Of a stretch of 64,000 nucleotides of DNA, positions 1-64,000 are shown one piece after another. The DNA comes from Pseudanabaena sp. ABRG5-3 (GTDB lineage: Bacteria > Cyanobacteriota > Cyanobacteriia > Pseudanabaenales > Pseudanabaenaceae), in the NCBI RefSeq assembly GCF_003967015.1, contig NZ_AP017560.1, positions 3,904,048-3,968,047 of the forward strand, read 5' to 3'. The notes under the pieces were generated by a model, which made no database searches, had not been told where the DNA came from, and worked only from the letters and a program-made list of their open reading frames with translations. The position numbers and the translations under genes were made by a program. Within the stretch, counting starts at the first letter, position 1. Every line of letters starts with the position of its first letter.

Positions 1-251
1 AAACGTGGTTCTTGGCGGATTTGTGCTAGTACCTTATCGCGAGCCTGCTCTTCCTTTTGAGCTTGCGATCTTTGATAAGCCTGTACTGAATCCAAAATCA
101 CCTGTGGATTTTTACGAATAATCTCTAAAACTTTTGCTTCAAACTGAGCATCGGACAATTGAGCATTAGCCGATTGTCCTAAAGAGGTACAACTTGTAGC
201 GACCAATAAGAGCGCAACTAAGGCAGGTAGGAAATAGGGTTTGAGACGCAT
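1..251 (-). CDS. DsbA-like thioredoxin-fold lipoprotein (partial, N-terminus only)
   Basis: The gene runs off the left edge of the window, so only about 83 N-terminal residues are visible. They begin MRLKPYFLPALVALLLVATS followed by Cys, a hydrophobic signal with a lipobox-like LVATSC, so the product is probably exported and lipid-anchored. The next segment (FEAKVLEIIRKNPQVILDSV) resembles the helical lead-in of cyanobacterial DsbA/thioredoxin-domain proteins. The catalytic CxxC region lies outside the window, so oxidoreductase function is inferred from the N-terminus alone. Confidence 0.55.
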   Translation of the reverse strand, partial: MRLKPYFLPALVALLLVATSCTSLGQSANAQLSDAQFEAKVLEIIRKNPQVILDSVQAYQRSQAQKEEQARDKVLAQIRQEPR

Positions 252-414
252 TGCCAAAATATCACAAATACTAAGGTGTAATTCTTTTCGTTTTAGTTTA
301 CCTTTGAACCTTAGTGGGTGATGGTGATACATGTTAAGTTATACTAAGCTAAATGAACACGGGAACCGAGGCGATTGATTTAAGACTTAATCAAAACCTT
401 TTATAGACATAGAA

Positions 415-681
415 ATGACTGCTACTATTGATAATTACAACGACACTCAAGCTTTAGTTATTGCAGGTAACTATTCTGAGTATTTAAATTGGCGCAAAGA
501 AAATCCTTCTATTAGATACTGTACCTATGTAGAACGGATTGAAGATTTACAAGGCATCAATGGATTTTTAGCTAAGGTTATTCTTTATGGGAATTACGAG
601 AATAATCCTGTGTACCATACCAAACAGATGCGAAAACTCCTAGCAGAAAACAAATCTCCATTTCGCTCGTATGTCAACTAA
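415..681 (+). CDS. hypothetical protein, 88 aa
   Basis: An 88-residue soluble acidic protein, rich in Asn and Tyr, beginning MTATIDNYNDTQALVIAGNY. No signal peptide, membrane segment or recognisable motif. It stands alone between the divergent lipoprotein gene and a repeat-rich gap, and its stop codon is followed at once by the end of a palindromic repeat. Family not recognised. Coding is supported by length and AT-rich codon use without breaks, not by homology I can name. Confidence 0.5.
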   Translation: MTATIDNYNDTQALVIAGNYSEYLNWRKENPSIRYCTYVERIEDLQGINGFLAKVILYGNYENNPVYHTKQMRKLLAENKSPFRSYVN

Positions 682-701
682 GTAGCTCAGCATAGTGATA
701 T

Positions 702-811
702 GGCTGCCGCTAGTCATGTTAGGACAAAATCAAAACCCAAAAGAGAGTTGCGGTGCTTCGCACCGCAACTCTCTTTTGGGTTTTACGTCCTAATACACTT
801 GGCGGCAACTA
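702..811. repeat. palindromic element, family C (TIR GCCGC..TAGGAC)
   Basis: Outer ends GCTGCCGCTAGTCATGTTAGG and (reverse complement) AGTTGCCGCCAAGTGTATTAGG enclose a perfect stem centred on gtgc-ttc-gcac near 755. A second copy with different stem sequence lies at 33756-33870. A family B end (AAGTAGCTCAGCATA) lies just before it at about 681-695, so elements are nested or abutting here. Confidence 0.75.
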
Positions 812-821
812 TAAAACAAAA

Positions 822-875
822 GCCGAGATTGCTGTACCGCCCGCTTAGCAGGCGGTACAGCAATCTCGGCTTTTA
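822..875. terminator. bidirectional hairpin terminator
   Basis: A perfect ~25-bp inverted repeat (AAAAGCCGAGATTGCTGTAC ... apex GCttaGC) with A/T flanks, immediately downstream of the minus-strand sensor kinase stop at 877. Likely terminates that gene. Confidence 0.7.
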
Positions 876-876
876 G

Positions 877-2901
877 TTACAAAATACTGGTCTGACTGTA
901 GATATATTTCAGATTTAAATACTCAGCCATTTTTGAAAAGATCTTATCTTCTGTGAATGGTTTAGCAATCAGTCCATCGAATCCATGAAGATACAAATCC
1001 TCTTCCCTAAGATCAACAAGATTTGCAGTTAGGGCAATGATCCGAACTTTTTGAGAGGCTGAAATTTTTCTCTTTGATTCAATTTCTCTAATCGCTGATG
1101 CTGCTTCATGTCCATTTAATATCGGCATTCTGACATCCATCCAAATCAGGTGTGGCGACCAATTTTGCCAAAGGGCGATCGCATCTTGACCATTGCTCAC
1201 TTCACGGACTTCAAAGCCCAAAGGCGATAGAATTCTATTTAAAAGTTGGCGATTCAGACGGATATCTTCAGCAATGAGAATACGATAGGATGGATTCCCC
1301 TCAATACCAATTACTCGATTTGATGACTTAGTAGTTAAATCTTCATCAAAGAGATCGAGAGATTTTAAGGGAATATGAAATCTAAAGGTAGAGCCTTCCC
1401 CTAATTTACTAGTTACGGACATGTCTCCACCCATTAGCTTCACATAGTTATGACTAATCGATAGACCTAGCCCAGTACCTTCTTGCGATCGCCGACCAGA
1501 TGCGGTTTGAACAAATGGTTGAAATAGCGTTTTTTGTTCTGCTTCAGATATACCTAAACCTGTATCTTCAACTTCAAAATAAAGGTATTGACTAGTTTCC
1601 GAACTGTCACCATCTCCTGTATTGACTATTTCTGGAAAAACTCGGACATAAATGTGACCTGTATTGGTGAACTTAATGGCATTGCCAATCAGATTAATTA
1701 AAACTTGGCGTAATTTACCTTCATCGATATAAATATAAGCAGGTACATCAGGAGCAATCTTAAAATCCAATAACAATTCTTTTTCTTGAGCTTTCAGAGA
1801 TAACATGTCTCTGGCAGTATCAACAATGTCATAGAAATTGCATTCCTTGGCTTTCAACATGACACTTCCAGCTTCTAGCTTGGACATTTCTAAGATGTCG
1901 TTAATCATTGTGAGGAGATGATTACCGCTATTACAGATAGTCTGGAGATCCGATTGATGTTGGGCATTGAGTTCTTGGTCATACAACATCAGTTGCGCGA
2001 AGCCCAGAATGGCATTGAGGGGAGTTCGCAATTCATGACTCATATTTGCCAAAAATGCTGCCTTAGAACGACTTGCTGCCTCTGCTGCTTCTTTTGCTTG
2101 CTGGAGATCGCGGGTACGTTCCTCAACACGATGCTCTAATAGGTTTGCCTGTTCTCTCAATTTGGCTTCTGAATCGCGTAGGGCAATTTCTGTATTTTTG
2201 AGTAAAGTAATGTCATAGAAGGTACTGAGTAAAACTTGTTCACCTTTGAGCCAGAGTAAATGTAGTGAAGCTAGTACCCAGATCGGTTCCCGATTTGCTT
2301 TGCAAAGACGAATTTCATAATCGCGCACACTTTGAGTTTGCAAGAATTGCTGCTGTAGCTGATTCCATTCTGATGCTAGATAAAAAAGGTCGGCGATAGA
2401 TTGCTGGATCAGATCGTGAGATTCTCTATGTAGCATCGTGCCAGCACTAGTATTAGCATAGGAGATTACTCCATTAGAGATATTGCTGACCAGCATTGCC
2501 ATACTGGTAGATTCAGCGATCGCCCGAAATTGTTCTTCGCTTTGGCGCATTGTCTCAACGGCGCGATTGTACTGCTCGTACTCGATCGCATCACCATGTT
2601 CTGTTGCTGTCGCTAACATGATTTCGAGATCACTTTTATCGCGGTAGACAATTTCTAGGATGGATTGCAAGGTAGCCTGGGCCATCTTGCGTTCAATAAT
2701 TTCACTTTTTAATCTTTTATTAACTTCTAACAACTCTTCTTCTACGAGGTCACCATGTTCAATTGCCGTTAATAAAGAGTTTTCTAGATCAGAATTTTCC
2801 ATCTGAAGTCGGCTGACTTCCATCCGTAATTCTTTGACCTCTTGCTGAAGAGCTTGCCAGTCTTTCATTGATATTTCTTCAGAAATCTTGGGGGTATTCA
2901 T
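877..2901 (-). CDS. hybrid sensor histidine kinase / response regulator (PAS-HisKA-HATPase-REC)
   Basis: A 674-residue soluble kinase. Order: coiled coil with two copies of a T-A-x-E-H-G-D motif (near residues 45-51 and 98-104), PAS domain ~122-240, second coiled coil, HisKA with phospho-accepting His289 in SHELRTPLNA, HATPase with N-box around 403-412 and G boxes DTGLG and GTGLGL, then a REC domain ~540-665 with Asp589 in WMDVRMP and Lys in IAKPF. No membrane segment, so it should sense a cytoplasmic signal or bind a partner. Known for the family: autophosphorylation on His then transfer to the fused Asp. Input signal and output unknown; no dedicated regulator gene is adjacent. A hairpin terminator follows the stop. 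Confidence 0.93.
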   Translation of the reverse strand: MNTPKISEEISMKDWQALQQEVKELRMEVSRLQMENSDLENSLLTAIEHGDLVEEELLEVNKRLKSEIIERKMAQATLQSILEIVYRDKSDLEIMLATATEHGDAIEYEQYNRAVETMRQSEEQFRAIAESTSMAMLVSNISNGVISYANTSAGTMLHRESHDLIQQSIADLFYLASEWNQLQQQFLQTQSVRDYEIRLCKANREPIWVLASLHLLWLKGEQVLLSTFYDITLLKNTEIALRDSEAKLREQANLLEHRVEERTRDLQQAKEAAEAASRSKAAFLANMSHELRTPLNAILGFAQLMLYDQELNAQHQSDLQTICNSGNHLLTMINDILEMSKLEAGSVMLKAKECNFYDIVDTARDMLSLKAQEKELLLDFKIAPDVPAYIYIDEGKLRQVLINLIGNAIKFTNTGHIYVRVFPEIVNTGDGDSSETSQYLYFEVEDTGLGISEAEQKTLFQPFVQTASGRRSQEGTGLGLSISHNYVKLMGGDMSVTSKLGEGSTFRFHIPLKSLDLFDEDLTTKSSNRVIGIEGNPSYRILIAEDIRLNRQLLNRILSPLGFEVREVSNGQDAIALWQNWSPHLIWMDVRMPILNGHEAASAIREIESKRKISASQKVRIIALTANLVDLREEDLYLHGFDGLIAKPFTEDKIFSKMAEYLNLKYIYSQTSIL

Positions 2902-2998
2902 GGGGTCAAATTGATCACATCAGTGTAAGTTACTACGAACAGCCAATATTTAGGAGCGCCATAATTATGCAGTTACTTTAGAACCATCCTAAGTCATC

Positions 2999-3097
2999 TA
3001 TATAGCGTTTCCCAGTCTAGTGAAGTACAGTTTGATTTCTCTGCCTTCGGTGAAGCAATAAAACTCTGTACCGATCTTGCTTGAAAAGCGCTATATA
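2999..3097. repeat. MITE-like element with TATATAGCG ends
   Basis: Ends TATATAGCG(T)TTCCCA and, on the opposite strand, TTATATAGCGCTTTTCAAGC form terminal inverted repeats around ~100 bp without an ORF. The remainder of 2902-3715 is non-coding repeat DNA plus a weaker palindrome near 3165-3200; I see no gene in it. Confidence 0.5.
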
Positions 3098-3306
3098 AGC
3101 TAGTGATGATTTATATGCATCACAGCCGCAGGTTGCGCTTCACACCAATTATTGCTAATTATTTAGGATTGGTCTGTATACAATCCCTAATCCTAAAAGA
3201 TTAATTAAATTTATTATGGGATGTAGGTGTTGTCTTTGATGCAATTTTTTTGACATTTTCATTAACTGTCTCAGAATCATTACAACCCAGAGGTTAGTTG
3301 CTTCTA

Positions 3307-3407
3307 AGTAGCTGGACATAATTAAAAATCAGAGTCAAACCTAGTAGCGCACATGCAGCGTGCGCCACTGGGTTTTGAGGTTTTATATTTAATTGCGCCC
3401 AGCTACT
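3307..3407. repeat. palindromic element, family B (AGTAGCTGG ends)
   Basis: Flanked by TA on both sides. Ends AGTAGCTGGACATAATTAAA and (complement) AGTAGCTGGGCGCAATTAAA are a 20-bp terminal inverted repeat; the centre carries a degenerate stem around gcgcac..gtgcgc. Related copies: 37390-37490, 54453-54538 and a half copy at 19905-19930. Confidence 0.7.
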
Positions 3408-3414
3408 TAACATA

Positions 3415-3515
3415 CAGCCTGTTGAGGCTTAAAGTAGTACAGAGAAATTTTTGAAAGCGCAGCGAAGCTGCGCTTTCAAAAATTTCTCTGGTTTTCAAGT
3501 CATCACAAAGTACTG
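3415..3515. repeat. palindromic element, family A (CAG...CTG ends flanked by TA)
   Basis: TA-flanked element starting CAGCCTGTTGAGG and ending GTACTG. It contains the perfect stem CAGAGAAATTTTTGAAAGCG / complement with apex agcgaagct. The same stem base recurs at 10513 and 58717 with different apex bases. Only five bases separate it from the family B element. Confidence 0.7.
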
Positions 3516-3715
3516 TAACTGAATCAACACCTTAACGATAGAACATAAAATCTAAAATTTTATAGGTATTTGCGGAAGTGACCTAATAACTTTTTGGCTT
3601 TTCTTAAGTATTATGGTGATCGCTTTAAAAATAATTTTGACGGACGTTGATAGATGTGGTAAGGTGCGCTACGCTATTAATCCAAATCGCTAAAGTAGAT
3701 AGTTGTTTGATTTCA

Positions 3716-3949
3716 ATGAATTATCAATCCCAGACATACGCGATCGCTAGTCGCCAAGAAGATTTAGAACGACACCTGCTTGAGGCATCAGTTGTTGATG
3801 GAGAGCAGTTGGCGGTTGCCAAACGCTGGCAAGAACGCCAAGAGGGGCCTTTGTTAATGATTTTGTTACAGCTTAGTTTTATTGACTTACATCAGTTTAG
3901 TGGCTTACTAGATTGGTCTGGTCATGGGCGGATGGATACTAGTTATTAG
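3716..3949 (+). CDS. DUF2949-family small protein
   Basis: A 77-residue protein starting MNYQSQTYAIASRQEDLERH. The C-terminal part (GPLLMILLQLSFIDLHQFSG, then LLDW) matches the helix-turn pattern of the cyanobacterial DUF2949 family (xPxxLWQxGLVxLxQLxxxxDW). The ATG at 3716 is preferred over a TTG at 3647 because the extra 23 residues show no family resemblance. Function of the family is unknown. It converges with moaD, with only 6 bp between the stops. Confidence 0.7.
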   Translation: MNYQSQTYAIASRQEDLERHLLEASVVDGEQLAVAKRWQERQEGPLLMILLQLSFIDLHQFSGLLDWSGHGRMDTSY

Positions 3950-3955
3950 TCAGCC

Positions 3956-4225
3956 TTAACCACCACTAACAGGGGGAATCAGCGCTACTTCATCACCATG
4001 TTTGATCACTGTGCATGGCTCTACGAAGCTTAAATTAACTGCATAACGGGTTAGCGATCGCCATTGTTCGAGGTTCGGGTGCTGTTCTACTAAGCGATCA
4101 AATATTTGCGATACCGTAGTGCCTGTTTCAAGGCTTATAGAAATCTCATCAGTAGCAAATACTTCTTGAAAAATCGCGAATAGTTTAACCGTGACCTGAA
4201 TATTTTCAGGAGTTGATGCAGTCAT
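3956..4225 (-). CDS. moaD: molybdopterin synthase small subunit MoaD-like (ubiquitin-like sulfur carrier)
   Basis: About 89 residues from ATG 4225, ending in VSGG, the C-terminal Gly-Gly tail that is adenylated and thiocarboxylated in MoaD. IQVTVKLFAIFQEV and ALIPPVSGG fit the beta-grasp MoaD/ThiS fold. MoaD carries the sulfur used by MoaE to build the dithiolene of molybdopterin. An upstream extension to 4282 is possible but overlaps the phoH terminator palindrome, so the internal ATG is preferred. No moaE is visible nearby. Confidence 0.8.
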   Translation of the reverse strand: MTASTPENIQVTVKLFAIFQEVFATDEISISLETGTTVSQIFDRLVEQHPNLEQWRSLTRYAVNLSFVEPCTVIKHGDEVALIPPVSGG

Positions 4226-4272
4226 AATTGTTACTTTAAATTTACGACAGGCAGGGAAACGTAAGTCCCTTG

Positions 4273-4319
4273 CCAAGAACAATAAAGGTGGTGCAATGCG
4301 CCGCCTTTATTGTTCTTGG
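4273..4319. terminator. hairpin overlapping the phoH stop codon
   Basis: Stem CCAAGAACAATAAAGGTGGT... pairs with CCGCCTTTATTGTTCTTGG, apex GCaatGC. The right arm includes the last codons and stop of phoH (4307), so the terminator is partly coding. Confidence 0.7.
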
Positions 4320-5284
4320 GCAGTATTATTTTCGGCATCTTCATAGGCTGCGATGATGTTATGCACTAGGGGATGACGCACCACATCCGTTTTATCAAAA
4401 AAGTTAAAGGAAACGCCTTGTACACCTTTAAGAATATTCATGGCGATGACTAGACCAGATTTTTGATGGCGTGGCAAATCGATCTGGGTAATGTCACCTG
4501 TTACGACCATCCGCGATCTAAAACCTAATCGAGTTAAGACCATTTTCATTTGAGCAGCCGTGGTATTTTGCGCCTCGTCAACGATGATGAAGGAATTGCT
4601 GAGGGTACGCCCACGCATATAGGCAAGGGGTGCGACTTCGATAATGCCCCGTTCCATGAGTTGGGGCACCTTCTCTGCGCCGATCATTTCGTGCATGGCA
4701 TCGTATAGAGGACGCAGGTAGGGATCAATTTTTTGTTGTAAATCCCCAGGGAGAAAGCCAAGACTTTCGCCTGCTTCGACAGCAGGACGGGTGAGGATAA
4801 TTCTTTCAAATTTATTGCTTTGTAGAGCATTGACCGCAGCAACGGCGGCGAGGTAGGTTTTGCCCGTACCCGCAGGTCCCACACCAAAGATTAAGTCATG
4901 GGTCTCAATGGCTTGCACATATTGCTGCTGGCGATAGGTACGGGGTTGGATCGTATCGCCACGGCGGTTACGGGAAATTGTGGCCCGATCGCGCCATTCA
5001 GTAGTACGTTCCTCAGCGATCGCTTGTCTTGCAGCCCGAATATCGACTGCGGCGATCGCATTTTCCTGTGACCATAGAGGCTTGAGGGCTTTGATCACCT
5101 GTTCACAGAGGCTAATCTGCTCAGGTGTGCCATCAATTAATAGGTCTTGTCCCCGCATTACTAGCCGTACACCGATTTCTTCGGCAAGTAGTTTCAGATT
5201 TTCCTCACGATTGCCTGCAAGGGCGATCGCACTACTAGGAGTTGGCAGACTAAAAATGTACGGTTCGTTGCGGGGAGTACCCAT
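4307..5284 (-). CDS. PhoH family ATPase
   Basis: A 325-residue PhoH-like protein. The N-terminal ~75 residues contain a KH-like fold (LAEEIGVRLVMRGQDLLIDG); the ATPase core has Walker A GPAGTGKT (136-143), Walker B FIIVDEAQN, and sensor motif VVTGDITQIDLP. PhoH proteins are SF1-like ATPases linked to RNA metabolism and phosphate or stress responses; the precise role in cyanobacteria is not settled. It reads towards moaD, and its end is folded into a hairpin terminator. Confidence 0.93.
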   Translation of the reverse strand: MGTPRNEPYIFSLPTPSSAIALAGNREENLKLLAEEIGVRLVMRGQDLLIDGTPEQISLCEQVIKALKPLWSQENAIAAVDIRAARQAIAEERTTEWRDRATISRNRRGDTIQPRTYRQQQYVQAIETHDLIFGVGPAGTGKTYLAAVAAVNALQSNKFERIILTRPAVEAGESLGFLPGDLQQKIDPYLRPLYDAMHEMIGAEKVPQLMERGIIEVAPLAYMRGRTLSNSFIIVDEAQNTTAAQMKMVLTRLGFRSRMVVTGDITQIDLPRHQKSGLVIAMNILKGVQGVSFNFFDKTDVVRHPLVHNIIAAYEDAENNTAQEQ

Positions 5285-5313
5285 TAAGTTATTTATCCTC
5301 TGACTTATGGTTT

Positions 5314-5342
5314 AACAAACAGGGGCTTTGCCCCTGTTTGTT
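5314..5342. terminator. hairpin overlapping the cyclophilin stop codon
   Basis: AACAAACAGGGGC-ttt-GCCCCTGTTTGTT, perfect 13-bp arms. The right arm enters the stop of the cyclophilin gene (5341). It should terminate that transcript, and may also affect entry into phoH 30 bp further on. Confidence 0.7.
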
Positions 5343-6513
5343 ACTTAACTAAATTCTCAGCGCCACTAATGACACGAGCCGACAAAATTTTGTCACCTAG
5401 TCTTAGTTTATCCAAAGTTTCCTTGCCATCGGTGACATAACCAAAAACAGTGTAGTTACCATCCAGCAAATTTAAGCCTGCGGGTGTAAGTTCTGACTCA
5501 AACAGGTAGATAAAAAATTGGGAGGAACCAGCATTAGGATTATCGTTAGGATGCGCCATAGCCACTGTGCCGAAAGCGGCAAAAGGCAACACAGGCACAA
5601 CTCCAGACAAACCAGTTTCTTCAAAGGTTTTGCCATAGCTTGGGGCTTTCTGATCGGGCAAGCGCACTTCGATTGGCACAGTTCGATATTGCTTGGTCTT
5701 TGGATCGACATAGCCATCGGCTGCACCATCGGGATCGCCTGTTTGCAGATAGTAATTTTCATCAGCTCTGGTAAAGGTCAGCCCATCATAAAAGTGCTTC
5801 TGTACAAGGTCGATAAATTGACCTGCGTTGACTGGGGCGTTGTAACCATCAACGGTAATGATGGCATTGCCCTTTTCGGTGGTTAGCTCGACTAGTGCGC
5901 GTCCTTTAAGTTGAGGCAAGCTGGCATATTGAGCAGGAACAGCAAAGGGAAACTCTTTGATCAGATCCGATTCCACTAGTCCTACATAGTCCAAAGACTT
6001 TTCGGACAAAGCCTTAACATTATTGCGATCCTTGATCTCGATCGCTTCCTGTAATGGCACAAGGGCTTTTTCTAAACTAGCTAAATGTTCAGTCACAGTT
6101 GCTTGGCGATCGCTATTTGCGGCGGCAATTAAATCCGCTTTATTTTGACTGAGGGTTTGTACAACAGTTTCGATATCTTTTTTGAGACTGCTCCACCGCT
6201 TCAGGTTTGCTTGGCGGGGCATTTGCTCTAACGTGCGTTGGACATCACGCAATACTTCATTCTCGATTGGAAGGGCATTTCGCAAAATAACCCGAGGATC
6301 TTTAATTGCACTTTTAGTGGGTAATGCTGCCATACTCGGTTGGGTGGCGATCGCAAATACCATCATTAAAGATGTCACCATCACAGAGGCGATAAAGATA
6401 GTCGCACTCTTGAACCACGAAGTTCTACAAGTTCTATAAAAAGTATGATCTAATCGATCTAACTTACGATCTAAATTAAGATTCAACATTGCATCCAAAA
6501 CTAAACTAGCCAC
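5341..6513 (-). CDS. TLP40/Cyp38-like cyclophilin-type peptidylprolyl isomerase
   Basis: Up to 390 residues (GTG 6513; ATG at 6489 is an alternative). A membrane/signal segment at ~36-60 (SATIFIASVMVTSLMMVFAI) ends in an AxA-like site, so the protein is probably exported to the thylakoid lumen or periplasm. Residues ~65-190 form a helical domain like that of plant TLP40/CYP38. The cyclophilin domain spans ~205-385 (GNAIITVDGYNAPVNAGQFI, then FDGLTFTR-like YDGLTFTRADENYYLQTGD and GSSQFFIY). The plant homologue assists photosystem II assembly; the cyanobacterial counterpart is a divergent cyclophilin that may bind substrates without strong isomerase activity. Confidence 0.9.
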   Translation of the reverse strand: MASLVLDAMLNLNLDRKLDRLDHTFYRTCRTSWFKSATIFIASVMVTSLMMVFAIATQPSMAALPTKSAIKDPRVILRNALPIENEVLRDVQRTLEQMPRQANLKRWSSLKKDIETVVQTLSQNKADLIAAANSDRQATVTEHLASLEKALVPLQEAIEIKDRNNVKALSEKSLDYVGLVESDLIKEFPFAVPAQYASLPQLKGRALVELTTEKGNAIITVDGYNAPVNAGQFIDLVQKHFYDGLTFTRADENYYLQTGDPDGAADGYVDPKTKQYRTVPIEVRLPDQKAPSYGKTFEETGLSGVVPVLPFAAFGTVAMAHPNDNPNAGSSQFFIYLFESELTPAGLNLLDGNYTVFGYVTDGKETLDKLRLGDKILSARVISGAENLVK

Positions 6514-6665
6514 TAAAATGCTATTTCATTTGGTTGCACTGTTAGGCAAACTTACTCTGATTTATAGCGAATCGTCACCTAAAGGAAGTTGTTGTGCGAA
6601 ACACCATAGCGCTCCCTTGGGCTTGAGACAATGCCTATAATGCTCTTCTATGGGGAAAATTCATT

Positions 6666-8597
6666 ATGACGGATGCAGGTATTGATCCCAAAGTAGATCA
6701 TGGCTCAAATATGCCGATGGATGAATCTGACCTATCAGCTTTACAGAGCGATCGCCTCCTTCGGTCGATCATGGAAAATGTTGCCGATTTAATTGCTGTG
6801 ATCGATGCAAGAGGGTATCGCATCTACAATAGCCCCTCCTATCAAAGGGTTTTGGGCTATTCCTCCACAGAACTGCAAGGTACATGGGCTTACGACAAAA
6901 TTCACCCTGATGATCAGGCACAAGTGGTAAAGGCGGCGGAAGAGACTTTAAAAACAGGGGTGGGCAAGGTTTTAGAATATCGAATGCAGCACAAGGACGG
7001 GACTTGGCGCATTTTGCAATCTTCGGGGAGTGTGATGCGTGATGAGCAGGGCAATGTGCAAAATATCGTAATTGTTGCCCATGATATTAGCGATCGCAAA
7101 ATGGAGCAGTGGGAACGTCGCCGTGCTGAGACGGAGCTAGAGCGATCGCGCCAAAGCTACAAAGATTTAGTCAGGCGCGAGGAAATGTTAAACCGTCGTC
7201 TGGCTAGCCAGATTCGCAATTCCCTTGATTTAAATACAATTATTGCGACAGCCGTTAATGAAGTACAGGATTTATTGCTGATTGATTTGTGTAATTTCTT
7301 TTGGTATGTGCCTGATACCGATCCCCCAGAATTTCAGTTAGTCCATTTTGCCACTACTGAAAGCGCACGCATAGCTGACCCGACCTATCCTCTAACCCAA
7401 TTAACTACAGTTGGTCAGCGCTTACTCAAGCAAGAGATTATTCAAATTCAATCGATTTATACCAACTTGGAATTGGATGATCTCAGTCGGGATCTGCTAG
7501 CAGAGAGGGGATTTACTTCGCAGTTACTAGTACCAATTAAAACCCGATCACAAAAATTAGGCGTAATTGTGGCGGCTCATTGCCGAGGTAGTCGTCCTTG
7601 GATTGCCGATGAAGTGGAGTTATTGCAAGCGGTGGCAAACCAATTAGCGATCGCGATCGATCAAGCGGAGCTATTTGACTCGGTACATGCAAATGCGGCT
7701 GCCTCGAAAGCCCAAGCCCTCAAACTCAAAAATGCCCTTGCAGATCTCCAGAAGACTCAAAGTCAGCTCATCCAAACCGAAAAAATGTCCAGTCTAGGGC
7801 AGTTGGTTGCAGGAGTCGCCCATGAAATTAATAATCCTGTGAACTTTATCTATGGCAACCTCAACTATACAAATCGGTTTGTCCAAAGTTTACTAGGGCT
7901 GATCGAGTTGTATCGCCAAAGCTATCCAGAGCCAACTCCCGAAATTGCCAGTTTCTTAGAGGAGATTGATTTTGAGTTTCTCCAAGAGGATCTCCCGAAA
8001 ATGCTGACATCGATGAAAATTGGGGCGGAACGGATTCGCCAAATCGTGCTGTCTTTGCGAAATTTCTCCCGCACCGATCAAGAGGGACGCAAGCCCTTTA
8101 ATATCCATGAAGGTTTAGATAGCACCCTCTTGATTTTGCAAAATCGCTTTAAAGCCTATGGTGATCGCCCTGCCATTAATTTAACTAAACATTATGGGAA
8201 TATTCCAATGGTGTATGCCTATGCGGGGCAACTCAATCAGGTATTTATGAATATTTTAAGCAATGCCATTGATGCGATCGATGAGGGACTGCATCACAAG
8301 GATCTGGCTAGTGAAATTTCGATCATTACGGAACTGAAACAACCAACAGTAGAGGCGCAGCAGCCAACGGTCGTAATTCGGATTGCCGATAATGGGCAAG
8401 GCATTCCTGAAAATATTCGCCAAAAACTCTTTGACCCATTTTTTACAACTAAGCCTGTGGGTAAAGGCACAGGGCTAGGTTTATCAATTAGCTATCAAAT
8501 TGTAGTTGAGAAGCATCAGGGTAAATTGGAATGCTTCTCAACTTTTGGGGAAGGCACTGAGTTTCGGATTGAAATTCCGATAGGTATGCCAGCTTAG
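6666..8597 (+). CDS. sensor histidine kinase (PAS-GAF-HisKA-HATPase)
   Basis: 643 residues, soluble. PAS domain ~30-145 with the characteristic [23 protein letters not shown] domain ~185-335 ending [17 protein letters not shown], coiled coil, then a HisKA motif [20 protein letters not shown] with His386, and HATPase boxes NAIDAI, DNGQGIP and [11 protein letters not shown]. The [13 protein letters not shown] type is common in cyanobacterial GAF kinases. The GAF domain lacks an obvious CH chromophore motif in the usual place, so bilin binding is doubtful. No regulator is adjacent. Transcribed divergently from the cyclophilin gene. Confidence 0.92.
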
Positions 8598-8879
8598 TAA
8601 TCATGAAACTAGCTTAGATGCATTGCAACTCGCTACAGCGCAGCTTTTGGAAAGTAAGACTGACGATTTCTATACTTTCTAATTTTGAAATGTGATGGCT
8701 GCGATAAGATCAATTTACCTATAAAAATGGTGCAACAAAATTCAAAATGCTAACTTAAATAGATCTCAAAGTACATTTTTGAACACTTACTCCCCCATAA
8801 ACTAGTCAGAGGCTTCATTCGGTTCATTGCTAGCCCCTCAAAATTGCATCCTTCTGCGCCCCAATGCGATCGCCCAACC

Positions 8880-10433
8880 ATGACACAATCCCCCGACAAT
8901 AACAACGCATCACCTCTACAAAATATTTTCTCTTGGGTTAAAAACACACCTGAGCGAGCAATTGACGAGGCTTTTGAGGCGGCTGTCAATATTAAGCGGA
9001 TCGAAGAAGAAAACTTTAATGGCAATAAAATTGCTAACGACGGCAGTTTTAGCAGCAGCGTATTTAGCGTCTTTGAAATCCAGCTTCAGAAGTCTCTCCG
9101 TACCATCAATCTAAAACTGAATTTTTATAAGGTAAGCGCCTCATTACCTTACCTCCAAACCCAAAGTTCAACCAATCAGGCGAATACTGCGATCGCTAAA
9201 TATGCACCCAAAAATCAGGAGCTTGATCCTGTCAGTAATGGCGACCTATCGGCTAATCAACTGGGTGGGAATAGCCGCAAATTTTCCATCTATCAGAAAC
9301 TCGCCTTTATTGACTACACCCTCGAAAAATATAACAAGGCAAGCGATCGCATTATTGATGTGGATTTTAAGCCCTCAAGTAACTATTCCGATGTCAATCC
9401 CGACTCAGCATTGGACAATGGGGCTGAAGAGGATGACAAGTTCCAAATGTTTAAGAATAGTAAGTCCAAAGGCTATAGACGCAGTCCTCAACAATCGACA
9501 CCCGTTGAAAAAAGTATTCTTCCGGGGTCATTTTTTAAAGCCTTTGATCGTGTTAAACGTAATCTGAGTGGTTCCTATGTCGATTACGAGAAAGATATTG
9601 TCGAAGAATTGCGGCAATCACGCGAGCGAATCAATCAGGCTTTGCGTTACATTGCCATCCTCTTTGTTTCTGTAATTGCCGTGCAGTTTTTATCCAAGGC
9701 TTTAATCTTCAGCCCCATGATTAACAGCTTTGTGGACACAAATAGTATGACCATCAAGTTTAGCCCTGCGGTCGAAGAAAAAGCCTTTAAATCATTACAA
9801 GCCGCTAAAGAAAGGATTGAATTTGATTACATGATCAAAGCAATTGCCCTTGAAGAATCGCGTGCGAAACAAGAACCAAAGAAGCAAGAAACTGCTAAAT
9901 CTGAGATATCTAAAACTGAAACTGCTAAATCTGAAACTACTAAAGCCGAAGAACCAACAAATGAAAAACCTGAAAAAAAATCTTCAGAGGAGATCGAGGC
10001 TTTAATTCAACAAGAATCAGTCAAGATTCTTAAGAGATATAACGAAGAAAGCCTCAATGGAGTGAAGAACCTACTTGCTGATCTGACTGCCGCTTTTGTT
10101 TTTTATCTATTTCTGCTCTCAGGACGTAAAGAGATCAAAACTATTAAAGAGTTTCTCGATGAAGTTCTCTACAGTCTCAATGACAATGCTAAAGCTTTTT
10201 TAATTATTATCTCTACAGATACTTTTGTAGGTTTCCACTCTAGCGAAGGATGGGATGCTTTATTAACAGTTGTGTTTGAGCATTTTGGACTACCTGAAAA
10301 TAAAGTTTTAGCCCAGTCTTTTATTTCCACTGTGCCTGTATTTCTCGATGGTCTATTCAAATTTTGGATTTTCCAATATCTAACCCAAGCTTCACCCGCT
10401 ACAGCAACAATTTATCGAGAAATGAACGAATAA
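8880..10433 (+). CDS. pxcA: PxcA/CemA-family proton extrusion protein
   Basis: 517 residues from ATG 8880 (a TTG at 8844 lacks family resemblance). The N-terminus NTPERAIDEAFEAAVNIKRI is the hallmark of PxcA. Membrane segments: RYIAILFVSVIAVQFLSKAL near 255-275, a second near 400, and the conserved C-terminus DTFVGFHSSEGWDALL to the end. A Lys/Glu-rich low-complexity insert (~335-380, repeats of ETAKSE) sits between the first two helices. PxcA is required for light-induced sodium-dependent proton extrusion in Synechocystis and is homologous to the chloroplast CemA envelope protein. Stand-alone gene with its own terminator. Confidence 0.93.
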   Translation: MTQSPDNNNASPLQNIFSWVKNTPERAIDEAFEAAVNIKRIEEENFNGNKIANDGSFSSSVFSVFEIQLQKSLRTINLKLNFYKVSASLPYLQTQSSTNQANTAIAKYAPKNQELDPVSNGDLSANQLGGNSRKFSIYQKLAFIDYTLEKYNKASDRIIDVDFKPSSNYSDVNPDSALDNGAEEDDKFQMFKNSKSKGYRRSPQQSTPVEKSILPGSFFKAFDRVKRNLSGSYVDYEKDIVEELRQSRERINQALRYIAILFVSVIAVQFLSKALIFSPMINSFVDTNSMTIKFSPAVEEKAFKSLQAAKERIEFDYMIKAIALEESRAKQEPKKQETAKSEISKTETAKSETTKAEEPTNEKPEKKSSEEIEALIQQESVKILKRYNEESLNGVKNLLADLTAAFVFYLFLLSGRKEIKTIKEFLDEVLYSLNDNAKAFLIIISTDTFVGFHSSEGWDALLTVVFEHFGLPENKVLAQSFISTVPVFLDGLFKFWIFQYLTQASPATATIYREMNE

Positions 10434-10435
10434 CT

Positions 10436-10460
10436 AAAGGGGACACAAAGCGTCCCCTTT
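10436..10460. terminator. pxcA terminator
   Basis: AAAGGGGAC-acaaagc-GTCCCCTTT hairpin directly after the pxcA stop. Confidence 0.7.
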
Positions 10461-10510
10461 AGTTTAAGCAGCAAACCCAAAGCTATGATGCACGCACATC
10501 CCATACCATA

Positions 10511-10590
10511 TTCAGAGAAATTTTTGAAAGCGCGGCTTTGCCGCGCTTTCAAAAATTTCTCTGGTTTTTAATTCAGCTTAAAGCGCTGTA
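10511..10590. repeat. palindromic element, family A
   Basis: CAGAGAAATTTTTGAAAGCG stem with apex CGGCtttGCCG, followed by a short tail ending AAGCGCTG and TA. Same stem base as the elements at 3415 and 58717. Confidence 0.7.
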
Positions 10591-10699
10591 ACCAAAACAC
10601 GTTAAGATTTATGATGGCGTTTTGAGATGGCACTGCGACTTCAGCCATTGACTTTGTTCGCTGTAAAACAGATTTTATACAGACCCTGATAAATTCCCT

Positions 10700-12025
10700 A
10701 TGATTTACGAAATTTTCATGCCCGCGCTTAGCTCCACCATGACTGAAGGTAAAATCACCTCTTGGGTGAAATCCCCTGGCGATAAGGTGGAAAAAGGCGA
10801 AACTGTCGTGATCGTAGAGTCGGACAAAGCCGATATGGATGTCGAAAGCTTCTATGAAGGCTATCTCGGGGTAATCATCACTCCCGAAGGCGAATCTGCC
10901 CCCGTCGGATCGGCGATCGCCTATGTTGCCGAAACTAAAGAAGAAATTGAAGAAGCCAAGAAAAAAGCGGCTAACGGGAAAACAGGTGCAACTACTCCTG
11001 AAACCAAACCCCAAACAGGTAATGAAGAACCACCTTCCAAGCTAGTTTCATCACCGACTGCTGCCGCGACTGCCTCAATTCCCGATACTGTGATCTCCTC
11101 ACCTCGCAAAGCTGCACCTAGCGCTGTACCATCAGGTCGTCAGATCGTATCCCCCAGAGCCAAGCGCATCGCCAAGGATAATGGCGTTGACCTCACCAAA
11201 ATTGCTGGTACGGGGCCAAATGGGCGAATCACTGCTGCTGATGTCGAAGCCTTCTTAAGTCCTGCTGCCGCACCTGCTCCTGTTCAGGCAACCGCCCCCG
11301 CAAAGGTGTCAGCCCCTGCGACCGCTAAGGCTGCTGCGGCTCCTGTAGCTTTAGGTACTGCTCAGTCCTTAACAACTTTGCAAAAGGCAGTGATCAATAA
11401 CATGAATCAGAGCCTCTCAGTACCCACATTCCGTGTGGGCTACACGATTACTACTGATGCTCTCGATGCTCTTTACAAGCAAGTTAAGTCCAAGGGTGTG
11501 ACCATGACGGCACTTTTGGCTAAGGCTGTGGCGGTAACTCTACAAAAGCATCCTTTAGTGAATGCCAGCCTCAGCGATCGCGGTATCGAGTACAAGAGCA
11601 ATATTAATGTTGCCGTTGCGGTGGCGATGGATGATGGTGGTTTGATTACGCCTGTGTTGAAAAATGCCGATCAAACTGATTTATATACTCTTTCCCGTGA
11701 CTGGAAGGGACTTGTAGAACGCGCCCGTGCGAAGCAGTTGCAGCCCGATGAATATAACTCTGGCACATTCACCATTTCCAACTTGGGTATGTTTGGCGTG
11801 GATCGCTTTGATGCAATTTTGCCTCCTGGAACTGGCGCAATTTTAGCGATCGGTGGTTCTCGTCCGCAAGTTGTGGCAACTAAGGATGGTGCAATCAAGG
11901 TTGCTAGTCAAATGCAAGTCAATCTCACAGCCGATCACCGTGTGATCTATGGCGCTCATGCAGCACAGTTCTTACAAGATCTAGCCAAGTTGATTGAAAC
12001 CAATCCTCAATCTTTGACTCTGTAA
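10700..12025 (+). CDS. dihydrolipoamide acetyltransferase, E2 of pyruvate dehydrogenase
   Basis: 441 residues. Lipoyl domain ~1-80 with lipoylated Lys43 in ESDKADMDVES, an Ala/Pro/Thr-rich linker, the E3-binding domain ~148-186 (SPRAKRIAKDNGVDLTKIAG), a second Ala/Pro linker and the acetyltransferase core ~215-441. The active-site motif reads DHRVIYGAH (His413); the usual DHRxxDG Asp-Gly is replaced by Gly-Ala, as in plastid-type E2 proteins. The enzyme transfers acetyl from lipoate to CoA. Monocistronic, followed by a strong hairpin. The E1 and E3 genes are not in this window. Confidence 0.93.
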   Translation: MIYEIFMPALSSTMTEGKITSWVKSPGDKVEKGETVVIVESDKADMDVESFYEGYLGVIITPEGESAPVGSAIAYVAETKEEIEEAKKKAANGKTGATTPETKPQTGNEEPPSKLVSSPTAAATASIPDTVISSPRKAAPSAVPSGRQIVSPRAKRIAKDNGVDLTKIAGTGPNGRITAADVEAFLSPAAAPAPVQATAPAKVSAPATAKAAAAPVALGTAQSLTTLQKAVINNMNQSLSVPTFRVGYTITTDALDALYKQVKSKGVTMTALLAKAVAVTLQKHPLVNASLSDRGIEYKSNINVAVAVAMDDGGLITPVLKNADQTDLYTLSRDWKGLVERARAKQLQPDEYNSGTFTISNLGMFGVDRFDAILPPGTGAILAIGGSRPQVVATKDGAIKVASQMQVNLTADHRVIYGAHAAQFLQDLAKLIETNPQSLTL

Positions 12026-12043
12026 TATTTCTGGCTATTTATC

Positions 12044-12085
12044 AAAAAGGAGGTCGTAGTATCAAGTACTACGACCTCCTTTTTA
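12044..12085. terminator. E2 gene terminator
   Basis: AAAAAGGAGGTCGTAGTA / TACTACGACCTCCTTTTT, 18-bp perfect arms with a short loop, 19 bp after the E2 stop. Confidence 0.75.
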
Positions 12086-12101
12086 ATCTGTAAGCTTATC
12101 C

Positions 12102-12180
12102 GTAGGACGTGTTAGCGCTAGCGTAACGCATCCAAGTCTTGTTTATTGGTGCGTTACGACTTCGTCTAACAGCACCCTAC
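12102..12180. repeat. imperfect inverted repeat (GTAGG...CCTAC)
   Basis: GTAGGACGTGTTAGCGC...CGTAACGCATCC faces GGTGCGTTACG...TCTAACAGCACCCTAC. An ~80-bp imperfect palindrome touching the stop of the downstream protease gene; similar repeats are common between cyanobacterial genes. Confidence 0.55.
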
Positions 12181-12560
12181 CTACTAGCAAATTCTGATAA
12201 GTCTGTAATTATCACCAATCCACCCTCAATTGTATCTACTTGAAGTCTGTATCCGCGAAGCATACTCATCCCAATTAGTGGATCTGTTTCTGCTGAATTG
12301 ACTTCAATCTCCTGAGAATTGCCATCCCAAATGGCTACTGCATCGTAAATATCAAACAAAACCTCACTACCATCTCCTAATGTTCCGCGATCGCGATAAC
12401 TCCATGGCAGATCCAGTTCAGTAATTATTTCGATTGGGAGGCTTAGGAAACCTGTAAATCCTGTATCGATGACAGCGTTGATAGATTTTAGTTTGTTATT
12501 GTTTCGGATGACTACAAGAATCGTAGCTTCACAATTCTTATTAACGTATCCTTGCATCAT
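12177..12560 (-). CDS. retropepsin-like (clan AA) aspartic protease, cassette copy 1
   Basis: 127 residues from ATG 12560, which overlaps the TGA of the upstream small gene (ATGA), indicating translational coupling. The catalytic motif is AVIDTGFTGFLSLP with Asp32; a second hydrophobic patch PLIGMSMLRGYRLQVD supplies the family's ILG-like psi loop. Single-domain proteases of this type dimerise like retropepsin. Substrate unknown. The same gene pair is repeated at 13448-14094. Alternative: a non-proteolytic retropepsin fold, as in DDI1. Confidence 0.8.
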   Translation of the reverse strand: MMQGYVNKNCEATILVVIRNNNKLKSINAVIDTGFTGFLSLPIEIITELDLPWSYRDRGTLGDGSEVLFDIYDAVAIWDGNSQEIEVNSAETDPLIGMSMLRGYRLQVDTIEGGLVIITDLSEFASR

Positions 12561-12832
12561 AGCTTTTCTTTTAAGCTCCGCGCACCGAAACGATGGACAG
12601 CGCGATAGCCAATTCTGACAACCCAAGTTTGGGAATCGGGCAAGCGTTCTCTAAGACGACGAGTAGCGGTCATCGTATCATTTGCAATTTCAAAAGCCCC
12701 TGTTTCAATATCAATTGCAACTATTTTGCCATGATTATCTGCTTCGACCTGTGGACGGATTTGCGTTTGATATATCAGATCGCCACGTTGGGCAAATTCT
12801 TCTTTGCTGTAGCGGGGTTGACGGACTGCCAT
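12557..12832 (-). CDS. conserved small protein preceding the retropepsin gene, cassette copy 1
   Basis: 91 residues starting MAVRQPRYSKEEFAQRGDLI. Basic N-terminus, then a strand-rich centre GKIVAIDIETGAFEIANDTM. Homologous small proteins are widespread in cyanobacteria; I cannot name a function. A good ribosome site (AAGGA, 12 nt upstream) and a promoter-like TATAAT at 12868-12873 precede it. Its stop overlaps the protease start. An antitoxin-like or substrate role for the protease is conceivable but unproven. Confidence 0.75.
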   Translation of the reverse strand: MAVRQPRYSKEEFAQRGDLIYQTQIRPQVEADNHGKIVAIDIETGAFEIANDTMTATRRLRERLPDSQTWVVRIGYRAVHRFGARSLKEKL

Positions 12833-12867
12833 AATTTGAATTTTCCTTGATCGCAGCTTTATTTGGC

Positions 12868-12894
12868 ATTATAAGCGAATGGAAAAGGCTCCAA
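12868..12894 (-). promoter_or_regulatory. sigma-70-like promoter of cassette copy 1
   Basis: On the minus strand TTGGAG (12894-12889), 15-bp spacer, TATAAT (12873-12868), then ~35 bp to the ATG. The same promoter with few changes precedes the second copy. Confidence 0.6.
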
Positions 12895-12967
12895 ATAGAT
12901 CACATGGCGATCGCTCCAAACTAAATTGGTCATCGCACATTTATCGGTCGTCTAAAAAATCAGAAAT

Positions 12968-13003
12968 CTAGGTTGGGAAAATGGTGTCAAGGACTATTCT
13001 CAT
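12968..13003 (-). pseudogene. VapC-like PIN toxin stub (11 codons)
   Basis: The ATG at 13003 overlaps the antitoxin stop as ATGA, and the ORF reads MRIVLDTIFPT then TAG. MRIVLDTN is the usual start of PIN-domain VapC toxins, including the first catalytic Asp; here the following Asn codon is missing and the rest of the gene is gone. A toxin remnant, not a functional protein. Confidence 0.65.
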
Positions 13004-13218
13004 GACACCATTTCAAAGATATCTTCGTCTCTGAAACCGCCTTGTAGGTCAGCTTTGTTAAGCATCTTTTTGCGTAGCGATCGAAATTGACGTACTAGCA
13101 AGTATTCACGCACTACACGTTCGATAAGTTCTGTTGATGAAATTGCCTCAATTTTTGATCGCAATTCGAGTGAGGCTTTTACATCTACTGGCAGATTTAT
13201 GGTTATTGCTTCTTGCAT
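13000..13218 (-). CDS. orphan VapB-like ribbon-helix-helix antitoxin
   Basis: 72 residues: TINLPVDVKASLELRSKIEA resembles the strand and first helix of RHH DNA-binding antitoxins, and the tail GGFRDEDIFEMVS is the type that wraps a PIN toxin. The partner toxin is reduced to an 11-codon stub that overlaps its stop. The ORF itself shows no frameshift or stop, so it may still be expressed, for example to neutralise a related toxin elsewhere. It sits between the two protease cassettes. Confidence 0.75.
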   Translation of the reverse strand: MQEAITINLPVDVKASLELRSKIEAISSTELIERVVREYLLVRQFRSLRKKMLNKADLQGGFRDEDIFEMVS

Positions 13219-13447
13219 AGAGCATTAGGGACAAAGTAAAAAAGCATTGCTTGTGGGTATTTTAGCAAAAAGCAAGTTTTCTTAGAGACTAGACATTTAC
13301 GAGGCGATCGCTAAGTTCTCCACAAAAAAGCGATCGCTTAACAATTATTTGTTATTTGTACTTGGCGATCGCCAATAACTTCTCGGAACTCATCAACGAA
13401 GTAAATCATTTAAAGATTGCTTTTAACAAGTCGGCTCCAACTCAGTA

Positions 13448-13825
13448 TTAGCCAGCACTTACTTTACGGATTTCTACGCTGCCTTCTTCAAATACTTGAA
13501 CTGTAAGTTGGTAGCCCTCCATCAATGACATTCCAACAAGGGGTTCTGAATCAGCTTCATCGATGGGGACAGTCAGATAGTCACCATCCCAAACTACAAC
13601 TGCTTCATAGACATTAAAAACGCATTCACTACCATCACCAAGAATAGCGCGTCCTCGTCTTTTCCATTTCAGATTTAGCCGATCAATTAGGTCTGGTGGC
13701 AATGAAAGCCAGCCATTAAAACCTGTATCAACAATTGCATCTTGCCTGTAAATCTTGCCTTCAGAGTCACATATCGATAGTGAGATAATTGCCTCAAAAT
13801 CTGCATTAACAATTCCTGAGATCAT
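13448..13825 (-). CDS. retropepsin-like (clan AA) aspartic protease, cassette copy 2
   Basis: 125 residues from ATG 13825, again overlapping the upstream TGA by ATGA. Catalytic motif AIVDTGFNGWLSLP with Asp33; the psi-loop-like PLVGMSLMEGYQLTVQ aligns with copy 1. The proteins are clearly paralogous but diverged, unlike the promoter regions, which are almost identical. Substrate unknown. Confidence 0.8.
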   Translation of the reverse strand: MISGIVNADFEAIISLSICDSEGKIYRQDAIVDTGFNGWLSLPPDLIDRLNLKWKRRGRAILGDGSECVFNVYEAVVVWDGDYLTVPIDEADSEPLVGMSLMEGYQLTVQVFEEGSVEIRKVSAG

Positions 13826-14094
13826 ACTGCTCTCTTTGTTCGTCCACCAAATCGTCGAACGTGGCGAGAACCAACACGAACAATCCAAATTTGTGCATCT
13901 GGATGACGGGCTTCTAGCTTATTGCAAGCAGCTATTTCACGGGCATCAACCTCAAAGTCTCCAGTTTCAATATCAATCGCAACTATTTTGCCATGATTAT
14001 CCGCTTCGACTTGTGGACGGATTTGTGTTTGATATATCAGATCGCCTCGTTGGGCAAATTCTTCTTTGCTATAGCGCGGTTGACGGACTGCCAT
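13822..14094 (-). CDS. conserved small protein preceding the retropepsin gene, cassette copy 2
   Basis: 90 residues. The first 45 residues equal those of copy 1 (MAVRQPRYSKEEFAQRGDLI onward), then the sequences part (GDFEVDAREIAACNKLEARH). The sharp change from near identity to divergence within one gene suggests gene conversion or a recombined duplication. Its ribosome site and promoter (TATAAT at 14130-14135 on the minus strand) are shared with copy 1. Confidence 0.75.
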   Translation of the reverse strand: MAVRQPRYSKEEFAQRGDLIYQTQIRPQVEADNHGKIVAIDIETGDFEVDAREIAACNKLEARHPDAQIWIVRVGSRHVRRFGGRTKRAV

Positions 14095-14129
14095 AATTTG
14101 AGTTTTCCTTGATCGCTGCTTTATTTGGC

Positions 14130-14156
14130 ATTATAAGCGAATGGGAAAGGCTCCAA
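14130..14156 (-). promoter_or_regulatory. sigma-70-like promoter of cassette copy 2
   Basis: TTGGAG (14156-14151), 15-bp spacer, TATAAT (14135-14130) on the minus strand; duplicate of the promoter at 12868-12894. Confidence 0.6.
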
Positions 14157-14340
14157 ATAGATTACATCTCGCTAATATAGAAATTAGGTGTTATGTGACA
14201 TTGACAAACTCTACAAGATCCGCGATCTCTAAGCTCTCCACAAAAAAGCGATCGCTTTAGATGCTTTGTTAGCGATCAGCATGTGCGGTTCATTTTATAT
14301 ATGCACGTTACAAGATCGGCGATCATATTTTCCCTATTAT

Positions 14341-14889
14341 CTAAGGGTAGTTGTATTTTCTAAAGTTCAATACAGATAGAGTTAATGTCAGCAAAGCAAA
14401 GACGAACCAGAAAATCGCACTAGGACTAAATTGCGCTAGCTTGACTAACTCTCCCTTCACTGCTGGAGAAAGAGCAATAACTGAACAAGTAATCACTTCC
14501 GCATTGTATGGACGTAATATGACAAAAGGACGTAATGTTGTATCTGTTTTTTGCTCTTCGGGACTTAGGGGTGTATCTGTTTTTTTATTTTCCCTGAGCT
14601 TTTGAACGTATTTTTCCCATCCAAAACCACTATCATCTTTGCAAATCTCGCTAGCGATAAAAAAAGCAATCTTGCGTATACTAAAACGCTTCTCCGTGAA
14701 ATAGCAGAAGCCAATAAAAGACAAGAAACTTACAAGCCACTCCAAGGATACCGAGTACAAAAAGCCTACTGCTGTCACCAAATAACCCATCATTAATAGG
14801 CAAATATTATCAGCCTGAAGGATCTCTGCTCTCAGAGCCGTATATTCAGCTCTTCTATCTTCTATCTTTAGCAATTTATCTGGTTCCAT
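14341..14889 (-). CDS. hypothetical membrane protein, 182 aa
   Basis: Start taken at ATG 14889 (MEPDKLLKIEDRRAEYTALR); an in-frame TTG at 14904 is weaker. Two adjacent membrane segments near residues 28-62 (ICLLMMGYLVTAVGFLYSVS, WLVSFLSFIGFCYF), a soluble loop with two KTDT repeats, and a C-terminal segment FWFVFALLTLTLSVLNF. The N-terminal charged helix before paired membrane helices resembles small membrane proteins of accessory islands. Function unknown. Confidence 0.6.
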   Translation of the reverse strand: MEPDKLLKIEDRRAEYTALRAEILQADNICLLMMGYLVTAVGFLYSVSLEWLVSFLSFIGFCYFTEKRFSIRKIAFFIASEICKDDSGFGWEKYVQKLRENKKTDTPLSPEEQKTDTTLRPFVILRPYNAEVITCSVIALSPAVKGELVKLAQFSPSAIFWFVFALLTLTLSVLNFRKYNYP

Positions 14890-15284
14890 AACGTTTAAAG
14901 ACAAATGTCAGTGAGCCTATATCAATTTTACAAAATATTGCCTGTATAGTATGGCGATACAGAAAACCTTCACGCACAAGATTCCCTAGAGATGTAGCAT
15001 AACTATGTATTAGACAGCAGATTTCTGTCGAACCTAATTATAGAGGATATAGGCTGAATATTAAACTTCTGACTAGTCGCCCCATATGGACATATTAGAC
15101 AGAATTTTCTGGCTATTTACCCTATACAGTGCGTTATATGGAAAAATTCTGCCTAATCGCCCAAATAGCTTATCAGCCTGACACTGTAATATATGCAGAT
15201 TAATTACTTGATAATTTTATATTGCTTCGCATTTTCTGTTTCGTGCTAGCGTTGAATTGGATGCAAATTTAGTGCAGTAGTCTT
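14890..15284. other. non-coding gap with inverted repeats
   Basis: About 395 bp with no supported gene. TTAGACAGAATTTT (15095-15108) faces AAAATTCTGCCTAA (15143-15156), and the phrase TATTAGACAG also occurs at 15008, suggesting a decayed mobile element. Confidence 0.4.
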
Positions 15285-15575
15285 ATGATTAATCTCAGCC
15301 AAGACATTCAGCCCCTGACCACCTTCAAACGCAATACCAGCAAACTCATCACCCAAATGAGAAATACTGGACATCCCATAGTATTAACCATCAATGGCAA
15401 AGCAGAATTAGTCGTACAAGATGCAATATCCTATCAACAATTGCTCAATAAACTTGAAGAACTAGAAACAATCATTAGCATTAAAAAAGGATTAGAAGAC
15501 TTGGCAAAAGGTCACACTAGACCTCTGAACCAATTTGTCGAAGAAATACAAAGAAAACATGGAATTTCAAGTTAA
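15285..15575 (+). CDS. orphan Phd/YefM-type antitoxin
   Basis: 96 residues: DIQPLTTFKRNTSKLITQMR then HPIVLTINGKAELVVQDAIS is the standard Phd/YefM fold, an N-terminal DNA-binding half followed by a toxin-binding helix (LEELETIISIKKGLEDLAKG). The tail ends KHGISS. A partner reading frame starts inside its 3' end at 15559 but stops after 22 codons, so the RelE/ParE-type toxin is missing. The antitoxin itself is intact. Confidence 0.85.
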   Translation: MINLSQDIQPLTTFKRNTSKLITQMRNTGHPIVLTINGKAELVVQDAISYQQLLNKLEELETIISIKKGLEDLAKGHTRPLNQFVEEIQRKHGISS

Positions 15576-15627
15576 GCTAATTCGTTCCTCAGGGATTTTG
15601 AATAATCGCGAAAGCAAAAGAAATTAA
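15559..15627 (+). pseudogene. RelE/ParE-like toxin stub (22 codons)
   Basis: ATG 15559 overlaps the antitoxin end by 17 nt, the usual layout of Phd-RelE pairs. It reads MEFQVKLIRSSGILNNRESK then RN and TAA. MEFQVKL is a typical first strand of ParE toxins; the body of the gene is absent and the Uma2 gene begins 4 bp later. Confidence 0.5.
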
Positions 15628-15631
15628 AGAT

Positions 15632-16330
15632 ATGACGATCGCCGCAGAACAAGCTAAATCTAAAGCCAAAATTTGGACTGATTCGGATCATAGCGATCGC
15701 GTGCGACCTGTTGCTGAACAAAGGATATGGCTAGAAAACATCAGTTGGCAAACCTTTGAGCAATTGCTGGAAGATATAGGCGATCGCCGCAGCACTTTAT
15801 TTCATTACATCAATGGAAACTTAGAAATTATGTCGCCAATGGCGCTACATGAGCGCAGCAATCGGTTTATTGATGATTTGATTCGAGTACTGTCCGATGA
15901 GCTAGAGATAGATTTATGTAAATGCGGCTCATTATTGATGCGGATTCCTGAACTCAAGATTGGCGCAGAACCAGATTCTTGCTATTACATTCAGAATGAG
16001 CCAAAGATTCGTAACCAAGAAGTAATCACGATGGGGCAAGATCCACCACCCGATCTCGTTTTAGAAGTTGACATTACTAATCCCAGCGATCGCCATTTAC
16101 CGATCTATGCTCAACTCCAAGTTCCTGAAATTTGGATATATAACGGCTATGACTTAGAGTTTCTAAGCTTAGAAAATGGGGCATATCAAAAAATAGAACA
16201 TAGTCTGTCTTTTCCTAACCTACCTGCGGCGGTGGTAGTGGAGTTTGTGCAGAAGCGACTTGAACTAGGCGATCGCCAAACCCTCAAGGAATTTCGGCAA
16301 TGGGTGCGCGATAACCTTAAAAAAAGCTAG
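15632..16330 (+). CDS. Uma2 family (DUF820) endonuclease-like protein
   Basis: 232 residues of the restriction-endonuclease-like Uma2 fold: NISWQTFEQLLEDIGDRRST, YINGNLEIMSPMALHERSNR, then the catalytic triplet region GAEPDSCYYI (Asp) and DLVLEVDITNPS (Glu-x-Asp). Very abundant in cyanobacteria; nuclease activity is inferred from fold, and the biological role is unknown. It lies 4 bp after the toxin stub, possibly marking the deletion junction that removed the toxin. Confidence 0.9.
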   Translation: MTIAAEQAKSKAKIWTDSDHSDRVRPVAEQRIWLENISWQTFEQLLEDIGDRRSTLFHYINGNLEIMSPMALHERSNRFIDDLIRVLSDELEIDLCKCGSLLMRIPELKIGAEPDSCYYIQNEPKIRNQEVITMGQDPPPDLVLEVDITNPSDRHLPIYAQLQVPEIWIYNGYDLEFLSLENGAYQKIEHSLSFPNLPAAVVVEFVQKRLELGDRQTLKEFRQWVRDNLKKS

Positions 16331-16405
16331 AGACTGACCTAGCTTGGTTAAAAAAGCCTGTTAGTATATTAAGTAATAATAATTAACATAACTTTTTAAG
16401 ATACT

Positions 16406-17185
16406 TTGTTTTTATCTCCTGACAAGGTTGAACTTGAGGAGCGCTCCTTAGCACGGGCAACAGTTCAGGTTCTACCTCCTACTGTCAATGTCACGTCAGC
16501 GTTTCCGCAATACTTATCACAATATTTGCTAGCTGCCGCCTCACTGTTACAGCATTGGCGCGTCTGGTTTGCGGCTCTATTTTTAGTATCCGTACCTGTT
16601 TTTTTTGAAGCTCCCCTTGTGCGCTATGCGCCTTGGTTGAGCCTGATTTGTACTGTCGGTTGGCTCGCGATCGCTAAACATCTCCGAGAAGAAACCAAAA
16701 CCAAAACATGGGGCAGCCTAATCTGGGGCTTTAGCCTCACTTGGCTATGTGGTTCTCTCTATTGGGGATGGCTACGCTGGGAGCCTGCTTATCATGTCCC
16801 TGTCGAAGCTTTAGCATTACCTTGGGCGATTTGGGCAACTCGACAAGATGCTTACCGAGTCGGTGGTTGGTTTTATATTGGCTCATTACTGGGAACAGCG
16901 ATTACCGATCTTTACTTCTACATCACCCATCTGTTTCCCCATTGGCAAGCATTGATGCAGGTAGAGTCCGATCTTAATCTCGCTCAGCCAATTTTGAAAA
17001 ATGCTTTAGCACTTGTTGAAACTCCTTGGGGGATGACATGGGCTTGTATTCTTGCCGCATTACTCTTAGTGACTGGTAATCGCGCCATGCGATCGCCGCA
17101 ACTTGGTTACTGGGCATTCGGTGGCGCAGTGTTAGGGACGATTTTTGTCGATTTACTATTTTTCAGCGTAGCAATCCTTAACTAA
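16406..17185 (+). CDS. DUF3120 integral membrane protein
   Basis: About 259 residues from a TTG at 16406; no better start is evident because the following 40 residues carry no Met. At least six hydrophobic segments (WRVWFAALFLVSVPVFFEAP, WLSLICTVGWLAIA, WGSLIWGFSLTWLCGSLYWG, and others). The WxxLYWGWLRWEPxxHxPVE signature is that of the cyanobacterial and plastid-lineage DUF3120 family, of unknown function. Monocistronic with a strong terminator 10 bp downstream. Confidence 0.8.
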   Translation: MFLSPDKVELEERSLARATVQVLPPTVNVTSAFPQYLSQYLLAAASLLQHWRVWFAALFLVSVPVFFEAPLVRYAPWLSLICTVGWLAIAKHLREETKTKTWGSLIWGFSLTWLCGSLYWGWLRWEPAYHVPVEALALPWAIWATRQDAYRVGGWFYIGSLLGTAITDLYFYITHLFPHWQALMQVESDLNLAQPILKNALALVETPWGMTWACILAALLLVTGNRAMRSPQLGYWAFGGAVLGTIFVDLLFFSVAILN

Positions 17186-17195
17186 AATCCTTATT

Positions 17196-17230
17196 AAAAA
17201 AGAGAGGGCGCTTTGCGCCCTCTCTTTTTT
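17196..17230. terminator. DUF3120 gene terminator
   Basis: AAAAAAGAGAGGGCGC-ttt-GCGCCCTCTCTTTTTT, perfect. Confidence 0.8.
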
Positions 17231-17350
17231 AGGCAAATAAAAACCCAGCGTTTGGTGCGCTGGGTGCAGTCAGTTTAAGGCTTCATTGCTAAGTAGATTA
17301 CTGGACTAGACTATTCTTTTACCTCACGCGATCGGGTGAAATTTAAATAT

Positions 17351-18781
17351 CTAATCCATCGGTAAAGAATCTACCTTCTTAAATTCTCCATTCCAAGGCG
17401 CGAAGAATGGTAAGAACATCATCCCTGGAATTGCTAATACCAGCGTTAATAGGAAGAACAGCGCCCAACCTTTGCCATCACTGCCAGCAAACCATACGAC
17501 TTGGTTAATGGCATCCCATGAAGGTAAATTGCGCTGAATGAATTGGGCGGACTCTCCAGAAAATGGCGAAGCTAAGAGATCGCGCCCGACGGCAAACAAA
17601 CTTGATAGTAATGCAAACTGAGTTGCCGAAAAGCTAGGGTTGCACAACACCATCAAAAAGCCTAAAAAGCCTGCGGTTCCCAGTCCGCCACAAAAGTTCT
17701 CAACGTTAATGGCAGCAAGCAAAACATAGTCGTTTTTGCCAACCACCGAAATGGCGTAATAGCCAATATTGCTAATCGCTTGCAGAAATCCGAATACCCA
17801 TAGAGACCTATTAACACCGATTTTGCTTAAAATTGCGCCCCCCGCTAAAGTTCCGACAATGGTTGCGACTAAGCCAATCCCCTGACGCACCGTGCCAATC
17901 GTGCCATCATCGAATAGTGTTTTTAAAAATGGAACTGCCATTTTGCCAACCATAGCATCGCTAAATCGATAGAAGATCGTAAACACCAGAATTAGCAATA
18001 CTTTGGTGACACCTAAGCGTTGAAAGAATTCCTGAAAAGGTTTAACTACAGCTTCATCTAAGGATGCGGGTCTTGCCTCAACTTCGGGAGGCTCAGGTGC
18101 AAAGATAGTGGCAATTAGTCCAAGGCTCATCACAATAGCTAGTAAGACATATACCCAAGCCCAACCAAATTTACTAAGGCTTAAACCAGTAAATCCGTTA
18201 TTAAATAGAAACTGTGAAAGCGGCGACTTCCAACTTAATCGAGTTGCTAAATTAAAACCCACAAATCCTGCAAATAGCAGCGCAATTCGATATCCCATTA
18301 CCCAAATACCAATCCCCGCACCTACTTCCTGAACTGCTAATACATCAGTCCGATAAGCATCGATCACAATATCTTGGGTGGCACTAAGAAAAGCAATCAT
18401 CAGAGCTGCGATCGCCAACATTGGTAAAGCAGCATTACGACTAGCCAAATCAAGCTGGTCAATTGTAAACATTTGTAAGGCGATTGCTAAAATAGCAATA
18501 ATCAAACCACCCTGTGTTAGCAAAATCCAGCCTCTGCGCCGCCCTAAAAAAGGTGGTACAAAGCGATCGATCAATGGCGACCATAAAAACTTGAGGGAAT
18601 AGGGCAGTGAAACCAATCCTAGCCAGCCAATCGTACTGAGGTCAAACTTAGCACTGGTAAGCCATGCGCGGAAAGCATCATCGGTGAGGGCATAGGGTAA
18701 ACCTGAGGCAAATCCTAATGCCAAAAGAGCCGCCATTTTGCGACTCTGAAAAACCCGAAAAAATTGGGCGATCGTATTCAT
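17351..18781 (-). CDS. AmpG-like MFS transporter
   Basis: 476 residues, about 12-14 membrane helices. SRKMAALLALGFASGLPYAL near the start, WSPLIDRFVPPFLGRRRGW and SATQDIVIDAYRTDVL are signature segments of AmpG muropeptide permeases (the last is the TQDIxxDAYR motif). AmpG imports anhydromuropeptides for peptidoglycan recycling; in cyanobacteria the substrate is not established. Transcribed divergently from yfr1, with ~30 bp between the start codon and the RNA's 5' end. Confidence 0.85.
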   Translation of the reverse strand: MNTIAQFFRVFQSRKMAALLALGFASGLPYALTDDAFRAWLTSAKFDLSTIGWLGLVSLPYSLKFLWSPLIDRFVPPFLGRRRGWILLTQGGLIIAILAIALQMFTIDQLDLASRNAALPMLAIAALMIAFLSATQDIVIDAYRTDVLAVQEVGAGIGIWVMGYRIALLFAGFVGFNLATRLSWKSPLSQFLFNNGFTGLSLSKFGWAWVYVLLAIVMSLGLIATIFAPEPPEVEARPASLDEAVVKPFQEFFQRLGVTKVLLILVFTIFYRFSDAMVGKMAVPFLKTLFDDGTIGTVRQGIGLVATIVGTLAGGAILSKIGVNRSLWVFGFLQAISNIGYYAISVVGKNDYVLLAAINVENFCGGLGTAGFLGFLMVLCNPSFSATQFALLSSLFAVGRDLLASPFSGESAQFIQRNLPSWDAINQVVWFAGSDGKGWALFFLLTLVLAIPGMMFLPFFAPWNGEFKKVDSLPMD

Positions 18782-18809
18782 ATCAAAGAATTAGACTACA
18801 ATATATATG

Positions 18810-18892
18810 TAAGCGGAGACGCAAGTTTCCGTTCACTCCTCACACCACATTCCGCCTGAGCTTATGAGCAGCAAAGGCGGTTTCTTCTTTTT
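18810..18892 (+). ncRNA. yfr1: Yfr1 small RNA
   Basis: The invariant unpaired motif ACTCCTCACAC lies at 18835-18845. Upstream is a short hairpin CGGAGAC-GCAA-GTTTCCG (18814-18831); downstream is a GC stem CCGCCT ... AGGCGG followed by TTTCTTCTTTTTT, a classical terminator. A TACAAT box at 18797-18802 is correctly placed. Known: Yfr1 is a ~55-65 nt cyanobacterial RNA, often located near trxA, that base-pairs with porin-like mRNAs through this motif. Here trxA is the next gene. The terminator loop is longer than usual and is the first unit of a repeat array. Confidence 0.9.
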
Positions 18893-19131
18893 TGCCTATA
18901 GAAGGCAAATGGGGGTGATGCCTGAGCTTATGAGCATCAGAATATGAGAGTTTCTTATTTTTTGCCTGTGAGAGGCAAATTAGGGTGCTGCCTGAGTTTA
19001 TAAGCATCAGCATATAGAGAGTATTTTGTTTTTTGCCTATGGTAGGCAAATTAGGATGTTGTCTATGCTTATGACTATCAGCATAAGAGAGCTTCTTATT
19101 TTTGCCTGTAGCAGGCAAATTGGGATGTCAC
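18854..19131. repeat. four-unit ~70-bp tandem array grown from the yfr1 terminator
   Basis: Units begin at 18854, 18920, 18990 and 19061 (spacing 66, 70, 71). Each has GCCTGAGCTTATGAGCATCA (degenerate), a T-rich stretch, and TTTTGCCT-N5/6-AGGCAAAT. The first unit contains the terminator of Yfr1. A minus-strand reading frame across it is an artefact of the repetition. Confidence 0.75.
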
Positions 19132-19141
19132 TCAGTAATTA

Positions 19142-19217
19142 CAGATAAATTTTAAAAAGTGACGCTTTGCGTCACTTTTTAAAATTTATCTGGGTTCCAT
19201 CACAGCGCAAAGCACTG
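19142..19217. repeat. palindromic element, family A
   Basis: Flanked by TA. CAGATAAATTTTAAAAAGTG ... apex GACGCtttGCGTC ... complement, then a tail ending GCAAAGCACTG. Its stem base CAGATAAATTTT also occurs at 54630. Confidence 0.7.
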
Positions 19218-19372
19218 TAAATAGAAGGGAACAGCAATTTCAAGCTAGTCTCTATGGTAAGCATAAATGTTACAATTCTGGTTTTTATCAAATTTGGGAT
19301 GCTAACTGTTATACTAGCTACACATAAATTTTGACAGTTAAAAGTTTTTAGTATTTAGGGAGTTAGCAAAGC

Positions 19373-19702
19373 ATGTCATCAGCGATCGCAGTCACAGATG
19401 CTAGCTTTGAGCAGGACGTACTTAAAAGTGACATCCCTGTTCTAGTAGATTTTTGGGCCCCTTGGTGTGGACCATGCCGTATGGTTGCTCCTGTAGTGGA
19501 AGAAGTAGCTGCACAGTATGAAGGCAAAATCAAAGTTTTCAAACTTAATACCGATGAGAATCCTAGCGTAGCTGGACAATATGGCATTCGCAGTATTCCC
19601 ACGCTCATGTTATTTAAGGGTGGTCAGCGCGTGGATGTGGTTGTAGGTGCTGTCCCTAAGGCAACACTGTCTACAACTATTGAAAAGCATTTAGATAGTT
19701 AA
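19373..19702 (+). CDS. trxA: thioredoxin (m/TrxA type)
   Basis: 109 residues with the active site WCGPC (Cys32, Cys35) in [16 protein letters not shown], cis-Pro in [12 protein letters not shown], and the usual C-terminus. Reduces disulfides in Calvin-cycle and other targets using electrons from ferredoxin- or NADPH-thioredoxin reductase. Preceded by a GGAG-like site before ATG 19373. Gene order yfr1-trxA is recurrent in cyanobacteria. A perfect terminator hairpin follows. Confidence 0.95.
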
Positions 19703-19714
19703 TTAATTTTTCGG

Positions 19715-19769
19715 ATCTGCTTACAAAAAAGAGTGGACGCAATGCGTCCACTCTTTTTTGTAAGCAGAT
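19715..19769. terminator. trxA terminator
   Basis: ATCTGCTTACAAAAAAGAGT...apex GACGCaatGCGTC...complement, ~26-bp perfect arms. Confidence 0.8.
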
Positions 19770-19801
19770 TTCTGTGGTACAAGCGCAGCGTATACCACAG
19801 T

Positions 19802-19930
19802 TTTTTTGGCTATAAAGCCAAAAAAGAGTTAGCTAGGACAAGATGAGTTGTGGCGCTTCGCGCCGCAACTCATCTTGTCCTAAGCAAAACTTGCTTTGCT
19901 ATATATTGAATTGCGCCCAGCTACTTACAT
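19802..19930. repeat. cluster of palindromes with a half family B element
   Basis: Contains TTTTTTGGCT-ata-AAGCCAAAAAA (19802-19826), the stem GGACAAGATGAGTTGTGGCG ... apex ttc (19836-19880) resembling family C ends (TAGGAC), and the right end of a family B element, TTGAATTGCGCCCAGCTACT (about 19909-19928). No gene. Confidence 0.6.
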
Positions 19931-19984
19931 TTCAGAAACTTGGTATTATTTAGATCAATCAAGTTCATTTCACGAAACTAAGTT

Positions 19985-20533
19985 GTGCCGCAATCTAAGA
20001 TTGTCGAAATTTTATCTGCTGACGAGTTACGTCGGACGATCAATCGTCTCGCTTCCCAAATAGTTGAGGCTAGTGATGATTTAGCAAATGTTGTCCTGCT
20101 CGGTGTTTATACTCGTGGTGTGCCTCTGAGTGTAGCGATCGCTAAGCAGATTCATACCCTTGAAGGAGTACTAGTGCCGACGGGAGCGCTAGATATTACC
20201 TTTTATCGTGATGATCTCGATCGCATTGGCTTGCGGACACCAAGTAAAACTGAGCTTCCCTTTGACCTCAATGGCAAAACTGTGGTCTTAGTAGATGATG
20301 TGATCTATAGCGGGCGGACAATTGGGGCAGCGCTGAGTGCGATCCATGATTATGGTCGTCCTAAGGTGGTGAGGTTACTAGTTTTAGTTGATCGCGGTCA
20401 TCGTGAGTTACCGATTCATCCTGATTATGTTGGGCGAACTTTGCCAACATCTAAGGATGAACAGGTAAAAGTATTTCTCAGTTCCGCAGGGGACGCTCGT
20501 GATGGCGTGGAGTTATTTAAACCTATAAACTAG
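19985..20533 (+). CDS. pyrR: PyrR bifunctional pyrimidine regulator / uracil phosphoribosyltransferase
   Basis: 182 residues from GTG 19985 ([20 protein letters not shown]). The PRPP-binding motif [13 protein letters not shown] spans residues 100-112, and [18 protein letters not shown] and [13 protein letters not shown] are PyrR-specific. In Firmicutes PyrR binds pyr mRNA leaders to cause attenuation; in cyanobacteria the RNA-binding role is uncertain and UPRTase activity may dominate. No pyr gene lies beside it, so any regulation would be in trans. Confidence 0.93.
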
Positions 20534-20561
20534 TCATAGGCAAAACCTATGACTCTAGTTT
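20527..20561. terminator. shared hairpin between pyrR and cobM
   Basis: AAACTAG-t-CATAGG-caaaa-CCTATG-act-CTAGTTT; overlaps the stops of both convergent genes. Confidence 0.6.
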
Positions 20562-21325
20562 TTGAATAGTCGTTTGTAGTGAGAACTATATAACTGCGAT
20601 TTAGTACCTTTGGTCATGCTTTTTTTTACATGATTTAATGCAGGACTAATCACAAATAGCGTAGTTCTAGTGAGATTCTCTTCACGAGTAGCCGCAGCCA
20701 TTTCCAGTAGAGGAACCGTTAAAATCTTTTCATCTTCCCACCCTAAGCGATAGCAAATTGCTACAGTAGTATCGGGTGGATAATGTTCGATTAATTTTGA
20801 TTGAGCATTCTCGACATGGTGAGCGCTGAGATAAAGACATAGTGAAGCTTGATGAGCAGCAAGTCTTGATAATTCTTCTTTTTCAGGAACTTGAGTACGT
20901 CCACTAATCCGCGTGAGAATAATCGTCTGTACGATTTCAGGAACTGTTAGCTCTACTTGTAAACGGGCGGCGGCTAATTGGAAGGCGCTCACCCCCGGAA
21001 TTATTTCAAAGGGAATTTCGGCTTCACTTAGAGCGATGATTTGCTCTTGAATTGCGCCATATAGACTAGGATCGCCATCGTGGAGACGGACTACTAATTT
21101 ATGCGATCGCACTCTGTCGATCAGAATCCCGACTATTTCTTCAAGGGATTTGCTGGCGGTGGGAATAATTTCGGCATCGGCGCGACAAAATTGAAGCATC
21201 GAATCGGGGATGAGGGAATTCGCATAGACGATTACATCGGCTTTGGTGAGGAGGTTTCTTCCTTTAACAGTGATGAGGTCAGGATCACCAGGTCCTGCAC
21301 CAACGATATAAACTGGTTCGAGCAT
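20555..21325 (-). CDS. cobM: precorrin-4 / cobalt-precorrin-4 C11-methyltransferase
   Basis: 256 residues. The N-terminal GAGPGDPDLITVKGRNLLTK is the SAM-dependent tetrapyrrole methylase signature, with VVRLHDGDPSLYGAI and IPGVSAFQLAAARL downstream. Specific features YANSLIPDSML and RISGRTQVP fit CobM/CbiF. Catalyses C-11 methylation in cobalamin (pseudocobalamin) synthesis. Same strand as cbiD, 108 bp downstream of it, with an imperfect palindrome between them. Confidence 0.93.
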   Translation of the reverse strand: MLEPVYIVGAGPGDPDLITVKGRNLLTKADVIVYANSLIPDSMLQFCRADAEIIPTASKSLEEIVGILIDRVRSHKLVVRLHDGDPSLYGAIQEQIIALSEAEIPFEIIPGVSAFQLAAARLQVELTVPEIVQTIILTRISGRTQVPEKEELSRLAAHQASLCLYLSAHHVENAQSKLIEHYPPDTTVAICYRLGWEDEKILTVPLLEMAAATREENLTRTTLFVISPALNHVKKSMTKGTKSQLYSSHYKRLFKN

Positions 21326-21433
21326 GAAAATTCAACAAGTAGAGAGGGTGCAAAGCACGCTCTCTATTATGTCATTGGATTTGTCTCTAGTGAAAGAGAA
21401 TTAATGCGCTTCGCACTGTAACTCTCTTTTAAG

Positions 21434-22477
21434 CTACAAAACTAACTTTCCTAGGCGATCGCAAAGCACCGTTTTAATATCAACCTTCAGGTCTGTATAT
21501 TTTTGGACATAGGCGATCGACCTTTGCGTAATTTGATCGGTGATATATTGAAAAACTGGGCGATCGCAACCATTTCTCACTAATAATTTATGGACGGCTT
21601 CGGCAGTAGGTGATTGCTCAATGGATTGAATCATCTCGATGGATAAATTCTCATGGACTGCGGCTCTTACAAGAATATCGATCCTTGCATCTGCTAAGTG
21701 ACTGGAAGTATTAAAAATTCCACCTGCGAGTTTGAGTAATTTGCCGTGATAGCCAATTAGTGTGATGGAAGTTACTCCCAAGAGTGCTGCTTCTACTAAC
21801 ATCGCTCCCACCCAATTAGCAGTTTGCACTAATTGCGAAGTGGGAAATCCCAGATTTTGGGCGACTTGATAGCCATTTGCACCGATGTAAAAAGCGATTA
21901 CAGGGGAATCAGCAGCTTTAATGCGTAAATCTGCGCGAAATTCTTCGAGTTTGTCTTCTACTGAGAGTGGTTTAGATATGGCGGAAGTTCCTAATAAGGA
22001 TAAACCGTCAAGAATTCCAAAAGCGGCATTGGAAGTTCTTTTTGCTAATGCTTTGCCTTCAGGCAAAATAAACCGAACTCGTGCCATCATATTAGGTTCC
22101 AGCAAAGGCACTAAATTAACTTCTGCTAAATCCCTTGCCAGTTTGTAAATTGCAGGCTCACCACTGGCGGTTTTCCCTAATCCTTCGCCTGCTTCGAGAA
22201 TGATTATTTGTGGCGATGATTCTGTTAAAGGTTCTAATTGCACCCATGCCCAGATAGGCGTACCTGCGGTGAGATCGAGATTATCCCCAGGGTCACTAAT
22301 AGCGATCGCAAGGGCAGTATTTTTATTAATCATCGCACTTTGCGCGATCGCAATTTCGCCATTCCCAGATTCTAACAAATCAAGATTGACAGAAGATGTA
22401 GTTTCTTGGCGCAACGTAAGGATAGCGGCTTTAGCAGCAGCGATCGCAAAGACAGGTAGGGTGTAACCAGATTTCAT
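21434..22477 (-). CDS. cbiD: cobalt-precorrin-5B C1-methyltransferase CbiD
   Basis: 347 residues, starting MKSGYTLPVFAIAAAKAAIL. CbiD features: Ile/Asp-rich AIAISDPGDNLDLTAGTPIW, the NPMM-like segment LLEPNMMARVRFILPEG, and GYHGKLLKLAGGIFNTSSHL. CbiD is the C-1 methylase of the anaerobic B12 route, which fits CobM/CbiF beside it. Its ATG directly follows the TAA of the SpoIID-like gene (no gap), so the two are probably co-transcribed and translationally coupled. Confidence 0.92.
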   Translation of the reverse strand: MKSGYTLPVFAIAAAKAAILTLRQETTSSVNLDLLESGNGEIAIAQSAMINKNTALAIAISDPGDNLDLTAGTPIWAWVQLEPLTESSPQIIILEAGEGLGKTASGEPAIYKLARDLAEVNLVPLLEPNMMARVRFILPEGKALAKRTSNAAFGILDGLSLLGTSAISKPLSVEDKLEEFRADLRIKAADSPVIAFYIGANGYQVAQNLGFPTSQLVQTANWVGAMLVEAALLGVTSITLIGYHGKLLKLAGGIFNTSSHLADARIDILVRAAVHENLSIEMIQSIEQSPTAEAVHKLLVRNGCDRPVFQYITDQITQRSIAYVQKYTDLKVDIKTVLCDRLGKLVL

Positions 22478-24091
22478 TTATTGATAATGCTCAGGGCGTA
22501 ATTTTTGTAATTGGGTATTGGTGTAATAGAAGTTGAGAATGCGATCATAAGTAAATCCCAGTCGTGCCAGATTATAGGAACCCGTTTGGCTCATACCGAC
22601 CCCATGTCCCAAGCCACCACCAATAAAGGTATAGCCAGTTAAGATCTTCTCTTTTCCTTGCTCCTTATAAATTGGCTCTAGGCTAAAGAAAGTGCTATCA
22701 GGTGGATCGAAGGCATCAATAATCTCATCTTTTTTGACGGAGAGTTTACCTGTATCCGTGGTAACTTCCATCTCTAGTACACGACCTGACGGCGCTCGCT
22801 TAGTTACTTGTAGCTGTTTAATCGCATTGAAGTTGGTAGTGGTATCACCTGAGAAGCGTAAAAACTTTTTCAAAGATATTTGTAATTCATCCAGTGAGCC
22901 ACTTTTACGCCAACGGAGCGTCCGCCAACCAGCTTCATTAAATCCTTCTTGGCGATCTAGAAATGCTTTTAAATTCTTATTATCAGAGATATTTGCCGAT
23001 CGCTGATTTTCAGGACGATTAGCGAGATCTAATACTGATTGGAGATAGGGGCGGGGTGTACCATCCCACAAATCATTATAGTTGGCGGTAATTCCTCCCG
23101 TTGTTGAGGAATAGAGGGCATCGATCACCCGATTGTTATAGGTCAAAACTAAGCCTCTGGTATCGGCTACAGCGCGATCTGCGACTTCGGTTGTATTTTC
23201 TAAACCGCGATAAACTTGGCATTGGGTATCGGCGCAAAGCTCATAGTCATCGGCTTTAAATCTTTGTAAACTTGCCAGAGCATAGGTTCTTGCCAAGATC
23301 GCTTGGGCTTGCACCGCAGGATAGGGAGCGTTATACCCGATTTCATGGGGAACGACTCCGCGCACATAGGTTTCTAAGGGAACATTATTAACAAGGGTAA
23401 AACTTTGATGGGCATTAGGTTGGAGCTTGAGCGTACCAGCATAGGGACGATTACTAATTTCTGCCTTACTCTCTCGCTGATAGCTAACTTCCACAATTCC
23501 TGAACTACTGCTTACATCAAGGCGATCGCGATTATATTTGAAGTCACCAACTGTCCATGAGGCGATCGCTTTTTGTGGCATGATACGGCGATCGAGTTGG
23601 ACGGTGACATTACCTTGCGATCGCAAGGTGTAAAACATCAAATAGCGCAATAGCATAGAGTCGTAGACATCTCGCTTTGCCCAGACTTGCCAACGTCGCG
23701 GTTGAGCTATTTCCGTTTTTACGCCTTTCTCATTCCAATGAAAGGCACTGGCGGCGGCATTTTCAAAGCTGCGATGGTTACTGAGGACTAATTTTTCTTC
23801 GAGGATGGGTTGGGTTAATGGCTGTGCAGCCATTTCGATCACGAGGCGATCGCTAGTTAAGGTTTGGGTACTTTTGCCATCGGCGGACGGAAAGGTGAGG
23901 GTGAGTTTCCCGCCTGATGGTGCTTGAATTGTGAGCCGATCCTGTGGTCTTTCCCCAAAACGCTGTACGATGCCAATCTTTAAAATGGGATTAGTTTCCG
24001 TTTGAGCTTGTACCAGTTCACCAGCAGTCAGCGTAAACGAACAAACAGTCACAATTACAGTTTGGCGAATAATACCGAGAGTTTTTAGCAT
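22478..24091 (-). CDS. SpoIID/LytB-domain exported protein
   Basis: 537 residues with an N-terminal signal (IRQTVIVTVCSFTLTAGELV). Residues ~225-510 hold the SpoIID/LytB core: NNVPLETYVRGVVPHEIGYN, AVQAQAILARTYAL, YSSTTGGITANY, and GLGHGVGMSQTGSYNLARLG near the end. SpoIID of Bacillus is a lytic transglycosylase acting on peptidoglycan stripped of stem peptides; cyanobacterial homologues are likely periplasmic cell-wall enzymes. Coupling with cbiD is unexpected functionally. Confidence 0.88.
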   Translation of the reverse strand: MLKTLGIIRQTVIVTVCSFTLTAGELVQAQTETNPILKIGIVQRFGERPQDRLTIQAPSGGKLTLTFPSADGKSTQTLTSDRLVIEMAAQPLTQPILEEKLVLSNHRSFENAAASAFHWNEKGVKTEIAQPRRWQVWAKRDVYDSMLLRYLMFYTLRSQGNVTVQLDRRIMPQKAIASWTVGDFKYNRDRLDVSSSSGIVEVSYQRESKAEISNRPYAGTLKLQPNAHQSFTLVNNVPLETYVRGVVPHEIGYNAPYPAVQAQAILARTYALASLQRFKADDYELCADTQCQVYRGLENTTEVADRAVADTRGLVLTYNNRVIDALYSSTTGGITANYNDLWDGTPRPYLQSVLDLANRPENQRSANISDNKNLKAFLDRQEGFNEAGWRTLRWRKSGSLDELQISLKKFLRFSGDTTTNFNAIKQLQVTKRAPSGRVLEMEVTTDTGKLSVKKDEIIDAFDPPDSTFFSLEPIYKEQGKEKILTGYTFIGGGLGHGVGMSQTGSYNLARLGFTYDRILNFYYTNTQLQKLRPEHYQ

Positions 24092-24385
24092 GTCAAGCTC
24101 AAAATGTCAGAAACCTAGACATTTTACACCCATTCTAGCGATAACTTTTTCTGCAATATTTACACTAACGGAAGTTAGAGGGGTGTTTGGATTGAACGGA
24201 TCGAAAAATTTATAGATTGTCGCAGTAATGCTCTGCCCCTACGAGAATTATGGGAATTATGGGAATAAAACCATGACTCGAAAACCAATGAGGCTGGTGA
24301 CAGGTAACGAAACGCTAGGATGCTGATTATGCTGTAGGAAATTGTCGGTTTACAAAAGTTAATAGAAGTGTGAAACGTTTATGCC

Positions 24386-26674
24386 TTACACTTCACAAGT
24401 CTTGATGCGCGCGAAGAAATCGCCATCTCCCCTACGTCCTTCTTTCCCAGACATCGGGAGATGTCCCCTTACGCACATAAGATTTTTCTCGAATGCTTGG
24501 TCGTATTCTACTAACTTACCATCATTCTCCCATGCTATACGATCGCAAAACTTTTCCCAAGTTTCAGAACTTGGCAAACTAAAATCTAGCTCACCACCAC
24601 ACTCGACATAAATATCCTTCTGGACACTAAAGCCAAACTCAAACCCATGTTTTTTGCTATATTCCACCCAAAGGCGATCTAGCGTTAATAAATCCTCGCA
24701 AGGGAAATTTCTAATATTATCTAACTCTAAATATCCCTCTTCTTCCCGATTTGTGACCTTGAGCATCAACTTCCAAGTTTCCTGATCCGCCTCATACCAT
24801 TGCTGATTTTTGAGATACTCCTCCAATTGCTGATAGAGCAACGCATTTACATCAACTGTCAGTGCCTTGAGCCGATCTTCTAAGGTGGAATCTAACTTTT
24901 CGGGACTGCGATATTCACGCAAACAGTCGTAGGCTAACTTTGCCGACTCTGCTCCCAAATTACAAACTTTCTCTAACATTTCTGTAAAGCGCGTAGCAGG
25001 TAATTGGGCGGTATAGAACAAAATTGTCTCGCGCCAAGAAGCTTTATCCCAATTGTCTAAAATTGTTTGATAAGCCTCCTCGCCCTGCTGCTCCAGTCTT
25101 GCGGCAGCAAGGTATCCCTGAAAACTAAAATGGGGAAACTCATATTCTCCCAATTCTCGCTCTACCAATAACTCACCAACATTGACAACCTCTCGCAAAA
25201 AATCTTCTAGATTAACTTTTTCATGGCTAAGAATAGATTGGTTTCCGAAGAAATCAAGCAGATCCTTTCGGGCAATGATTAACTTATTCTGTTGCACTAA
25301 ATCTAATGCTAATAGCTGCAAGACTTCTTGACTCTTACCAGAAGGTAAAAGCCGCTTAATTCCCCTTGCTTCAGGGCGATCCTCTAGCTGCAATTTACAA
25401 ATCTGTTTGTAGAGTTCGATCCGCCGACGCGGCAACTTCACACTAGGGCTAAAGCGATGAAAAGTTACGAGCATATTCAACAAAAGCGGATTTTTTGCCA
25501 ATTCCTGAAGTTCAGGGCGATCTCGATCGGTTAATTGACCGATTAAATCTTGAGACTTCTCTTTAGCTGCATTCTTGGCTTGCTCGATTTGCTTGTCACT
25601 GCGATAACAGCGTTCTTGGCAGAGATACCAACTCTCTACAAAATCTGCCTGTTGACTGGGGCTAAATTCTTGAATGGTTAAGGGCGTAGCAGGACGCTTG
25701 CCCACATAGTCTTCATATCCTGCGGGGCGGGAGGTCAGGATAAAAACCGTTTGGTCATATTCCTGCATTTGCTCACTAATCCAATAACTAACCCTTTGGC
25801 GCTGGTCTTCTGGCAATTCATCAAATCCATCAAACATCACCAATGCCTTACCGTGATTGAGTAAAAAGTCAGCCCATTTTGACGGTGGTTTTAAGCGCTG
25901 TTGATTTTTAGATATTTTCGGCAAATGATAATTTGTAATCAGTTCCGCCAGATTCGGTAAAGAAGTTTCACTCAAGATGCCATTCTCTTTTTTCCAATCG
26001 CGCAAAACAATTAAAAATGGAATCAATTTAGGTGCTTGATATTCGCCCTGCCTGCCCTGTCCATAAATCAGCGTAATATGTTTCAGTAGTGTGGTTTTGC
26101 CATAGCCGCCTTTTTTGCGGATCACCATTTGCCGAAATTTTTTCTCCCTACGCGATCTACGAATCAAATCCCAAATCTTCAAGTCTTGATCGGATAATTC
26201 TCCAGATAGTTCTAATGGAACAAAAACTTCCTCTAACATGGGAATTGTGGTTTTATCGGGGTTGAAGCCTTCGGTGATATATTCTTCAACGAGTTTAGCC
26301 TGTAACTTGAGATATTTCTCATCAAACCCTGAAAATTGCCATACCATCGCCTCTTTTAATGCTTGACTGAAACGATCAATATTTGCCACAGCACCATCAG
26401 CACCAGTTTTACCCCTCTCTGCATAAATCTCACTCATGCGCTCAATAAAGTTTTTGCTATAAGCGCCCCACACGGCAGAGATCAACATGGTTGGTGACAG
26501 CATCAAAGCTTTAATCCATTCTTGCTGAAAAACAAATGAAACAACAGGAGAACCCGTTAATCCCAAGGGCATCCATCGCGCAAGTTCCAATGGCAGCGAT
26601 CGCGGTAGTTCCTGAAGCCATTGCAGAAAGTCATTTTGTTGATCTGATTCCTTAGACTTTTGCTTTTGAGTCAT
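24386..26674 (-). CDS. NACHT NTPase with C-terminal GUN4 domain
   Basis: 762 residues. N-terminal ~75 residues contain hydrophobic stretches (LGLTGSPVVSFVF, LMLSPTMLISAVWGAY), possibly membrane-associating. NACHT core: P-loop KKGGYGKT (187-194; first residue Lys instead of the usual Gly/Ala), Walker B ALVMFDGFDELPED (277-290), sensor ILTSRPAGYED, then a helical arm to ~610. Residues ~620-735 are a GUN4 domain: YLKNQQWYEADQETWKLML, FPCEDLLTLDRLWVEYS, FGFSVQKDIYVECGG. Free GUN4 binds protoporphyrin and activates Mg-chelatase; here fusion to a STAND-type ATPase suggests a porphyrin- or stress-sensing signalling or defence protein. Its promoter side is shared with a toxin-antitoxin pair on the opposite strand. 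Confidence 0.88.
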   Translation of the reverse strand: MTQKQKSKESDQQNDFLQWLQELPRSLPLELARWMPLGLTGSPVVSFVFQQEWIKALMLSPTMLISAVWGAYSKNFIERMSEIYAERGKTGADGAVANIDRFSQALKEAMVWQFSGFDEKYLKLQAKLVEEYITEGFNPDKTTIPMLEEVFVPLELSGELSDQDLKIWDLIRRSRREKKFRQMVIRKKGGYGKTTLLKHITLIYGQGRQGEYQAPKLIPFLIVLRDWKKENGILSETSLPNLAELITNYHLPKISKNQQRLKPPSKWADFLLNHGKALVMFDGFDELPEDQRQRVSYWISEQMQEYDQTVFILTSRPAGYEDYVGKRPATPLTIQEFSPSQQADFVESWYLCQERCYRSDKQIEQAKNAAKEKSQDLIGQLTDRDRPELQELAKNPLLLNMLVTFHRFSPSVKLPRRRIELYKQICKLQLEDRPEARGIKRLLPSGKSQEVLQLLALDLVQQNKLIIARKDLLDFFGNQSILSHEKVNLEDFLREVVNVGELLVERELGEYEFPHFSFQGYLAAARLEQQGEEAYQTILDNWDKASWRETILFYTAQLPATRFTEMLEKVCNLGAESAKLAYDCLREYRSPEKLDSTLEDRLKALTVDVNALLYQQLEEYLKNQQWYEADQETWKLMLKVTNREEEGYLELDNIRNFPCEDLLTLDRLWVEYSKKHGFEFGFSVQKDIYVECGGELDFSLPSSETWEKFCDRIAWENDGKLVEYDQAFEKNLMCVRGHLPMSGKEGRRGDGDFFARIKTCEV

Positions 26675-26728
26675 GGTACTTGAGGGGCGTTTGGGGCGAT
26701 CTCATTGTCAGCATTGTAAACTAATCAA
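26670..26728. repeat. direct repeat, copy 1, beside NACHT start
   Basis: GTCATGGTACTTGAGGGGCG, then a 9-bp insertion relative to copy 2, then ATCTCATTGTCAGCATTGTA. Copy 2 at 27259-27312. The copies bracket the toxin-antitoxin pair. Confidence 0.6.
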
Positions 26729-26780
26729 AATAAATTGGTATGATCGTAAAGTAACAACATTGAAAATTGATCCAAGTTGT

Positions 26781-26996
26781 ATGCAAACATCAACAGTCGG
26801 CAATATTTTAGAAGCTATATCAGTTCTTGACTTTGAAGATCAACTCTTTGTATCTGAAACTCTGCAAAAAAGAATGGTCGAACTACGCAGAAACCAAATT
26901 GCTCTGAGAATTCAAGAAGCCGAAGAAAACTATCGACTTGGTAAAGTTCGCACAGGGACTGTTGAAGATCTCATGATGGATTCTAGCGATGATTGA
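26781..26996 (+). CDS. antitoxin of a RelE/YafQ-type pair
   Basis: 71 residues from ATG 26781 (MQTSTVGNILEAISVLDFED). A helical protein with EDQLFVSETLQKRMVELRRN, typical of cyanobacterial RelB-like antitoxins paired with YafQ/RelE toxins. It overlaps the toxin start by 8 nt. Probable autoregulator of the operon. A longer start (26673) would run through the direct repeat and lacks family resemblance. Confidence 0.8.
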   Translation: MQTSTVGNILEAISVLDFEDQLFVSETLQKRMVELRRNQIALRIQEAEENYRLGKVRTGTVEDLMMDSSDD

Positions 26997-27258
26997 ACTA
27001 ACTTGGGATGAATCATTTGCGCGAATCTTAAAGAAATGGCGCAAAAAGCATCCTGAACTCGTTGCTCGGTTTCAACAAAAACTTGAACTGTTCAGAAACG
27101 ATCCATTTCATCCGTCATTGAAAACTCATAGCCTAGTTGGAAATCTTGCAGGTTCTTGGGCAATCAGCATTAATTACGAACAAAGACTTGTATTCAAGTT
27201 TTTATCTGATACCAAAGTTCTATTGCTCGATCTTGGCGCTCATGATGAAGTGTATTAA
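26989..27258 (+). CDS. YafQ/RelE-family mRNA interferase toxin
   Basis: 89 residues: ELTWDESFARILKKWRKKHP, FHPSLKTHSLVGNLAGSWAI, and the C-terminal strand LLLDLGAHDEVY. HPSLKTHxLxGxL and LxxLGxHDEVY are hallmarks of YafQ-like toxins with a C-terminal His (GAHDEVY). Intact, unlike several other toxins in this window. Predicted ribosome-dependent mRNA cleavage. Confidence 0.88.
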   Translation: MIELTWDESFARILKKWRKKHPELVARFQQKLELFRNDPFHPSLKTHSLVGNLAGSWAISINYEQRLVFKFLSDTKVLLLDLGAHDEVY

Positions 27259-27312
27259 GTCATGGTGCTTGAGGGGCGATCGCATTGCACGCATTATAAA
27301 CCGATAGATCAA
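27259..27312. repeat. direct repeat, copy 2, after the toxin gene
   Basis: GTCATGGTGCTTGAGGGGCG then ATCGCATTGCACGCATTATA; lacks the 9-bp insertion of copy 1. It still carries the reversed ATGAC of the NACHT start, followed by TTAA, so it looks like a duplicated promoter-start segment. Confidence 0.6.
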
Positions 27313-27323
27313 GTATGTAGAAA

Positions 27324-27554
27324 TTATGAAATGTCAAAATTCGCTTGACCTAACTCCACCGACACTCCATCAAAGCGATCGTCATTGGGATGATAAGAAA
27401 GCAACTCAATTCCAATCACCTCATCAGTATCCGCATCCTTGATCAGAACGATTCCATCACCCAATTCAGAACAAATTTGATTTTTACGAGGAGATTGCCA
27501 AAATACTGTTAGCAATTCCATTTTAGGTTCATAAAAAACTTTTATCTGTGCCAT
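27324..27554 (-). CDS. DUF2283 protein (candidate antitoxin)
   Basis: 76 residues: KVFYEPKMELLTVFWQSPRK, DGIVLIKDADTDEVIGIELL match the short beta-rich DUF2283 family. It overlaps the upstream nuclease-like gene by 13 nt. DUF2283 genes often sit next to small toxin-like genes; antitoxin function is an inference from that layout. Confidence 0.75.
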   Translation of the reverse strand: MAQIKVFYEPKMELLTVFWQSPRKNQICSELGDGIVLIKDADTDEVIGIELLSYHPNDDRFDGVSVELGQANFDIS

Positions 27555-27877
27555 AGTTGTGTTCCTTCCTTAATTGCATCAGTTTGATATGCAGTAATTA
27601 GAAAACCATCTCCATTTAACTTACGGGCTACTGCTACTACCCAACGTTTTTCTCGTCTTTGCAAATAAAATAAAAATACATCAGAGTCCCGTTTACTTTC
27701 TCGAATTTCGTCAGGTAGTTGCAAAGCAGCTTCTACCAATTCCTCTAAATCTGAGAGATCAGGATGTTTCATCAGCAACTTTTGCCAATATTCCTCCGTA
27801 GTTCTAACTACAAACCCTAATGGTGTTTTAACCTCAAATTTCATATTTTGATTATTCCATATTGGTTCTTGAGTCAC
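27542..27877 (-). CDS. small BECR/PBECR-like nuclease-fold protein (candidate toxin)
   Basis: 111 residues from GTG 27877 (ATG at 27844 also possible). TTEEYWQKLLMKHPDLSDLE, AALQLPDEIRESKRDSDVFL, FYLQRREKRWVVAVARKLNG, DGFLITAYQTDAIKEG follow the pattern of phage-barnase/EndoU/ColicinE5/RelE-like domains, where substrate binding uses the KHP..L, PDEIR and ITAYPTD-like motifs. Placed between the PatA-like regulator (3 bp upstream) and DUF2283 (overlap), so all three are probably one transcript. Ribonuclease activity is inferred. Confidence 0.65.
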   Translation of the reverse strand: MTQEPIWNNQNMKFEVKTPLGFVVRTTEEYWQKLLMKHPDLSDLEELVEAALQLPDEIRESKRDSDVFLFYLQRREKRWVVAVARKLNGDGFLITAYQTDAIKEGTQLWHR

Positions 27878-27880
27878 TGA

Positions 27881-28951
27881 CTAACGCTTACTATATTTCT
27901 CAACGGTTGTTAGTAGTTCCTTCTCGCCAAAGGGTTTCGTGAGATATTCCGTCGCACCCACCATCCGCGCCTTAACGCGATCGATAAATCCATCCTTCCC
28001 TGTCAGCATAATAATGGGAACCTTCGCAAAAGCGCTAGAACGGCGGAGCATTCCACAAAGTTCATAGCCATCAATCTCTGGCATCGTAATATCACACAAA
28101 ACCAGATCGGGTTTATGTTGGAAAATCACACTCAAAGCTTTAATCGGACTAGAAACTGCCATCACCTGATAGCCATGATTGTGCAGAATATATTCCACAG
28201 CACGACAAATCGTCACACTATCATCAATACACACAACCCTAGGAGACTGAACTTTAACCTGTTGCGGTACATTCAGCACCAATGGTGGAACCGTAACCTC
28301 ACCAGTAGCGATTGCCTCATAGATATCCTGACCAATTTTACAGATATCCAATCCTGAATAACGGGACAACTGACGAATCGTAGTTTTGCCATCAATCCAA
28401 TTCCTTAAATGCGGTAAAGCATCATTAGACATCAGAACAGGACATTGATTGCTCGACTGAATGACTGGATAAAACTGCTGCCATCTCTGTAAATGACGCG
28501 CAAATTCGGAGCTAATTTGCGAAAACTTAAGCTGGGTTAATTTAGGTGTAAGCGCAGGACTAATTTCAAAAACAAAAGTACCTTGATAAAGACTGAGAAT
28601 ATCAAAAAGTACTTCTCGCATCGTACTTTCGATAATTGACTTAGCTTGAGTAGGATTTATGACGTTAGATTCTAAAAGTGACCAAATTTGTCCATATTCC
28701 AAGACATTAATCCCTAGCTTTGAGTTAGCCAACCGATCCAAAGCATGTTCTAAGCCCAAACCATGCAAATAGTCTCGCAATCGAGTCAGATTACTATCCG
28801 TATCAGTGGCATAGATTAGCTCCCCATTATGAAAAAACAGAAACCAGAATTTTCCTGAAGTTGACTCGATCAATAACTCGCCAGTCCGTTGCCCAAACTC
28901 GATCAGGTGAATAATGGTATATACGTCAATTTCTCTGAGCGTGCCTTGCAT
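27881..28951 (-). CDS. PatA-like response regulator (PATAN/DUF4388 + REC)
   Basis: 356 residues. N-terminal PATAN domain ~1-110 (GTLREIDVYTIIHLIEFGQR, TGELLIESTSGKFWFLFFHN), a linker with a helical segment, and a C-terminal REC domain ~235-356 with Asp287 in CDITMPEIDGYELC and Lys in YLTKPFGEKEL. Relatives include PatA of Anabaena heterocyst patterning and the PixG/TaxP1 phototaxis regulators. Input kinase unknown. First gene of a probable operon with the two small genes downstream. Confidence 0.9.
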   Translation of the reverse strand: MQGTLREIDVYTIIHLIEFGQRTGELLIESTSGKFWFLFFHNGELIYATDTDSNLTRLRDYLHGLGLEHALDRLANSKLGINVLEYGQIWSLLESNVINPTQAKSIIESTMREVLFDILSLYQGTFVFEISPALTPKLTQLKFSQISSEFARHLQRWQQFYPVIQSSNQCPVLMSNDALPHLRNWIDGKTTIRQLSRYSGLDICKIGQDIYEAIATGEVTVPPLVLNVPQQVKVQSPRVVCIDDSVTICRAVEYILHNHGYQVMAVSSPIKALSVIFQHKPDLVLCDITMPEIDGYELCGMLRRSSAFAKVPIIMLTGKDGFIDRVKARMVGATEYLTKPFGEKELLTTVEKYSKR

Positions 28952-29097
28952 GAGTTGTTATGAATGGGAGGTTTATCTTGGGGTCTTATATGTAGATTAA
29001 TTTGTCTACATTATCAGAATCTCGTTACGCTCCTTGATTTTAAAGCTTTTTGAGTAGGACTCTGCCTAAATTCTTGAGTCTTAGTCACTCTAAAGCC

Positions 29098-29136
29098 AAA
29101 AGGGAGTCGCAACGCTAAGCGTTGCGACTCCCTTTT
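29098..29136. terminator. terminator between fasciclin and PatA-like genes
   Basis: AAAAGGGAGTCGCAACGC-taa-GCGTTGCGACTCCCTTTT, perfect 18-bp arms; terminates the fasciclin gene. Confidence 0.8.
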
Positions 29137-29163
29137 TAGGTATTGTTACTAAGCAATTAATAT

Positions 29164-29739
29164 CTATGGCAACAAATCTGGGGGAAGCAATACGGAGTCA
29201 ATTACATGGATTACACCATTACTAGCCTTAACGTCTGCTTTAACTACCTTAGAGTTATCAATAACAACTTTCTTTTTTGTCTTAGTAACTTTAATGGAAC
29301 CACCATCAACAGTTGTCACTAGAGTCGAACCAGCCTGAATATCTTTGGCATAAACAGCGCTAGGTACAACATGGTAGGTCAAAACTTTGACTAAAGAAGC
29401 CTTATTTTCTGGCTTGAGGAGGAAATCTACAGTCCCCGCAGGTAGTTTGGCAAATGCTTCATCAGTGGGGGCAAATACAGTGAAAGGACCTTTTCCAGAC
29501 AGGGTTTCTACAAGTCCAGCCGCTTTAACCGCAGCAACTAAGGTTTTGAAAGAACCATTAGCTACAGCAATTTCAACTATGTTCGCTTTTTTAGTAGTTG
29601 CACTAATTTTGGTAGTCTTTGCAGAAGTTGGTGTGGAATCGGCTAAGGCTAAAGATGGAATACTGACTAGGAGACTGCCAGTAGCGATCGCTAATGCAGC
29701 AGTTTTAATCAAGAAATTGTTGGATGTATTTGCTTTCAT
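29164..29739 (-). CDS. secreted fasciclin-domain protein
   Basis: 191 residues. Signal peptide ~1-33 (ends LALADS). Fasciclin domain ~54-190 with [55 protein letters not shown] and the C-terminal [14 protein letters not shown]. Fas1 proteins are extracellular adhesion proteins. Stand-alone gene. Confidence 0.93.
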
Positions 29740-29919
29740 GAAGTAAGACTTAAATTAAGAATAAGTTTTGTTACCTATTCTTAATAATACATTAATAATC
29801 TGAACATATAGGTATTCTGCAATGCTAGCCTGAAAATCAGAAAAGATTACCTATAGAGTTATATAAAAAGCGCAAACCCCAAAATAAGAGATATGGTAAA
29901 CCATATTTTTGTAAATCAT

Positions 29920-30303
29920 TTATAACGGTGGGATACGAGCAATTACGCCATTTTTTAGCGGTTCGGGACGTTCTTTCCAAGCCAGCATCCCGTCGGCGCG
30001 ATCGCCATATATCTCTGCACAGGATAAAATCGCTGAGGCAGTCTTGAGAATATTTTCACTATCAATGGGTAAATCACCAAATAAATATGAGTATTTACCT
30101 TCAGAAGCAAAGGTAACGACACAGGCATGACTACATGCACTCATACAGGAGACAGGACGAATTTCAAACTGCGATCGCCGATCCCAATCCTGATGTAGTT
30201 GTGAAATTTCTTTGAGTAGCGTCTCGCCACCACTAATGCCAACCTTTTTGCCATTTTGCCAAGTACTGGCACAGGTCGTACAAACTAATAAACTATGATT
30301 CAT
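29920..30303 (-). CDS. DUF1636 metal-binding (2Fe-2S-like) protein
   Basis: 127 residues. Cys pattern CTTCAS near 8-13 and CMSACSHAC near 53-61, as in the thioredoxin-like [2Fe-2S] ferredoxin-type DUF1636 family (LLVCTTCASTW, ACVVTFASEGKYSYLFGDLP). Members are often near cobalamin or metal-chaperone genes. Function not established. A perfect hairpin lies upstream, ending the next gene along. Confidence 0.85.
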   Translation of the reverse strand: MNHSLLVCTTCASTWQNGKKVGISGGETLLKEISQLHQDWDRRSQFEIRPVSCMSACSHACVVTFASEGKYSYLFGDLPIDSENILKTASAILSCAEIYGDRADGMLAWKERPEPLKNGVIARIPPL

Positions 30304-30329
30304 TCACGTCTCAAATTAATACACACAGT

Positions 30330-30360
30330 AAATTGAGCCTCACAGTGTGAGGCTCAATTT
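30330..30360. terminator. terminator of the DUF2973 gene
   Basis: AAATTGAGCCTCAC-ag-TGTGAGGCTCAATTT, perfect 14-15-bp arms just past the stop at 30372. Confidence 0.75.
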
Positions 30361-30371
30361 TGACAAATTTA

Positions 30372-30650
30372 TTACTTTTCGCCACTAGGGGAAGAGTTGT
30401 ATAGAGCGTCAAGCCTAGAACGCGCATCATCAACATTAATGGACTTGATTACCATTAACGGCTCATCGATATATTTGCCATCTTTGTCCCATAGTTCAGG
30501 ATGGGCAAACTGCGGAGAAACTCGACGAATACGATTGTTTTGATAGCTACGAGATTCATTTTGAGAAAGCGATATCATGCTACGGATGAGATTGCTAATC
30601 GCAAAAATAGAGAGGATAGTAAAAGCGAGTATGTAGATAATTTGTACCAT
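30372..30650 (-). CDS. DUF2973 membrane-anchored protein
   Basis: 92 residues. N-terminal membrane helix (IIYILAFTILSIFAISNLIR), then FAHPELWDKDGKYIDEPLMV and KSINVDDARSRLDALYNSSP, the conserved DUF2973 core. Cyanobacteria-specific; usually adjacent to DUF2605, as here. Function unknown, probably thylakoid- or membrane-associated. Confidence 0.88.
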   Translation of the reverse strand: MVQIIYILAFTILSIFAISNLIRSMISLSQNESRSYQNNRIRRVSPQFAHPELWDKDGKYIDEPLMVIKSINVDDARSRLDALYNSSPSGEK

Positions 30651-30822
30651 GTCTGCTTTCCTAAAGAAGATATATAAAGGATTAGGTGGATCTAAGCTGA
30701 AGATTTGGCAGATGTCGAACGCAGAAATGATGTCTACACTAGACCTACATCTTCAAAGTTTTGATAACAAAGTTTTTTATAAGGGATCGCAGCGTGAGGC
30801 TAGCTGATCGGGAGTAAAAATT

Positions 30823-31140
30823 TTAAGTTGACTGATTACGATAGTAGCGCATCCCTACGCCTTGACACTCCATAAGTAGTTTATGCCAAGGTTTCATAGC
30901 TGCCATATCTACCCCTATTTGATGCCCTGTAGCTTTAAATAAAGAGATCGCTGCACTGACTTCTTTAATGGCATTTTCTACTCGTTCCAACAGGTTTTGT
31001 TGCTCTAGCTCTGTCAAAAACGTGAGCCTTTCACTAGACAGCAACTTCCGAGAGCGGTCAAACCAATAGGTAAAGTCTTCTAGTAAAGGTTCTAGAATTT
31101 GTCTGAGCATTTCAGGATCAGGGCTAGCAGTATCACTCAT
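30823..31140 (-). CDS. DUF2605 protein
   Basis: 105 residues, helical: LRQILEPLLEDFTYWFDRSR, LLSSERLTFLTELEQQNLLE, then IGVDMAAMKPWHKLLMECQG, the signature PWHxLLMEC. Conserved in cyanobacteria next to DUF2973 (172 bp downstream, same strand), suggesting a joint function not yet described. Confidence 0.88.
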   Translation of the reverse strand: MSDTASPDPEMLRQILEPLLEDFTYWFDRSRKLLSSERLTFLTELEQQNLLERVENAIKEVSAAISLFKATGHQIGVDMAAMKPWHKLLMECQGVGMRYYRNQST

Positions 31141-31263
31141 GGGTGTAAATGTCTAGCAGCACTATTAGCGCTGTATATATTTTGTTAAAGGCATTTGTTT
31201 TTATACTAAAACAATATAGCATTTTGTTACTTTTCTTAACATTAAACAAATCTTACAAATCCT

Positions 31264-32073
31264 ATGAGTTTTGATTCTTCGGCGAACTTAGTCGCGTTGC
31301 AGCATTTGATCGATGTGGTGGCAAAGTTGCGATCGCCCGATGGTGGCTGTCCTTGGGATTTGGAGCAAACCCCTGAAAGCTTGATCCCCTATATCATTGA
31401 GGAAGCCTATGAGGTCGTGGATGCGATTCAGGGCGGTGATAAAAAGGCGATCGCGGAGGAGCTAGGCGACTTGTTGCTACAGGTGGTCTTGCAGTCCCAA
31501 ATAGCCAGTGAATCGCAGGACTTTAGCATCGCCGAAGTTGCCGAAGGGATCGCCCAAAAACTAATCCGTCGCCATCCCCATGTCTTTGGTGATGTCAAAA
31601 CTGAAAATATGGAGGAAATTTATCAAAATTGGGAAAAAATTAAGGCTGAGGAAAAGGGAGAAGATTTAGCGACAACCCAAAAGCTGAGTTACAAGCTCAA
31701 ACGCTATGCGCGATCGCTACCACCATTAACGGCGGGTATGAAAATCTCCCAGAAAGCTGCTGCTAATGGCTTTGAGTGGGACAATGCCGATGGGGTCTGG
31801 GCAAAGTTTCATGAGGAGTTAGATGAGTTGCGCCATGCCCTAGAACATGAGTCGAAGGAAAATCAACAGGCGGAGTTAGGGGATTTATTATTTACGCTAA
31901 TTAATGTGGCGCGTTGGTATGACCTTAATCCATCGGAGGCGCTGCAATCGACAAATCGTAAGTTTATTAAGCGCTTAGAAACCATTGAGACGTTAAGCGA
32001 TCGCCCCATTGATAGCTTTACTACCGAGGAGTTAGACAATCTCTGGAAACAAGCCAAGGAAAAACTCAAATAA
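31264..32073 (+). CDS. mazG: nucleoside triphosphate pyrophosphohydrolase MazG
   Basis: 269 residues with two MazG repeats. First repeat LRSPDGGCPWDLEQTPESLI and IIEEAYEVVDAIQGGD then EELGDLLLQVVL; second ANGFEWDNADGVWAKFHEEL with AELGDLLFTLIN. The Glu-rich EExxE...ExxD sites bind Mg. Hydrolyses dNTPs/NTPs to monophosphates (house-cleaning). Confidence 0.95.
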   Translation: MSFDSSANLVALQHLIDVVAKLRSPDGGCPWDLEQTPESLIPYIIEEAYEVVDAIQGGDKKAIAEELGDLLLQVVLQSQIASESQDFSIAEVAEGIAQKLIRRHPHVFGDVKTENMEEIYQNWEKIKAEEKGEDLATTQKLSYKLKRYARSLPPLTAGMKISQKAAANGFEWDNADGVWAKFHEELDELRHALEHESKENQQAELGDLLFTLINVARWYDLNPSEALQSTNRKFIKRLETIETLSDRPIDSFTTEELDNLWKQAKEKLK

Positions 32074-32102
32074 AAAAAGCCGCACTAAGCGCGCTTTTTT
32101 TA
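32072..32102. terminator. shared terminator, mazG / small Cys protein
   Basis: TAAAAAAAGC...actaa...GCTTTTTTTA hairpin (imperfect in the GC part) overlapping both convergent stops. Confidence 0.6.
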
Positions 32103-32279
32103 TTTAGCAGTAGGGGTATCGGGTCGTAAAAATCGCGAATCAGAAATTTCGATCAACTTATCAATGGAGGTTTCTGCTAACAACTTACGGGCTTTGGCTA
32201 GATACTCTAAGTTTGGGCATTTATCTCCGAGGATACAGCCATTGGTACATTCTTCTTGACAGTTGACTTGGCGAGACAT
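32100..32279 (-). CDS. small Cys-rich conserved cyanobacterial protein, 59 aa
   Basis: 59 residues beginning MSRQVNCQEECTNGCILGDK and continuing CPNLEYLAKARKL. Four Cys in the N-terminal 21 residues (C7, C11, C15, C21) suggest a metal or Fe-S site. Similar short CxxxCxxxCxxGxxC proteins are conserved in cyanobacteria, function unknown. It ends convergent with mazG, sharing its terminator. Easily missed because it is under 60 residues. Confidence 0.65.
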   Translation of the reverse strand: MSRQVNCQEECTNGCILGDKCPNLEYLAKARKLLAETSIDKLIEISDSRFLRPDTPTAK

Positions 32280-32316
32280 GAGGTTAAGGATTTCGTAAAC
32301 TAAAATTTAAGGCTAC

Positions 32317-32376
32317 TATAGCAATCCTCAATGTTTTGTGGAAGCGCACCCCTGCGGGGTGCGCTTCCACAAAACA
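32317..32376. repeat. palindromic element, family D (TATAGCAATCCT), truncated
   Basis: TATAGCAATCCTCAATG then stem TGTTTTGTGGAAGCGCACCC / complement. The right end seen in the full copy at 52645-52737 is missing. Confidence 0.6.
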
Positions 32377-32390
32377 AAAATATCAAGCAA

Positions 32391-32422
32391 TAAAAAAAGA
32401 GCGCTAAGCGCTCTTTTTTTAT
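32391..32422. terminator. tRNA-Leu terminator
   Basis: TAAAAAAAGAGCGC-taa-GCGCTCTTTTTTTA, 12 bp past the tRNA 3' end on the minus strand. Confidence 0.75.
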
Positions 32423-32433
32423 TATTTTTATTA

Positions 32434-32514
32434 TGCGGTCAGAGAGACTCGAACTCTCACAGCTTTCGCCACCACCACCTCAAGATGGCGTGTCTACCAT
32501 TCCACCATGACCGC
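32434..32514 (-). tRNA. tRNA-Leu (anticodon GAG)
   Basis: On the minus strand GCGGTCATGGTGGAATGGTA..., anticodon stem CCATC/GGTGG enclosing loop TTGAGGT, hence GAG. Long variable arm (GGCGAAAGC), T arm GAGAG-TTCGAGT-CTCTC, acceptor GCGGTCA/TGACCGC with discriminator A. CCA is not encoded. Decodes CUC/CUU. Confidence 0.95.
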
Positions 32515-32671
32515 AACTGCAATTTAGCTTTTCAGTTAAGTGCTTTACTATATTACAGCAATAGTGCAAATATGCAATATCTTTGATTAAACCTGATCTT
32601 TAGACTAACCAGTACCATAGGTACAGTACCCTCCAACATCTGTTTCATAGGTAAATCCAGCAATTAATCCC

Positions 32672-33604
32672 ATGACTGAATCATCTTTAGAATCAGCACA
32701 AAATCAGCAAACTCAAACCCGATCGCCTAAAACATCGCCTAAAACTTGGTTGCGTCCTTTAGCAATTACAGGCATCGCGATCGCTAGTTTTTATGGTTCA
32801 GTTTGTGCAGGACTATGGTTTGGACAAACAAGACTGGTATTTTCTCCTGAAAAAGAACTGACGACCACACCAGCCAAGTTTAATGCGAAATATGAGGATG
32901 TCCTAATTCCTGTTAAAAAGGCAGATGGCACAAGTGAAAATATTCATGGTTGGTGGCTACCCAATGCCAAACAGAATCAGAGTAGTAATCTTAGCGATCG
33001 CAAAGTGATCCTATATCTGCATGGTAAGGGTAAAAATATTAGCGCCAATGCCAAGCACGCAAATCGCCTCATGCGAATGGGATTTTCGGTCTTAGTAATA
33101 GATTATCGAGGCTATGGCAGAAGTGAGGGCGATTTCCCCAGCGAGTCCTCGGTCTATGTTGATGCCCAAACAGCATGGGACTATCTCATCGAAAAGGGTT
33201 ACAAACCAAATCAAATCATGATTTATGGACATTCCCTAGGCGGTGCGATCGCGATCGATCTTGCCCTGAAACATCCTGATGCTCTGGGAATGATTGTAGA
33301 TGCTTCATTTACTTCGATGAGTGACATGGCGCAACTCGATCCCAAATATCGCATTTTCCCCATTGATCTATTAATTCATCAGCGTTTTGATTCGATCGCT
33401 AAGGTGCGATCGCTAGCTATACCTGTCCTCTATATTCACGGTACTGCCGATGAGTTGATTCCACCCATGATGAGTCAGCGCTTATACGACGCAACTCCAA
33501 CCAGAAAACAAATTGTTTTCATTCCCAATGGTGGACATAACAATAATGCAGCGACTAATGAACCACTCTATTTAAATTCTATTAGTAGTTTCTTCAACCT
33601 GTAG
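32672..33604 (+). CDS. alpha/beta hydrolase, membrane-anchored
   Basis: 310 residues. One membrane helix ~28-50 (LAITGIAIASFYGSVCAGLW). Hydrolase core: LYLHGKGKN oxyanion region, VIDYRGYGRSEG, nucleophile GHSLGG, acid Asp in IHGTADELIPP and His in NGGHNN. Resembles the BEM46/ABHD13 group. Substrate unknown. Confidence 0.9.
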   Translation: MTESSLESAQNQQTQTRSPKTSPKTWLRPLAITGIAIASFYGSVCAGLWFGQTRLVFSPEKELTTTPAKFNAKYEDVLIPVKKADGTSENIHGWWLPNAKQNQSSNLSDRKVILYLHGKGKNISANAKHANRLMRMGFSVLVIDYRGYGRSEGDFPSESSVYVDAQTAWDYLIEKGYKPNQIMIYGHSLGGAIAIDLALKHPDALGMIVDASFTSMSDMAQLDPKYRIFPIDLLIHQRFDSIAKVRSLAIPVLYIHGTADELIPPMMSQRLYDATPTRKQIVFIPNGGHNNNAATNEPLYLNSISSFFNL

Positions 33605-33653
33605 TAGAAATTACTTAACTAAACCAAGAACCTACAGAATTTTAGGATCAACA

Positions 33654-33714
33654 TCAACCAATAAACTTTTTAAACATGTTACGAAGCAACACGTTTAAAA
33701 AGTTTATTGGTTGA
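33654..33714. terminator. long hairpin after the hydrolase gene
   Basis: TCAACCAATAAACTTTTTAA...acgaagca...complement, with near-perfect 25-bp arms. Confidence 0.6.
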
Positions 33715-33755
33715 CTAGAAATTGCTGTAAGTTCTTGTTTGTAAGACTATTAGTT

Positions 33756-33870
33756 ATAGCTACAGTCACTTGTCTTAGGACAAATCAAAACCCAAGAATT
33801 GATTGGCGGCGCTCCGCGCCGCCAATCAATTCTTGGGTTTTATGTCCTAGTACACTTGGCGATAGCTATA
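33756..33870. repeat. palindromic element, family C
   Basis: Ends ATAGCTACAGTCACTTGTC...TAGGAC and (complement) ATAGCTATCGCCAAGTGTA...TAGGAC; central stem AACCCAAGAATTGATTGGCG with apex GGCGCtcCGCGCC. Same frame as the element at 702-811 but a different stem sequence. Confidence 0.75.
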
Positions 33871-33876
33871 TCTTCT

Positions 33877-34307
33877 CTAAACAACAGCATAACCTGTATG
33901 TACCCTTACATCAGGTGGATAAAATCCTAAAACAATCTTCTCTTTCGGAACACCAGCAGCAACTAAATCTTCAGTTACGCTATCTTCTATTCCATCATAA
34001 TGAATCCAGATTTTATCGTTACAGCCTGTTGAGGTTATAAGTAATACAGGCTGGGGCTTGCTCTCGCCATGTTTGCGTTTCAATATGTGTATCCCTTAAT
34101 CCCTCAATAGGCTGTAATAATCTGACCATGAAATAAACAGCCATGCACCCGTAATCCTTTTTCCCAACCCTGATCCATTAACAAAAAGTGATTATGGTCT
34201 TCACTAATAATTAATGTGGTAGTAATGTCACCATATCTGTAGGGTATCTGAGTATACTTCTCAAGTATTTTTCGTAACAAACTTTGATATTCAGTTGGAG
34301 TTTCCAT
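33877..34307 (-). pseudogene. xisI-like gene interrupted by a 93-bp palindromic element
   Basis: The N-terminal part (34307-34117) encodes METPTEYQSLLRKILEKYTQ ... GLRVHGCLFHGQII, and the C-terminal part (34021-33877) encodes KIWIHYDGIED ... GVPKEKIVLGFYPPDVRVHT, together an XisI protein (controlling factor family of fdxN element excision). The frame is broken by the element 34022-34114. Removing it with one TA yields HGQIINDKIWIHYDG, matching XisI proteins. XisH, the usual partner, is not seen beside it. The intact precursor would be ~112 residues. Confidence 0.8.
34022..34114. mobile_element. MITE-like palindromic element, family A, inserted in xisI
   Basis: 93 bp with ends CAGCCTGTTGAGG and (complement) CAGCCTATTGAGG, flanked by TA on each side (34020-34021, 34115-34116). 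No ORF. TA duplication suggests mobilisation by a Tc1/mariner or IS630-type transposase. Confidence 0.8.
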
Positions 34308-34333
34308 TTCCTTATATAAAGATAGGAATTTAA

Positions 34334-34367
34334 TAAAAAAGGCGGCGCAATGCGCCGCCTTTTTTTA
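34334..34367. terminator. gatB terminator
   Basis: AAAAAAGGCGGCGC-aat-GCGCCGCCTTTTTT; overlaps the gatB stop codon. Confidence 0.75.
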
Positions 34368-35846
34368 TCCTGCCAATTTATCGGCAATCAATTTGTTAGT
34401 AGATTGAGGTTCGGCGCGTCCTTGGGTCTTCTTCATGGTTTGACCAACAAAGAAGCCTAAGAGCTTAGTTTTACCAGCTTTATATTGCTCCACTTCCTTC
34501 GGATTTGCAGCAATAATCTCATCAATGATTTTCTCTAGTTCTGCACCTGCAAGAACTGTTAAACCCTTAGAGGCAACGAGTTCCTTGACCGATCCACCCT
34601 TAACAATCAGTTCGGGCAAGATATCCTTCGCGATTTTGCTGCTGATCGTGCCATCAGCAATTAAAGCAATCATTTCACCTAAAATTGCAGGTGTGAGAGC
34701 GATGTCGCCAATCTTGAGCTTATTCTCATTGAGATAGGCAGTAATGTCACCCATCACCCAGTTAAACACTTGCTTAGGTTCCGCACCTGTGAGAATTGTC
34801 GCATCAAAGAATTCCGCAATACTGCGATCGTCGGCAATCAGAGCGGCATCGTAAGGAGTTAGTCCAAACTCATCGCGATAACGATGGCGATTTGCCATAG
34901 GAAGTGTGGGAAGTTCAGAGCGATATTTCTCTAGAGTCGTTAAGGGAATTTCGATCGCCATCAAGTCAGGTTCAGGAAAATAGCGATAGTCACTAGCTCC
35001 TTCCTTAGAACGCATACTGATAGTGCGTTGGCTATTCTCTTCCCAAAGGCGAGTTTCTTGTTTGATGGTTTCACTACCAGACTCCAGAGCTTCTATTTGA
35101 CGATTAATTTCAAAATCGATCGCTCTTTGAATGGCATTGAAGGAGTTCATGTTTTTGATTTCTACCTTTGTGCCGAACTTCTCTTGTCCGACAGGACGCA
35201 CAGAGATATTTACGTCACAACGGAGCGAACCTTCTTGCATATTGCCATCACAAACGCCAAGGTAGCGCATAATCCGACGCAGTTCTTGAGCATAGGCAGC
35301 CGCTTCTGCTCCCGATCGCATATCTGGTTCAGAGACGATTTCGCACAAAGGTACACCTGTACGATTGAAATCTACGAGGGAGTGACTAGAACCTGAGAGG
35401 CGATCGCTACCTGCGTGAACTAACTTGCCTGCATCTTCTTCCATGTGCAAGCGGGTAATGCCAATGCGCTTGGTGCTGCCGTCTTCTAATTGGATTTCCA
35501 GCCAGCCATGCTCAGCGATCGGCAAGTCATACTGTGAGACTTGATAGTTTTTGGGAAGGTCAGGATAAAAATATTGTTTGCGATCGAATTTGCTATGGGG
35601 GGCAATTTGGCAATTTAGTGCTAGTCCAGCCTTGACTGCATACTCCAACACTTTTTCGTTAAGTACAGGCAACACCCCCGGCATTCCGAGACAAACAGGG
35701 CAAACATTGGTATTTGGGGTTGCGCCAAACTGGGTTGAACAGTTACAAAATATCTTGGAGTTCGTGGTCAACTGACAGTGAGTTTCTAGTCCAATGACAG
35801 CTTCGTATTGTGTTTTGGTTGTTGTCTTGGTGGCGGTTGCAGTCAT
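34365..35846 (-). CDS. gatB: Asp-tRNA(Asn)/Glu-tRNA(Gln) amidotransferase subunit B
   Basis: 493 residues from ATG 35846 (an upstream TTG at 35876 adds ten unconserved residues). YEAVIGLETHCQLTTNSKIF, CPVCLGMPGVLPVLN, GITRLHMEEDAGK, DFNRTGVPLCEIVSEPD, the signature GatB segments, and the C-terminal YqeY-like tail KLLGFFVGQTMKKTQG. Works with GatA and GatC to amidate misacylated tRNAs. Confidence 0.96.
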   Translation of the reverse strand: MTATATKTTTKTQYEAVIGLETHCQLTTNSKIFCNCSTQFGATPNTNVCPVCLGMPGVLPVLNEKVLEYAVKAGLALNCQIAPHSKFDRKQYFYPDLPKNYQVSQYDLPIAEHGWLEIQLEDGSTKRIGITRLHMEEDAGKLVHAGSDRLSGSSHSLVDFNRTGVPLCEIVSEPDMRSGAEAAAYAQELRRIMRYLGVCDGNMQEGSLRCDVNISVRPVGQEKFGTKVEIKNMNSFNAIQRAIDFEINRQIEALESGSETIKQETRLWEENSQRTISMRSKEGASDYRYFPEPDLMAIEIPLTTLEKYRSELPTLPMANRHRYRDEFGLTPYDAALIADDRSIAEFFDATILTGAEPKQVFNWVMGDITAYLNENKLKIGDIALTPAILGEMIALIADGTISSKIAKDILPELIVKGGSVKELVASKGLTVLAGAELEKIIDEIIAANPKEVEQYKAGKTKLLGFFVGQTMKKTQGRAEPQSTNKLIADKLAG

Positions 35847-35967
35847 AACGGGTGCTTTTGAGATGCTTTTTGGCAAATATATCTAGTGCGTTAAATTGTA
35901 ATGCTTTTAACTACAATCTTGCTTAACTATTATAGCGATCGCGCTTACTCTTAATGTATCCACATCC

Positions 35968-37277
35968 CTGATTGACTGACAAAAGTCTAGGAAGTACAGT
36001 CGAGAGTAGAAACATAGAACTCAATACGAAAGCTCTTCTGACAATGTTTTGGACGAGAAGCAATAGCAGGATCGGAGTCCAGATAAGAAGTAAAAGAGTA
36101 AGAAGGGAAGAAAGCCCAGTTTTTCGTAAGAGCTGAGTGAATCCAGTTCCAGCCAATCTTGAGATAACTAAGCCCACGAAACCAATGAGGATCAACCAAA
36201 CGACGAAAGCCAGAATTGGCAACTGCTAGCCCTTGAGCAGTCAAAAACAAAGTGGTCATGGCAACAACGAAACAAAGGCGGGAAATAGCAGGAGCCGAAC
36301 GTAAACGCGAAGATTCCAAGTCAAAGCCATTGGATTTGTCATCCAAGAAATTCTCCTCAATATCGAATCTGAGACCATACTCCCAAAAAGTCTGGATTGA
36401 TGTGGGTTCAGTGCTGAGAATATACCAATGCTCTCGGCTATGGGATTCCCAAGCCGCCGCAATATGCATATTGGTAAGACGCTTGGACTCAGTTTTATGG
36501 ACTTGGACATTGTGGAGCAACTTGGCTTCACCAAGACGAAGATGTAATTGGTTGACAGTTTGCCAGCGATTCTTGGGGTGATGTATCCAGAAATTCCCTT
36601 TGATCCTAATCCGACATTGCCACTTTAATTCACTTACATAGCGCACCAATTCTGGATTAGCAAATCCTCGGTCAGCTAATAAAATTACTTTGACATTCAC
36701 GGGTAACAGTTTTGATGCACGTTGAAACATGTCCCGATAGCTACTCATATCCACACTGCTACTGCGATGTTCGATAACACGCCAACATAAGGGCAAGGCT
36801 CTTCCCCGATGCACTACACACAATCGAATTATGCAGTATTCTTTCCACAGTTGGCTCGTATCAAAACTTAGATAGATTTCTTGCTCTTTCCAGTTTGACA
36901 ATAACTCTTTAATCACTGGACTGTAGAGCTTGGCGGGATTGATCCGTGGATTATTTAGCCATCTTGACAGTTGCCTTTGTGTACTTTGAGCGATTAATGC
37001 TTTGGTGTTGATGTGGCTTAGCCATTTTGTTAAATTTACACTCCCTGTGGCGATCATTCCCACCATCATCCACACCATTACTCCTAAATGGCGCACATCT
37101 GACCAGTCACTGTATTGACTCCCGAATTTTGTTAGTTCATTATAGATACGTGAGGCGTTTTGGGGCATTTGTCCTATGCTCTTTCTTTGATAAAAACAGC
37201 ATACGCCTCTTTCTTCTCAATTCTACTCTCTGTATACTTTCTCGCTACTTCTAGTTCTACTTTTGTCAGTCAATCAG
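35968..37277 (-). mobile_element. IS4-family insertion sequence, 1310 bp, complete
   Basis: Ends CTGATTGACTGACAAAAGT and its complement form 19-bp perfect terminal inverted repeats. A 10-bp direct duplication ATCCACATCC lies on both sides (35958-35967, 37278-37287). One transposase ORF. The duplication is perfect, suggesting a recent insertion. Confidence 0.92.
35987..37168 (-). CDS. IS4-family DDE transposase
   Basis: 393 residues. Catalytic features: Asp in LSFDTSQLWKEYC, Asp in VILLADRGFANPEL, and the Y-R-E-K signature YGLRFDIEENFLDDKSNGFD. Intact, inside an element with perfect ends, so possibly active. Confidence 0.92.
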   Translation of the reverse strand: MPQNASRIYNELTKFGSQYSDWSDVRHLGVMVWMMVGMIATGSVNLTKWLSHINTKALIAQSTQRQLSRWLNNPRINPAKLYSPVIKELLSNWKEQEIYLSFDTSQLWKEYCIIRLCVVHRGRALPLCWRVIEHRSSSVDMSSYRDMFQRASKLLPVNVKVILLADRGFANPELVRYVSELKWQCRIRIKGNFWIHHPKNRWQTVNQLHLRLGEAKLLHNVQVHKTESKRLTNMHIAAAWESHSREHWYILSTEPTSIQTFWEYGLRFDIEENFLDDKSNGFDLESSRLRSAPAISRLCFVVAMTTLFLTAQGLAVANSGFRRLVDPHWFRGLSYLKIGWNWIHSALTKNWAFFPSYSFTSYLDSDPAIASRPKHCQKSFRIEFYVSTLDCTS

Positions 37278-37389
37278 ATCCACATCCTGATTAGTTGAAT
37301 GGTTTGATCTGATTCAATAACCTCATAAACAATTTGGCATCTTTTTGACCTTGCTTGAGATATCTCAATTCCCAATTCAACATTCTTTA

Positions 37390-37490
37390 AGTAGCTCAGC
37401 ATAGTTATAAACAAAATCTAAACCTCTGTACAACCTGCTTAGCAAGCTATACAGAAATATGGGTTTTAAGTTTACTTATGCTTGACTACT
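37390..37490. mobile_element. MITE-like palindromic element, family B
   Basis: 101 bp with ends AGTAGCTCAGCATA and (complement) AGTAGTCAAGCATA, TA on each side. Inserted in the decayed toxin gene. Its inner stem (CTGTACAACCTGCTTAGCAA...) is now imperfect. Confidence 0.7.
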
Positions 37491-37598
37491 TAATGTCTTA
37501 CGACATTCACTAATGAGATTTGCTAAACCTTCCACTAAAAGATACAAATTTTTCATAAGGATTTGGGCGCAATTACACTTAAAATGTCTGTCAATTAT

Positions 37599-38660
37599 CT
37601 AAGTACAGGACAAAAATTTAATGGAGTTAAAGAAGGCTTGGGAATTGAGATGTAAGTCAAAGATGAAGTGACGCAGGAAATCAAAACCAAGACGAAAAAT
37701 ACTTTTAGGTAAGCGACCATGTTTTTTAGGTTTGAGGGGATTGATTTGAGCAAGCCAAAGCCCAGAAGAAAAAGCCCAACATAAAGCCAGAGTTAGTAAA
37801 GCAATAAGTTTAGAAAGGCGTTCAGGGTGTTGAATGTGAGTAGCCTCCAAACAAAAGCCACGAGATTTAAAACACCCAAATAAAGTCTCAATCGCCCAAC
37901 GCTTAGCATAGTCAGCAATAGCCCTATTATGGTCATGAGCAGTGGCAACAATTAACAAATCACCATCATCAAGACGCATAGCCGCAATATAAAGCCAATG
38001 TTGCCAAACTAGTCTGGGCTTGGACAATACTTTTGATTGACCAACTTGGAGATCTTGGAAACAAACATCAGCCCGTAGTTGTTTCTGCCCATCATCAAGC
38101 AAGGTGTTTTTGCGAATACGGATACGAAAACGGGTAGATGGGTCACAAAGCAAGTAATCAAACCATTCTTCCCCCACAAATTCACGGTCTGCGGTCAAAA
38201 AGTCGATTTTGCCGTCTCCAAATATTTCCAGAAATCGATTACACAATTCACATCGTTCACGGGTGTTCGAGTTACCTTTTTTGTCCAGCATCATCCATAC
38301 CAACGGGAAGGCGATACCGTGATGCACTACTCCCAAGGTCAGCACATTAAACACCATCTTGCCGAATTTCCAATCGGTGCGGTCGATGGAAATTACCCAT
38401 GGTTCGGGTATTTTCATCACTTTGACGACCATTAAAGCGATGCTTTCATAGTCCACTTCAAACTCTCGAAAAAATCTCTGTAACCGCTTATAGTGCGATT
38501 CGACTTTGGCTTTACCACTAAATCCTGTAGCGATTTCGGTTAGGTTTACTGTCTTTACTCGCATTAGTGCAATCAAGAACATCGATACAAATGCTAGTCT
38601 TGCTCCATTCCATTGCAGATGCTCATGCAACTTTTCGCGAAATAGGTTAATCTCTTTCAC
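37599..38660 (-). CDS. IS4-family DDE transposase
   Basis: 353 residues from GTG 38660. Asp in VISIDRTDWKFG, Asp in IDFLTADREFVGEEWF, and YAKRWAIETLFGCFKSRGFC, the Y(2)R(3)E(6)K signature. The last codons (LSCT, stop TAG) lie inside the terminal inverted repeat, so the end of the element is also coding sequence. Confidence 0.92.
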   Translation of the reverse strand: MKEINLFREKLHEHLQWNGARLAFVSMFLIALMRVKTVNLTEIATGFSGKAKVESHYKRLQRFFREFEVDYESIALMVVKVMKIPEPWVISIDRTDWKFGKMVFNVLTLGVVHHGIAFPLVWMMLDKKGNSNTRERCELCNRFLEIFGDGKIDFLTADREFVGEEWFDYLLCDPSTRFRIRIRKNTLLDDGQKQLRADVCFQDLQVGQSKVLSKPRLVWQHWLYIAAMRLDDGDLLIVATAHDHNRAIADYAKRWAIETLFGCFKSRGFCLEATHIQHPERLSKLIALLTLALCWAFSSGLWLAQINPLKPKKHGRLPKSIFRLGFDFLRHFIFDLHLNSQAFFNSIKFLSCT

Positions 38661-38739
38661 AGGGGTTTTATTTGTGATGTGGTTATCTTTTATAAAACCC
38701 CTTCCTCTCTACTTTTGCAACTTTTTGTCCTGTACTAAG
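37599..38739 (-). mobile_element. IS4-family insertion sequence, 1141 bp, complete
   Basis: Ends CTAAGTACAGGACAAAAA and (complement) CTTAGTACAGGACAAAAA; 9-bp target duplication GTCAATTAT at 37590-37598 and 38740-38748. Different from the IS at 35968. Confidence 0.9.
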
Positions 38740-39125
38740 GTCAATTATTTAAACAATAATTATCGCTCTATTATTCTTGATATACCCTTTCACATTGGAA
38801 GTCTAAGTGAAATCTTCAATATCTTAAGAATTGAATTCAAATAAAAATCCCTATTTAAACATAAGCCTATCCATTCAGTAGCAAAATTTTGGTTAGTGCG
38901 AAAGTAGGTAAGTATGGACGGCGCGAAACGTCGCCCATACTTACCATATAAATCATAAATCCTTTCCTTTTTAGGACTACCGTTTTTTACTGCGGGGTAG
39001 TTATATAATCTTAAGAGCAGCTTTTAGACTGTATTGAAATAACAAAAGTACAAGTAGTTAAAACTTATACTAAGATTTAAACTTAGTGACAAGTCCTTCA
39101 AAACTCTGAACTTTGACGAAGATTC
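38740..39125. other. non-coding gap with one palindrome
   Basis: Apart from the hairpin GGTAAGTATGG...CCATACTTACC (38907-38945), nothing supported. A short frame ending at 38844 (IPFHIGSLSEIFNILR) continues across the IS target site but has no clear start or family. Confidence 0.4.
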
Positions 39126-39755
39126 ATGCCATCTCCAACTTCTTCCCTCCGAAATACCTTTGCTAGAACTGAGATTCGTCGCCTGCAAGATCTGCTCCCG
39201 CCAGAGCTACAAGCATGGGTAAAAGTACTTAACGCCGATGGTGTCCGTCCCCCACTTATCGCCTGTGAAGAAGCGGGCGGCGATGAGGTGGTGATCTTGG
39301 TTGATATGGTGCGCTGGGAACGCCTCGCTGAGGATCAGCGCAATCTCCTCTATTGGCACGAGGTTGCCCGCATCCAAAATGATGCTGTACCCAAGGATGG
39401 TTGGGAGGTCGCGGCATTAGCGATCGGTCTTGGTGGTGCAGTTGGCGAGTTATGGGTACAAAATGGTTTGCTATTTGTCCTAGCACTCGGTATTTGTGGT
39501 GTGGCAGGTTTTCAGCTATGGCGCAAAGGCACTAGCAAAAAGGATATTCGCAATTTGATTGAGGCTGACCAAGGTGCAATTCGCTTGGCAGTACGCAATG
39601 GTTATCCTTTACCTGCCGCCTATAAGAGCTTAGGTAGTGCGCTAAAAATTATGCTCAGTGATGCCTCAAAAGGGCGATCGCGCACATTAATCGAAAAGCG
39701 CCTTGATGCGCTCCGTGCTGAAGCTAATAAAGCAAGACGTACTTACGAAAATTAA
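39126..39755 (+). CDS. DUF3318 protein
   Basis: 209 residues. EIRRLQDLLPPELQAWVKVL, DMVRWERLAEDQRNLLYWHE, VARIQNDAVPKDGWEVAALA are the DUF3318 signature. Two hydrophobic stretches near 95-130. The RNLLYWHEVARIQ stretch resembles a degenerate zinc-metalloprotease helix (HExxR). Function unknown; conserved in cyanobacteria. Confidence 0.88.
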   Translation: MPSPTSSLRNTFARTEIRRLQDLLPPELQAWVKVLNADGVRPPLIACEEAGGDEVVILVDMVRWERLAEDQRNLLYWHEVARIQNDAVPKDGWEVAALAIGLGGAVGELWVQNGLLFVLALGICGVAGFQLWRKGTSKKDIRNLIEADQGAIRLAVRNGYPLPAAYKSLGSALKIMLSDASKGRSRTLIEKRLDALRAEANKARRTYEN

Positions 39756-39790
39756 AAAACAGGACGCTTTGCGTCCTGTTTTTTAATTTT
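39748..39790. terminator. DUF3318 gene terminator
   Basis: AAAATTAAAAAACAGGACGC-ttt-GCGTCCTGTTTTTTAATTTT, perfect 20-bp arms overlapping the stop. Confidence 0.8.
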
Positions 39791-39842
39791 CGATCGCTTA
39801 TTGCTACACTGGCAAGATATCTGACCATCTACTTGCTGCACC

Positions 39843-40328
39843 ATGACCTGCCCAGTTCCCAAAGAGCAACAACCTCTAAATGAATATATCGAGCTTAAGG
39901 AAGCTTTCTTTTATCGTTGGGCAAAACTGACCCGATCGCAATATCTGCGCGTATTAGCATTGATGTGGCTAGGATTTGTGGTTCTATTTTCGCCAGTTGC
40001 CATGAGCATTGAGTCGCCCAGTCGTCATTTATGGCAATTTATATGTGTGGCAAGTATTGGCGGCGCAGTGGGATTAATTTTGCCAGTGCTGTTGCTGCTA
40101 TCAGGCTGGAGTCATGTGAAGCAACGCCTTGATAGTCCTAAGATTTTCTATGAAGAATCGGGTTGGTACGATGGGCAAACATGGGAAAAGCCCGAAGCGG
40201 ATTTAGCTAAGGATCGTTTACTGGTGACTTATGAAATTAAGCCCGTGATGACGAGATTACAAAAAACTCTTTTAGGCATAATTGTTTTTCTGGCTTTAGG
40301 TATCAGTTCTCTCAATATTTTCGGTTAG
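39843..40328 (+). CDS. CGLD27-like (DUF1230) membrane protein
   Basis: 161 residues. CPVPKEQQPLNEYIELKEAF near the start and the YEESGWYDGQTWEKP motif are diagnostic for the CGLD27/DUF1230 family of the green lineage and cyanobacteria. Three or four membrane helices. In plants the family is linked to the photosynthetic apparatus; role here unproven. Confidence 0.9.
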   Translation: MTCPVPKEQQPLNEYIELKEAFFYRWAKLTRSQYLRVLALMWLGFVVLFSPVAMSIESPSRHLWQFICVASIGGAVGLILPVLLLLSGWSHVKQRLDSPKIFYEESGWYDGQTWEKPEADLAKDRLLVTYEIKPVMTRLQKTLLGIIVFLALGISSLNIFG

Positions 40329-40375
40329 TTGTTATCCTTCATAATCGCAAAATAAAGGCGTTAATATGCTTGACG

Positions 40376-40472
40376 CACCCCTCATCCCCCAACCCCTTCT
40401 CCCGCAGGAGAAGGGGAGTAAGATCTTTTTCTTGTTCCCCTCTCCTGCGGGAGAGGGGCTAGGGGTGAGGGT
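40376..40472. repeat. interspersed C-rich/G-rich repeat
   Basis: CCCTCATCCCCCAACCCCTT ... CCCGCAGGAG ... and its inverted partner ending GGGGCTAGGGGTGAGGG. Similar units occur at 60777-60880 and 63943-64000. A common dispersed non-coding repeat in cyanobacteria; a short frame through it is not a gene. Confidence 0.6.
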
Positions 40473-40499
40473 AAAGATTACTTTGGTGTGTCAAGTATA

Positions 40500-40558
40500 T
40501 GAAATCGCCAAACAAAAATGGTGGCGCTTCGCGCCACCATTTTTGTTTGGCGATTTCA
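40500..40558. repeat. perfect 28-bp-arm palindrome
   Basis: TGAAATCGCCAAACAAAAAT...GGTGGCGC-ttc-GCGCCACC...complement. Free-standing between CGLD27 and the NTF2 gene; no T tail distinct from the stem. Confidence 0.7.
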
Positions 40559-40736
40559 CTCCTATGCAGTAGGTCAATTCCGCCCCATAGGGTGAAGTTA
40601 ATTTTGGGAAATATGGCTTAACATATGTTTACAATAAAGCAAGACTAAATAGTAAAGCGACGAAAAACCTTTAAAGCTCATACTTAAATGAATTATTCAA
40701 GGGTTTCTAGCTTAAAAAGCTGCGAGGTAAGGGAAT

Positions 40737-41093
40737 ATGACTGTTTTAGATCGATATTTTGAGCTTTCTGATCGAGCCACTGCTGATGAAGAAGCATTTC
40801 ATGAGTTGGTAGAATTGTTTGCTGAAGAGGCTGAAGTACAACCTGCGGGGGCGCGTAAGGTCGTTGGCAAAGATGCGATCGCCAATCTATATCGCCAGTT
40901 TTTCCAAACTTATTCAGGAATGCAACGTGTGTGGACGACCAGAAGGACGGAAAATGGACTAGAAGCTATTTGGGCGATCGCAGGTAAGCGTGATAGTGGT
41001 GAACTATTTGCGATGCAAGGCAGACATATTGCCGAAGTCGATGCCCAAGGCAAAATCTACGCCTTAGAAGTTCATGTCTCCAAAGCTAATTAA
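40737..41093 (+). CDS. NTF2-like (SnoaL) fold protein
   Basis: 118 residues. LDRYFELSDRATADEEAFHE, LFAEEAEVQPAGARKVVGKD, AIANLYRQFFQ, ... DAQGKIYALEVHV follow the cystatin-like NTF2 fold. No catalytic residues assignable. Preceded by AAGGG before the ATG; its last 20 nt overlap folC, implying co-translation. Confidence 0.8.
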   Translation: MTVLDRYFELSDRATADEEAFHELVELFAEEAEVQPAGARKVVGKDAIANLYRQFFQTYSGMQRVWTTRRTENGLEAIWAIAGKRDSGELFAMQGRHIAEVDAQGKIYALEVHVSKAN

Positions 41094-42342
41094 TTCATCT
41101 CCCGAAGCATATCTTGACAGTTTTGATAAGTTTGGTATTCATCTCGGTTTAGAGAGAATTCAACAACTGCTAGATGCTTTAGGAAATCCCCATCAACAAA
41201 TTCCCGTGATACATGTCGCAGGCACAAATGGAAAAGGTTCTGTTTGTGCCTTTTTGCTGTCAATTTTGCAGGCGGCAGGTTATCGCGTTGGGCGTTATAC
41301 TTCACCGCACCTGATCGATTGGCGCGAAAGAATTACCATTAATGGCGAATGGATTAGCGATCGGGATCTGCTGGAGGCTTTGCAGCAGGTAGAATCTGCG
41401 ATTAATCCTGAATTTCCGCCCACGCAGTTTGAAGTGATTACGGCGGCGATGTGGTGGTACTTTGCTACACAAAAAGTCGATATTGCAATCCTAGAGACAG
41501 GACTAGGCGGGAGATTAGATGCCACCAATGTCTGCGATCGCCCTTTGGTTTCTGTGATTACTTCCATCGGTCTCGATCATTGTCAGCAGTTGGGAAATAC
41601 TTTAGGTGCGATCGCTTCCGAAAAAGCAGGAATTATTAAACCTAAATGTCCTGTGGTCATTGCCGAGAATCATGCTGAGGCGATCGCAGTTTTGCAAGCA
41701 AAGGTGACAGAATGTGAGGCTCCTATAACTTGGGTAAGTGCAGCTAAGCCTACAGCGACAGGAGCAATCTATCAAGGCTTTGAGTATCCTTTAACCTTAT
41801 TGGGAAAGCATCAGTTAATTAACTCCGCAGTTGCGATCGCCACAATTCAATCCTTGCAAAATCAGGGTTGGGAGATTAGTGAGGCGGCGATGCGTCAAGG
41901 CTTGGCAAATACGCAATGGTCAGGGCGATTGCAATGGATCGAATTTAATCTTGATGGCAAGTCCCATAAAATCTTGATTGATGGAGCGCATAATGTGGCG
42001 GCGGCAGAATATCTACGGCAATTTGTCGATGAGGCTTTTCCGCATCGGCGTAAACGCTGGGTCATAGGTATTCTGAATACGAAGGATCAAGCGGGAATTC
42101 TCAAAGCACTTTTAGCTCCTGATGATTTACTTTTTCCTGTCCCTGTACCTAGTGCTGCGACTACTTCACCACAGGATTTAGCTCAAATTGTGTCTTCTAT
42201 GATTAAGGTTAAACCGCATCCTTATGCAAGTTTGAATTTAGGACTAGCAGAAGCTTTTGAGGATCAACAAAATGATGTCGTTATTCTCTGTGGCTCTTTA
42301 TATCTAGTTGGTGAATTCCTCAGCCAGATAGCAAGTACTTAG
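41074..42342 (+). CDS. folC: bifunctional dihydrofolate synthase / folylpolyglutamate synthase
   Basis: 422 residues. P-loop HVAGTNGKGSVCAFL, RYTSPHLIDWRERI, ETGLGGRLDATNV, SIGLDHCQQLGNTLGAIASE, all Mur-ligase-like FolC signatures; DGAHN near the C-terminal domain. Adds glutamate to dihydropteroate and folates. Overlaps the NTF2-like gene by 20 nt. Confidence 0.95.
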   Translation: MSPKLINSSPEAYLDSFDKFGIHLGLERIQQLLDALGNPHQQIPVIHVAGTNGKGSVCAFLLSILQAAGYRVGRYTSPHLIDWRERITINGEWISDRDLLEALQQVESAINPEFPPTQFEVITAAMWWYFATQKVDIAILETGLGGRLDATNVCDRPLVSVITSIGLDHCQQLGNTLGAIASEKAGIIKPKCPVVIAENHAEAIAVLQAKVTECEAPITWVSAAKPTATGAIYQGFEYPLTLLGKHQLINSAVAIATIQSLQNQGWEISEAAMRQGLANTQWSGRLQWIEFNLDGKSHKILIDGAHNVAAAEYLRQFVDEAFPHRRKRWVIGILNTKDQAGILKALLAPDDLLFPVPVPSAATTSPQDLAQIVSSMIKVKPHPYASLNLGLAEAFEDQQNDVVILCGSLYLVGEFLSQIAST

Positions 42343-42986
42343 CTTTTCTCAATCAAACTTCTTACCCAAGCTTCATCTTCCATACTTAAAGGTGGTTGTG
42401 GTGCTTGGGAGTAATCTATAGCAAGGTCATAGCGTCCACGCTGATAAATTTGATGGAGTAGGGCTTGTAAATCGAGTATGGGTTCGGGTTCTCCTAATCG
42501 TAATGGGATAGGGATGTCGGGAATGCGATCGCGGATGGAAAAAGGATATAGGTCAGCGTTAGGTCGTTCATGGCTACGGCTAATCAGAATGTGATAGTCA
42601 GATAAAGGAAGTTGTCCTTGCAGAAATGATGGATTGCTTCTCAAGAGGTCAATTTCAATCAGATGGGTTTGGGTTTGTAAAAATCTTCTCCGCTTGCGTA
42701 GGTATGCTTCTCTTCCTTCACCTGTTCTTTTATTTTTAGGTGACAAAATTTCGATCGCGGTAATGACTTTACCTGTTTTAACTTCCCTGATTTCTAAGTA
42801 TCTTTCGGTGATTTCCTCTGGTATTGGCAGCAAGATACGGGTTGGTTGCATTGCTGTTTTTTCAGCTACAGCGATCGCTTGCTTGGTTTCGCTATTGCGA
42901 TCGACGCGACTCAACAAAGCAACATCAGGAATCCCAATTAGCAGATCATCTCCTGACTCATCGCTCCAATAGGTACGTTTTTCAAT

Positions 42987-43932
42987 AGACCTCTTGCAGA
43001 ACTGAAATTAAGACAGAGGAGAGCAATTTTTAGAAGCAGGAAGAGAGACTTCAAAGTTATAAATGGCAGCAATCAAATTACAACGCAAGCCAAAACGACG
43101 ACGACGGTTACGATAAGGCAAAGAAAGAATTTTAAAAATCTTCAGACGGCGATTAACATGCTCAATGGCAATACGTTGACGAGCAAGTTGGCGATTAAAC
43201 CGCTTATCGTCCTTGGATAAAGAGCCATTTTTAGGCTTTTTGATAGGAATTAGCGAGTTGGGGTGCAAGTTTTGTAAACCTTGATAACCCTTATCCGCTA
43301 AACCTTGTGTCTGAGAGTGAAAACGAACTCCACTGGCTTTGAATAACGAAAAATCGTGCTGATGACCGTTACCATAAGCGGTACAAATAATCTTGAGATT
43401 AGTCAGATCGACCACTAGTTGAGCTTTGAGAGCATGATGCTTTTTCTTGCCACTGTAAAAACGTTTTTGGTGATGTTTGGGTCGTTCGACCTTGGTCTCA
43501 GTTACATCAATTGCAATTAGGGCAGGATGTTGTTCCTGCCACAATGACTTTTTTCCTGCTAACCGAAACTTCTCTGATTTAATTAAGACATTTTCGACTT
43601 TTTTGACAGCACGGCAGATCGTTGATTCTGATACCTCCCAATCGTTAGCGATATGAAAATAGGTACGATATTCGCGCCAATATTGCAAAGTAACCAAGAT
43701 TTGATCTTCGAGACTTAGTTTGGCTTTCACACCTCCTTTTCCTTTACTTTTGGCGGATTGTTTCATCAGTTCCATCATTTGAGCAAATGTTTCTCTTTTT
43801 ACGCCAAATAAGCGTTTAAATTCTTCTCTTGATAGATTTTGACTGGTTTCGTATTTCATGACTTAATTTTAGGGCGAATGTAAAAATTCAAAATCCGTAA
43901 ATCTAACATATTTTCGGTTCTGCAAGAGGTCT
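42987..43932 (-). mobile_element. IS5-family (ISL2-like) insertion sequence, 946 bp, complete
   Basis: Ends AGACCTCTTGCAGAACTGAAA and (complement) AGACCTCTTGCAGAACCGAAA; target duplication AAT (42984-42986 and 43933-43935). A 3-bp ANT-type duplication fits the ISL2 subgroup. Confidence 0.9.
43008..43859 (-). CDS. IS5-family DDE transposase
   Basis: 283 residues in one frame. Helix-turn-helix region ~60-100, then catalytic Asp in LIAIDVTETKVERP, Asp in GLADKGYQGLQNL, Glu in RIAIEHVNRRLKIFK (DDE_Tnp_4 type). Intact, no frameshift. Confidence 0.92.
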   Translation of the reverse strand: MKYETSQNLSREEFKRLFGVKRETFAQMMELMKQSAKSKGKGGVKAKLSLEDQILVTLQYWREYRTYFHIANDWEVSESTICRAVKKVENVLIKSEKFRLAGKKSLWQEQHPALIAIDVTETKVERPKHHQKRFYSGKKKHHALKAQLVVDLTNLKIICTAYGNGHQHDFSLFKASGVRFHSQTQGLADKGYQGLQNLHPNSLIPIKKPKNGSLSKDDKRFNRQLARQRIAIEHVNRRLKIFKILSLPYRNRRRRFGLRCNLIAAIYNFEVSLPASKNCSPLS

Positions 43933-44086
43933 AATTTCTATGCGATATTCTTGAGAGAGGATATCCGCAAGGGCATCGGCGATCGCTACAATCAGGCGGC
44001 TATGAACGGCTGACCATAGTTCGGGATTTTCTAAGTAGGGATTCATTCCCAAGAAAGGAGATGGCATTTTAAATCCTCCTGCGTGT

Positions 44087-46807
44087 TTATGGAGAGAAGG
44101 GTAGTTTTAGCTCGATATGTAATTTGTTGCCAATTTCAAGGACATTGTTAGTGAAGTCGGTAGTGGCTGCGATCGGTGCAGCGATGACGGAGACTGCTGT
44201 GAGTAGAGCAAGTAGACGTTTTTTGAGTTTGGGAAGACTGCGTTCTCTTTCTGGTTTTTGAATTTCGGCTTCTACGTCATCGATATCGATGGTGATGTCT
44301 TCACGGATGTCGGGTGGGAATTGGGCGGCGGTTTGGCGCATGGTGCTGATGATTTGCAGGAGCTCTACTACGCTTGCGCCGCTTGTTTGGGTGAAGTGTG
44401 AGGCTTTTTGAGTGGCACTGTCTTTGACTTCATTGGCAAAGTTGGCTATATTTGAGCCTTGTAGATTGTTATTAATTTCTGTCATGGGTTTAAAGTCTCC
44501 TTGTTGATTACTATTATAAATTTGGTTGACAATTGTAAAACGATCTTTTTCTATTTCATCTCTTTGTGTCTTCTGACGCAATTCTAGCGATTCGTAACCA
44601 TCTAGCAATTGACGGATATTGATGATGATGTTGAGTTTTCCGATTGGATAGTCCTGAATACCCATTGCTTCAAGCCCAAGTAATTCTTGGTAGTCAAGAG
44701 GTGGATGTTGGGGATGATTGGGGACAGGAACCCATTCAGTGATTTCAAGATTGGGGAGTGTAGAGTGAATTCTTTTGAAAGTATCGCGCAGAATGCCAAG
44801 AAATAAACGACGAGTTTCTTTGCGTCCGCTGATAGTGATGAATATCTTTTTGTCTTCGGGATCGGCTTTGATACGAGCAATGTTGTAGATTTCTTTGTGT
44901 TCTTGGTATAGCAGCATTACACCACTGCGCCAATAGGTTTGATTGTGGATGCGATCATGGGTGAGTATTATGAATCGAGAGATAATACTTTCTGGAAGAA
45001 CTTTGTAATGATATTGAAATTCAAGAATTTCGCCCTGTAGTTCAATATTATCTGGTTGGTCTTTTGGCAAAAGTCCCGCAATTAGGAATTGCGGTGGATT
45101 GCAGGCTAATTCAAAGCCAAGCTCAAACTCTTTCATCAATTCGATTAGATAGCTGTGGCGTTGTGTAGGATATCGCTCTGGATCAAGAATGCGACAGATA
45201 TCAGTTGGAGTGAAGATACCTCTGTTTTTAGTTTTGAGAATGTCGTCACTGAGCAGAGCGTAGATACCTTCTGTGACCCAGTTGGGCTTGAGAACGTTAG
45301 TGTCTTTGAGGATGGGATGATCTCGGAAGTTTAGAACTAATCCGAGACGATGGAGCAAGTCAATAAGTAGTTCTTGGTTTTGTTCTTCGATAATCTTCTT
45401 TGAGTGACAGATATTCAGATAACGATTGTAAGTAATGAAGTCCTCCGTCATACTTTCCAGTTTCTGTTTGACTTCAAACCAAGGAAGGGGAAGAAGATCA
45501 TATATTTCTTTAAGGTTGCTAACTTGCTCAAGAATAGCAGTGCGAAGGTCTTGAATGCCTATATTGTCTTGACAGGAAGTTTCGATAATGGCTTGTATGT
45601 TGGGATATTTTTCGCGCAGTGCTTTTCGGTTGATATCTAGGGGTTGTTCGTCCTTTTTGTTGCCAACGATAATTACAGGAGACTGCCCACCGAAGCTTTC
45701 GATTAGTTTGAGCCAATATTCGATACGATTTTCTTCTTCGCTGGTGCGACAGTTACAGACGAGGAGATAAAGACTGCGTTTAGTCAGGAAAAATTGATGG
45801 GTAGCATGATAAATTTCCTGTCCACCAAAGTCCCAAACATTGAGACGAATTTCTTTAGCATTTATAGTCACTTTCCAAGTTTTACGATTGAGTCCATCTG
45901 TTTGAGGCTCTTTGGGATCATAGACATTATAGATTAGTCTTTTAATTAGGCTGGTTTTCCCAACACTACCTTGTCCTACAAGTAAAAGTTTTGCTTCGTG
46001 TAGTGGTCGAGTTTTGTTTGTGCGAATTTGTTTTAGATAATTAAGAATTTCTTTGGTATTGTTCTTATTACCTGATCTCAGGATTTCTGCTGGAATATTA
46101 GTAACTGGATTACGATCAAGATTAATATTTTTTAGATTAGCTAAGTTAGATAGCACATCAGGGACTTCCTTAATTTTATTATCACTAAGATCGAGAAAAA
46201 TTAGATTGGATAATTTTGCAATCCCTTCAGGAATTTCCTTGATTTCGTTGTCACTCAGATAAAGAGAAGACAGATTGGATAATTCTGTAATAGCTTCAGG
46301 AATTTCTGTGATTTCGTTATAGCGAAGATCGAGCCAAGTCAGATTGATTAATTTGGATATTCCCTCAGGTATTTCCTTGATTTCATTGTTATAGAGATTT
46401 AGCCAAGTCAAATTGGTTAATTTGGCAATTTTATCAGGTATTTTTTTGATTTTGTTATAGTATAAGTCAAGAGAGATGAGATTATTTAAGTTAACAATTG
46501 CATCAGGTATTTCATTAATGTTGTTACTATATATGTAAAGTTGAGTAAGATTAATTAGGTTGGTGATCTCGTCTGGTATCGACTTAATGTGATTTCTAGA
46601 GAGGTCAAGCATAGTCAGATTGGTCAAGTTGGAGATCTCGTCTGGTATCGCAGTGATTTGATTGTCAGCGAGGTCAAGCGAAGTCAGATTTGCTAATTGG
46701 GCGATCTCTGGTGGAATTTTTTCTATTCCTCTTCTTGACAGATTGAGTGCCGTCCAGCCCTCACGCTCCGCTTGTGCGATTATTGCCAATAACTCTGCAT
46801 CAGTCAT
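44087..46807 (-). CDS. Roco protein (LRR-Roc-COR) with C-terminal extension
   Basis: 906 residues. Ten 23-residue leucine-rich repeats, ~17-240 (pattern IPDEISNLTNLTMLDLSRN). Roc GTPase domain ~270-445: P-loop GQGSVGKT (278-285), switch DFGGQE (326-331), NKKD (383-386). COR domain ~460-740. Tail ~760-906 has a NNLQGSNIANFANEVKDS segment, a helical region, and a final hydrophobic helix LLALLTAVSVIAAPIAA. Roco proteins are GTPases related to human LRRK2; bacterial members dimerise through COR in a nucleotide-dependent way. Role in cyanobacteria unknown; the LRR suggests a sensor. An LRR-coding minus-strand gene next to toxin-antitoxin and IS elements suggests an accessory locus. Confidence 0.95.
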   Translation of the reverse strand: MTDAELLAIIAQAEREGWTALNLSRRGIEKIPPEIAQLANLTSLDLADNQITAIPDEISNLTNLTMLDLSRNHIKSIPDEITNLINLTQLYIYSNNINEIPDAIVNLNNLISLDLYYNKIKKIPDKIAKLTNLTWLNLYNNEIKEIPEGISKLINLTWLDLRYNEITEIPEAITELSNLSSLYLSDNEIKEIPEGIAKLSNLIFLDLSDNKIKEVPDVLSNLANLKNINLDRNPVTNIPAEILRSGNKNNTKEILNYLKQIRTNKTRPLHEAKLLLVGQGSVGKTSLIKRLIYNVYDPKEPQTDGLNRKTWKVTINAKEIRLNVWDFGGQEIYHATHQFFLTKRSLYLLVCNCRTSEEENRIEYWLKLIESFGGQSPVIIVGNKKDEQPLDINRKALREKYPNIQAIIETSCQDNIGIQDLRTAILEQVSNLKEIYDLLPLPWFEVKQKLESMTEDFITYNRYLNICHSKKIIEEQNQELLIDLLHRLGLVLNFRDHPILKDTNVLKPNWVTEGIYALLSDDILKTKNRGIFTPTDICRILDPERYPTQRHSYLIELMKEFELGFELACNPPQFLIAGLLPKDQPDNIELQGEILEFQYHYKVLPESIISRFIILTHDRIHNQTYWRSGVMLLYQEHKEIYNIARIKADPEDKKIFITISGRKETRRLFLGILRDTFKRIHSTLPNLEITEWVPVPNHPQHPPLDYQELLGLEAMGIQDYPIGKLNIIINIRQLLDGYESLELRQKTQRDEIEKDRFTIVNQIYNSNQQGDFKPMTEINNNLQGSNIANFANEVKDSATQKASHFTQTSGASVVELLQIISTMRQTAAQFPPDIREDITIDIDDVEAEIQKPERERSLPKLKKRLLALLTAVSVIAAPIAATTDFTNNVLEIGNKLHIELKLPFSP

Positions 46808-46869
46808 AAATTCAAGGGAAAAGTAGAAAGGAAAAAAGGAAAAATGAGATTTATGAACCTAAACTCGCA

Positions 46870-47166
46870 CTACTCATTCAAATTCTTTTGCCAAGACTGA
46901 GGATGGCGATGTAAATGCATAACTGAGACAATTATGATCGCATCTTGTTCGATCGCATAAACAATTCCATAGGGAAACCTCTGTAACCTACACCTACGAA
47001 TTTTGTCATCCAAAAGACTCCATGCTTGCGGATTTTTGACAATTCGCGAAATAGACGCTTTCACCTCATTCAAGAAACGAGAACCCAATCCCACAGAACT
47101 TTTCTCATAAAACTCGATCGCTAGTTTCAATTCGTCTCTAGCTGGAGATAAAAACTTGACATCCAT
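46870..47166 (-). CDS. RelE/ParE-family toxin
   Basis: 98 residues: FLSPARDELKLAIEFYEKSS, GLGSRFLNEVKASISRIVKN, then RLQRFPYGIVYAIEQDAIII and VMHLHRHPQSW, the ParE C-terminal strand and His. Intact. Its start lies 3 bp after the antitoxin stop. Confidence 0.9.
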   Translation of the reverse strand: MDVKFLSPARDELKLAIEFYEKSSVGLGSRFLNEVKASISRIVKNPQAWSLLDDKIRRCRLQRFPYGIVYAIEQDAIIIVSVMHLHRHPQSWQKNLNE

Positions 47167-47169
47167 GAT

Positions 47170-47391
47170 TTAAAGTAAAGCCTCAATCTCAGCAAAAACC
47201 TTTTGTCCATCAATTGCTTCTATCTGACCAGATTGATAAGCTGTTAGGCGACTTTGAGACTCACGCAACCAAGCCAAATCAATCTCTTCACGATCTGCCG
47301 AATCAAGGCTATGCCACAAAACATCAATCAAATGAATCCTTTCTGTCAAGTCAAGCTGCAAAGCTTGTTGAATTAAAATAGCGCCATCCAT
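47170..47391 (-). CDS. addiction-module antitoxin (RelB-like)
   Basis: 73 residues: ILIQQALQLDLTERIHLIDV, LWHSLDSADREEIDLAWLRE, typical of the short addiction-module antitoxin family (putative addiction module component) paired with RelE/ParE. Upstream of its toxin, same operon. Confidence 0.88.
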   Translation of the reverse strand: MDGAILIQQALQLDLTERIHLIDVLWHSLDSADREEIDLAWLRESQSRLTAYQSGQIEAIDGQKVFAEIEALL

Positions 47392-47403
47392 AAATTTATT
47401 TTT

Positions 47404-47454
47404 TTAATAAGGTGACATTACCCAATAATATCCTACAACTCTCAAAATCTTCAT
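47404..47454 (-). pseudogene. DUF5615-like toxin stub (16 codons)
   Basis: ATG 47454 overlaps the DUF433 stop as ATGA. The frame reads MKILRVVGYYWVMSPY and stops. DUF433 genes are normally followed, with this same overlap, by a DUF5615 PIN-like toxin starting MKILxDMNLS; only MKIL remains. Confidence 0.45.
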
Positions 47455-47735
47455 GCCGACACCAAAGCAACCTCACCCTCCTCAGCCCGCCAAGCCGCAT
47501 AGGACAACGCCGCCATAATATCCTCTTTCTCTAAATAAGGATAAGCATTTAAAATTTCTTCCATCGAATGTCCAACTGCCAATAGACCAACCAATGTACC
47601 CACAGTCACCCGCATTCCCCGAATGCAAGGCTTACCTCCCATTACTTCAGCATCAAAAGTAATTCGCGCTAAATGTCTCATAGGTTTTGCTGGCTCAGAA
47701 AGCGTACTAGTATCAAGCAAATATTGAAAGCTCAT
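47451..47735 (-). CDS. VapC N-terminal stub fused in frame to a DUF433 protein
   Basis: 94 residues. Residues 1-18 (MSFQYLLDTSTLSEPAKP) are the start of a cyanobacterial VapC PIN toxin, including the first catalytic Asp of LLDT. From residue 19 (MRHLARITFDAEVMGGKPCI, RGMRVTVGTLVGLLAVGHSM) the protein is a complete DUF433 domain, which normally starts exactly at such an MRHLARI Met. The ATG at 47735 overlaps the stop of the upstream antitoxin as ATGA. So a deletion joined a toxin start to an antitoxin-like gene. DUF433 may start on its own at 47681. Confidence 0.8.
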   Translation of the reverse strand: MSFQYLLDTSTLSEPAKPMRHLARITFDAEVMGGKPCIRGMRVTVGTLVGLLAVGHSMEEILNAYPYLEKEDIMAALSYAAWRAEEGEVALVSA

Positions 47736-48007
47736 AGAATGATTTCTCTGCCCACACTGCGATCGCGCAAATCTGCAAAATCCTCATTAGTAAACCCTAT
47801 TCCCTCATTTTGGATAGTCAACCTAAATTTTTGCAATCCTTTCCAGAAATCAGATTTTTGCTGACCTTCTTTAAGATTCTCAGATTCTTGGTTAATTTGG
47901 CGATCGCCTAACTCAAACGCGAGAAATTCAATAAATCGCAAGACTTGTTGCTGTTGCTCAGTTGGTAATTTCTGCATTTTACTCACAGCATTTTCTAACA
48001 CCGTCAT
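47732..48007 (-). CDS. antitoxin of a VapC-type pair (DUF2281-like)
   Basis: About 91 residues from ATG 48007, with AGGA ten bases upstream (an ATG at 48022 is possible). TVLENAVSKMQKLPTEQQQQ, VLRFIEFLAFEL, SDFWKGLQKFRLTIQNEGIG, FTNEDFADLRDRS match antitoxins that precede VapC in cyanobacteria. The toxin that should follow survives only as the first 18 codons of the fusion gene. Confidence 0.8.
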   Translation of the reverse strand: MTVLENAVSKMQKLPTEQQQQVLRFIEFLAFELGDRQINQESENLKEGQQKSDFWKGLQKFRLTIQNEGIGFTNEDFADLRDRSVGREIIL

Positions 48008-48105
48008 TTGCTGAATCCTCATGAATACTTAATCTAGTGACATTTTACAAGATTTTTTAGATAGGCGATCGCGTTGTAAAGACAAAGCAAATTTCGCGAT
48101 CAAAT

Positions 48106-48152
48106 CCAAATATAAGAAAGGCGGCGCGATGCGCCGCCTTTCTTATATTTGG
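48106..48152. terminator. hairpin overlapping the CysQ-like stop
   Basis: CCAAATATAAGAAAGGCGGC-GC-gat-GC... complement, 22-bp perfect arms; extends into the last codons of the CysQ-like gene. Confidence 0.75.
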
Positions 48153-48994
48153 GCTTGCAGTTCTTGATAAATTGCTGCCAAATATTCATCGATAAATTTT
48201 GACCAGCCAATCACGATAAGTTGATTATGAGTTAATTTCTCAGGATGAATATCATCATAGCCAAATCCAATTTCTCGACCTGAGAGATCACAACAAACTA
48301 GCCCTGCGGCTTTAGCGATCGCTAGAGGCCCAACCGTATCCCAGAGCTTCACCCGACGATTGAGATAGATATAGGCACTGGCTCGACCTTGGACTACTTC
48401 CATTACCTTTAATCCAAAACTACCGAGGGTATAAAACTCGACATTGGGAACCGCCGCACGAATTGCATTTCCATAGGCGAGATCATCCTTTTTACTGACA
48501 ATCACGCGATCGCTACTTGCGCCAATCGGCGGCGCAGCATAGAGAACTTCAGGAACATTCCCATTCGTGACGGTGAATACTCCATTTATCGCCGTACCGC
48601 CAAAATATAAGAGATCGCTCTTTGGCGCATAGATCCAACCCAGCGTAGGCTGAAATGCTTCTAAGATCCCAACCATCACCGAATAGAACTCACGCCCATG
48701 AATGAAGTCATCCGTACCATCAATGGGATCGATAAACCAGTACTTTTGATGCAGTTCTGCATATTGCTTCCATAGTTCCTGCGATCGCGAATTTTCTTCA
48801 CTAATTACCACATCATCGGGGAACCATGCTTGAAACCTTTGGCTGAGGAGATGATCGAGTTCGCGATCAACATTAGTTACATAATCATCAAAACCCTTCT
48901 CATCAACTTGAAACCCCGACTCTCTTAGATGAATTGCTTTTTGTCCGATCTCACGAATAAACTGACAAATTTCTGCTTGTAATAAAGGATTCAT
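48143..48994 (-). CDS. inositol monophosphatase-family phosphatase (CysQ-like)
   Basis: 283 residues from ATG 48994; upstream codons to 49150 lie inside the neighbouring gene. Metal site VISEENS (Glu), FIDPIDGTDDFIHG (Asp-Pro-Ile-Asp-Gly-Thr) and LWDTVGPLAIAKAAG. Related to 3'(2'),5'-bisphosphate nucleotidases and other Li-sensitive phosphatases; PAP degradation is likely but substrate is not certain. Lies 10 bp after the SDR gene, same strand. Confidence 0.85.
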   Translation of the reverse strand: MNPLLQAEICQFIREIGQKAIHLRESGFQVDEKGFDDYVTNVDRELDHLLSQRFQAWFPDDVVISEENSRSQELWKQYAELHQKYWFIDPIDGTDDFIHGREFYSVMVGILEAFQPTLGWIYAPKSDLLYFGGTAINGVFTVTNGNVPEVLYAAPPIGASSDRVIVSKKDDLAYGNAIRAAVPNVEFYTLGSFGLKVMEVVQGRASAYIYLNRRVKLWDTVGPLAIAKAAGLVCCDLSGREIGFGYDDIHPEKLTHNQLIVIGWSKFIDEYLAAIYQELQAQI

Positions 48995-49004
48995 ATCATC
49001 AATT

Positions 49005-49715
49005 CTATGGTTTACGGCGTGAGAATAAGCGGAAATAAAGCGATCGCCAAAATTCTTTGACGGGATAAGCAATAAAGGTAATGGGATTAATCGTGACGAT
49101 AATATCGCGAAAACCGAGTTGAGCGAAAAAGGTGATCGCCCAAGCCACAAAATTTGCAGACATCACCCCATAGGGATTGAGATCGCTTTTAAACGGGCCC
49201 AAAATCAATTTGCGAATTATGCAAGCGTTATCAAGGCGGCGCAATGTAACCAAATCACCGATCGCCCGTTTGGAAAGCTCATACAAGGGACTCAGCGCAG
49301 GATTGACTTCAGCTTCAGAAGTATTTACCCAAATTTCTTTCTCGGTTGCGTTTTCAGAAGTAGGTATGGTTTCTAGAAATAAATCAATCCAACGAAATAC
49401 AGAAAAAGTATTGACCTCGTAGGATTTGTAAATAGAAGCGGAATCCCTTGCTCCCAGTACATTCACCCCATGATTGAGAATGAGAATATCAACTGTTTGT
49501 AAGCGATCGCGTAGTTCTGCCTCATGCCCTAGTTGCCATATGAGTACCTCAATAGTAGGGCGATCGTTAACCTCAAAGCTGACCCTAGGTGAAGTTGTTA
49601 GGGCAATTATTTGTGCCTCTCGTTTGCTCAGTTCAGCTACTAAAGCCCTGCCCATAGTGCCTGAAGCACCTGTAATTGCAATACGTTTGCCTTTAAATGA
49701 CAATACCTTACCCAA
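49005..49715 (-). CDS. short-chain dehydrogenase/reductase
   Basis: 236 residues: Rossmann motif ITGASGTMG, NHGVN (NxG), catalytic YELSK (YxxxK) and Ser in VNTSEAEV. A C-terminal segment FVAWAITFFAQLGFRDIIVT may associate with the membrane. Resembles the SDR half of bifunctional sterol desaturase/SDR proteins. Substrate unknown. Probably co-transcribed with the CysQ-like gene. Confidence 0.85.
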   Translation of the reverse strand: MGKVLSFKGKRIAITGASGTMGRALVAELSKREAQIIALTTSPRVSFEVNDRPTIEVLIWQLGHEAELRDRLQTVDILILNHGVNVLGARDSASIYKSYEVNTFSVFRWIDLFLETIPTSENATEKEIWVNTSEAEVNPALSPLYELSKRAIGDLVTLRRLDNACIIRKLILGPFKSDLNPYGVMSANFVAWAITFFAQLGFRDIIVTINPITFIAYPVKEFWRSLYFRLFSRRKP

Positions 49716-49737
49716 AACCTTCTCTACAAGTGTAAAC

Positions 49738-49822
49738 CTACTAAGTACCTCAGCATAATTAAAACTCTAAAACCTTTGGTATAAGAGCATTGTGTGCCGC
49801 AGGTCTTAAAAACATAAGGTAA
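49738..49822. repeat. degraded family B element
   Basis: AAGTACCTCAGCATAATTAA at the left resembles family B ends; the centre GTGTGCCGCAG is a decayed stem. Lies just downstream of the PATAN gene. Confidence 0.4.
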
Positions 49823-50689
49823 CTAAGCCTTATGCTGTAAAAATCCGACAAGGCTTTGTAAAAATGAATTACTAATCTCGGTTCTTACTGGAGCATTGGT
49901 CAATGGTCCACTGATATCTCCATCCAACCCTTTGAGATCATCACTATTATCAGTGATGCCCATATCAATATCAGGTACTTCTTCCACTAAACCAACAACA
50001 ATCAACCGAAATGAGATTTGCTGAATTTTGGGTAAAGGAAGTTGTAATCGCTCTGCCATCTTTTTGAGATTCATAGAACCATCCGCTAGTTTCCATACCT
50101 GCGTTTCACTGGCATCTAAACGTAAATGGGGTTCATCATAAATAATTTTAAATAATGTTGAGCTAGTGTCAGGCAATTTACTTTGCAAAATTTGCCAATC
50201 TCTGAGACTACGTAATCCCATTAATGTTGTTTCCGTAGCAGGTAGACTGAGTCCTGTCATCTCTGCCTTAGGTAAATCAACTTTCGCGTCAAAGCGAAAC
50301 TGACCTGTCTCTACTTGAAACAACGAGCAGACCTGTCTTAAAACCTGTACGCTAAATAGTAATTTGAGTTGATCAGGATACAGTATTCCTAAAGATTTTA
50401 GATTTAGCCCTAGGGGGACATTTGCTTGGATGAGGCGTTCTACTTCCGCACGATTTGCATCTGTAATCCAGCCTCTCTCTTCTATCAACCTTGCTAAACC
50501 ACGATTATCTAAGCGATCGCCCGCAGCTACCACCCGTCCGTTATGTAACCAAATATGTCGCAATAACGATTTTCCTGTTTGCAAAGCTTTCATATCTCTA
50601 ATTGTCAATACTCCAGTTTTTTGTCCCTGATCTAAAAACTGAAATATCTCTGGGAGAGAAAATTCGGATAAAGAGCCTGTAATTGCCAT
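49823..50689 (-). CDS. PATAN (DUF4388) protein, last gene of the GTPase cluster
   Basis: 288 residues. GSLSEFSLPEIFQFLDQGQK, TGVLTIRD, HIWLHNGRVVAAGDRLDNRG match the PATAN domain (1-125), found at the N-terminus of PatA and TaxP1. The rest (~130-245) is helical with a winged-helix-like segment (DGSMNLKKMAERLQLPLPKI). No receiver domain. PATAN proteins link chemotaxis-like and motility signalling to effectors. Probably cotranscribed with the GTPase gene 70 bp upstream. Confidence 0.88.
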   Translation of the reverse strand: MAITGSLSEFSLPEIFQFLDQGQKTGVLTIRDMKALQTGKSLLRHIWLHNGRVVAAGDRLDNRGLARLIEERGWITDANRAEVERLIQANVPLGLNLKSLGILYPDQLKLLFSVQVLRQVCSLFQVETGQFRFDAKVDLPKAEMTGLSLPATETTLMGLRSLRDWQILQSKLPDTSSTLFKIIYDEPHLRLDASETQVWKLADGSMNLKKMAERLQLPLPKIQQISFRLIVVGLVEEVPDIDMGITDNSDDLKGLDGDISGPLTNAPVRTEISNSFLQSLVGFLQHKA

Positions 50690-50759
50690 AACGATGAACC
50701 AGTGAATGCTCGAATCTATATCTGAGAATTAGGATAGAAAACGCTTTTGGATGTTGATC

Positions 50760-51293
50760 TTATCTCATAGAAATATAATATTGCACCAGTGCGATGATTG
50801 CCTGAATGACCGTATCTCGATCTTCCGCATTCAAAATAACCACAGGGGGCTGACTTTTAGTATCAACAAAACCTAGCGCCAGTTTAATATTCTCACTCGA
50901 CCACGCCCCCTCACAGTCCATATGCGTAATACCAATAATATAAGGGATTTTGACTCGCCGATTTAAATAGCTCAGAATTCGCCTTGCATAGCGAAATTCA
51001 TGGGGGCGATGCGCTGCTACTAGCAGAATAAAGGCATGGGCTTTACGAATGAGTATATCCCACATAAAGTCAAAACGCTGCTGACCAGGAGTTCCGTAGA
51101 TATGTAGTGCCATATCTGGACCAAAAGTTAAACGACCAAAGTCCATCGCTACAGTGGTCTTATGTTTTATTTCTGCTGTTTCATCTGTTGCTCGGCGATC
51201 GGTATCGACGACATCAATTTCACTTACAGTCCGAATAAAAGTTGATTTCCCCGCACCAACCGTACCAGCTACAACCAAACGCATGATTTCCAT
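50760..51293 (-). CDS. MglA-like small GTPase
   Basis: 177 residues from ATG 51293 (AGAG ribosome site). G1 GTVGAGKS (10-17), G3 YGTPGQQRFDFMW (Thr in place of the Ras Asp, as in MglA-type GTPases), G4-like GITHMD. Homologous to the MglA/Ras-like bacterial GTPases that set polarity and motility direction together with roadblock proteins (MglB type). Two roadblock genes lie directly upstream, supporting a GTPase-regulator pair. Confidence 0.92.
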   Translation of the reverse strand: MEIMRLVVAGTVGAGKSTFIRTVSEIDVVDTDRRATDETAEIKHKTTVAMDFGRLTFGPDMALHIYGTPGQQRFDFMWDILIRKAHAFILLVAAHRPHEFRYARRILSYLNRRVKIPYIIGITHMDCEGAWSSENIKLALGFVDTKSQPPVVILNAEDRDTVIQAIIALVQYYISMR

Positions 51294-51453
51294 AAATCTC
51301 TTTTGTCCCTTCCCTGCATCGTCAACAGTGCTTTGCACTGACAGAAATTTAAAGATTTTTGCTAAAGCTTCTGTTAAACAAGGGTTTTAGCAAAAATCTT
51401 ATAACTTTTAAAAGTTATTTCCCCACAGATGAAATAACTTTTTTACACAATCG

Positions 51454-51825
51454 CTACGATAGGGCGGCTTTGAGTTCTCCCGTAACTCGCTTGATTTCCA
51501 GCATCAGTAATCCTTGTTTAGCTGCCTTGCTAGCTAATACTAGTAAAACCGCTTCTTCTCCACAACTTGTCAAGATTCCATAACCTTTATCTCCTTCAAC
51601 ATAAAGCCGATCAATCAAGCCTCTGGCTAACTCATTACCAATCCGTTCCCCCAAAGATAACATGGCGGCTGACATCGCTGATACCCTTTCTTCATCCATT
51701 CCACTAGGTAATGTCGATGCTAGGGGTAGCCCATCAGGTGATACGAGGGCCGCGCCCTGTACGTCACTTGTACTCGTTACTAGATTTTGCAAAATGCTTT
51801 CTAGTTTTGCAACATTGATCCCCAT
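51454..51825 (-). CDS. roadblock/LC7 protein, copy 1
   Basis: 123 residues: ILQNLVTSTSDVQGAALVSP, DGLPLASTLPSGMDEERVSA, RLYVEGDKGYGILTSCGEEA, the Roadblock/LC7 (MglB-like) fold. Such proteins dimerise and act as GAP or scaffold for MglA-type GTPases. At least 121 of 123 residues equal copy 2 at 53033 (differences at the Leu/Ala of ARGxID and the last residue), although the genes differ at dozens of synonymous positions. Confidence 0.93.
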   Translation of the reverse strand: MGINVAKLESILQNLVTSTSDVQGAALVSPDGLPLASTLPSGMDEERVSAMSAAMLSLGERIGNELARGLIDRLYVEGDKGYGILTSCGEEAVLLVLASKAAKQGLLMLEIKRVTGELKAALS

Positions 51826-51903
51826 CTTTTTCTCCTTGTTTTGATTCTGTTATGTAGTTGGATTTACTAGATTTAGATGTCGAGATATGCGGATATGCGA
51901 TCG

Positions 51904-52461
51904 CTATTTCATACTTGCCGCACCTGTAGAAATCAGGCGCTTAAATAGTCCTTCAGTCCATCCTGTTTCCTGCAAGACTGCTTGAGAAGTGACTTCAACA
52001 TAGGCTTGCTCAATAAAAGCAAGGTCGATCATGCAAATTCTTCCCAATGCTTCTCTCACTTCGTCAGAAATCCCAGCCGTTTTGAGCTGTTGACCTACTT
52101 CATTGACAACCGTTGCCATAGCTGGCACAACATGTTGTGGACCAATGCCAATCTGAACATGGACTAGTCCAATCCGCCAACGACGAGCAGCATAGACACT
52201 TCCCCAGTCATCCATACCTGTAAACATTTCCCCAAACCACTCAATGAAGGTTTCATTTAAGCGGTGCATCCGACCTTCTTTAGCATTCAGAATGGCATTC
52301 ATTTCTGGATCGCGAGCCAAATAGGCATAAAAGACCTCTGCCATTTTTGCAGCGATCGAGCTTCCCCATGCGGCATTAGCCTTTAGCAAAGCCTTATCTG
52401 AGGCAGAAAAAGAGACCCGTCTTTCCATCGTTGCCATGAAAGCTTGAGAATCGAGAGCCAT
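51904..52461 (-). CDS. protoglobin-like haem sensor
   Basis: 185 residues: RRVSFSASDKALLKANAAWG, KMAEVFYAYLARDPEMNAIL, RRWRIGLVHVQIGIGPQHVV with His101 as predicted proximal haem ligand (GLVHxxIGxxP signature of globin-coupled sensors). No transmitter domain is attached, so it is a single-domain protoglobin. Position between two roadblock genes and upstream of the GTPase suggests gas or redox input to the GTPase switch. Confidence 0.88.
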   Translation of the reverse strand: MALDSQAFMATMERRVSFSASDKALLKANAAWGSSIAAKMAEVFYAYLARDPEMNAILNAKEGRMHRLNETFIEWFGEMFTGMDDWGSVYAARRWRIGLVHVQIGIGPQHVVPAMATVVNEVGQQLKTAGISDEVREALGRICMIDLAFIEQAYVEVTSQAVLQETGWTEGLFKRLISTGAASMK

Positions 52462-52644
52462 AGATACTCCTAGTTATTGTGTGATCAGGGTAGTTATTTA
52501 TAGTCTTCCTATTTCCCCATAATTATAGTTTCTAATTTAGAAGCTATAGGGTTACCACAAGCACTATAAGTTGAAAATTTGAGAAGACTATTAATTTGCT
52601 AATGTCTTAAATATATTCAAGGTGAATATTGACTCCGAACATAT

Positions 52645-52737
52645 ATAGCAATCCTAAATGGTTTGTGGAAGCGCACCCCGAATGGTTGCGCTTCCACAAA
52701 CCCAAAAATCTACAAATGATTTAGGACTGCTATATTT
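52645..52737. repeat. palindromic element, family D
   Basis: Ends ATAGCAATCCTAAATGGTTT and (complement) ATAGCAGTCCTAAATCATTT; stem GGAAGCGCACCC...GCGCTTCC, partly decayed apex. Lies between protoglobin and roadblock copy 2. Confidence 0.6.
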
Positions 52738-53032
52738 AATTATAGATGTATCTATGAGATAGAAATCAAATTCTTAAAGAAAATAGTTAATACTAAATAA
52801 TCACTCAACTAAGATTCTTTAAATATTTCCAGAAATTTTTTTAACAATAAAAAACGTCTAAACCCTGTTTGAACATATATTCTTTTACCAAGAAAAATAT
52901 AAATTCAAACAGGATTTGACAATAAAAATATAGTTGCTTTTTACTGATTTATGAGATTTAATCAGATTTTACTGCGATCGCTCTCATATTTTCTATAGGG
53001 GTTTAGATTCGCGCCTTTAGTGCAAATCTAAA

Positions 53033-53404
53033 CTATACAAGAGCGGCTTTGAGTTCACCTGTAACACGCTTGATCTCTAGCATCAGTAACCCTTGTTTAG
53101 CCGCTTTGCTGGCAAGTACCAGTAAAACTGCCTCTTCGCCACAACTGGTTAAAATGCCATAGCCTTTATCACCTTCAACATACAAGCGATCGATCGCGCC
53201 TCTAGCTAGCTCATTACCGATACGTTCACCGAGGGAGAGCATTGCCGCAGACATTGCCGAGACACGCTCTTCATCCATACCACTTGGCAATGTCGATGCT
53301 AGGGGTAGTCCATCTGGTGATACCAGTGCAGCCCCCTGTACATCACTGGTACTTGTTACTAGATTTTGCAGAATACTTTCTAGTTTTGCAACATTGATAC
53401 CCAT
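53033..53404 (-). CDS. roadblock/LC7 protein, copy 2
   Basis: 123 residues, nearly identical to copy 1 at 51454 (ARGAID instead of ARGLID; last residue Val instead of Ser). DNA differs at many third positions, so the protein is under strong purifying selection after an old duplication, or conversion has kept it in step. Same strand as the whole cluster; 571 bp upstream of the protoglobin gene with a family D element between. Confidence 0.93.
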   Translation of the reverse strand: MGINVAKLESILQNLVTSTSDVQGAALVSPDGLPLASTLPSGMDEERVSAMSAAMLSLGERIGNELARGAIDRLYVEGDKGYGILTSCGEEAVLLVLASKAAKQGLLMLEIKRVTGELKAALV

Positions 53405-53553
53405 TGTTTTTCTCCTTTTCTTTGATTTATTGTTTGAGTTGATTTTGGGTTAACTAGAGTAGGAATCATGAAATAAATAACTTATTTTGAATTAAGCAAC
53501 TTCTGGATAATTCTGAGCGCTAATTCCTAATAAGTCCGATCAAATAGGTTAGA

Positions 53554-54012
53554 CTAACCAATTACTTCAAATTCAATAACATCATGGGAACTACCCCGCA
53601 GAACTGACTCTGTTTGTTTCCCGCGCAGACGCTTTCCGACAACTTGCTCCAGTACACCTTGAATTGCACCTAGAGTGAAGGTTAGTTTGCGAGGTGAACC
53701 TTCAGGCTCACCTGCCGAACAAATTGTTTCTCGACAATGAACTGTGATTACTTCATTAGTTTCTTCAATCTGGTCTACAATGCAAAGCCTTGTGCCATCT
53801 TTACCCAAGGTTTTCTTGAGTAAAGGAATCAGATCTTCGTGAGAAGTCCCACTTCCCTTGATCCCAAGCTGCTCTGCAATTTGTTTGCCGCGAGCGCGAC
53901 CAGCAGAAATTAGAGCGATCGCTGCGGCTTTTTCCCCCAAAGCCTCCTCAGTACCAGTAACTACAGCTTTGAAACAAACAATGCTGCTAAATTCACCAAG
54001 CTCAGTACGCAT
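53554..54012 (-). CDS. V4R-like ligand-binding protein, first gene of the GTPase cluster
   Basis: 152 residues: FSSIVCFKAVVTGTEEALGE, KAAAIALISAGRARGKQIAE, then CRETICSAGEPEGSPRKLTF and TLGAIQGVLEQVVGKRLRGK, the glycine-helix end of V4R (4-vinyl-reductase) small-molecule binding domains. Cys at CFK, IC/CRETIC could bind a ligand or metal. Likely ligand input of the cluster. The V4R assignment is moderately certain; gene order is certain. Confidence 0.7.
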   Translation of the reverse strand: MRTELGEFSSIVCFKAVVTGTEEALGEKAAAIALISAGRARGKQIAEQLGIKGSGTSHEDLIPLLKKTLGKDGTRLCIVDQIEETNEVITVHCRETICSAGEPEGSPRKLTFTLGAIQGVLEQVVGKRLRGKQTESVLRGSSHDVIEFEVIG

Positions 54013-54452
54013 AAATATCTCCTAGACCAAAAAATCGACTTTTGCGCTCAAGATAACCATTAATAGAAGTAAAATACTATCTCAACATATCTGACGAATT
54101 AGCCTATTAACCTGCTCTTCCCCACAGACTTAAGCAAATGTTAAGTTTAAGAACTCAATTATTAGGTTAGTTATGATGATGTTTTTAATGGATAACCCAT
54201 ATTTATCTTGAACCATACTAGATAATTATAGATGTTTGTGTTGCCATTAAAAAAAGAACAACAAATTCTTAATAATCAATAAAAATCTTTGTGCCGTTTT
54301 ATCTTGGGTAATGTTTATATACTTAGTCACTAAAATTATTGATAGAAGTCCTAAACAACTTGTAGTTTTTGGTGCTTAGTCAGTAGTTAACCTTTGAGGA
54401 TCGCTCTTACTTAAACTTCTGACATAAACTACTTACGCTCACAATACAAGTA

Positions 54453-54538
54453 AGTAGCTAGACAGAACCAAAAGCTGTGGCGCACGCTGCGCGTGCGCCA
54501 CAGCTTTTAGGGTTTTATATTTAATTGCGCCTAGCTAA
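54453..54538. repeat. palindromic element, family B
   Basis: AGTAGCTAGACAGAACCAAA ... apex GCACGCtgcGCGTGC ... TTTAATTGCGCCTAGCTA. Right end slightly altered. Confidence 0.65.
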
Positions 54539-54603
54539 TTATTTCTACTTGAGTATCATCAGGCAATAGATTTGATGTATATACTTAACCTTGAGCTATA
54601 TTA

Positions 54604-54704
54604 CAGCGCTTTGCGCTTTCTCGAAACCCAGATAAATTTTGAAAAAGCTTGCTAAGCAAGCTTTTTCAAAATTTATCTGTATTACACAAACCCTAAATAG
54701 GCTG
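54604..54704. repeat. palindromic element, family A
   Basis: Flanked by TA. CAGCGCTTTGCGCTTTCTCG, stem CAGATAAATTTTGAAAAAGC with apex TTGCtaaGCAA, and end AAATAGGCTG. Same stem base as 19142 but other arm and apex bases. Confidence 0.7.
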
Positions 54705-54989
54705 TATTGAAATTTCAATTTTTTAGAATATGAATACATTAAAAATCTGTTAATTTTTGTAACATTTGTTATAGATCTCAGTTAATTTCTTATTGTAATT
54801 TTCTTATACTGATTGCAATAAAATTTATAACGTTAATGTAACCATCTAGCTTAGGGATTAGCTATCAATAATTTTTATTCTTTCTGCTTTTAAAGCCTTA
54901 ATTTATTATACGCATTATGGTGATTGCGATACAATATTAAAATAAGGAGACATCATTGGCAATAGCAATGAGCCTATTTCAGTAAATTT

Positions 54990-57200
54990 ATGGTAGCAAT
55001 GAGTATAAAGCAAGAACAAACCATTCGTGAAATTGTTAGTAGATTTGGGAAGGCACTATCAGGATTTATTGAGAGCGCACAAGGGAGGGAATGTGATGTC
55101 AGCGAAACTTATTTTAATCATGCTGTGGCAAAGGCAGCAAGGCGCTATACCAAGAACTATTTAGAGACTCATTCCTTTATACAACTATTTGGGAGTCAAA
55201 AGTTACCAACTCTCTCTTCCATTTATATTCTTCAGAAGTTTCAACCTCATACTTCTATTCGTAACTTTAATTCAGTTAATGAACTTGAAGAAGCATTCAC
55301 TCGCGATCTTCAGAGGAGTACTCATAGCAAAGGTAGCAATCTGATCGGATTGAACATTGCCAATGAAGAAGAATATCTCACGATTTTGGGACATCCTGCT
55401 GTAGGGAAAACGACTTTTCTAAAATACATTGGACTAGAGGCTCTACACTATCCAGACAGTCGATATCGGCATGATGTGTTACCTGTGTTTTTAAAGATGT
55501 GGAAGTTCTGCCGAGGTACAGATACCTTGCTGCAAGCGATCGCTGAGGAATTTAATAAAGCTGGCTTCCCTTTTTCACAGCAATTAGCATTATGGATGCT
55601 CGAACAGGGCAAGTTACTGATTTTAGTTGATGGTTTGAATGAGGCGGTATTATCGCAAACCCATCTATCGCAGCATGTGCAAGATTTCGTAAAGACATAT
55701 CCCCAAAATCGTTACATAGTCTCTAGTCGTTTAGCTTCCTATCAAAATAGTTTGGGACAGTTTTTAGAAGTTGTATTACAACCTTGGGGAGATTTGCATG
55801 TTCAGGAATATATCCATAAATGGTTTGCGATCGCCTATGAGTCATCGGTTGCTGATGAGTCGATGAATTCTATCTCAAATGCGAACTCGCCATCTCCTAA
55901 ATCTAAACAGGATCTAGCCTCGGAGGAAGCTCAACGGTGTTGGCAAATTTTGCAATTAAACCCTATTGCTAAAGAATTAGCAAAGTCTCCTTTATGTTTA
56001 TCTCTGTTATGTCTGCTTAGCGATCGCCGTTATAGTTTTCCTAGTAATATTAGCGGACTTTATCAAAAAGCAATTCATTTACTATTTGAAGAACAGATTG
56101 TAAAAAATCAATTACAAAACAATGTAGGAGAGCAAAGCCTTAGTACTGACATATTAGATCTGATCTTAACGGAAATTGCCTATAAGGGATTTGAGCTTAG
56201 GCAAAATCTCTTCTCCTTAGAAGAAATAACAGAGCATATCCAGACGATCTTAAGTAGTTGTACGGTTGATTTGCAGAAATTAGAAGTTGAATTTGTCGTT
56301 AAGGTTTTGCAGCAGATGGGAATCTGTAGACTCACGAATTTAGAGTCATCTGTGAGCTTGGTATTTAGTCATATTACCTTTCAAGAATATTTTGTGGCTC
56401 GATATATATACAACCACGGTAAAGTCAGACAGCTTGTTCCTAATCATTTAAGCGATCGCCGTTGGCAAGAGGTTTTTTTATTGCTTGCGGGAATGATGGT
56501 GGGTAATACAGAAGAACTCTTATTATGTATTGAGACTCAGGCTTTTGACTATATCAATACCAATAGACTACGCGATATCTTGGATTGGCTGGAACAAATA
56601 ACAATCAATTCAACAGGTAACTTAAAAAATGTTGCGAAGCGCATTGCTTCACTCTTTTTGGCACGTCCTCGTTTTTTATCAGAACTTGCAACTGCTTTGG
56701 TGTTGACCAGAATGTTGGGAATTGCCCGTGATTTATATGAAACTTTTGATCTGTCGATCAATTTTAGCAAAATATTTGAATCTGACCTATCAATGAGCCT
56801 TGCCCATGCCCTTGACTTTGATAGTGAAACAGAGCTTAATCTAACACTCCAACTTTGTAGCAATATTGAACAATCCCTTGCTCCCATTAATTTTGATCCA
56901 AGATATATCAATTTTATGGCGGTCAATACGAGATTAGAATCTTTACATACTCAAGTCCCAAGTTACGATCAAGCCTTTGAAGTACGAGAAGAATTTCGGC
57001 AGAAAATAAGTCGGGTATGGCTAAAAACACTATATTTGCCATCGGATTTAAATCAAATTTCGCATCAGGAAGTAGAGTCCCTAGAAAATTATCTCTATGC
57101 TAACCTCTTAATGGTGAAGTGCAAAAAAACGGCGATCGCAGTTTCTCTCAAAACTTGGGAAGAGATTGAATCGCGCATGTTGAGAATTATCAGGAATTAA
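54990..57200 (+). CDS. NACHT NTPase with C-terminal NCH2-like helical domain
   Basis: 736 residues (ATG 54990; ATG 54999 also possible). N-terminal ~125 residues are an uncharacterised helical domain with an amphipathic FGKALSGFIESAQGREC. NACHT core: Walker A GHPAVGKT (134-141), Walker B LLILVDGLNEA (209-219), sensor YIVSSRLASYQ. Helical arm to ~480, then repeats, ending in LMVKCKKTAIAVSLKTWEEI and ESRML, the terminal signature seen in cyanobacterial NACHT proteins. Function is likely STAND-type sensing; anti-phage defence is possible but unproven. Convergent with the PPC gene. Confidence 0.88.
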   Translation: MVAMSIKQEQTIREIVSRFGKALSGFIESAQGRECDVSETYFNHAVAKAARRYTKNYLETHSFIQLFGSQKLPTLSSIYILQKFQPHTSIRNFNSVNELEEAFTRDLQRSTHSKGSNLIGLNIANEEEYLTILGHPAVGKTTFLKYIGLEALHYPDSRYRHDVLPVFLKMWKFCRGTDTLLQAIAEEFNKAGFPFSQQLALWMLEQGKLLILVDGLNEAVLSQTHLSQHVQDFVKTYPQNRYIVSSRLASYQNSLGQFLEVVLQPWGDLHVQEYIHKWFAIAYESSVADESMNSISNANSPSPKSKQDLASEEAQRCWQILQLNPIAKELAKSPLCLSLLCLLSDRRYSFPSNISGLYQKAIHLLFEEQIVKNQLQNNVGEQSLSTDILDLILTEIAYKGFELRQNLFSLEEITEHIQTILSSCTVDLQKLEVEFVVKVLQQMGICRLTNLESSVSLVFSHITFQEYFVARYIYNHGKVRQLVPNHLSDRRWQEVFLLLAGMMVGNTEELLLCIETQAFDYINTNRLRDILDWLEQITINSTGNLKNVAKRIASLFLARPRFLSELATALVLTRMLGIARDLYETFDLSINFSKIFESDLSMSLAHALDFDSETELNLTLQLCSNIEQSLAPINFDPRYINFMAVNTRLESLHTQVPSYDQAFEVREEFRQKISRVWLKTLYLPSDLNQISHQEVESLENYLYANLLMVKCKKTAIAVSLKTWEEIESRMLRIIRN

Positions 57201-57236
57201 CAGAAAGGGAGGTAAACCCTCCCTTTCTGTTAATTC
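57194..57236. terminator. shared terminator, NACHT / PPC genes
   Basis: GAATTAACAGAAAGGGAGG-taaa-CCCTCCCTTTCTGTTAATTC; overlaps both convergent stop codons. Confidence 0.8.
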
Positions 57237-57718
57237 ACAATGCGGAGTTTAGTTACCTTGAGGGTGAATTTACCACCACTGCTACCACCAAAGGAAGAAA
57301 CGCGGATTGTGTAACTTCCTGATTGGCGCACTTTAAAAAAGATTAATGAGTTTGTGCTATCACTTGCGGCATCATCATTTTCGGCAATGATATCGCCCTT
57401 GACATCTAGCAAACTTAAAACCGTATCAAAACTGCCTGAACTTACGGTGATTTCCAAGCGCTCATCTTTTTGAGCTTCGAGGATATAGTCACGGGCAAAT
57501 CCTTTCTGACCTGTGGGAATATCTTTATCGGTGAGAGTATCATTAACATCAACACCACTAGATATCGGGGTTGGTTTATAGATGGCTGGGTTACGCACTT
57601 GGGCTAAGGCAGCAGGTGCAACAATGGCTAGACTGATAGCGATCGCACCCATGCTAGACAAGATTGCTGTAACCAGATATTGGGGGGAATGATCGGAGGA
57701 TGGGCGTAGATGTTTCAC
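57230..57718 (-). CDS. secreted PPC-domain (pre-peptidase C-terminal) protein
   Basis: 162 residues from GTG 57718, overlapping scpA's stop (GTGA). Signal segment VTAILSSMGAIAISLAIVAP then ALA cleavage. PPC domain ~65-160: ERLEITVSSGSFDTVLSLLD, ENDDAASDSTNSLIFFKVRQ, SGSYTIRVSSFG. Such domains occur on secreted proteases but here it is alone. Translationally coupled to scpA. Confidence 0.88.
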   Translation of the reverse strand: MKHLRPSSDHSPQYLVTAILSSMGAIAISLAIVAPAALAQVRNPAIYKPTPISSGVDVNDTLTDKDIPTGQKGFARDYILEAQKDERLEITVSSGSFDTVLSLLDVKGDIIAENDDAASDSTNSLIFFKVRQSGSYTIRVSSFGGSSGGKFTLKVTKLRIVN

Positions 57719-58542
57719 GAAACTTCTTTTAATTCAGAGAAAGTCAATTGTAATTGAGTAGATTCTACTGTGGAATTAGCTGCACTATTTGTAAAGGGGA
57801 TTTCTTTGAGTGGTGGAACCTTAATCGTCGGCACTATTTGGATCTTGCCATAAAATTCTGTTTGGAATAACTCTACCTTGGACTGGGATGACATCAGCAA
57901 TAGCCCCCAAAACACACCAACACGATCATTAAATACTTCAGCTAGCTCAGTTATCTCGATCTCTTCATCGGGATGGAGCATAAAATAACGCTCGATTTCC
58001 TCGACCATCTCTGACAAATTCTCTTTGTGCGCAAGTTGGGCGATCGCTTTCATGGCAGCCCTCCTTGCCATTTTGCCTTGGACTGGGCGTTTAGAGGGTT
58101 TGCTGGTTTTGCGATCCACAATTTCGGCGATCGCTTCTATCTGCGTGATCAACTCCTCTAGGGTAATGCGTCGAGCCTTGGGGGGTAATGCGACAGGAAG
58201 ACGACGCAACCGCTTATCAAAATCCGTAGGCAATCGTAATGAACCGATTAACTCGTTAGACTCTAGTTCTTCGAGATCTTCGCTGCTGTCGTCATCTTGT
58301 TCATAGGCAGCTTGGATATCTGATAGTGAGTTAGCTTTGAGCAGTACTAACATCGCAGCATAGAGCATCGCTTGCCCTGAGTCATATAAATCACGGCGAT
58401 CGCTCACAATCAATCGAGACAAAAAGCGATCAACGACATCAATTACCTGCACATCCCAAGGATCGATCTCACCTCGTTCTGCAAGGTCAATCAATAGGGC
58501 GATGGCATCTTTGGTAACTGATTCGGCGATGGATAGAGTCAT
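57715..58542 (-). CDS. scpA: segregation and condensation protein ScpA
   Basis: 275 residues: IDLAERGEIDPWDVQVIDVV, DLYDSGQAMLYAAMLVLLKA, and the C-terminal helix-turn region RVGVFWGLLLMSSQSKVELF. ScpA is the kleisin that bridges Smc heads in chromosome condensation. scpB and smc are not in the window. Confidence 0.93.
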   Translation of the reverse strand: MTLSIAESVTKDAIALLIDLAERGEIDPWDVQVIDVVDRFLSRLIVSDRRDLYDSGQAMLYAAMLVLLKANSLSDIQAAYEQDDDSSEDLEELESNELIGSLRLPTDFDKRLRRLPVALPPKARRITLEELITQIEAIAEIVDRKTSKPSKRPVQGKMARRAAMKAIAQLAHKENLSEMVEEIERYFMLHPDEEIEITELAEVFNDRVGVFWGLLLMSSQSKVELFQTEFYGKIQIVPTIKVPPLKEIPFTNSAANSTVESTQLQLTFSELKEVS

Positions 58543-58716
58543 GGAGCTTACGAGAAGCGGATGTTTAAAAATATCACCGATTGCAGGGTAATTCCAACAA
58601 ATTTTAGTCTATAAACAACAAGGGGCTTCAGCCCTTTGTCTATATATCACAAAAATTTAAGAATGCCAGTATATCTATGGGATGTTTTGGTGAAGTGTAA
58701 CCCATCAATTAAAAAC

Positions 58717-58792
58717 TAGAGAAATTTTTGAAAGCGCGGCTTTGCCGCGCTTTCAAAAATTTCTCTGTACTACTTCAAAGTTCAATAGGCTG
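58717..58792. repeat. palindromic element, family A
   Basis: AGAGAAATTTTTGAAAGCGC stem, apex GGCtttGCC, tail ending CAATAGGCTG then TA. Confidence 0.7.
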
Positions 58793-58865
58793 TATGCGAT
58801 CGCCAAAACATCCTACGATGTATGGATTTGTGTTCTGATCGTGAAAACACAGATGAGCATAAATT

Positions 58866-59216
58866 TTAGTTTTTGGACTTGTCTTCGTCATCGATCTCGA
58901 CATCGATCGCTGAGGCAGAGACCAAGCGTTTGCGCTCTTCAATCTCAACAGTTAAATTTTCGACAGTTTCTTTTAAATTCTGGATTTGCATATTCTGGTT
59001 ACGCATCTCGATGGATTTTTGCAAGCCAGACCAAACACTAAAAATCCAAGCTAAGACTGCACCTAAGCCCATTGCTAAAATTAGCTCTACGGAAATCGGT
59101 GCGGCGACTTTAAGTTGGGGAATGATTTGGATAGGAGCCGCAGCAGTATTTTCTAGGGCAAACAGTACTAAAGCAAGAGCAACGACAAAAATAACAACAA
59201 AATTAAGCTGACGCAC
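58866..59216 (-). CDS. LapA-domain (DUF1049) membrane protein
   Basis: About 116 residues from GTG 59216, preceded by AAGG nine bases upstream; a TTG at 59270 has no ribosome site. Two membrane helices (RQLNFVVIFVVALALVLFAL, then VELILAMGLGAVLAWIFSVW), ENTAAAPIQ between them, then a coiled-coil tail (QNLKETVENLTVEIEERKRL). LapA-like proteins are involved in envelope or lipopolysaccharide assembly; in cyanobacteria the role is unknown. Confidence 0.82.
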   Translation of the reverse strand: MRQLNFVVIFVVALALVLFALENTAAAPIQIIPQLKVAAPISVELILAMGLGAVLAWIFSVWSGLQKSIEMRNQNMQIQNLKETVENLTVEIEERKRLVSASAIDVEIDDEDKSKN

Positions 59217-59292
59217 AGTGATTAAACCTTGTTTTTTAAAAAATTTCTTAGCTAATGGTTTATCAAACAATGATCACAATGTCTATAGAGCA

Positions 59293-59324
59293 GTTTTCAA
59301 ATGAGCATAGACTCATTTGAAAAC
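59293..59324. terminator. hairpin between the LapA-like gene and the next gene upstream
   Basis: GTTTTCAAATGAG-catagа-free loop-CTCATTTGAAAAC, 13-bp arms; probably ends the transcript of the gene at 59393-59698. Confidence 0.55.
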
Positions 59325-59392
59325 CTCAAATCACCCTCAGTAAAGGCTTTCGGTTTTTATGTTACCTAGGTCAATATGAAGACTAATAGAAT

Positions 59393-59698
59393 TTAAGCCT
59401 TTACCGCAGTTTTGCGTACACCTGATATTTTGGAATTGTTACGCTTAATTTCTTCTTCGGTGAGCGGCACAATATCAATGTGATTAAATAATGTGGTGAC
59501 GAAGGTAAAGAGCAGAAATGGTAGAGATGTCACTACAATTAAGCCTACTGCACCAAAGGAATAAACGGGTTTACTCATTAGGGAGAGTGCTGCCGCAAGG
59601 GAGGCAAAAATTACACCTAACCAAACAATTACCTGACCCAGAATGTCGCTGAGAGTAAGGGTACAAACAAAGCGATACTTACCAATGTCGTTCATCAT
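59393..59698 (-). CDS. conserved small membrane protein, 101 aa
   Basis: 101 residues: KYRFVCTLTLSDILGQVIVW, LGVIFASLAAALSLMSKPVY, FGAVGLIVVTSLPFLLFTFV, then HIDIVPLTEEE. Three membrane helices with a short charged tail. Resembles conserved cyanobacterial hypothetical proteins; no function known. Confidence 0.75.
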   Translation of the reverse strand: MMNDIGKYRFVCTLTLSDILGQVIVWLGVIFASLAAALSLMSKPVYSFGAVGLIVVTSLPFLLFTFVTTLFNHIDIVPLTEEEIKRNNSKISGVRKTAVKA

Positions 59699-59861
59699 AT
59701 TGCACCAATTTAAGGTAGTTTTTAAAAATTAATTGTTGATTCAATTATTTAAGTCATTGTGTTAGTTCACAGTATACGAACCGTCTTTAAATTTTGGGGT
59801 TACGTTTTATTGAGAACATAGGCTAAACCTCTACTCAATTGTGTATTTCGGATTAAAAACT

Positions 59862-60719
59862 ATGTGGGATGAAATTGCGATCGCCATTTCGCAGGCAACG
59901 GGTGCAAAATTTACGAGCGATCACCGTCAAGCGCAGTCAGGTGGCTGCATTAACCAGACCACTAAAATATCCGATGGAAAGCGTGATTTTTTTGTAAAAA
60001 CGAATACCGCCAATCAGTTAGATATGTTTGTGGCGGAGGCGATCGCACTTCAACAAATGTATGCGACTAAAACAATGCGCGTACCGCAACCGATCTGCTG
60101 GGGGATTGCTGGTGAGGCGGCTTATTTGGTGATGGAAAATCTGGATTTGGGGGGTGGTCAAGATTGGGAAGCGATGGGTTGTCATCTGGCGGCGATGCAT
60201 CGGGTAACGAGCGATCGCGGTTTTGGCTGGGATCGCGACAATACGATTGGTGCAACTCCCCAGATTAACAATTGGACAATTAGTTGGCTTGATTTCTGGC
60301 GTGAATATCGGCTCGCTTTTCAAATTCGTTTAGCTAAGCGCAAAGGTTGGCGCTGCAGTATTCCCGAAGAGAAAATCTATGAGGCTCTACCTAAATTTTT
60401 TCGCGATTACCAACCACAACCCTCAATGGTGCATGGGGATCTCTGGGGTGGAAATGCTGCCTTTATCAAGGGTGAGCCTGTGATTTTTGATCCTGCGCTA
60501 TATTTTGGCGATCGCGAAGTGGATTTAGCAATGACTGAGTTATTTGGCGGCTTTCCATCGCAGTTTTATCGCGCCTACAATGCGGCTTATCCCCTTGATG
60601 CTGGCTACAAAGAGCGCAAGACTCTCTACAATCTCTATCACATTCTCAATCACTTCAATCTCTTTGGCGGCGGCTACGGCTCCCAAGCTAATCGGATGAT
60701 TGACAGTATCTGCCAATAA
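59862..60719 (+). CDS. fructosamine kinase family protein
   Basis: 285 residues from ATG 59862 (an upstream GTG at 59841 adds seven residues). QSGGCINQTTKISDGKRDFF, VKTNTANQLDMFVAEA, the catalytic VHGDLWGGNAAFI and DPALYFGDREVDLAMTELFG are typical of the FN3K-related kinase family. Phosphorylates ketosamines on glycated proteins, aiding repair. A perfect hairpin overlaps the stop. Confidence 0.92.
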   Translation: MWDEIAIAISQATGAKFTSDHRQAQSGGCINQTTKISDGKRDFFVKTNTANQLDMFVAEAIALQQMYATKTMRVPQPICWGIAGEAAYLVMENLDLGGGQDWEAMGCHLAAMHRVTSDRGFGWDRDNTIGATPQINNWTISWLDFWREYRLAFQIRLAKRKGWRCSIPEEKIYEALPKFFRDYQPQPSMVHGDLWGGNAAFIKGEPVIFDPALYFGDREVDLAMTELFGGFPSQFYRAYNAAYPLDAGYKERKTLYNLYHILNHFNLFGGGYGSQANRMIDSICQ

Positions 60720-60750
60720 GAAAGAGCGCTTTGCGCTCTTTCTTATTGGC
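60712..60750. terminator. fructosamine kinase gene terminator
   Basis: GCCAATAAGAAAGAGCGC-ttt-GCGCTCTTTCTTATTGGC; the left arm covers the last codons and stop of the gene. Confidence 0.8.
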
Positions 60751-60773
60751 TGGTGTTACGTGGAAGCTTACAA

Positions 60774-60880
60774 GACCCTCTCCCCTAGCCCCTCTCCCAA
60801 AAGGGGAGAGGGGAACAAGAAATTAGTCTTGCTCCTCCTCTCCCTTAATGGGAGAGGGGGCTGGGGGGTGAGGGCGATAT
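60774..60880. repeat. interspersed C-rich/G-rich repeat
   Basis: CCCTCTCCCCTAGCCCCTCT ... inverted partner ending GGGGGCTGGGGGGTGAGGG. Same family as 40376-40472. Confidence 0.6.
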
Positions 60881-60910
60881 TTGTTCCACGTAACATCAGT
60901 TATTGGTATT

Positions 60911-61582
60911 TTAAGCGGTTGCTTCTTGTTCGCTTTCGATTTGTTCGCTTTCGATTAAAGGCGATCGCAAGCAGAGGTAAATCAATGCGCCGACTAGGGG
61001 AACTAGGGCAATAAATGTAAAAAAGCGATCGTCGGTCATGCCGCGTCTTTCCATGTCATCACTTAGTAACCAAGGAAATAACAGCGACAACATGCAGAAG
61101 TCTAAAGTCATCACATGGATAAATCGGCTAGTTTGCCATTGCTGGATAAAGTCTCCCCAGTCACCATTGGCGAATCCATAGACCAAAAAGTAAATGGCGA
61201 TCGCGCTAAGTCCAATCCCTGTCCAGCGTGACTCTAAGGCGGAAATCAGTCGATTCTTTTTGCCGATAAAGGTGGGGTTTGGTTCGCGCAGGGCAAAGTA
61301 GGGAAGTAGGGCGAAGGCTCCGACCAAAAATGAGAGACTGCCAAATAGCCAAGCGGGTACTTTTTGTCCGCGTCCATCGCTGGCTAGCATACAGGCATAA
61401 ATGAATGGGAATACGCCCATGAGGTTAAACAGGGCAACGATCAGGGCATTTGTGCCTTGCCAGTCTCCCGTACTCAATTTGAGAATTAGTTGCAAGGTAT
61501 CGGGGCGATCGGGCGGCGCAAAGATGAAGGCATAGACCGAAAATAAAATCCAAATCAACCAAAATCCAAGTTTATTAGGCAT
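60911..61582 (-). CDS. DUF2834 integral membrane protein
   Basis: 223 residues with six or so membrane helices; FWLIWILFSVYAFIFAPPDR and ALFNLMGVFPFIYACMLASD are the family's signature. Acidic C-terminus (two IESEQ copies). Conserved in cyanobacteria; function unknown. Confidence 0.8.
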   Translation of the reverse strand: MPNKLGFWLIWILFSVYAFIFAPPDRPDTLQLILKLSTGDWQGTNALIVALFNLMGVFPFIYACMLASDGRGQKVPAWLFGSLSFLVGAFALLPYFALREPNPTFIGKKNRLISALESRWTGIGLSAIAIYFLVYGFANGDWGDFIQQWQTSRFIHVMTLDFCMLSLLFPWLLSDDMERRGMTDDRFFTFIALVPLVGALIYLCLRSPLIESEQIESEQEATA

Positions 61583-61731
61583 AAATCAAATAGTTGCTTA
61601 CTAGTCCTATTAAAACCTAGAAATAGTTTTGGTGATAAGTAGCGATCATCTTGGTCAGTTTATTTAGTGCAAAATCAAATTAGAGACTTTGGTATAATTT
61701 CATATAAGTTGATCCTATGCCCTAGACAGCT

Positions 61732-61953
61732 ATGACTATCCAAAAGATTCGCGAACAAGTTCTAGATTTAACTGAAGAGGAGCGTTGGGAGTTGATCGAT
61801 ATATTAATGAAATCGCTAAGAACAAAACCACCGTTAGCTATCAAAAATCGCGGTATTGCGGCGAGTTTAGTAGGTATTGCTAAGACTGATGCACCTGCTC
61901 CTACGGATGAAGAAGTTAAAGCTATTTTAGAAACAAGGTTGTTGCAGAAGTAA
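61732..61953 (+). CDS. antitoxin of a PIN toxin pair
   Basis: 73 residues: TIQKIREQVLDLTEEERWEL, IDILMKSLRTKPPLA, then APTDEEVKAILETRLLQK. A short helical addiction-module antitoxin; starts 4 bp before the toxin's upstream limit. Intact. Confidence 0.78.
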   Translation: MTIQKIREQVLDLTEEERWELIDILMKSLRTKPPLAIKNRGIAASLVGIAKTDAPAPTDEEVKAILETRLLQK

Positions 61954-61957
61954 CCTT

Positions 61958-62374
61958 ATGAAGGTCTTATTTGATACGAATGTTTTATTAGATGCTCTTC
62001 TAGTTCGTGTTCCCTTTGCCGAAAATGCTGCATATCTACTAGAGGCAGTGGAAATAGGCAAGATTCAAGGATTTATTTCAGCAACTACCATTACGGACAT
62101 TTATTATTTGGTCAAACGTCATACTAAAAGTGACGAAACAGCGATCGCGACGATTTCTAAATTATTGATTTTGATGGAAGTTTGTTTAGTAGATCGTGGG
62201 GTTATTCAACAAGCTATCGATCTAAATTTGACTGATTTTGAGGATGCTGTTCAGGTTGCGGCGGCGATGGAAGCAAAATTAGATGCGATCGTTACTCGTG
62301 ATGTTGCAGGTTTTATCGGTTCTCCAATATTAGTAATGTCACCAGAAGAATTAGTAAACCAGTTAGGTCAATAG
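61958..62374 (+). CDS. PIN-domain VapC-like toxin
   Basis: 138 residues with the PIN acidic site: Asp6 in KVLFDTNVLLDALL, Glu in AATITDIYYLV region, Asp in DFEDAVQVAAAM and TRD in DAIVTRDVAGF. Complete, unlike the PIN stubs elsewhere. Predicted RNase. Confidence 0.88.
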   Translation: MKVLFDTNVLLDALLVRVPFAENAAYLLEAVEIGKIQGFISATTITDIYYLVKRHTKSDETAIATISKLLILMEVCLVDRGVIQQAIDLNLTDFEDAVQVAAAMEAKLDAIVTRDVAGFIGSPILVMSPEELVNQLGQ

Positions 62375-62377
62375 AAT

Positions 62378-63916
62378 TCAATTTTGCCATTCCTTTTCGA
62401 TGCGCTCTAGGTCTTTGATTGCGCCGAGTTGTTGATAGATGGTTTTGGCTTTGTCGTAATATTGCTGAGCAAGGGAGAGATTGCCACGTTGTTTTTCGAG
62501 CAAGGCAAAATCAAAACTAACCATAGCTATATCCACGCGATCGCCTAATTCAGTTTTTAATTGCAAAGATTGCCTGTAGAGAGACTCGGCTGCATCCCAG
62601 TTGCCTCGATTGCGCTCAATGTCTCCCAATACTCCCCAAGAACTTGCCATACCATCGCGATCGCCTAATTCAGTTTTTAATTGCAAAGATTGCCTGTAGA
62701 GAGACTCGGCTGCATCCCAGTTGCCTCGATTGCGCTCGATGTCTCCCAATACTCCCCAAGAAGTTGCTATAAGCGAGCGATCATCTAATTCAGTACTCAA
62801 TTGCAAAGATTGCCTGTAGAGAGATTCTGCCGCATCCCAGTTGCCACGGTAGCGCTCAATGTCTCCCAATTGTCCCCAAGAAGTTGCCATCATCGAGCGA
62901 TCATCTAATTCAATAATCAATTGCAAAGACTGCCTATAGAGAGATTCTGCCGTGTCCCAGTTACCACGCTCACGCTCGATGTCTCCTAATACTCCCCAGA
63001 TGTAAGCAATACCTCTTCGATCTTCTAGTTTTTCTAGGATTTGTAGGGATTCTTTATAAAGTGATTCCGCTTTATCCCAATAGCAAAGGAACTTATACAT
63101 ATTAGCTAAGCTATTAAGGGAGTAGGTCAGATCGTAGTCACGCTTGAATTTTTTTTGAAGCGTGATCGCCTTATTTAGATAGGTTTTCGCCAACTCAATT
63201 TCAAGCTTTAAATTTTCTGTTTCACCTATACATACTCGCTCAGCATAAGCCCTTCCCAATTGAGCATAAATTGGTTCAATATTGGCGCTATCTTCACCCC
63301 AAGTTGTTAATGCTTCTGCAAGTGAAGATTCTAATTGTTTAATCGAAAGAACCGAACTTGATTTTTGAGGATTATCGATTGGCTTGAATATAGGATCTTT
63401 GCCAGAATCATTAATTGGCAAATTCAACTTCGCAAAGCCAAACTGAAACGTCCCACCACTGCGCCAACTCCAAAAATCGGGCGCTTTTTGGGCGACTTCC
63501 ACTAATACCGCCGAAGGCAACCACAACACCATCGGCAAAGGATAACCCCGCAAAGCCTCTCGCGTCCATTGCAAATAACCCAGAAAGCTATCTAACTTTT
63601 CGCGATTATTCGCCCCCAAATTACTTAACTTCTCGGCTCCCAATACCGTCGCGATCGCTTGTTGATTCATATCAATCTGCCCATCGATCAAAGCCTGCAA
63701 CAAACTCGGCTCATCAGGATTTAACGCTAACCGATAGACCTTTACCCCCTGCGCTCCTAACTCCTGCTCATAGCGACGAATTATCTCCTGCCGCATTGCC
63801 GAGTTATCACATACCGCCAGCAAAACCTGTAAAGTTCCTAAACCAGCCTCAAGGGATACGACCAAGCGATCGTAAACCTTTGCATTTTCGTCATTGAGAA
63901 CGATTAAGTCTGACAT
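62378..63916 (-). CDS. TPR protein with P-loop-like N-terminal domain
   Basis: 512 residues. N-terminal ~180 residues resemble the degenerate AAA/STAND-like domain of cyanobacterial TPR proteins (FLGYLQWTREALRGYPLPMV, WLPSAVLVEVAQKAPDFWSW). The remainder is 40-residue tetratricopeptide repeats (GDIERNRGNWDAAESLYRQS). Several units are almost identical in DNA as well. Likely a protein-interaction scaffold; no catalytic motif seen. Confidence 0.8.
   Translation of the reverse strand: MSDLIVLNDENAKVYDRLVVSLEAGLGTLQVLLAVCDNSAMRQEIIRRYEQELGAQGVKVYRLALNPDEPSLLQALIDGQIDMNQQAIATVLGAEKLSNLGANNREKLDSFLGYLQWTREALRGYPLPMVLWLPSAVLVEVAQKAPDFWSWRSGGTFQFGFAKLNLPINDSGKDPIFKPIDNPQKSSSVLSIKQLESSLAEALTTWGEDSANIEPIYAQLGRAYAERVCIGETENLKLEIELAKTYLNKAITLQKKFKRDYDLTYSLNSLANMYKFLCYWDKAESLYKESLQILEKLEDRRGIAYIWGVLGDIERERGNWDTAESLYRQSLQLIIELDDRSMMATSWGQLGDIERYRGNWDAAESLYRQSLQLSTELDDRSLIATSWGVLGDIERNRGNWDAAESLYRQSLQLKTELGDRDGMASSWGVLGDIERNRGNWDAAESLYRQSLQLKTELGDRVDIAMVSFDFALLEKQRGNLSLAQQYYDKAKTIYQQLGAIKDLERIEKEWQN
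62520..63000. repeat. 120-bp tandem repeats inside the TPR gene
   Basis: Blocks starting near 62521 and 62641 are nearly identical (CGATCGCCTAATTCAGTTTT, then TTGCAAAGATTGCCTGTAGA), with two or more further copies upstream at higher divergence. Unit size 120 bp = 40 codons = one TPR. Confidence 0.8.
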
Positions 63917-63942
63917 TTTCTCTTGCTACGTTTACAGGTTTT

Positions 63943-64000
63943 GCCCCCTAGCCCCCAATACTGGGGGAACAAGATTTTCTTGAAGTCCCCCAGTATTGGG
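63943..64000. repeat. interspersed CCCC/GGGG repeat, truncated by the window end
   Basis: CCCCCTAGCCCCCAATACTG ... GGGGGAACAAG ... CCCCCAGTATTGGG; the stem CCCAATACTGGGGG is nearly self-complementary. Continues beyond 64000. Confidence 0.5.

What the first reader, a model, noticed from the sequence alone, without database searches (positions are those of the whole stretch)
18810..19131. yfr1 whose terminator seeds a four-unit ~70-bp array
The Yfr1 motif ACTCCTCACAC and its hairpins are clear. Its terminator stem-loop (GCCTGAGCTTATGAGCA...) is the first unit of four degenerate copies at 66-71 bp spacing, each ending in TTTTGCCT-N-AGGCAAAT. Possibilities: longer read-through isoforms of Yfr1 with added hairpins, tandem fail-safe termination before trxA, or a protein-binding array.
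Basis: partly seen in the sequence, partly recalled or inferred. Interest (0 to 1): 0.65.

Follow-up and report, generated by a model that had tools for sequence, protein, structure and literature searches.

The report
Variable repeat array behind Yfr1 RNA
Behind the small regulatory RNA gene yfr1 of a Pseudanabaena cyanobacterium, the tail of yfr1 has been copied three times and partly a fourth; some relatives carry two to six copies and others none, so it is most likely a fast-changing repeat born by copying errors, possibly catching polymerases that run past the end of yfr1.

Summary
In detail: yfr1 (18813-18893) is followed by a head-to-tail array (18854-19121, about 70 bp, 3.9 copies) derived from its own terminator tail. 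Each unit is a U-tract, a 7-bp hairpin TTTGCCT-N5-AGGCAAA and a degenerate copy of the terminator loop. 25 of 26 Pseudanabaena genomes have yfr1; 9 of 25 carry the array (2-6 units), one a remnant, 15 none; presence changes at least 5-6 times on a flanking-gene tree. The exact hairpin and the unit model hit only this locus (26 and 38 genomes searched). Over 29 units hairpin arms and U-tracts vary least; a good stem next to the U-tract survives in 6 of 29. Classical tandem terminators, a general operator and a Yfr1 sponge are disfavoured. Best reading: a slippage-driven, locus-specific variable-number tandem repeat seeded by the Yfr1 terminator, in a genus whose Yfr1 terminator tends to a weaker stem and longer U-tract than other cyanobacteria. 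Main rival: a dispensable read-through buffer of serial U-tract/hairpin signals in an organism without recognisable Rho. No transcript data were available.

The parts
18813..18893 (+). yfr1 small RNA gene: 5' stem 18813-18831, core ACTCCTCACAC 18835-18845, terminator hairpin 18852-18880, U-tract 18881-18893
   Evidence: Rfam RF01116 44.6 bits; coordinates; hairpin -13.2 kcal/mol
18854..19121 (+). tandem array, about 70 bp x 3.9 copies
   Evidence: TRF score 280; repeats
18891..18909 (+). hairpin B1 TTTGCCT-N5-AGGCAAA
18920..18940 (+). copy 1 of the yfr1 terminator loop
18951..18963 (+). U-tract of unit 1
18961..18979 (+). hairpin B2
18990..19010 (+). copy 2 of the yfr1 terminator loop
19022..19034 (+). 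U-tract of unit 2
19032..19050 (+). hairpin B3
19061..19081 (+). copy 3 (most degenerate) of the yfr1 terminator loop
19093..19103 (+). U-tract of unit 3
19101..19119 (+). hairpin B4 (fourth unit, hairpin only)
19142..19192 (.). perfect 24-bp inverted repeat behind the array, similar to dispersed palindromes of the genome; terminator-like by inspection
19301..19318 (+). conserved promoter-like block before trxA (CTGTTATACTA in 25 of 25 genomes)
   Evidence: reading it as a promoter is inference, the promoter scan did not list it
19373..19702 (+). trxA, thioredoxin (WCGPC motif)
   Evidence: ORF; a WCGPC protein lies behind yfr1 in 25 of 25 genus loci

Best explanation
It is a locus-specific variable-number tandem repeat that grew out of the 3' end of yfr1. 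The end of the Yfr1 terminator plus about 25 downstream bases was tandemly duplicated. T-tracts at the unit borders and the hairpin beside them give the microhomology and the fold-back that replication slippage or unequal recombination needs, so units are gained and lost quickly. Derivation from the yfr1 tail, copy-number variation and repeated absence are shown; slippage is inferred. The array lies between the sRNA terminator and the trxA promoter region, where it is tolerated. Each unit adds a U-tract and a small hairpin to any RNA that reads past the Yfr1 terminator, so a mild effect on read-through is possible but not needed.
For: 9 of 25 genomes with yfr1 carry 2-6 units, one (G010) a remnant, 15 none (counted by eye). 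On a tree of flanking coding DNA presence changes at least 5 times (remnant counted as absent) or 6 (as present); G006 and G007, about 0.6% apart there, have 2 and 5 units. Behind its array G004 has the sequence GACTATAAGTG that directly follows the U-tract in array-less G001, G005, G008 and G021, as expected for gain or loss between T-tracts. The unit model finds 28 places in 9 of 38 genomes of the family, all at yfr1. The exact hairpin gives 25 matches (23 places once palindromic double counts are removed) in 9 of 26 genomes, all at yfr1.
Against: In G000 none of 14 arm positions varies among the three full units while 22 of 62 other columns do (Fisher p 0.005, chosen after seeing the data), and over all 29 units arms differ least (0.057 against 0.318 loop and 0.291 rest): a hint of constraint. 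Three units of G022 have a broken hairpin, so a broken hairpin seems not to stop copying. Slippage was not observed. G006 is a draft of 160 contigs, so its count of 2 may be an assembly collapse.
Confidence: 0.5

Rival explanations
1. Read-through buffer: a leaky Yfr1 terminator in a bacterium without Rho is backed up by serial U-tracts (pause and release sites), each followed by a hairpin that could stop 3'-5' exonucleases; the result is a ladder of longer Yfr1 RNAs and an insulated trxA promoter.
For: All 29 units have a T-tract with 9-12 T; over 29 units arms and T-tracts vary least. In Nostoc, strong transcription ended only partly at the Yfr1 terminator (PMC6974561, passages). The Yfr1 stem in 25 Pseudanabaena is mostly weaker (median -13.2, range -14.9 to -10.0) than in 109 other loci (median -18.7, range -22.5 to -11.8 kcal/mol), and its U-tract longer (median 11 against 7 T of 13; 3 of 109 others have 10 or more) (one lineage). 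No rho over the cut-off in this genome: best 33.4 bits against 509. A Synechococcus 3'-end study discusses release at U-tracts without hairpin as a possibility (PMC13289151, abstract and passages).
Against: 15 of 25 genomes with the same kind of terminator have no array. 7 of 30 hairpins have lost at least one pair; the one two-sided change also lost its top pair. Within single genomes T-tracts vary less than the rest in 6 of 9 arrays only, and the hairpin loop is no more variable than the arms in 5 of 9. T-tracts were used to define the units, so their presence in each is partly built in.
Confidence: 0.3
2. Classical tandem intrinsic terminators, each a GC stem directly before a U-tract.
For: The first copy is the Yfr1 terminator itself; 6 of 29 units have a stem of -6 kcal/mol or better beside the U-tract (G000_3, G007_2, G015_1, G022_3, G022_5, G025_2), and 4 of 29 beat 95% or more of 40 shuffles where about 1.5 are expected.
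Against: The median energy of an abutting stem is 0 and most units are no better than shuffles (mean fraction of shuffles as good 0.69; units without any stem count as 1). The terminator scan listed no repeat, but it did not list the Yfr1 terminator either, so it is no test.
Confidence: 0.08
3. A protein-binding array: a dimeric DNA- or RNA-binding protein recognises TTTGCCT-N5-AGGCAAA.
For: Perfect dyad, arms conserved and three central bases free, four times at 69-71 bp in the window.
Against: No other site within one mismatch in the whole genome; exact sites in 26 genomes all at yfr1; missing in 15 of 25 genomes.
Confidence: 0.07
4. A Yfr1 sponge or another RNA partner that pairs with the Yfr1 core.
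For: GGTGT in several linkers could pair with ACACC of the core (by eye).
Against: Predicted duplex energy with the core equals that of shuffled units (mean -8.76 against -8.83 kcal/mol, 29 units).
Confidence: 0.03

Closest known systems
Yfr1 sRNA (Rfam RF01116)
   Same: 5' stem, core ACTCCTCACAC, 3' hairpin with U-tail, upstream of trxA, as described in PMC2190773 (results section)
   Different: In this genus the terminator has a 5-6-bp outer stem with a wide loop and a long U-tract, and in some species a tandem array follows; the repeats lack the core and are not Yfr1 copies
Variable-number tandem repeats of bacterial intergenic regions (general class, recalled)
   Same: Head-to-tail units, copy number differs among near relatives
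   Different: Seeded by the terminator of an sRNA, at one locus only, each unit with a hairpin
REP/BIME repeats behind genes
   Same: Serial palindromes at a 3' end that may affect read-through and RNA decay (functions recalled)
   Different: REPs are dispersed, usually over 100 copies per genome (abstract start of PMC2817692 in a search listing); this one is confined to one locus
Hairpin clusters and tandem terminators
   Same: Several hairpins in a row behind a gene (abstract of PMC8355165)
   Different: The stem before the U-tract has decayed in most units; the intact hairpin lies after the U-tract

Membership tests
Yfr1 (RF01116) | covariance model match over the gathering score | tested here: met
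   44.6 bits, cut-off 38
Yfr1 (RF01116) | core 5'-ACUCCUCACAC-3' between two hairpins, near trxA | tested here: met
   definition from PMC2190773
Yfr1 (RF01116) | expressed RNA of 54-69 nt | not testable with these tools
   no transcript data; 18813-18893 would give up to about 80 nt
Variable-number tandem repeat | head-to-tail units | tested here: met
Variable-number tandem repeat | copy number varies among close relatives | tested here: met
   0 to 6 units among 25 genomes; no strains of one species were available
Tandem intrinsic terminators | stable stem directly before each U-tract | tested here: not met
   6 of 29 units at -6 kcal/mol or better
Tandem intrinsic terminators | transcripts end at the units | not testable with these tools
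   needs term-seq
REP/BIME | dispersed, many loci per genome | tested here: not met
   unit and hairpin only at yfr1
Transcription factor operator | sites at further promoters | tested here: not met
   none within one mismatch in the genome; a factor with this single target is not excluded

The most novel reading that the evidence does not exclude
The array is a length-tunable 3' end: slippage changes the number of U-tract/hairpin units behind a leaky sRNA terminator and thereby sets how much Yfr1 is made as short RNA, as a ladder of longer isoforms with added hairpins, and as read-through into trxA, in a phylum whose termination without Rho is poorly understood.
Probability: 0.12. Interest if true: 0.65.

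Novelty: new variant of a known kind. Interest (0 to 1): 0.38.

Why it matters
Yfr1 is found in nearly all cyanobacteria, and how transcription ends there without Rho is open. A natural series of relatives with 0 to 6 copies of a U-tract/hairpin unit behind nearly the same sRNA terminator is a ready-made dose series for testing whether such units stop, pause or protect read-through RNA. If it is neutral, it is still a compact, fast-changing marker locus.

Tried and rejected
Operator: pattern searches at 0 mismatches in 26 genomes and 1 mismatch in the own genome found only the array. Sponge: duplex energies equal to shuffles. Coding: 20 of 29 unit lengths are not multiples of three and the longest frame over the array has 95 codons; the 92-aa minus-strand ORF was read as chance. 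Dispersed repeat: the unit model over 38 genomes hits only yfr1 at E 0.001 or better, with a pre-filter that scored at most 132 candidates a genome. Background: in a 400-kb sample of the own genome (20 stretches of 20 kb) 7 of the 9 listed TRF rows of period 30 or more lie in frames of 238 codons or more; the other two, at L186, look like a CRISPR array by eye.

Three have the Pseudanabaena-type terminator loop, L069, L116 and L130, all titled Pseudanabaena. A search for repeated 10-mers shows the array in L069 alone. Other flagged loci (L062, L063, L064, L079, L104, L128, L137, L178) were single words or short simple repeats by eye. Nine of the 117 hold little DNA behind yfr1 (match plus downstream of 70 to 314 bases), diverged arrays could be missed, and yfr1 genes with another 5' stem were not sampled. 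In one search, 118 loci outside the genus were usable (L107 is too short) and 9 of these gave no hairpin and are left out of the medians.

Tandem terminators were my first reading and were given up. Covariation over 30 hairpins, 13 distinct, gave 23 intact, 7 with at least one lost pair, one two-sided change: weak support for selection on pairing. The Fisher value of 3.7e-5 on a 42-column block is not used, because the fourth copy is one base out of register in its T-tract there. The whole-region fold (z -5.0) says little, since repeats with dyads fold well by construction.

Full report
What is there. Yfr1 lies at 18813-18893 on the plus strand (Rfam match 18813-18882, 44.6 bits), between a divergent ORF that reads like an MFS transporter (17351-18781, minus; family not searched) and trxA (19373-19702). 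Its terminator is CCGCC-TGAGCTTATGAGCAGCAAA-GGCGG at 18852-18880, followed by TTTCTTCTTTTTT (18881-18893). From 18854 to 19121 the tail is repeated with a period of about 70 bp, 3.9 copies, TRF score 280; in 1000 order-1 Markov copies of 18600-19300 the best score was 51. A unit reads: U-tract; hairpin B, TTTGCCT-N5-AGGCAAA, which borrows the last U's; a linker; a degenerate copy of the terminator loop; the next U-tract. The fourth unit has the hairpin only; behind it comes a perfect 24-bp inverted repeat (19142-19192).

Relatives. 25 of 26 genomes of the genus hold one yfr1; the one without is 76% complete. Named records with the same locus are Pseudanabaena (L069, L116, L130). Nine genomes carry the array: G000 3 full units plus a hairpin, G004 2, G006 2, G007 5, G015 2, G017 3, G018 3, G022 6, G025 3; G010 has a remnant with a palindrome inserted; 15 have none (counted by eye; one search checked the 29 full units against their loci). 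G007 and G022 are single-contig genomes and array-less G005 has 6 contigs, so presence and absence are not only assembly effects; G006 (160 contigs) could be collapsed. From Yfr1 core to the trxA start codon the distance runs from 189 to 688 bases. On a tree of flanking coding DNA the trait changes at least 5 to 6 times. AGGCAAA, the right arm, follows yfr1 in 9 of 9 array genomes and in 1 of 16 others, G016, where it has no hairpin partner by eye. Because all arrays share an arm and linker that are not part of yfr1, I infer one origin and repeated loss; 12 of 22 inner branches of the tree are weakly supported, so this is not shown. Outside the genus I found nothing similar: the unit model hit 28 places in 9 of 38 genomes of the family, all at yfr1 of this genus, and of 117 loci found by an exact yfr1 word only L069 shows the array.

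What is kept. Mean pairwise difference over 29 units: hairpin arms 0.057, T-tract 0.099, hairpin loop 0.318, the rest 0.291. The arm mask gives the lowest value of 73 circular shifts, the next ones close behind at 0.061. In G000 0 of 14 arm columns vary against 22 of 62 others. Within single genomes arms are below 'rest' in 8 of 9 arrays and above it in G018; but T-tracts are below 'rest' in only 6 of 9, and the loop is no more variable than the arms in 5 of 9, so much of the overall contrast lies between genomes. 7 of 30 hairpins have lost at least one pair and only one pair change is two-sided: conservation of pairing as such is weakly supported. A stem of -6 kcal/mol or better directly before the U-tract exists in 6 of 29 units; 4 of 29 beat 95% or more of their 40 shuffles, the rest do not.

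Mechanism. Shown: derivation from the Yfr1 tail, confinement to this locus in what was searched, variable copy number, decay of most terminator stems, retention of U-tracts and of most hairpins. Inferred: that slippage between T-tracts, helped by the hairpin, drives gain and loss. This process would also favour keeping the two parts that are kept, because they are its own machinery, so their conservation does not by itself prove a function for the cell. A function is possible: the Yfr1 terminator in 25 Pseudanabaena has a mostly weaker stem and a longer U-tract than in 109 other loci (one lineage, and the ranges overlap), Nostoc Yfr1 terminates only partly under strong transcription (PMC6974561, passages), the genome has no rho over the cut-off, and a study of Synechococcus 3' ends finds hairpin plus U-tract at only 22% of transcription units and discusses release at U-tracts without hairpin (PMC13289151, abstract and passages). 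Serial U-tracts with exonuclease-stopping hairpins would then buffer read-through before the trxA promoter region. The 15 array-less genomes show that it is dispensable in the genus.

Print. Searches for Yfr1 with cyanobacteria, with Pseudanabaena and with 'repeat', for tandem terminators with tandem repeat and sRNA, for tandem terminators with read-through and fail-safe, for variable number tandem repeats with intergenic, cyanobacteria and hairpin, and for Pseudanabaena with palindromic listed no paper that reports this array, judged by titles and abstract starts of the listed rows; the library holds open-licence papers only. The two papers that hold both Pseudanabaena and Yfr1 (PMC10811720, PMC6256058) have each word once and were not opened. 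Of PMC2190773 I saw the abstract and the whole results section: trxA lies downstream of yfr1 in 27 of 31 genomes there, and I saw no mention of repeats behind yfr1. Of PMC6778093 I saw one passage, of PMC8355165 the abstract.

Verdict. Real, unusual in detail, not new in kind: a variable tandem repeat seeded by an sRNA terminator. Interest 0.38.

Noticed in passing
window 732-784, 3440-3490, 10513-10563, 12044-12084, 19142-19192, 19715-19769, 33787-33841, 54629-54679, 58718-58766 and 8 more: The genome is dense in long perfect palindromes (arms 18 or more, loop 8 or less): 17 in the window and 68 in a 400-kb sample. Two occur as near-identical dispersed families: CAGAGAAATTTTTGAAAGCGC 21 forward and 20 reverse, AAACCCAAGAATTGATTGGCGGCGC 30 forward and 31 reverse arm matches within one mismatch in the genome, none for the control pattern; possibly mobile palindromes that double as terminators. 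Their position relative to genes was not tested.
   Followed up: partly
L015 (G010): In G010 such a palindrome sits inside the remnant array unit, which suggests insertion of the palindrome into an older unit (by eye).
   Followed up: no
window 18852-18880 and 25 genus loci: The Pseudanabaena Yfr1 terminator loop AGCTTATGAGCA is the same in all 25 genomes, while in other cyanobacteria the loop is mostly short and varies (by eye); it may be a second functional site of Yfr1 in this genus.
   Followed up: no
L186 18636-18822 and 19295-19473: Repeats of GTTTCCAATCGATCGCGTCCCCTAGCGAGTAGGAGAC type, by eye a CRISPR array of this genome.
   Followed up: no
window 46158-46708 and 62536-62998: Tandem repeats of 69 and 120 bp inside open minus-strand frames of 923 and 515 codons, so repeat proteins.
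   Followed up: partly
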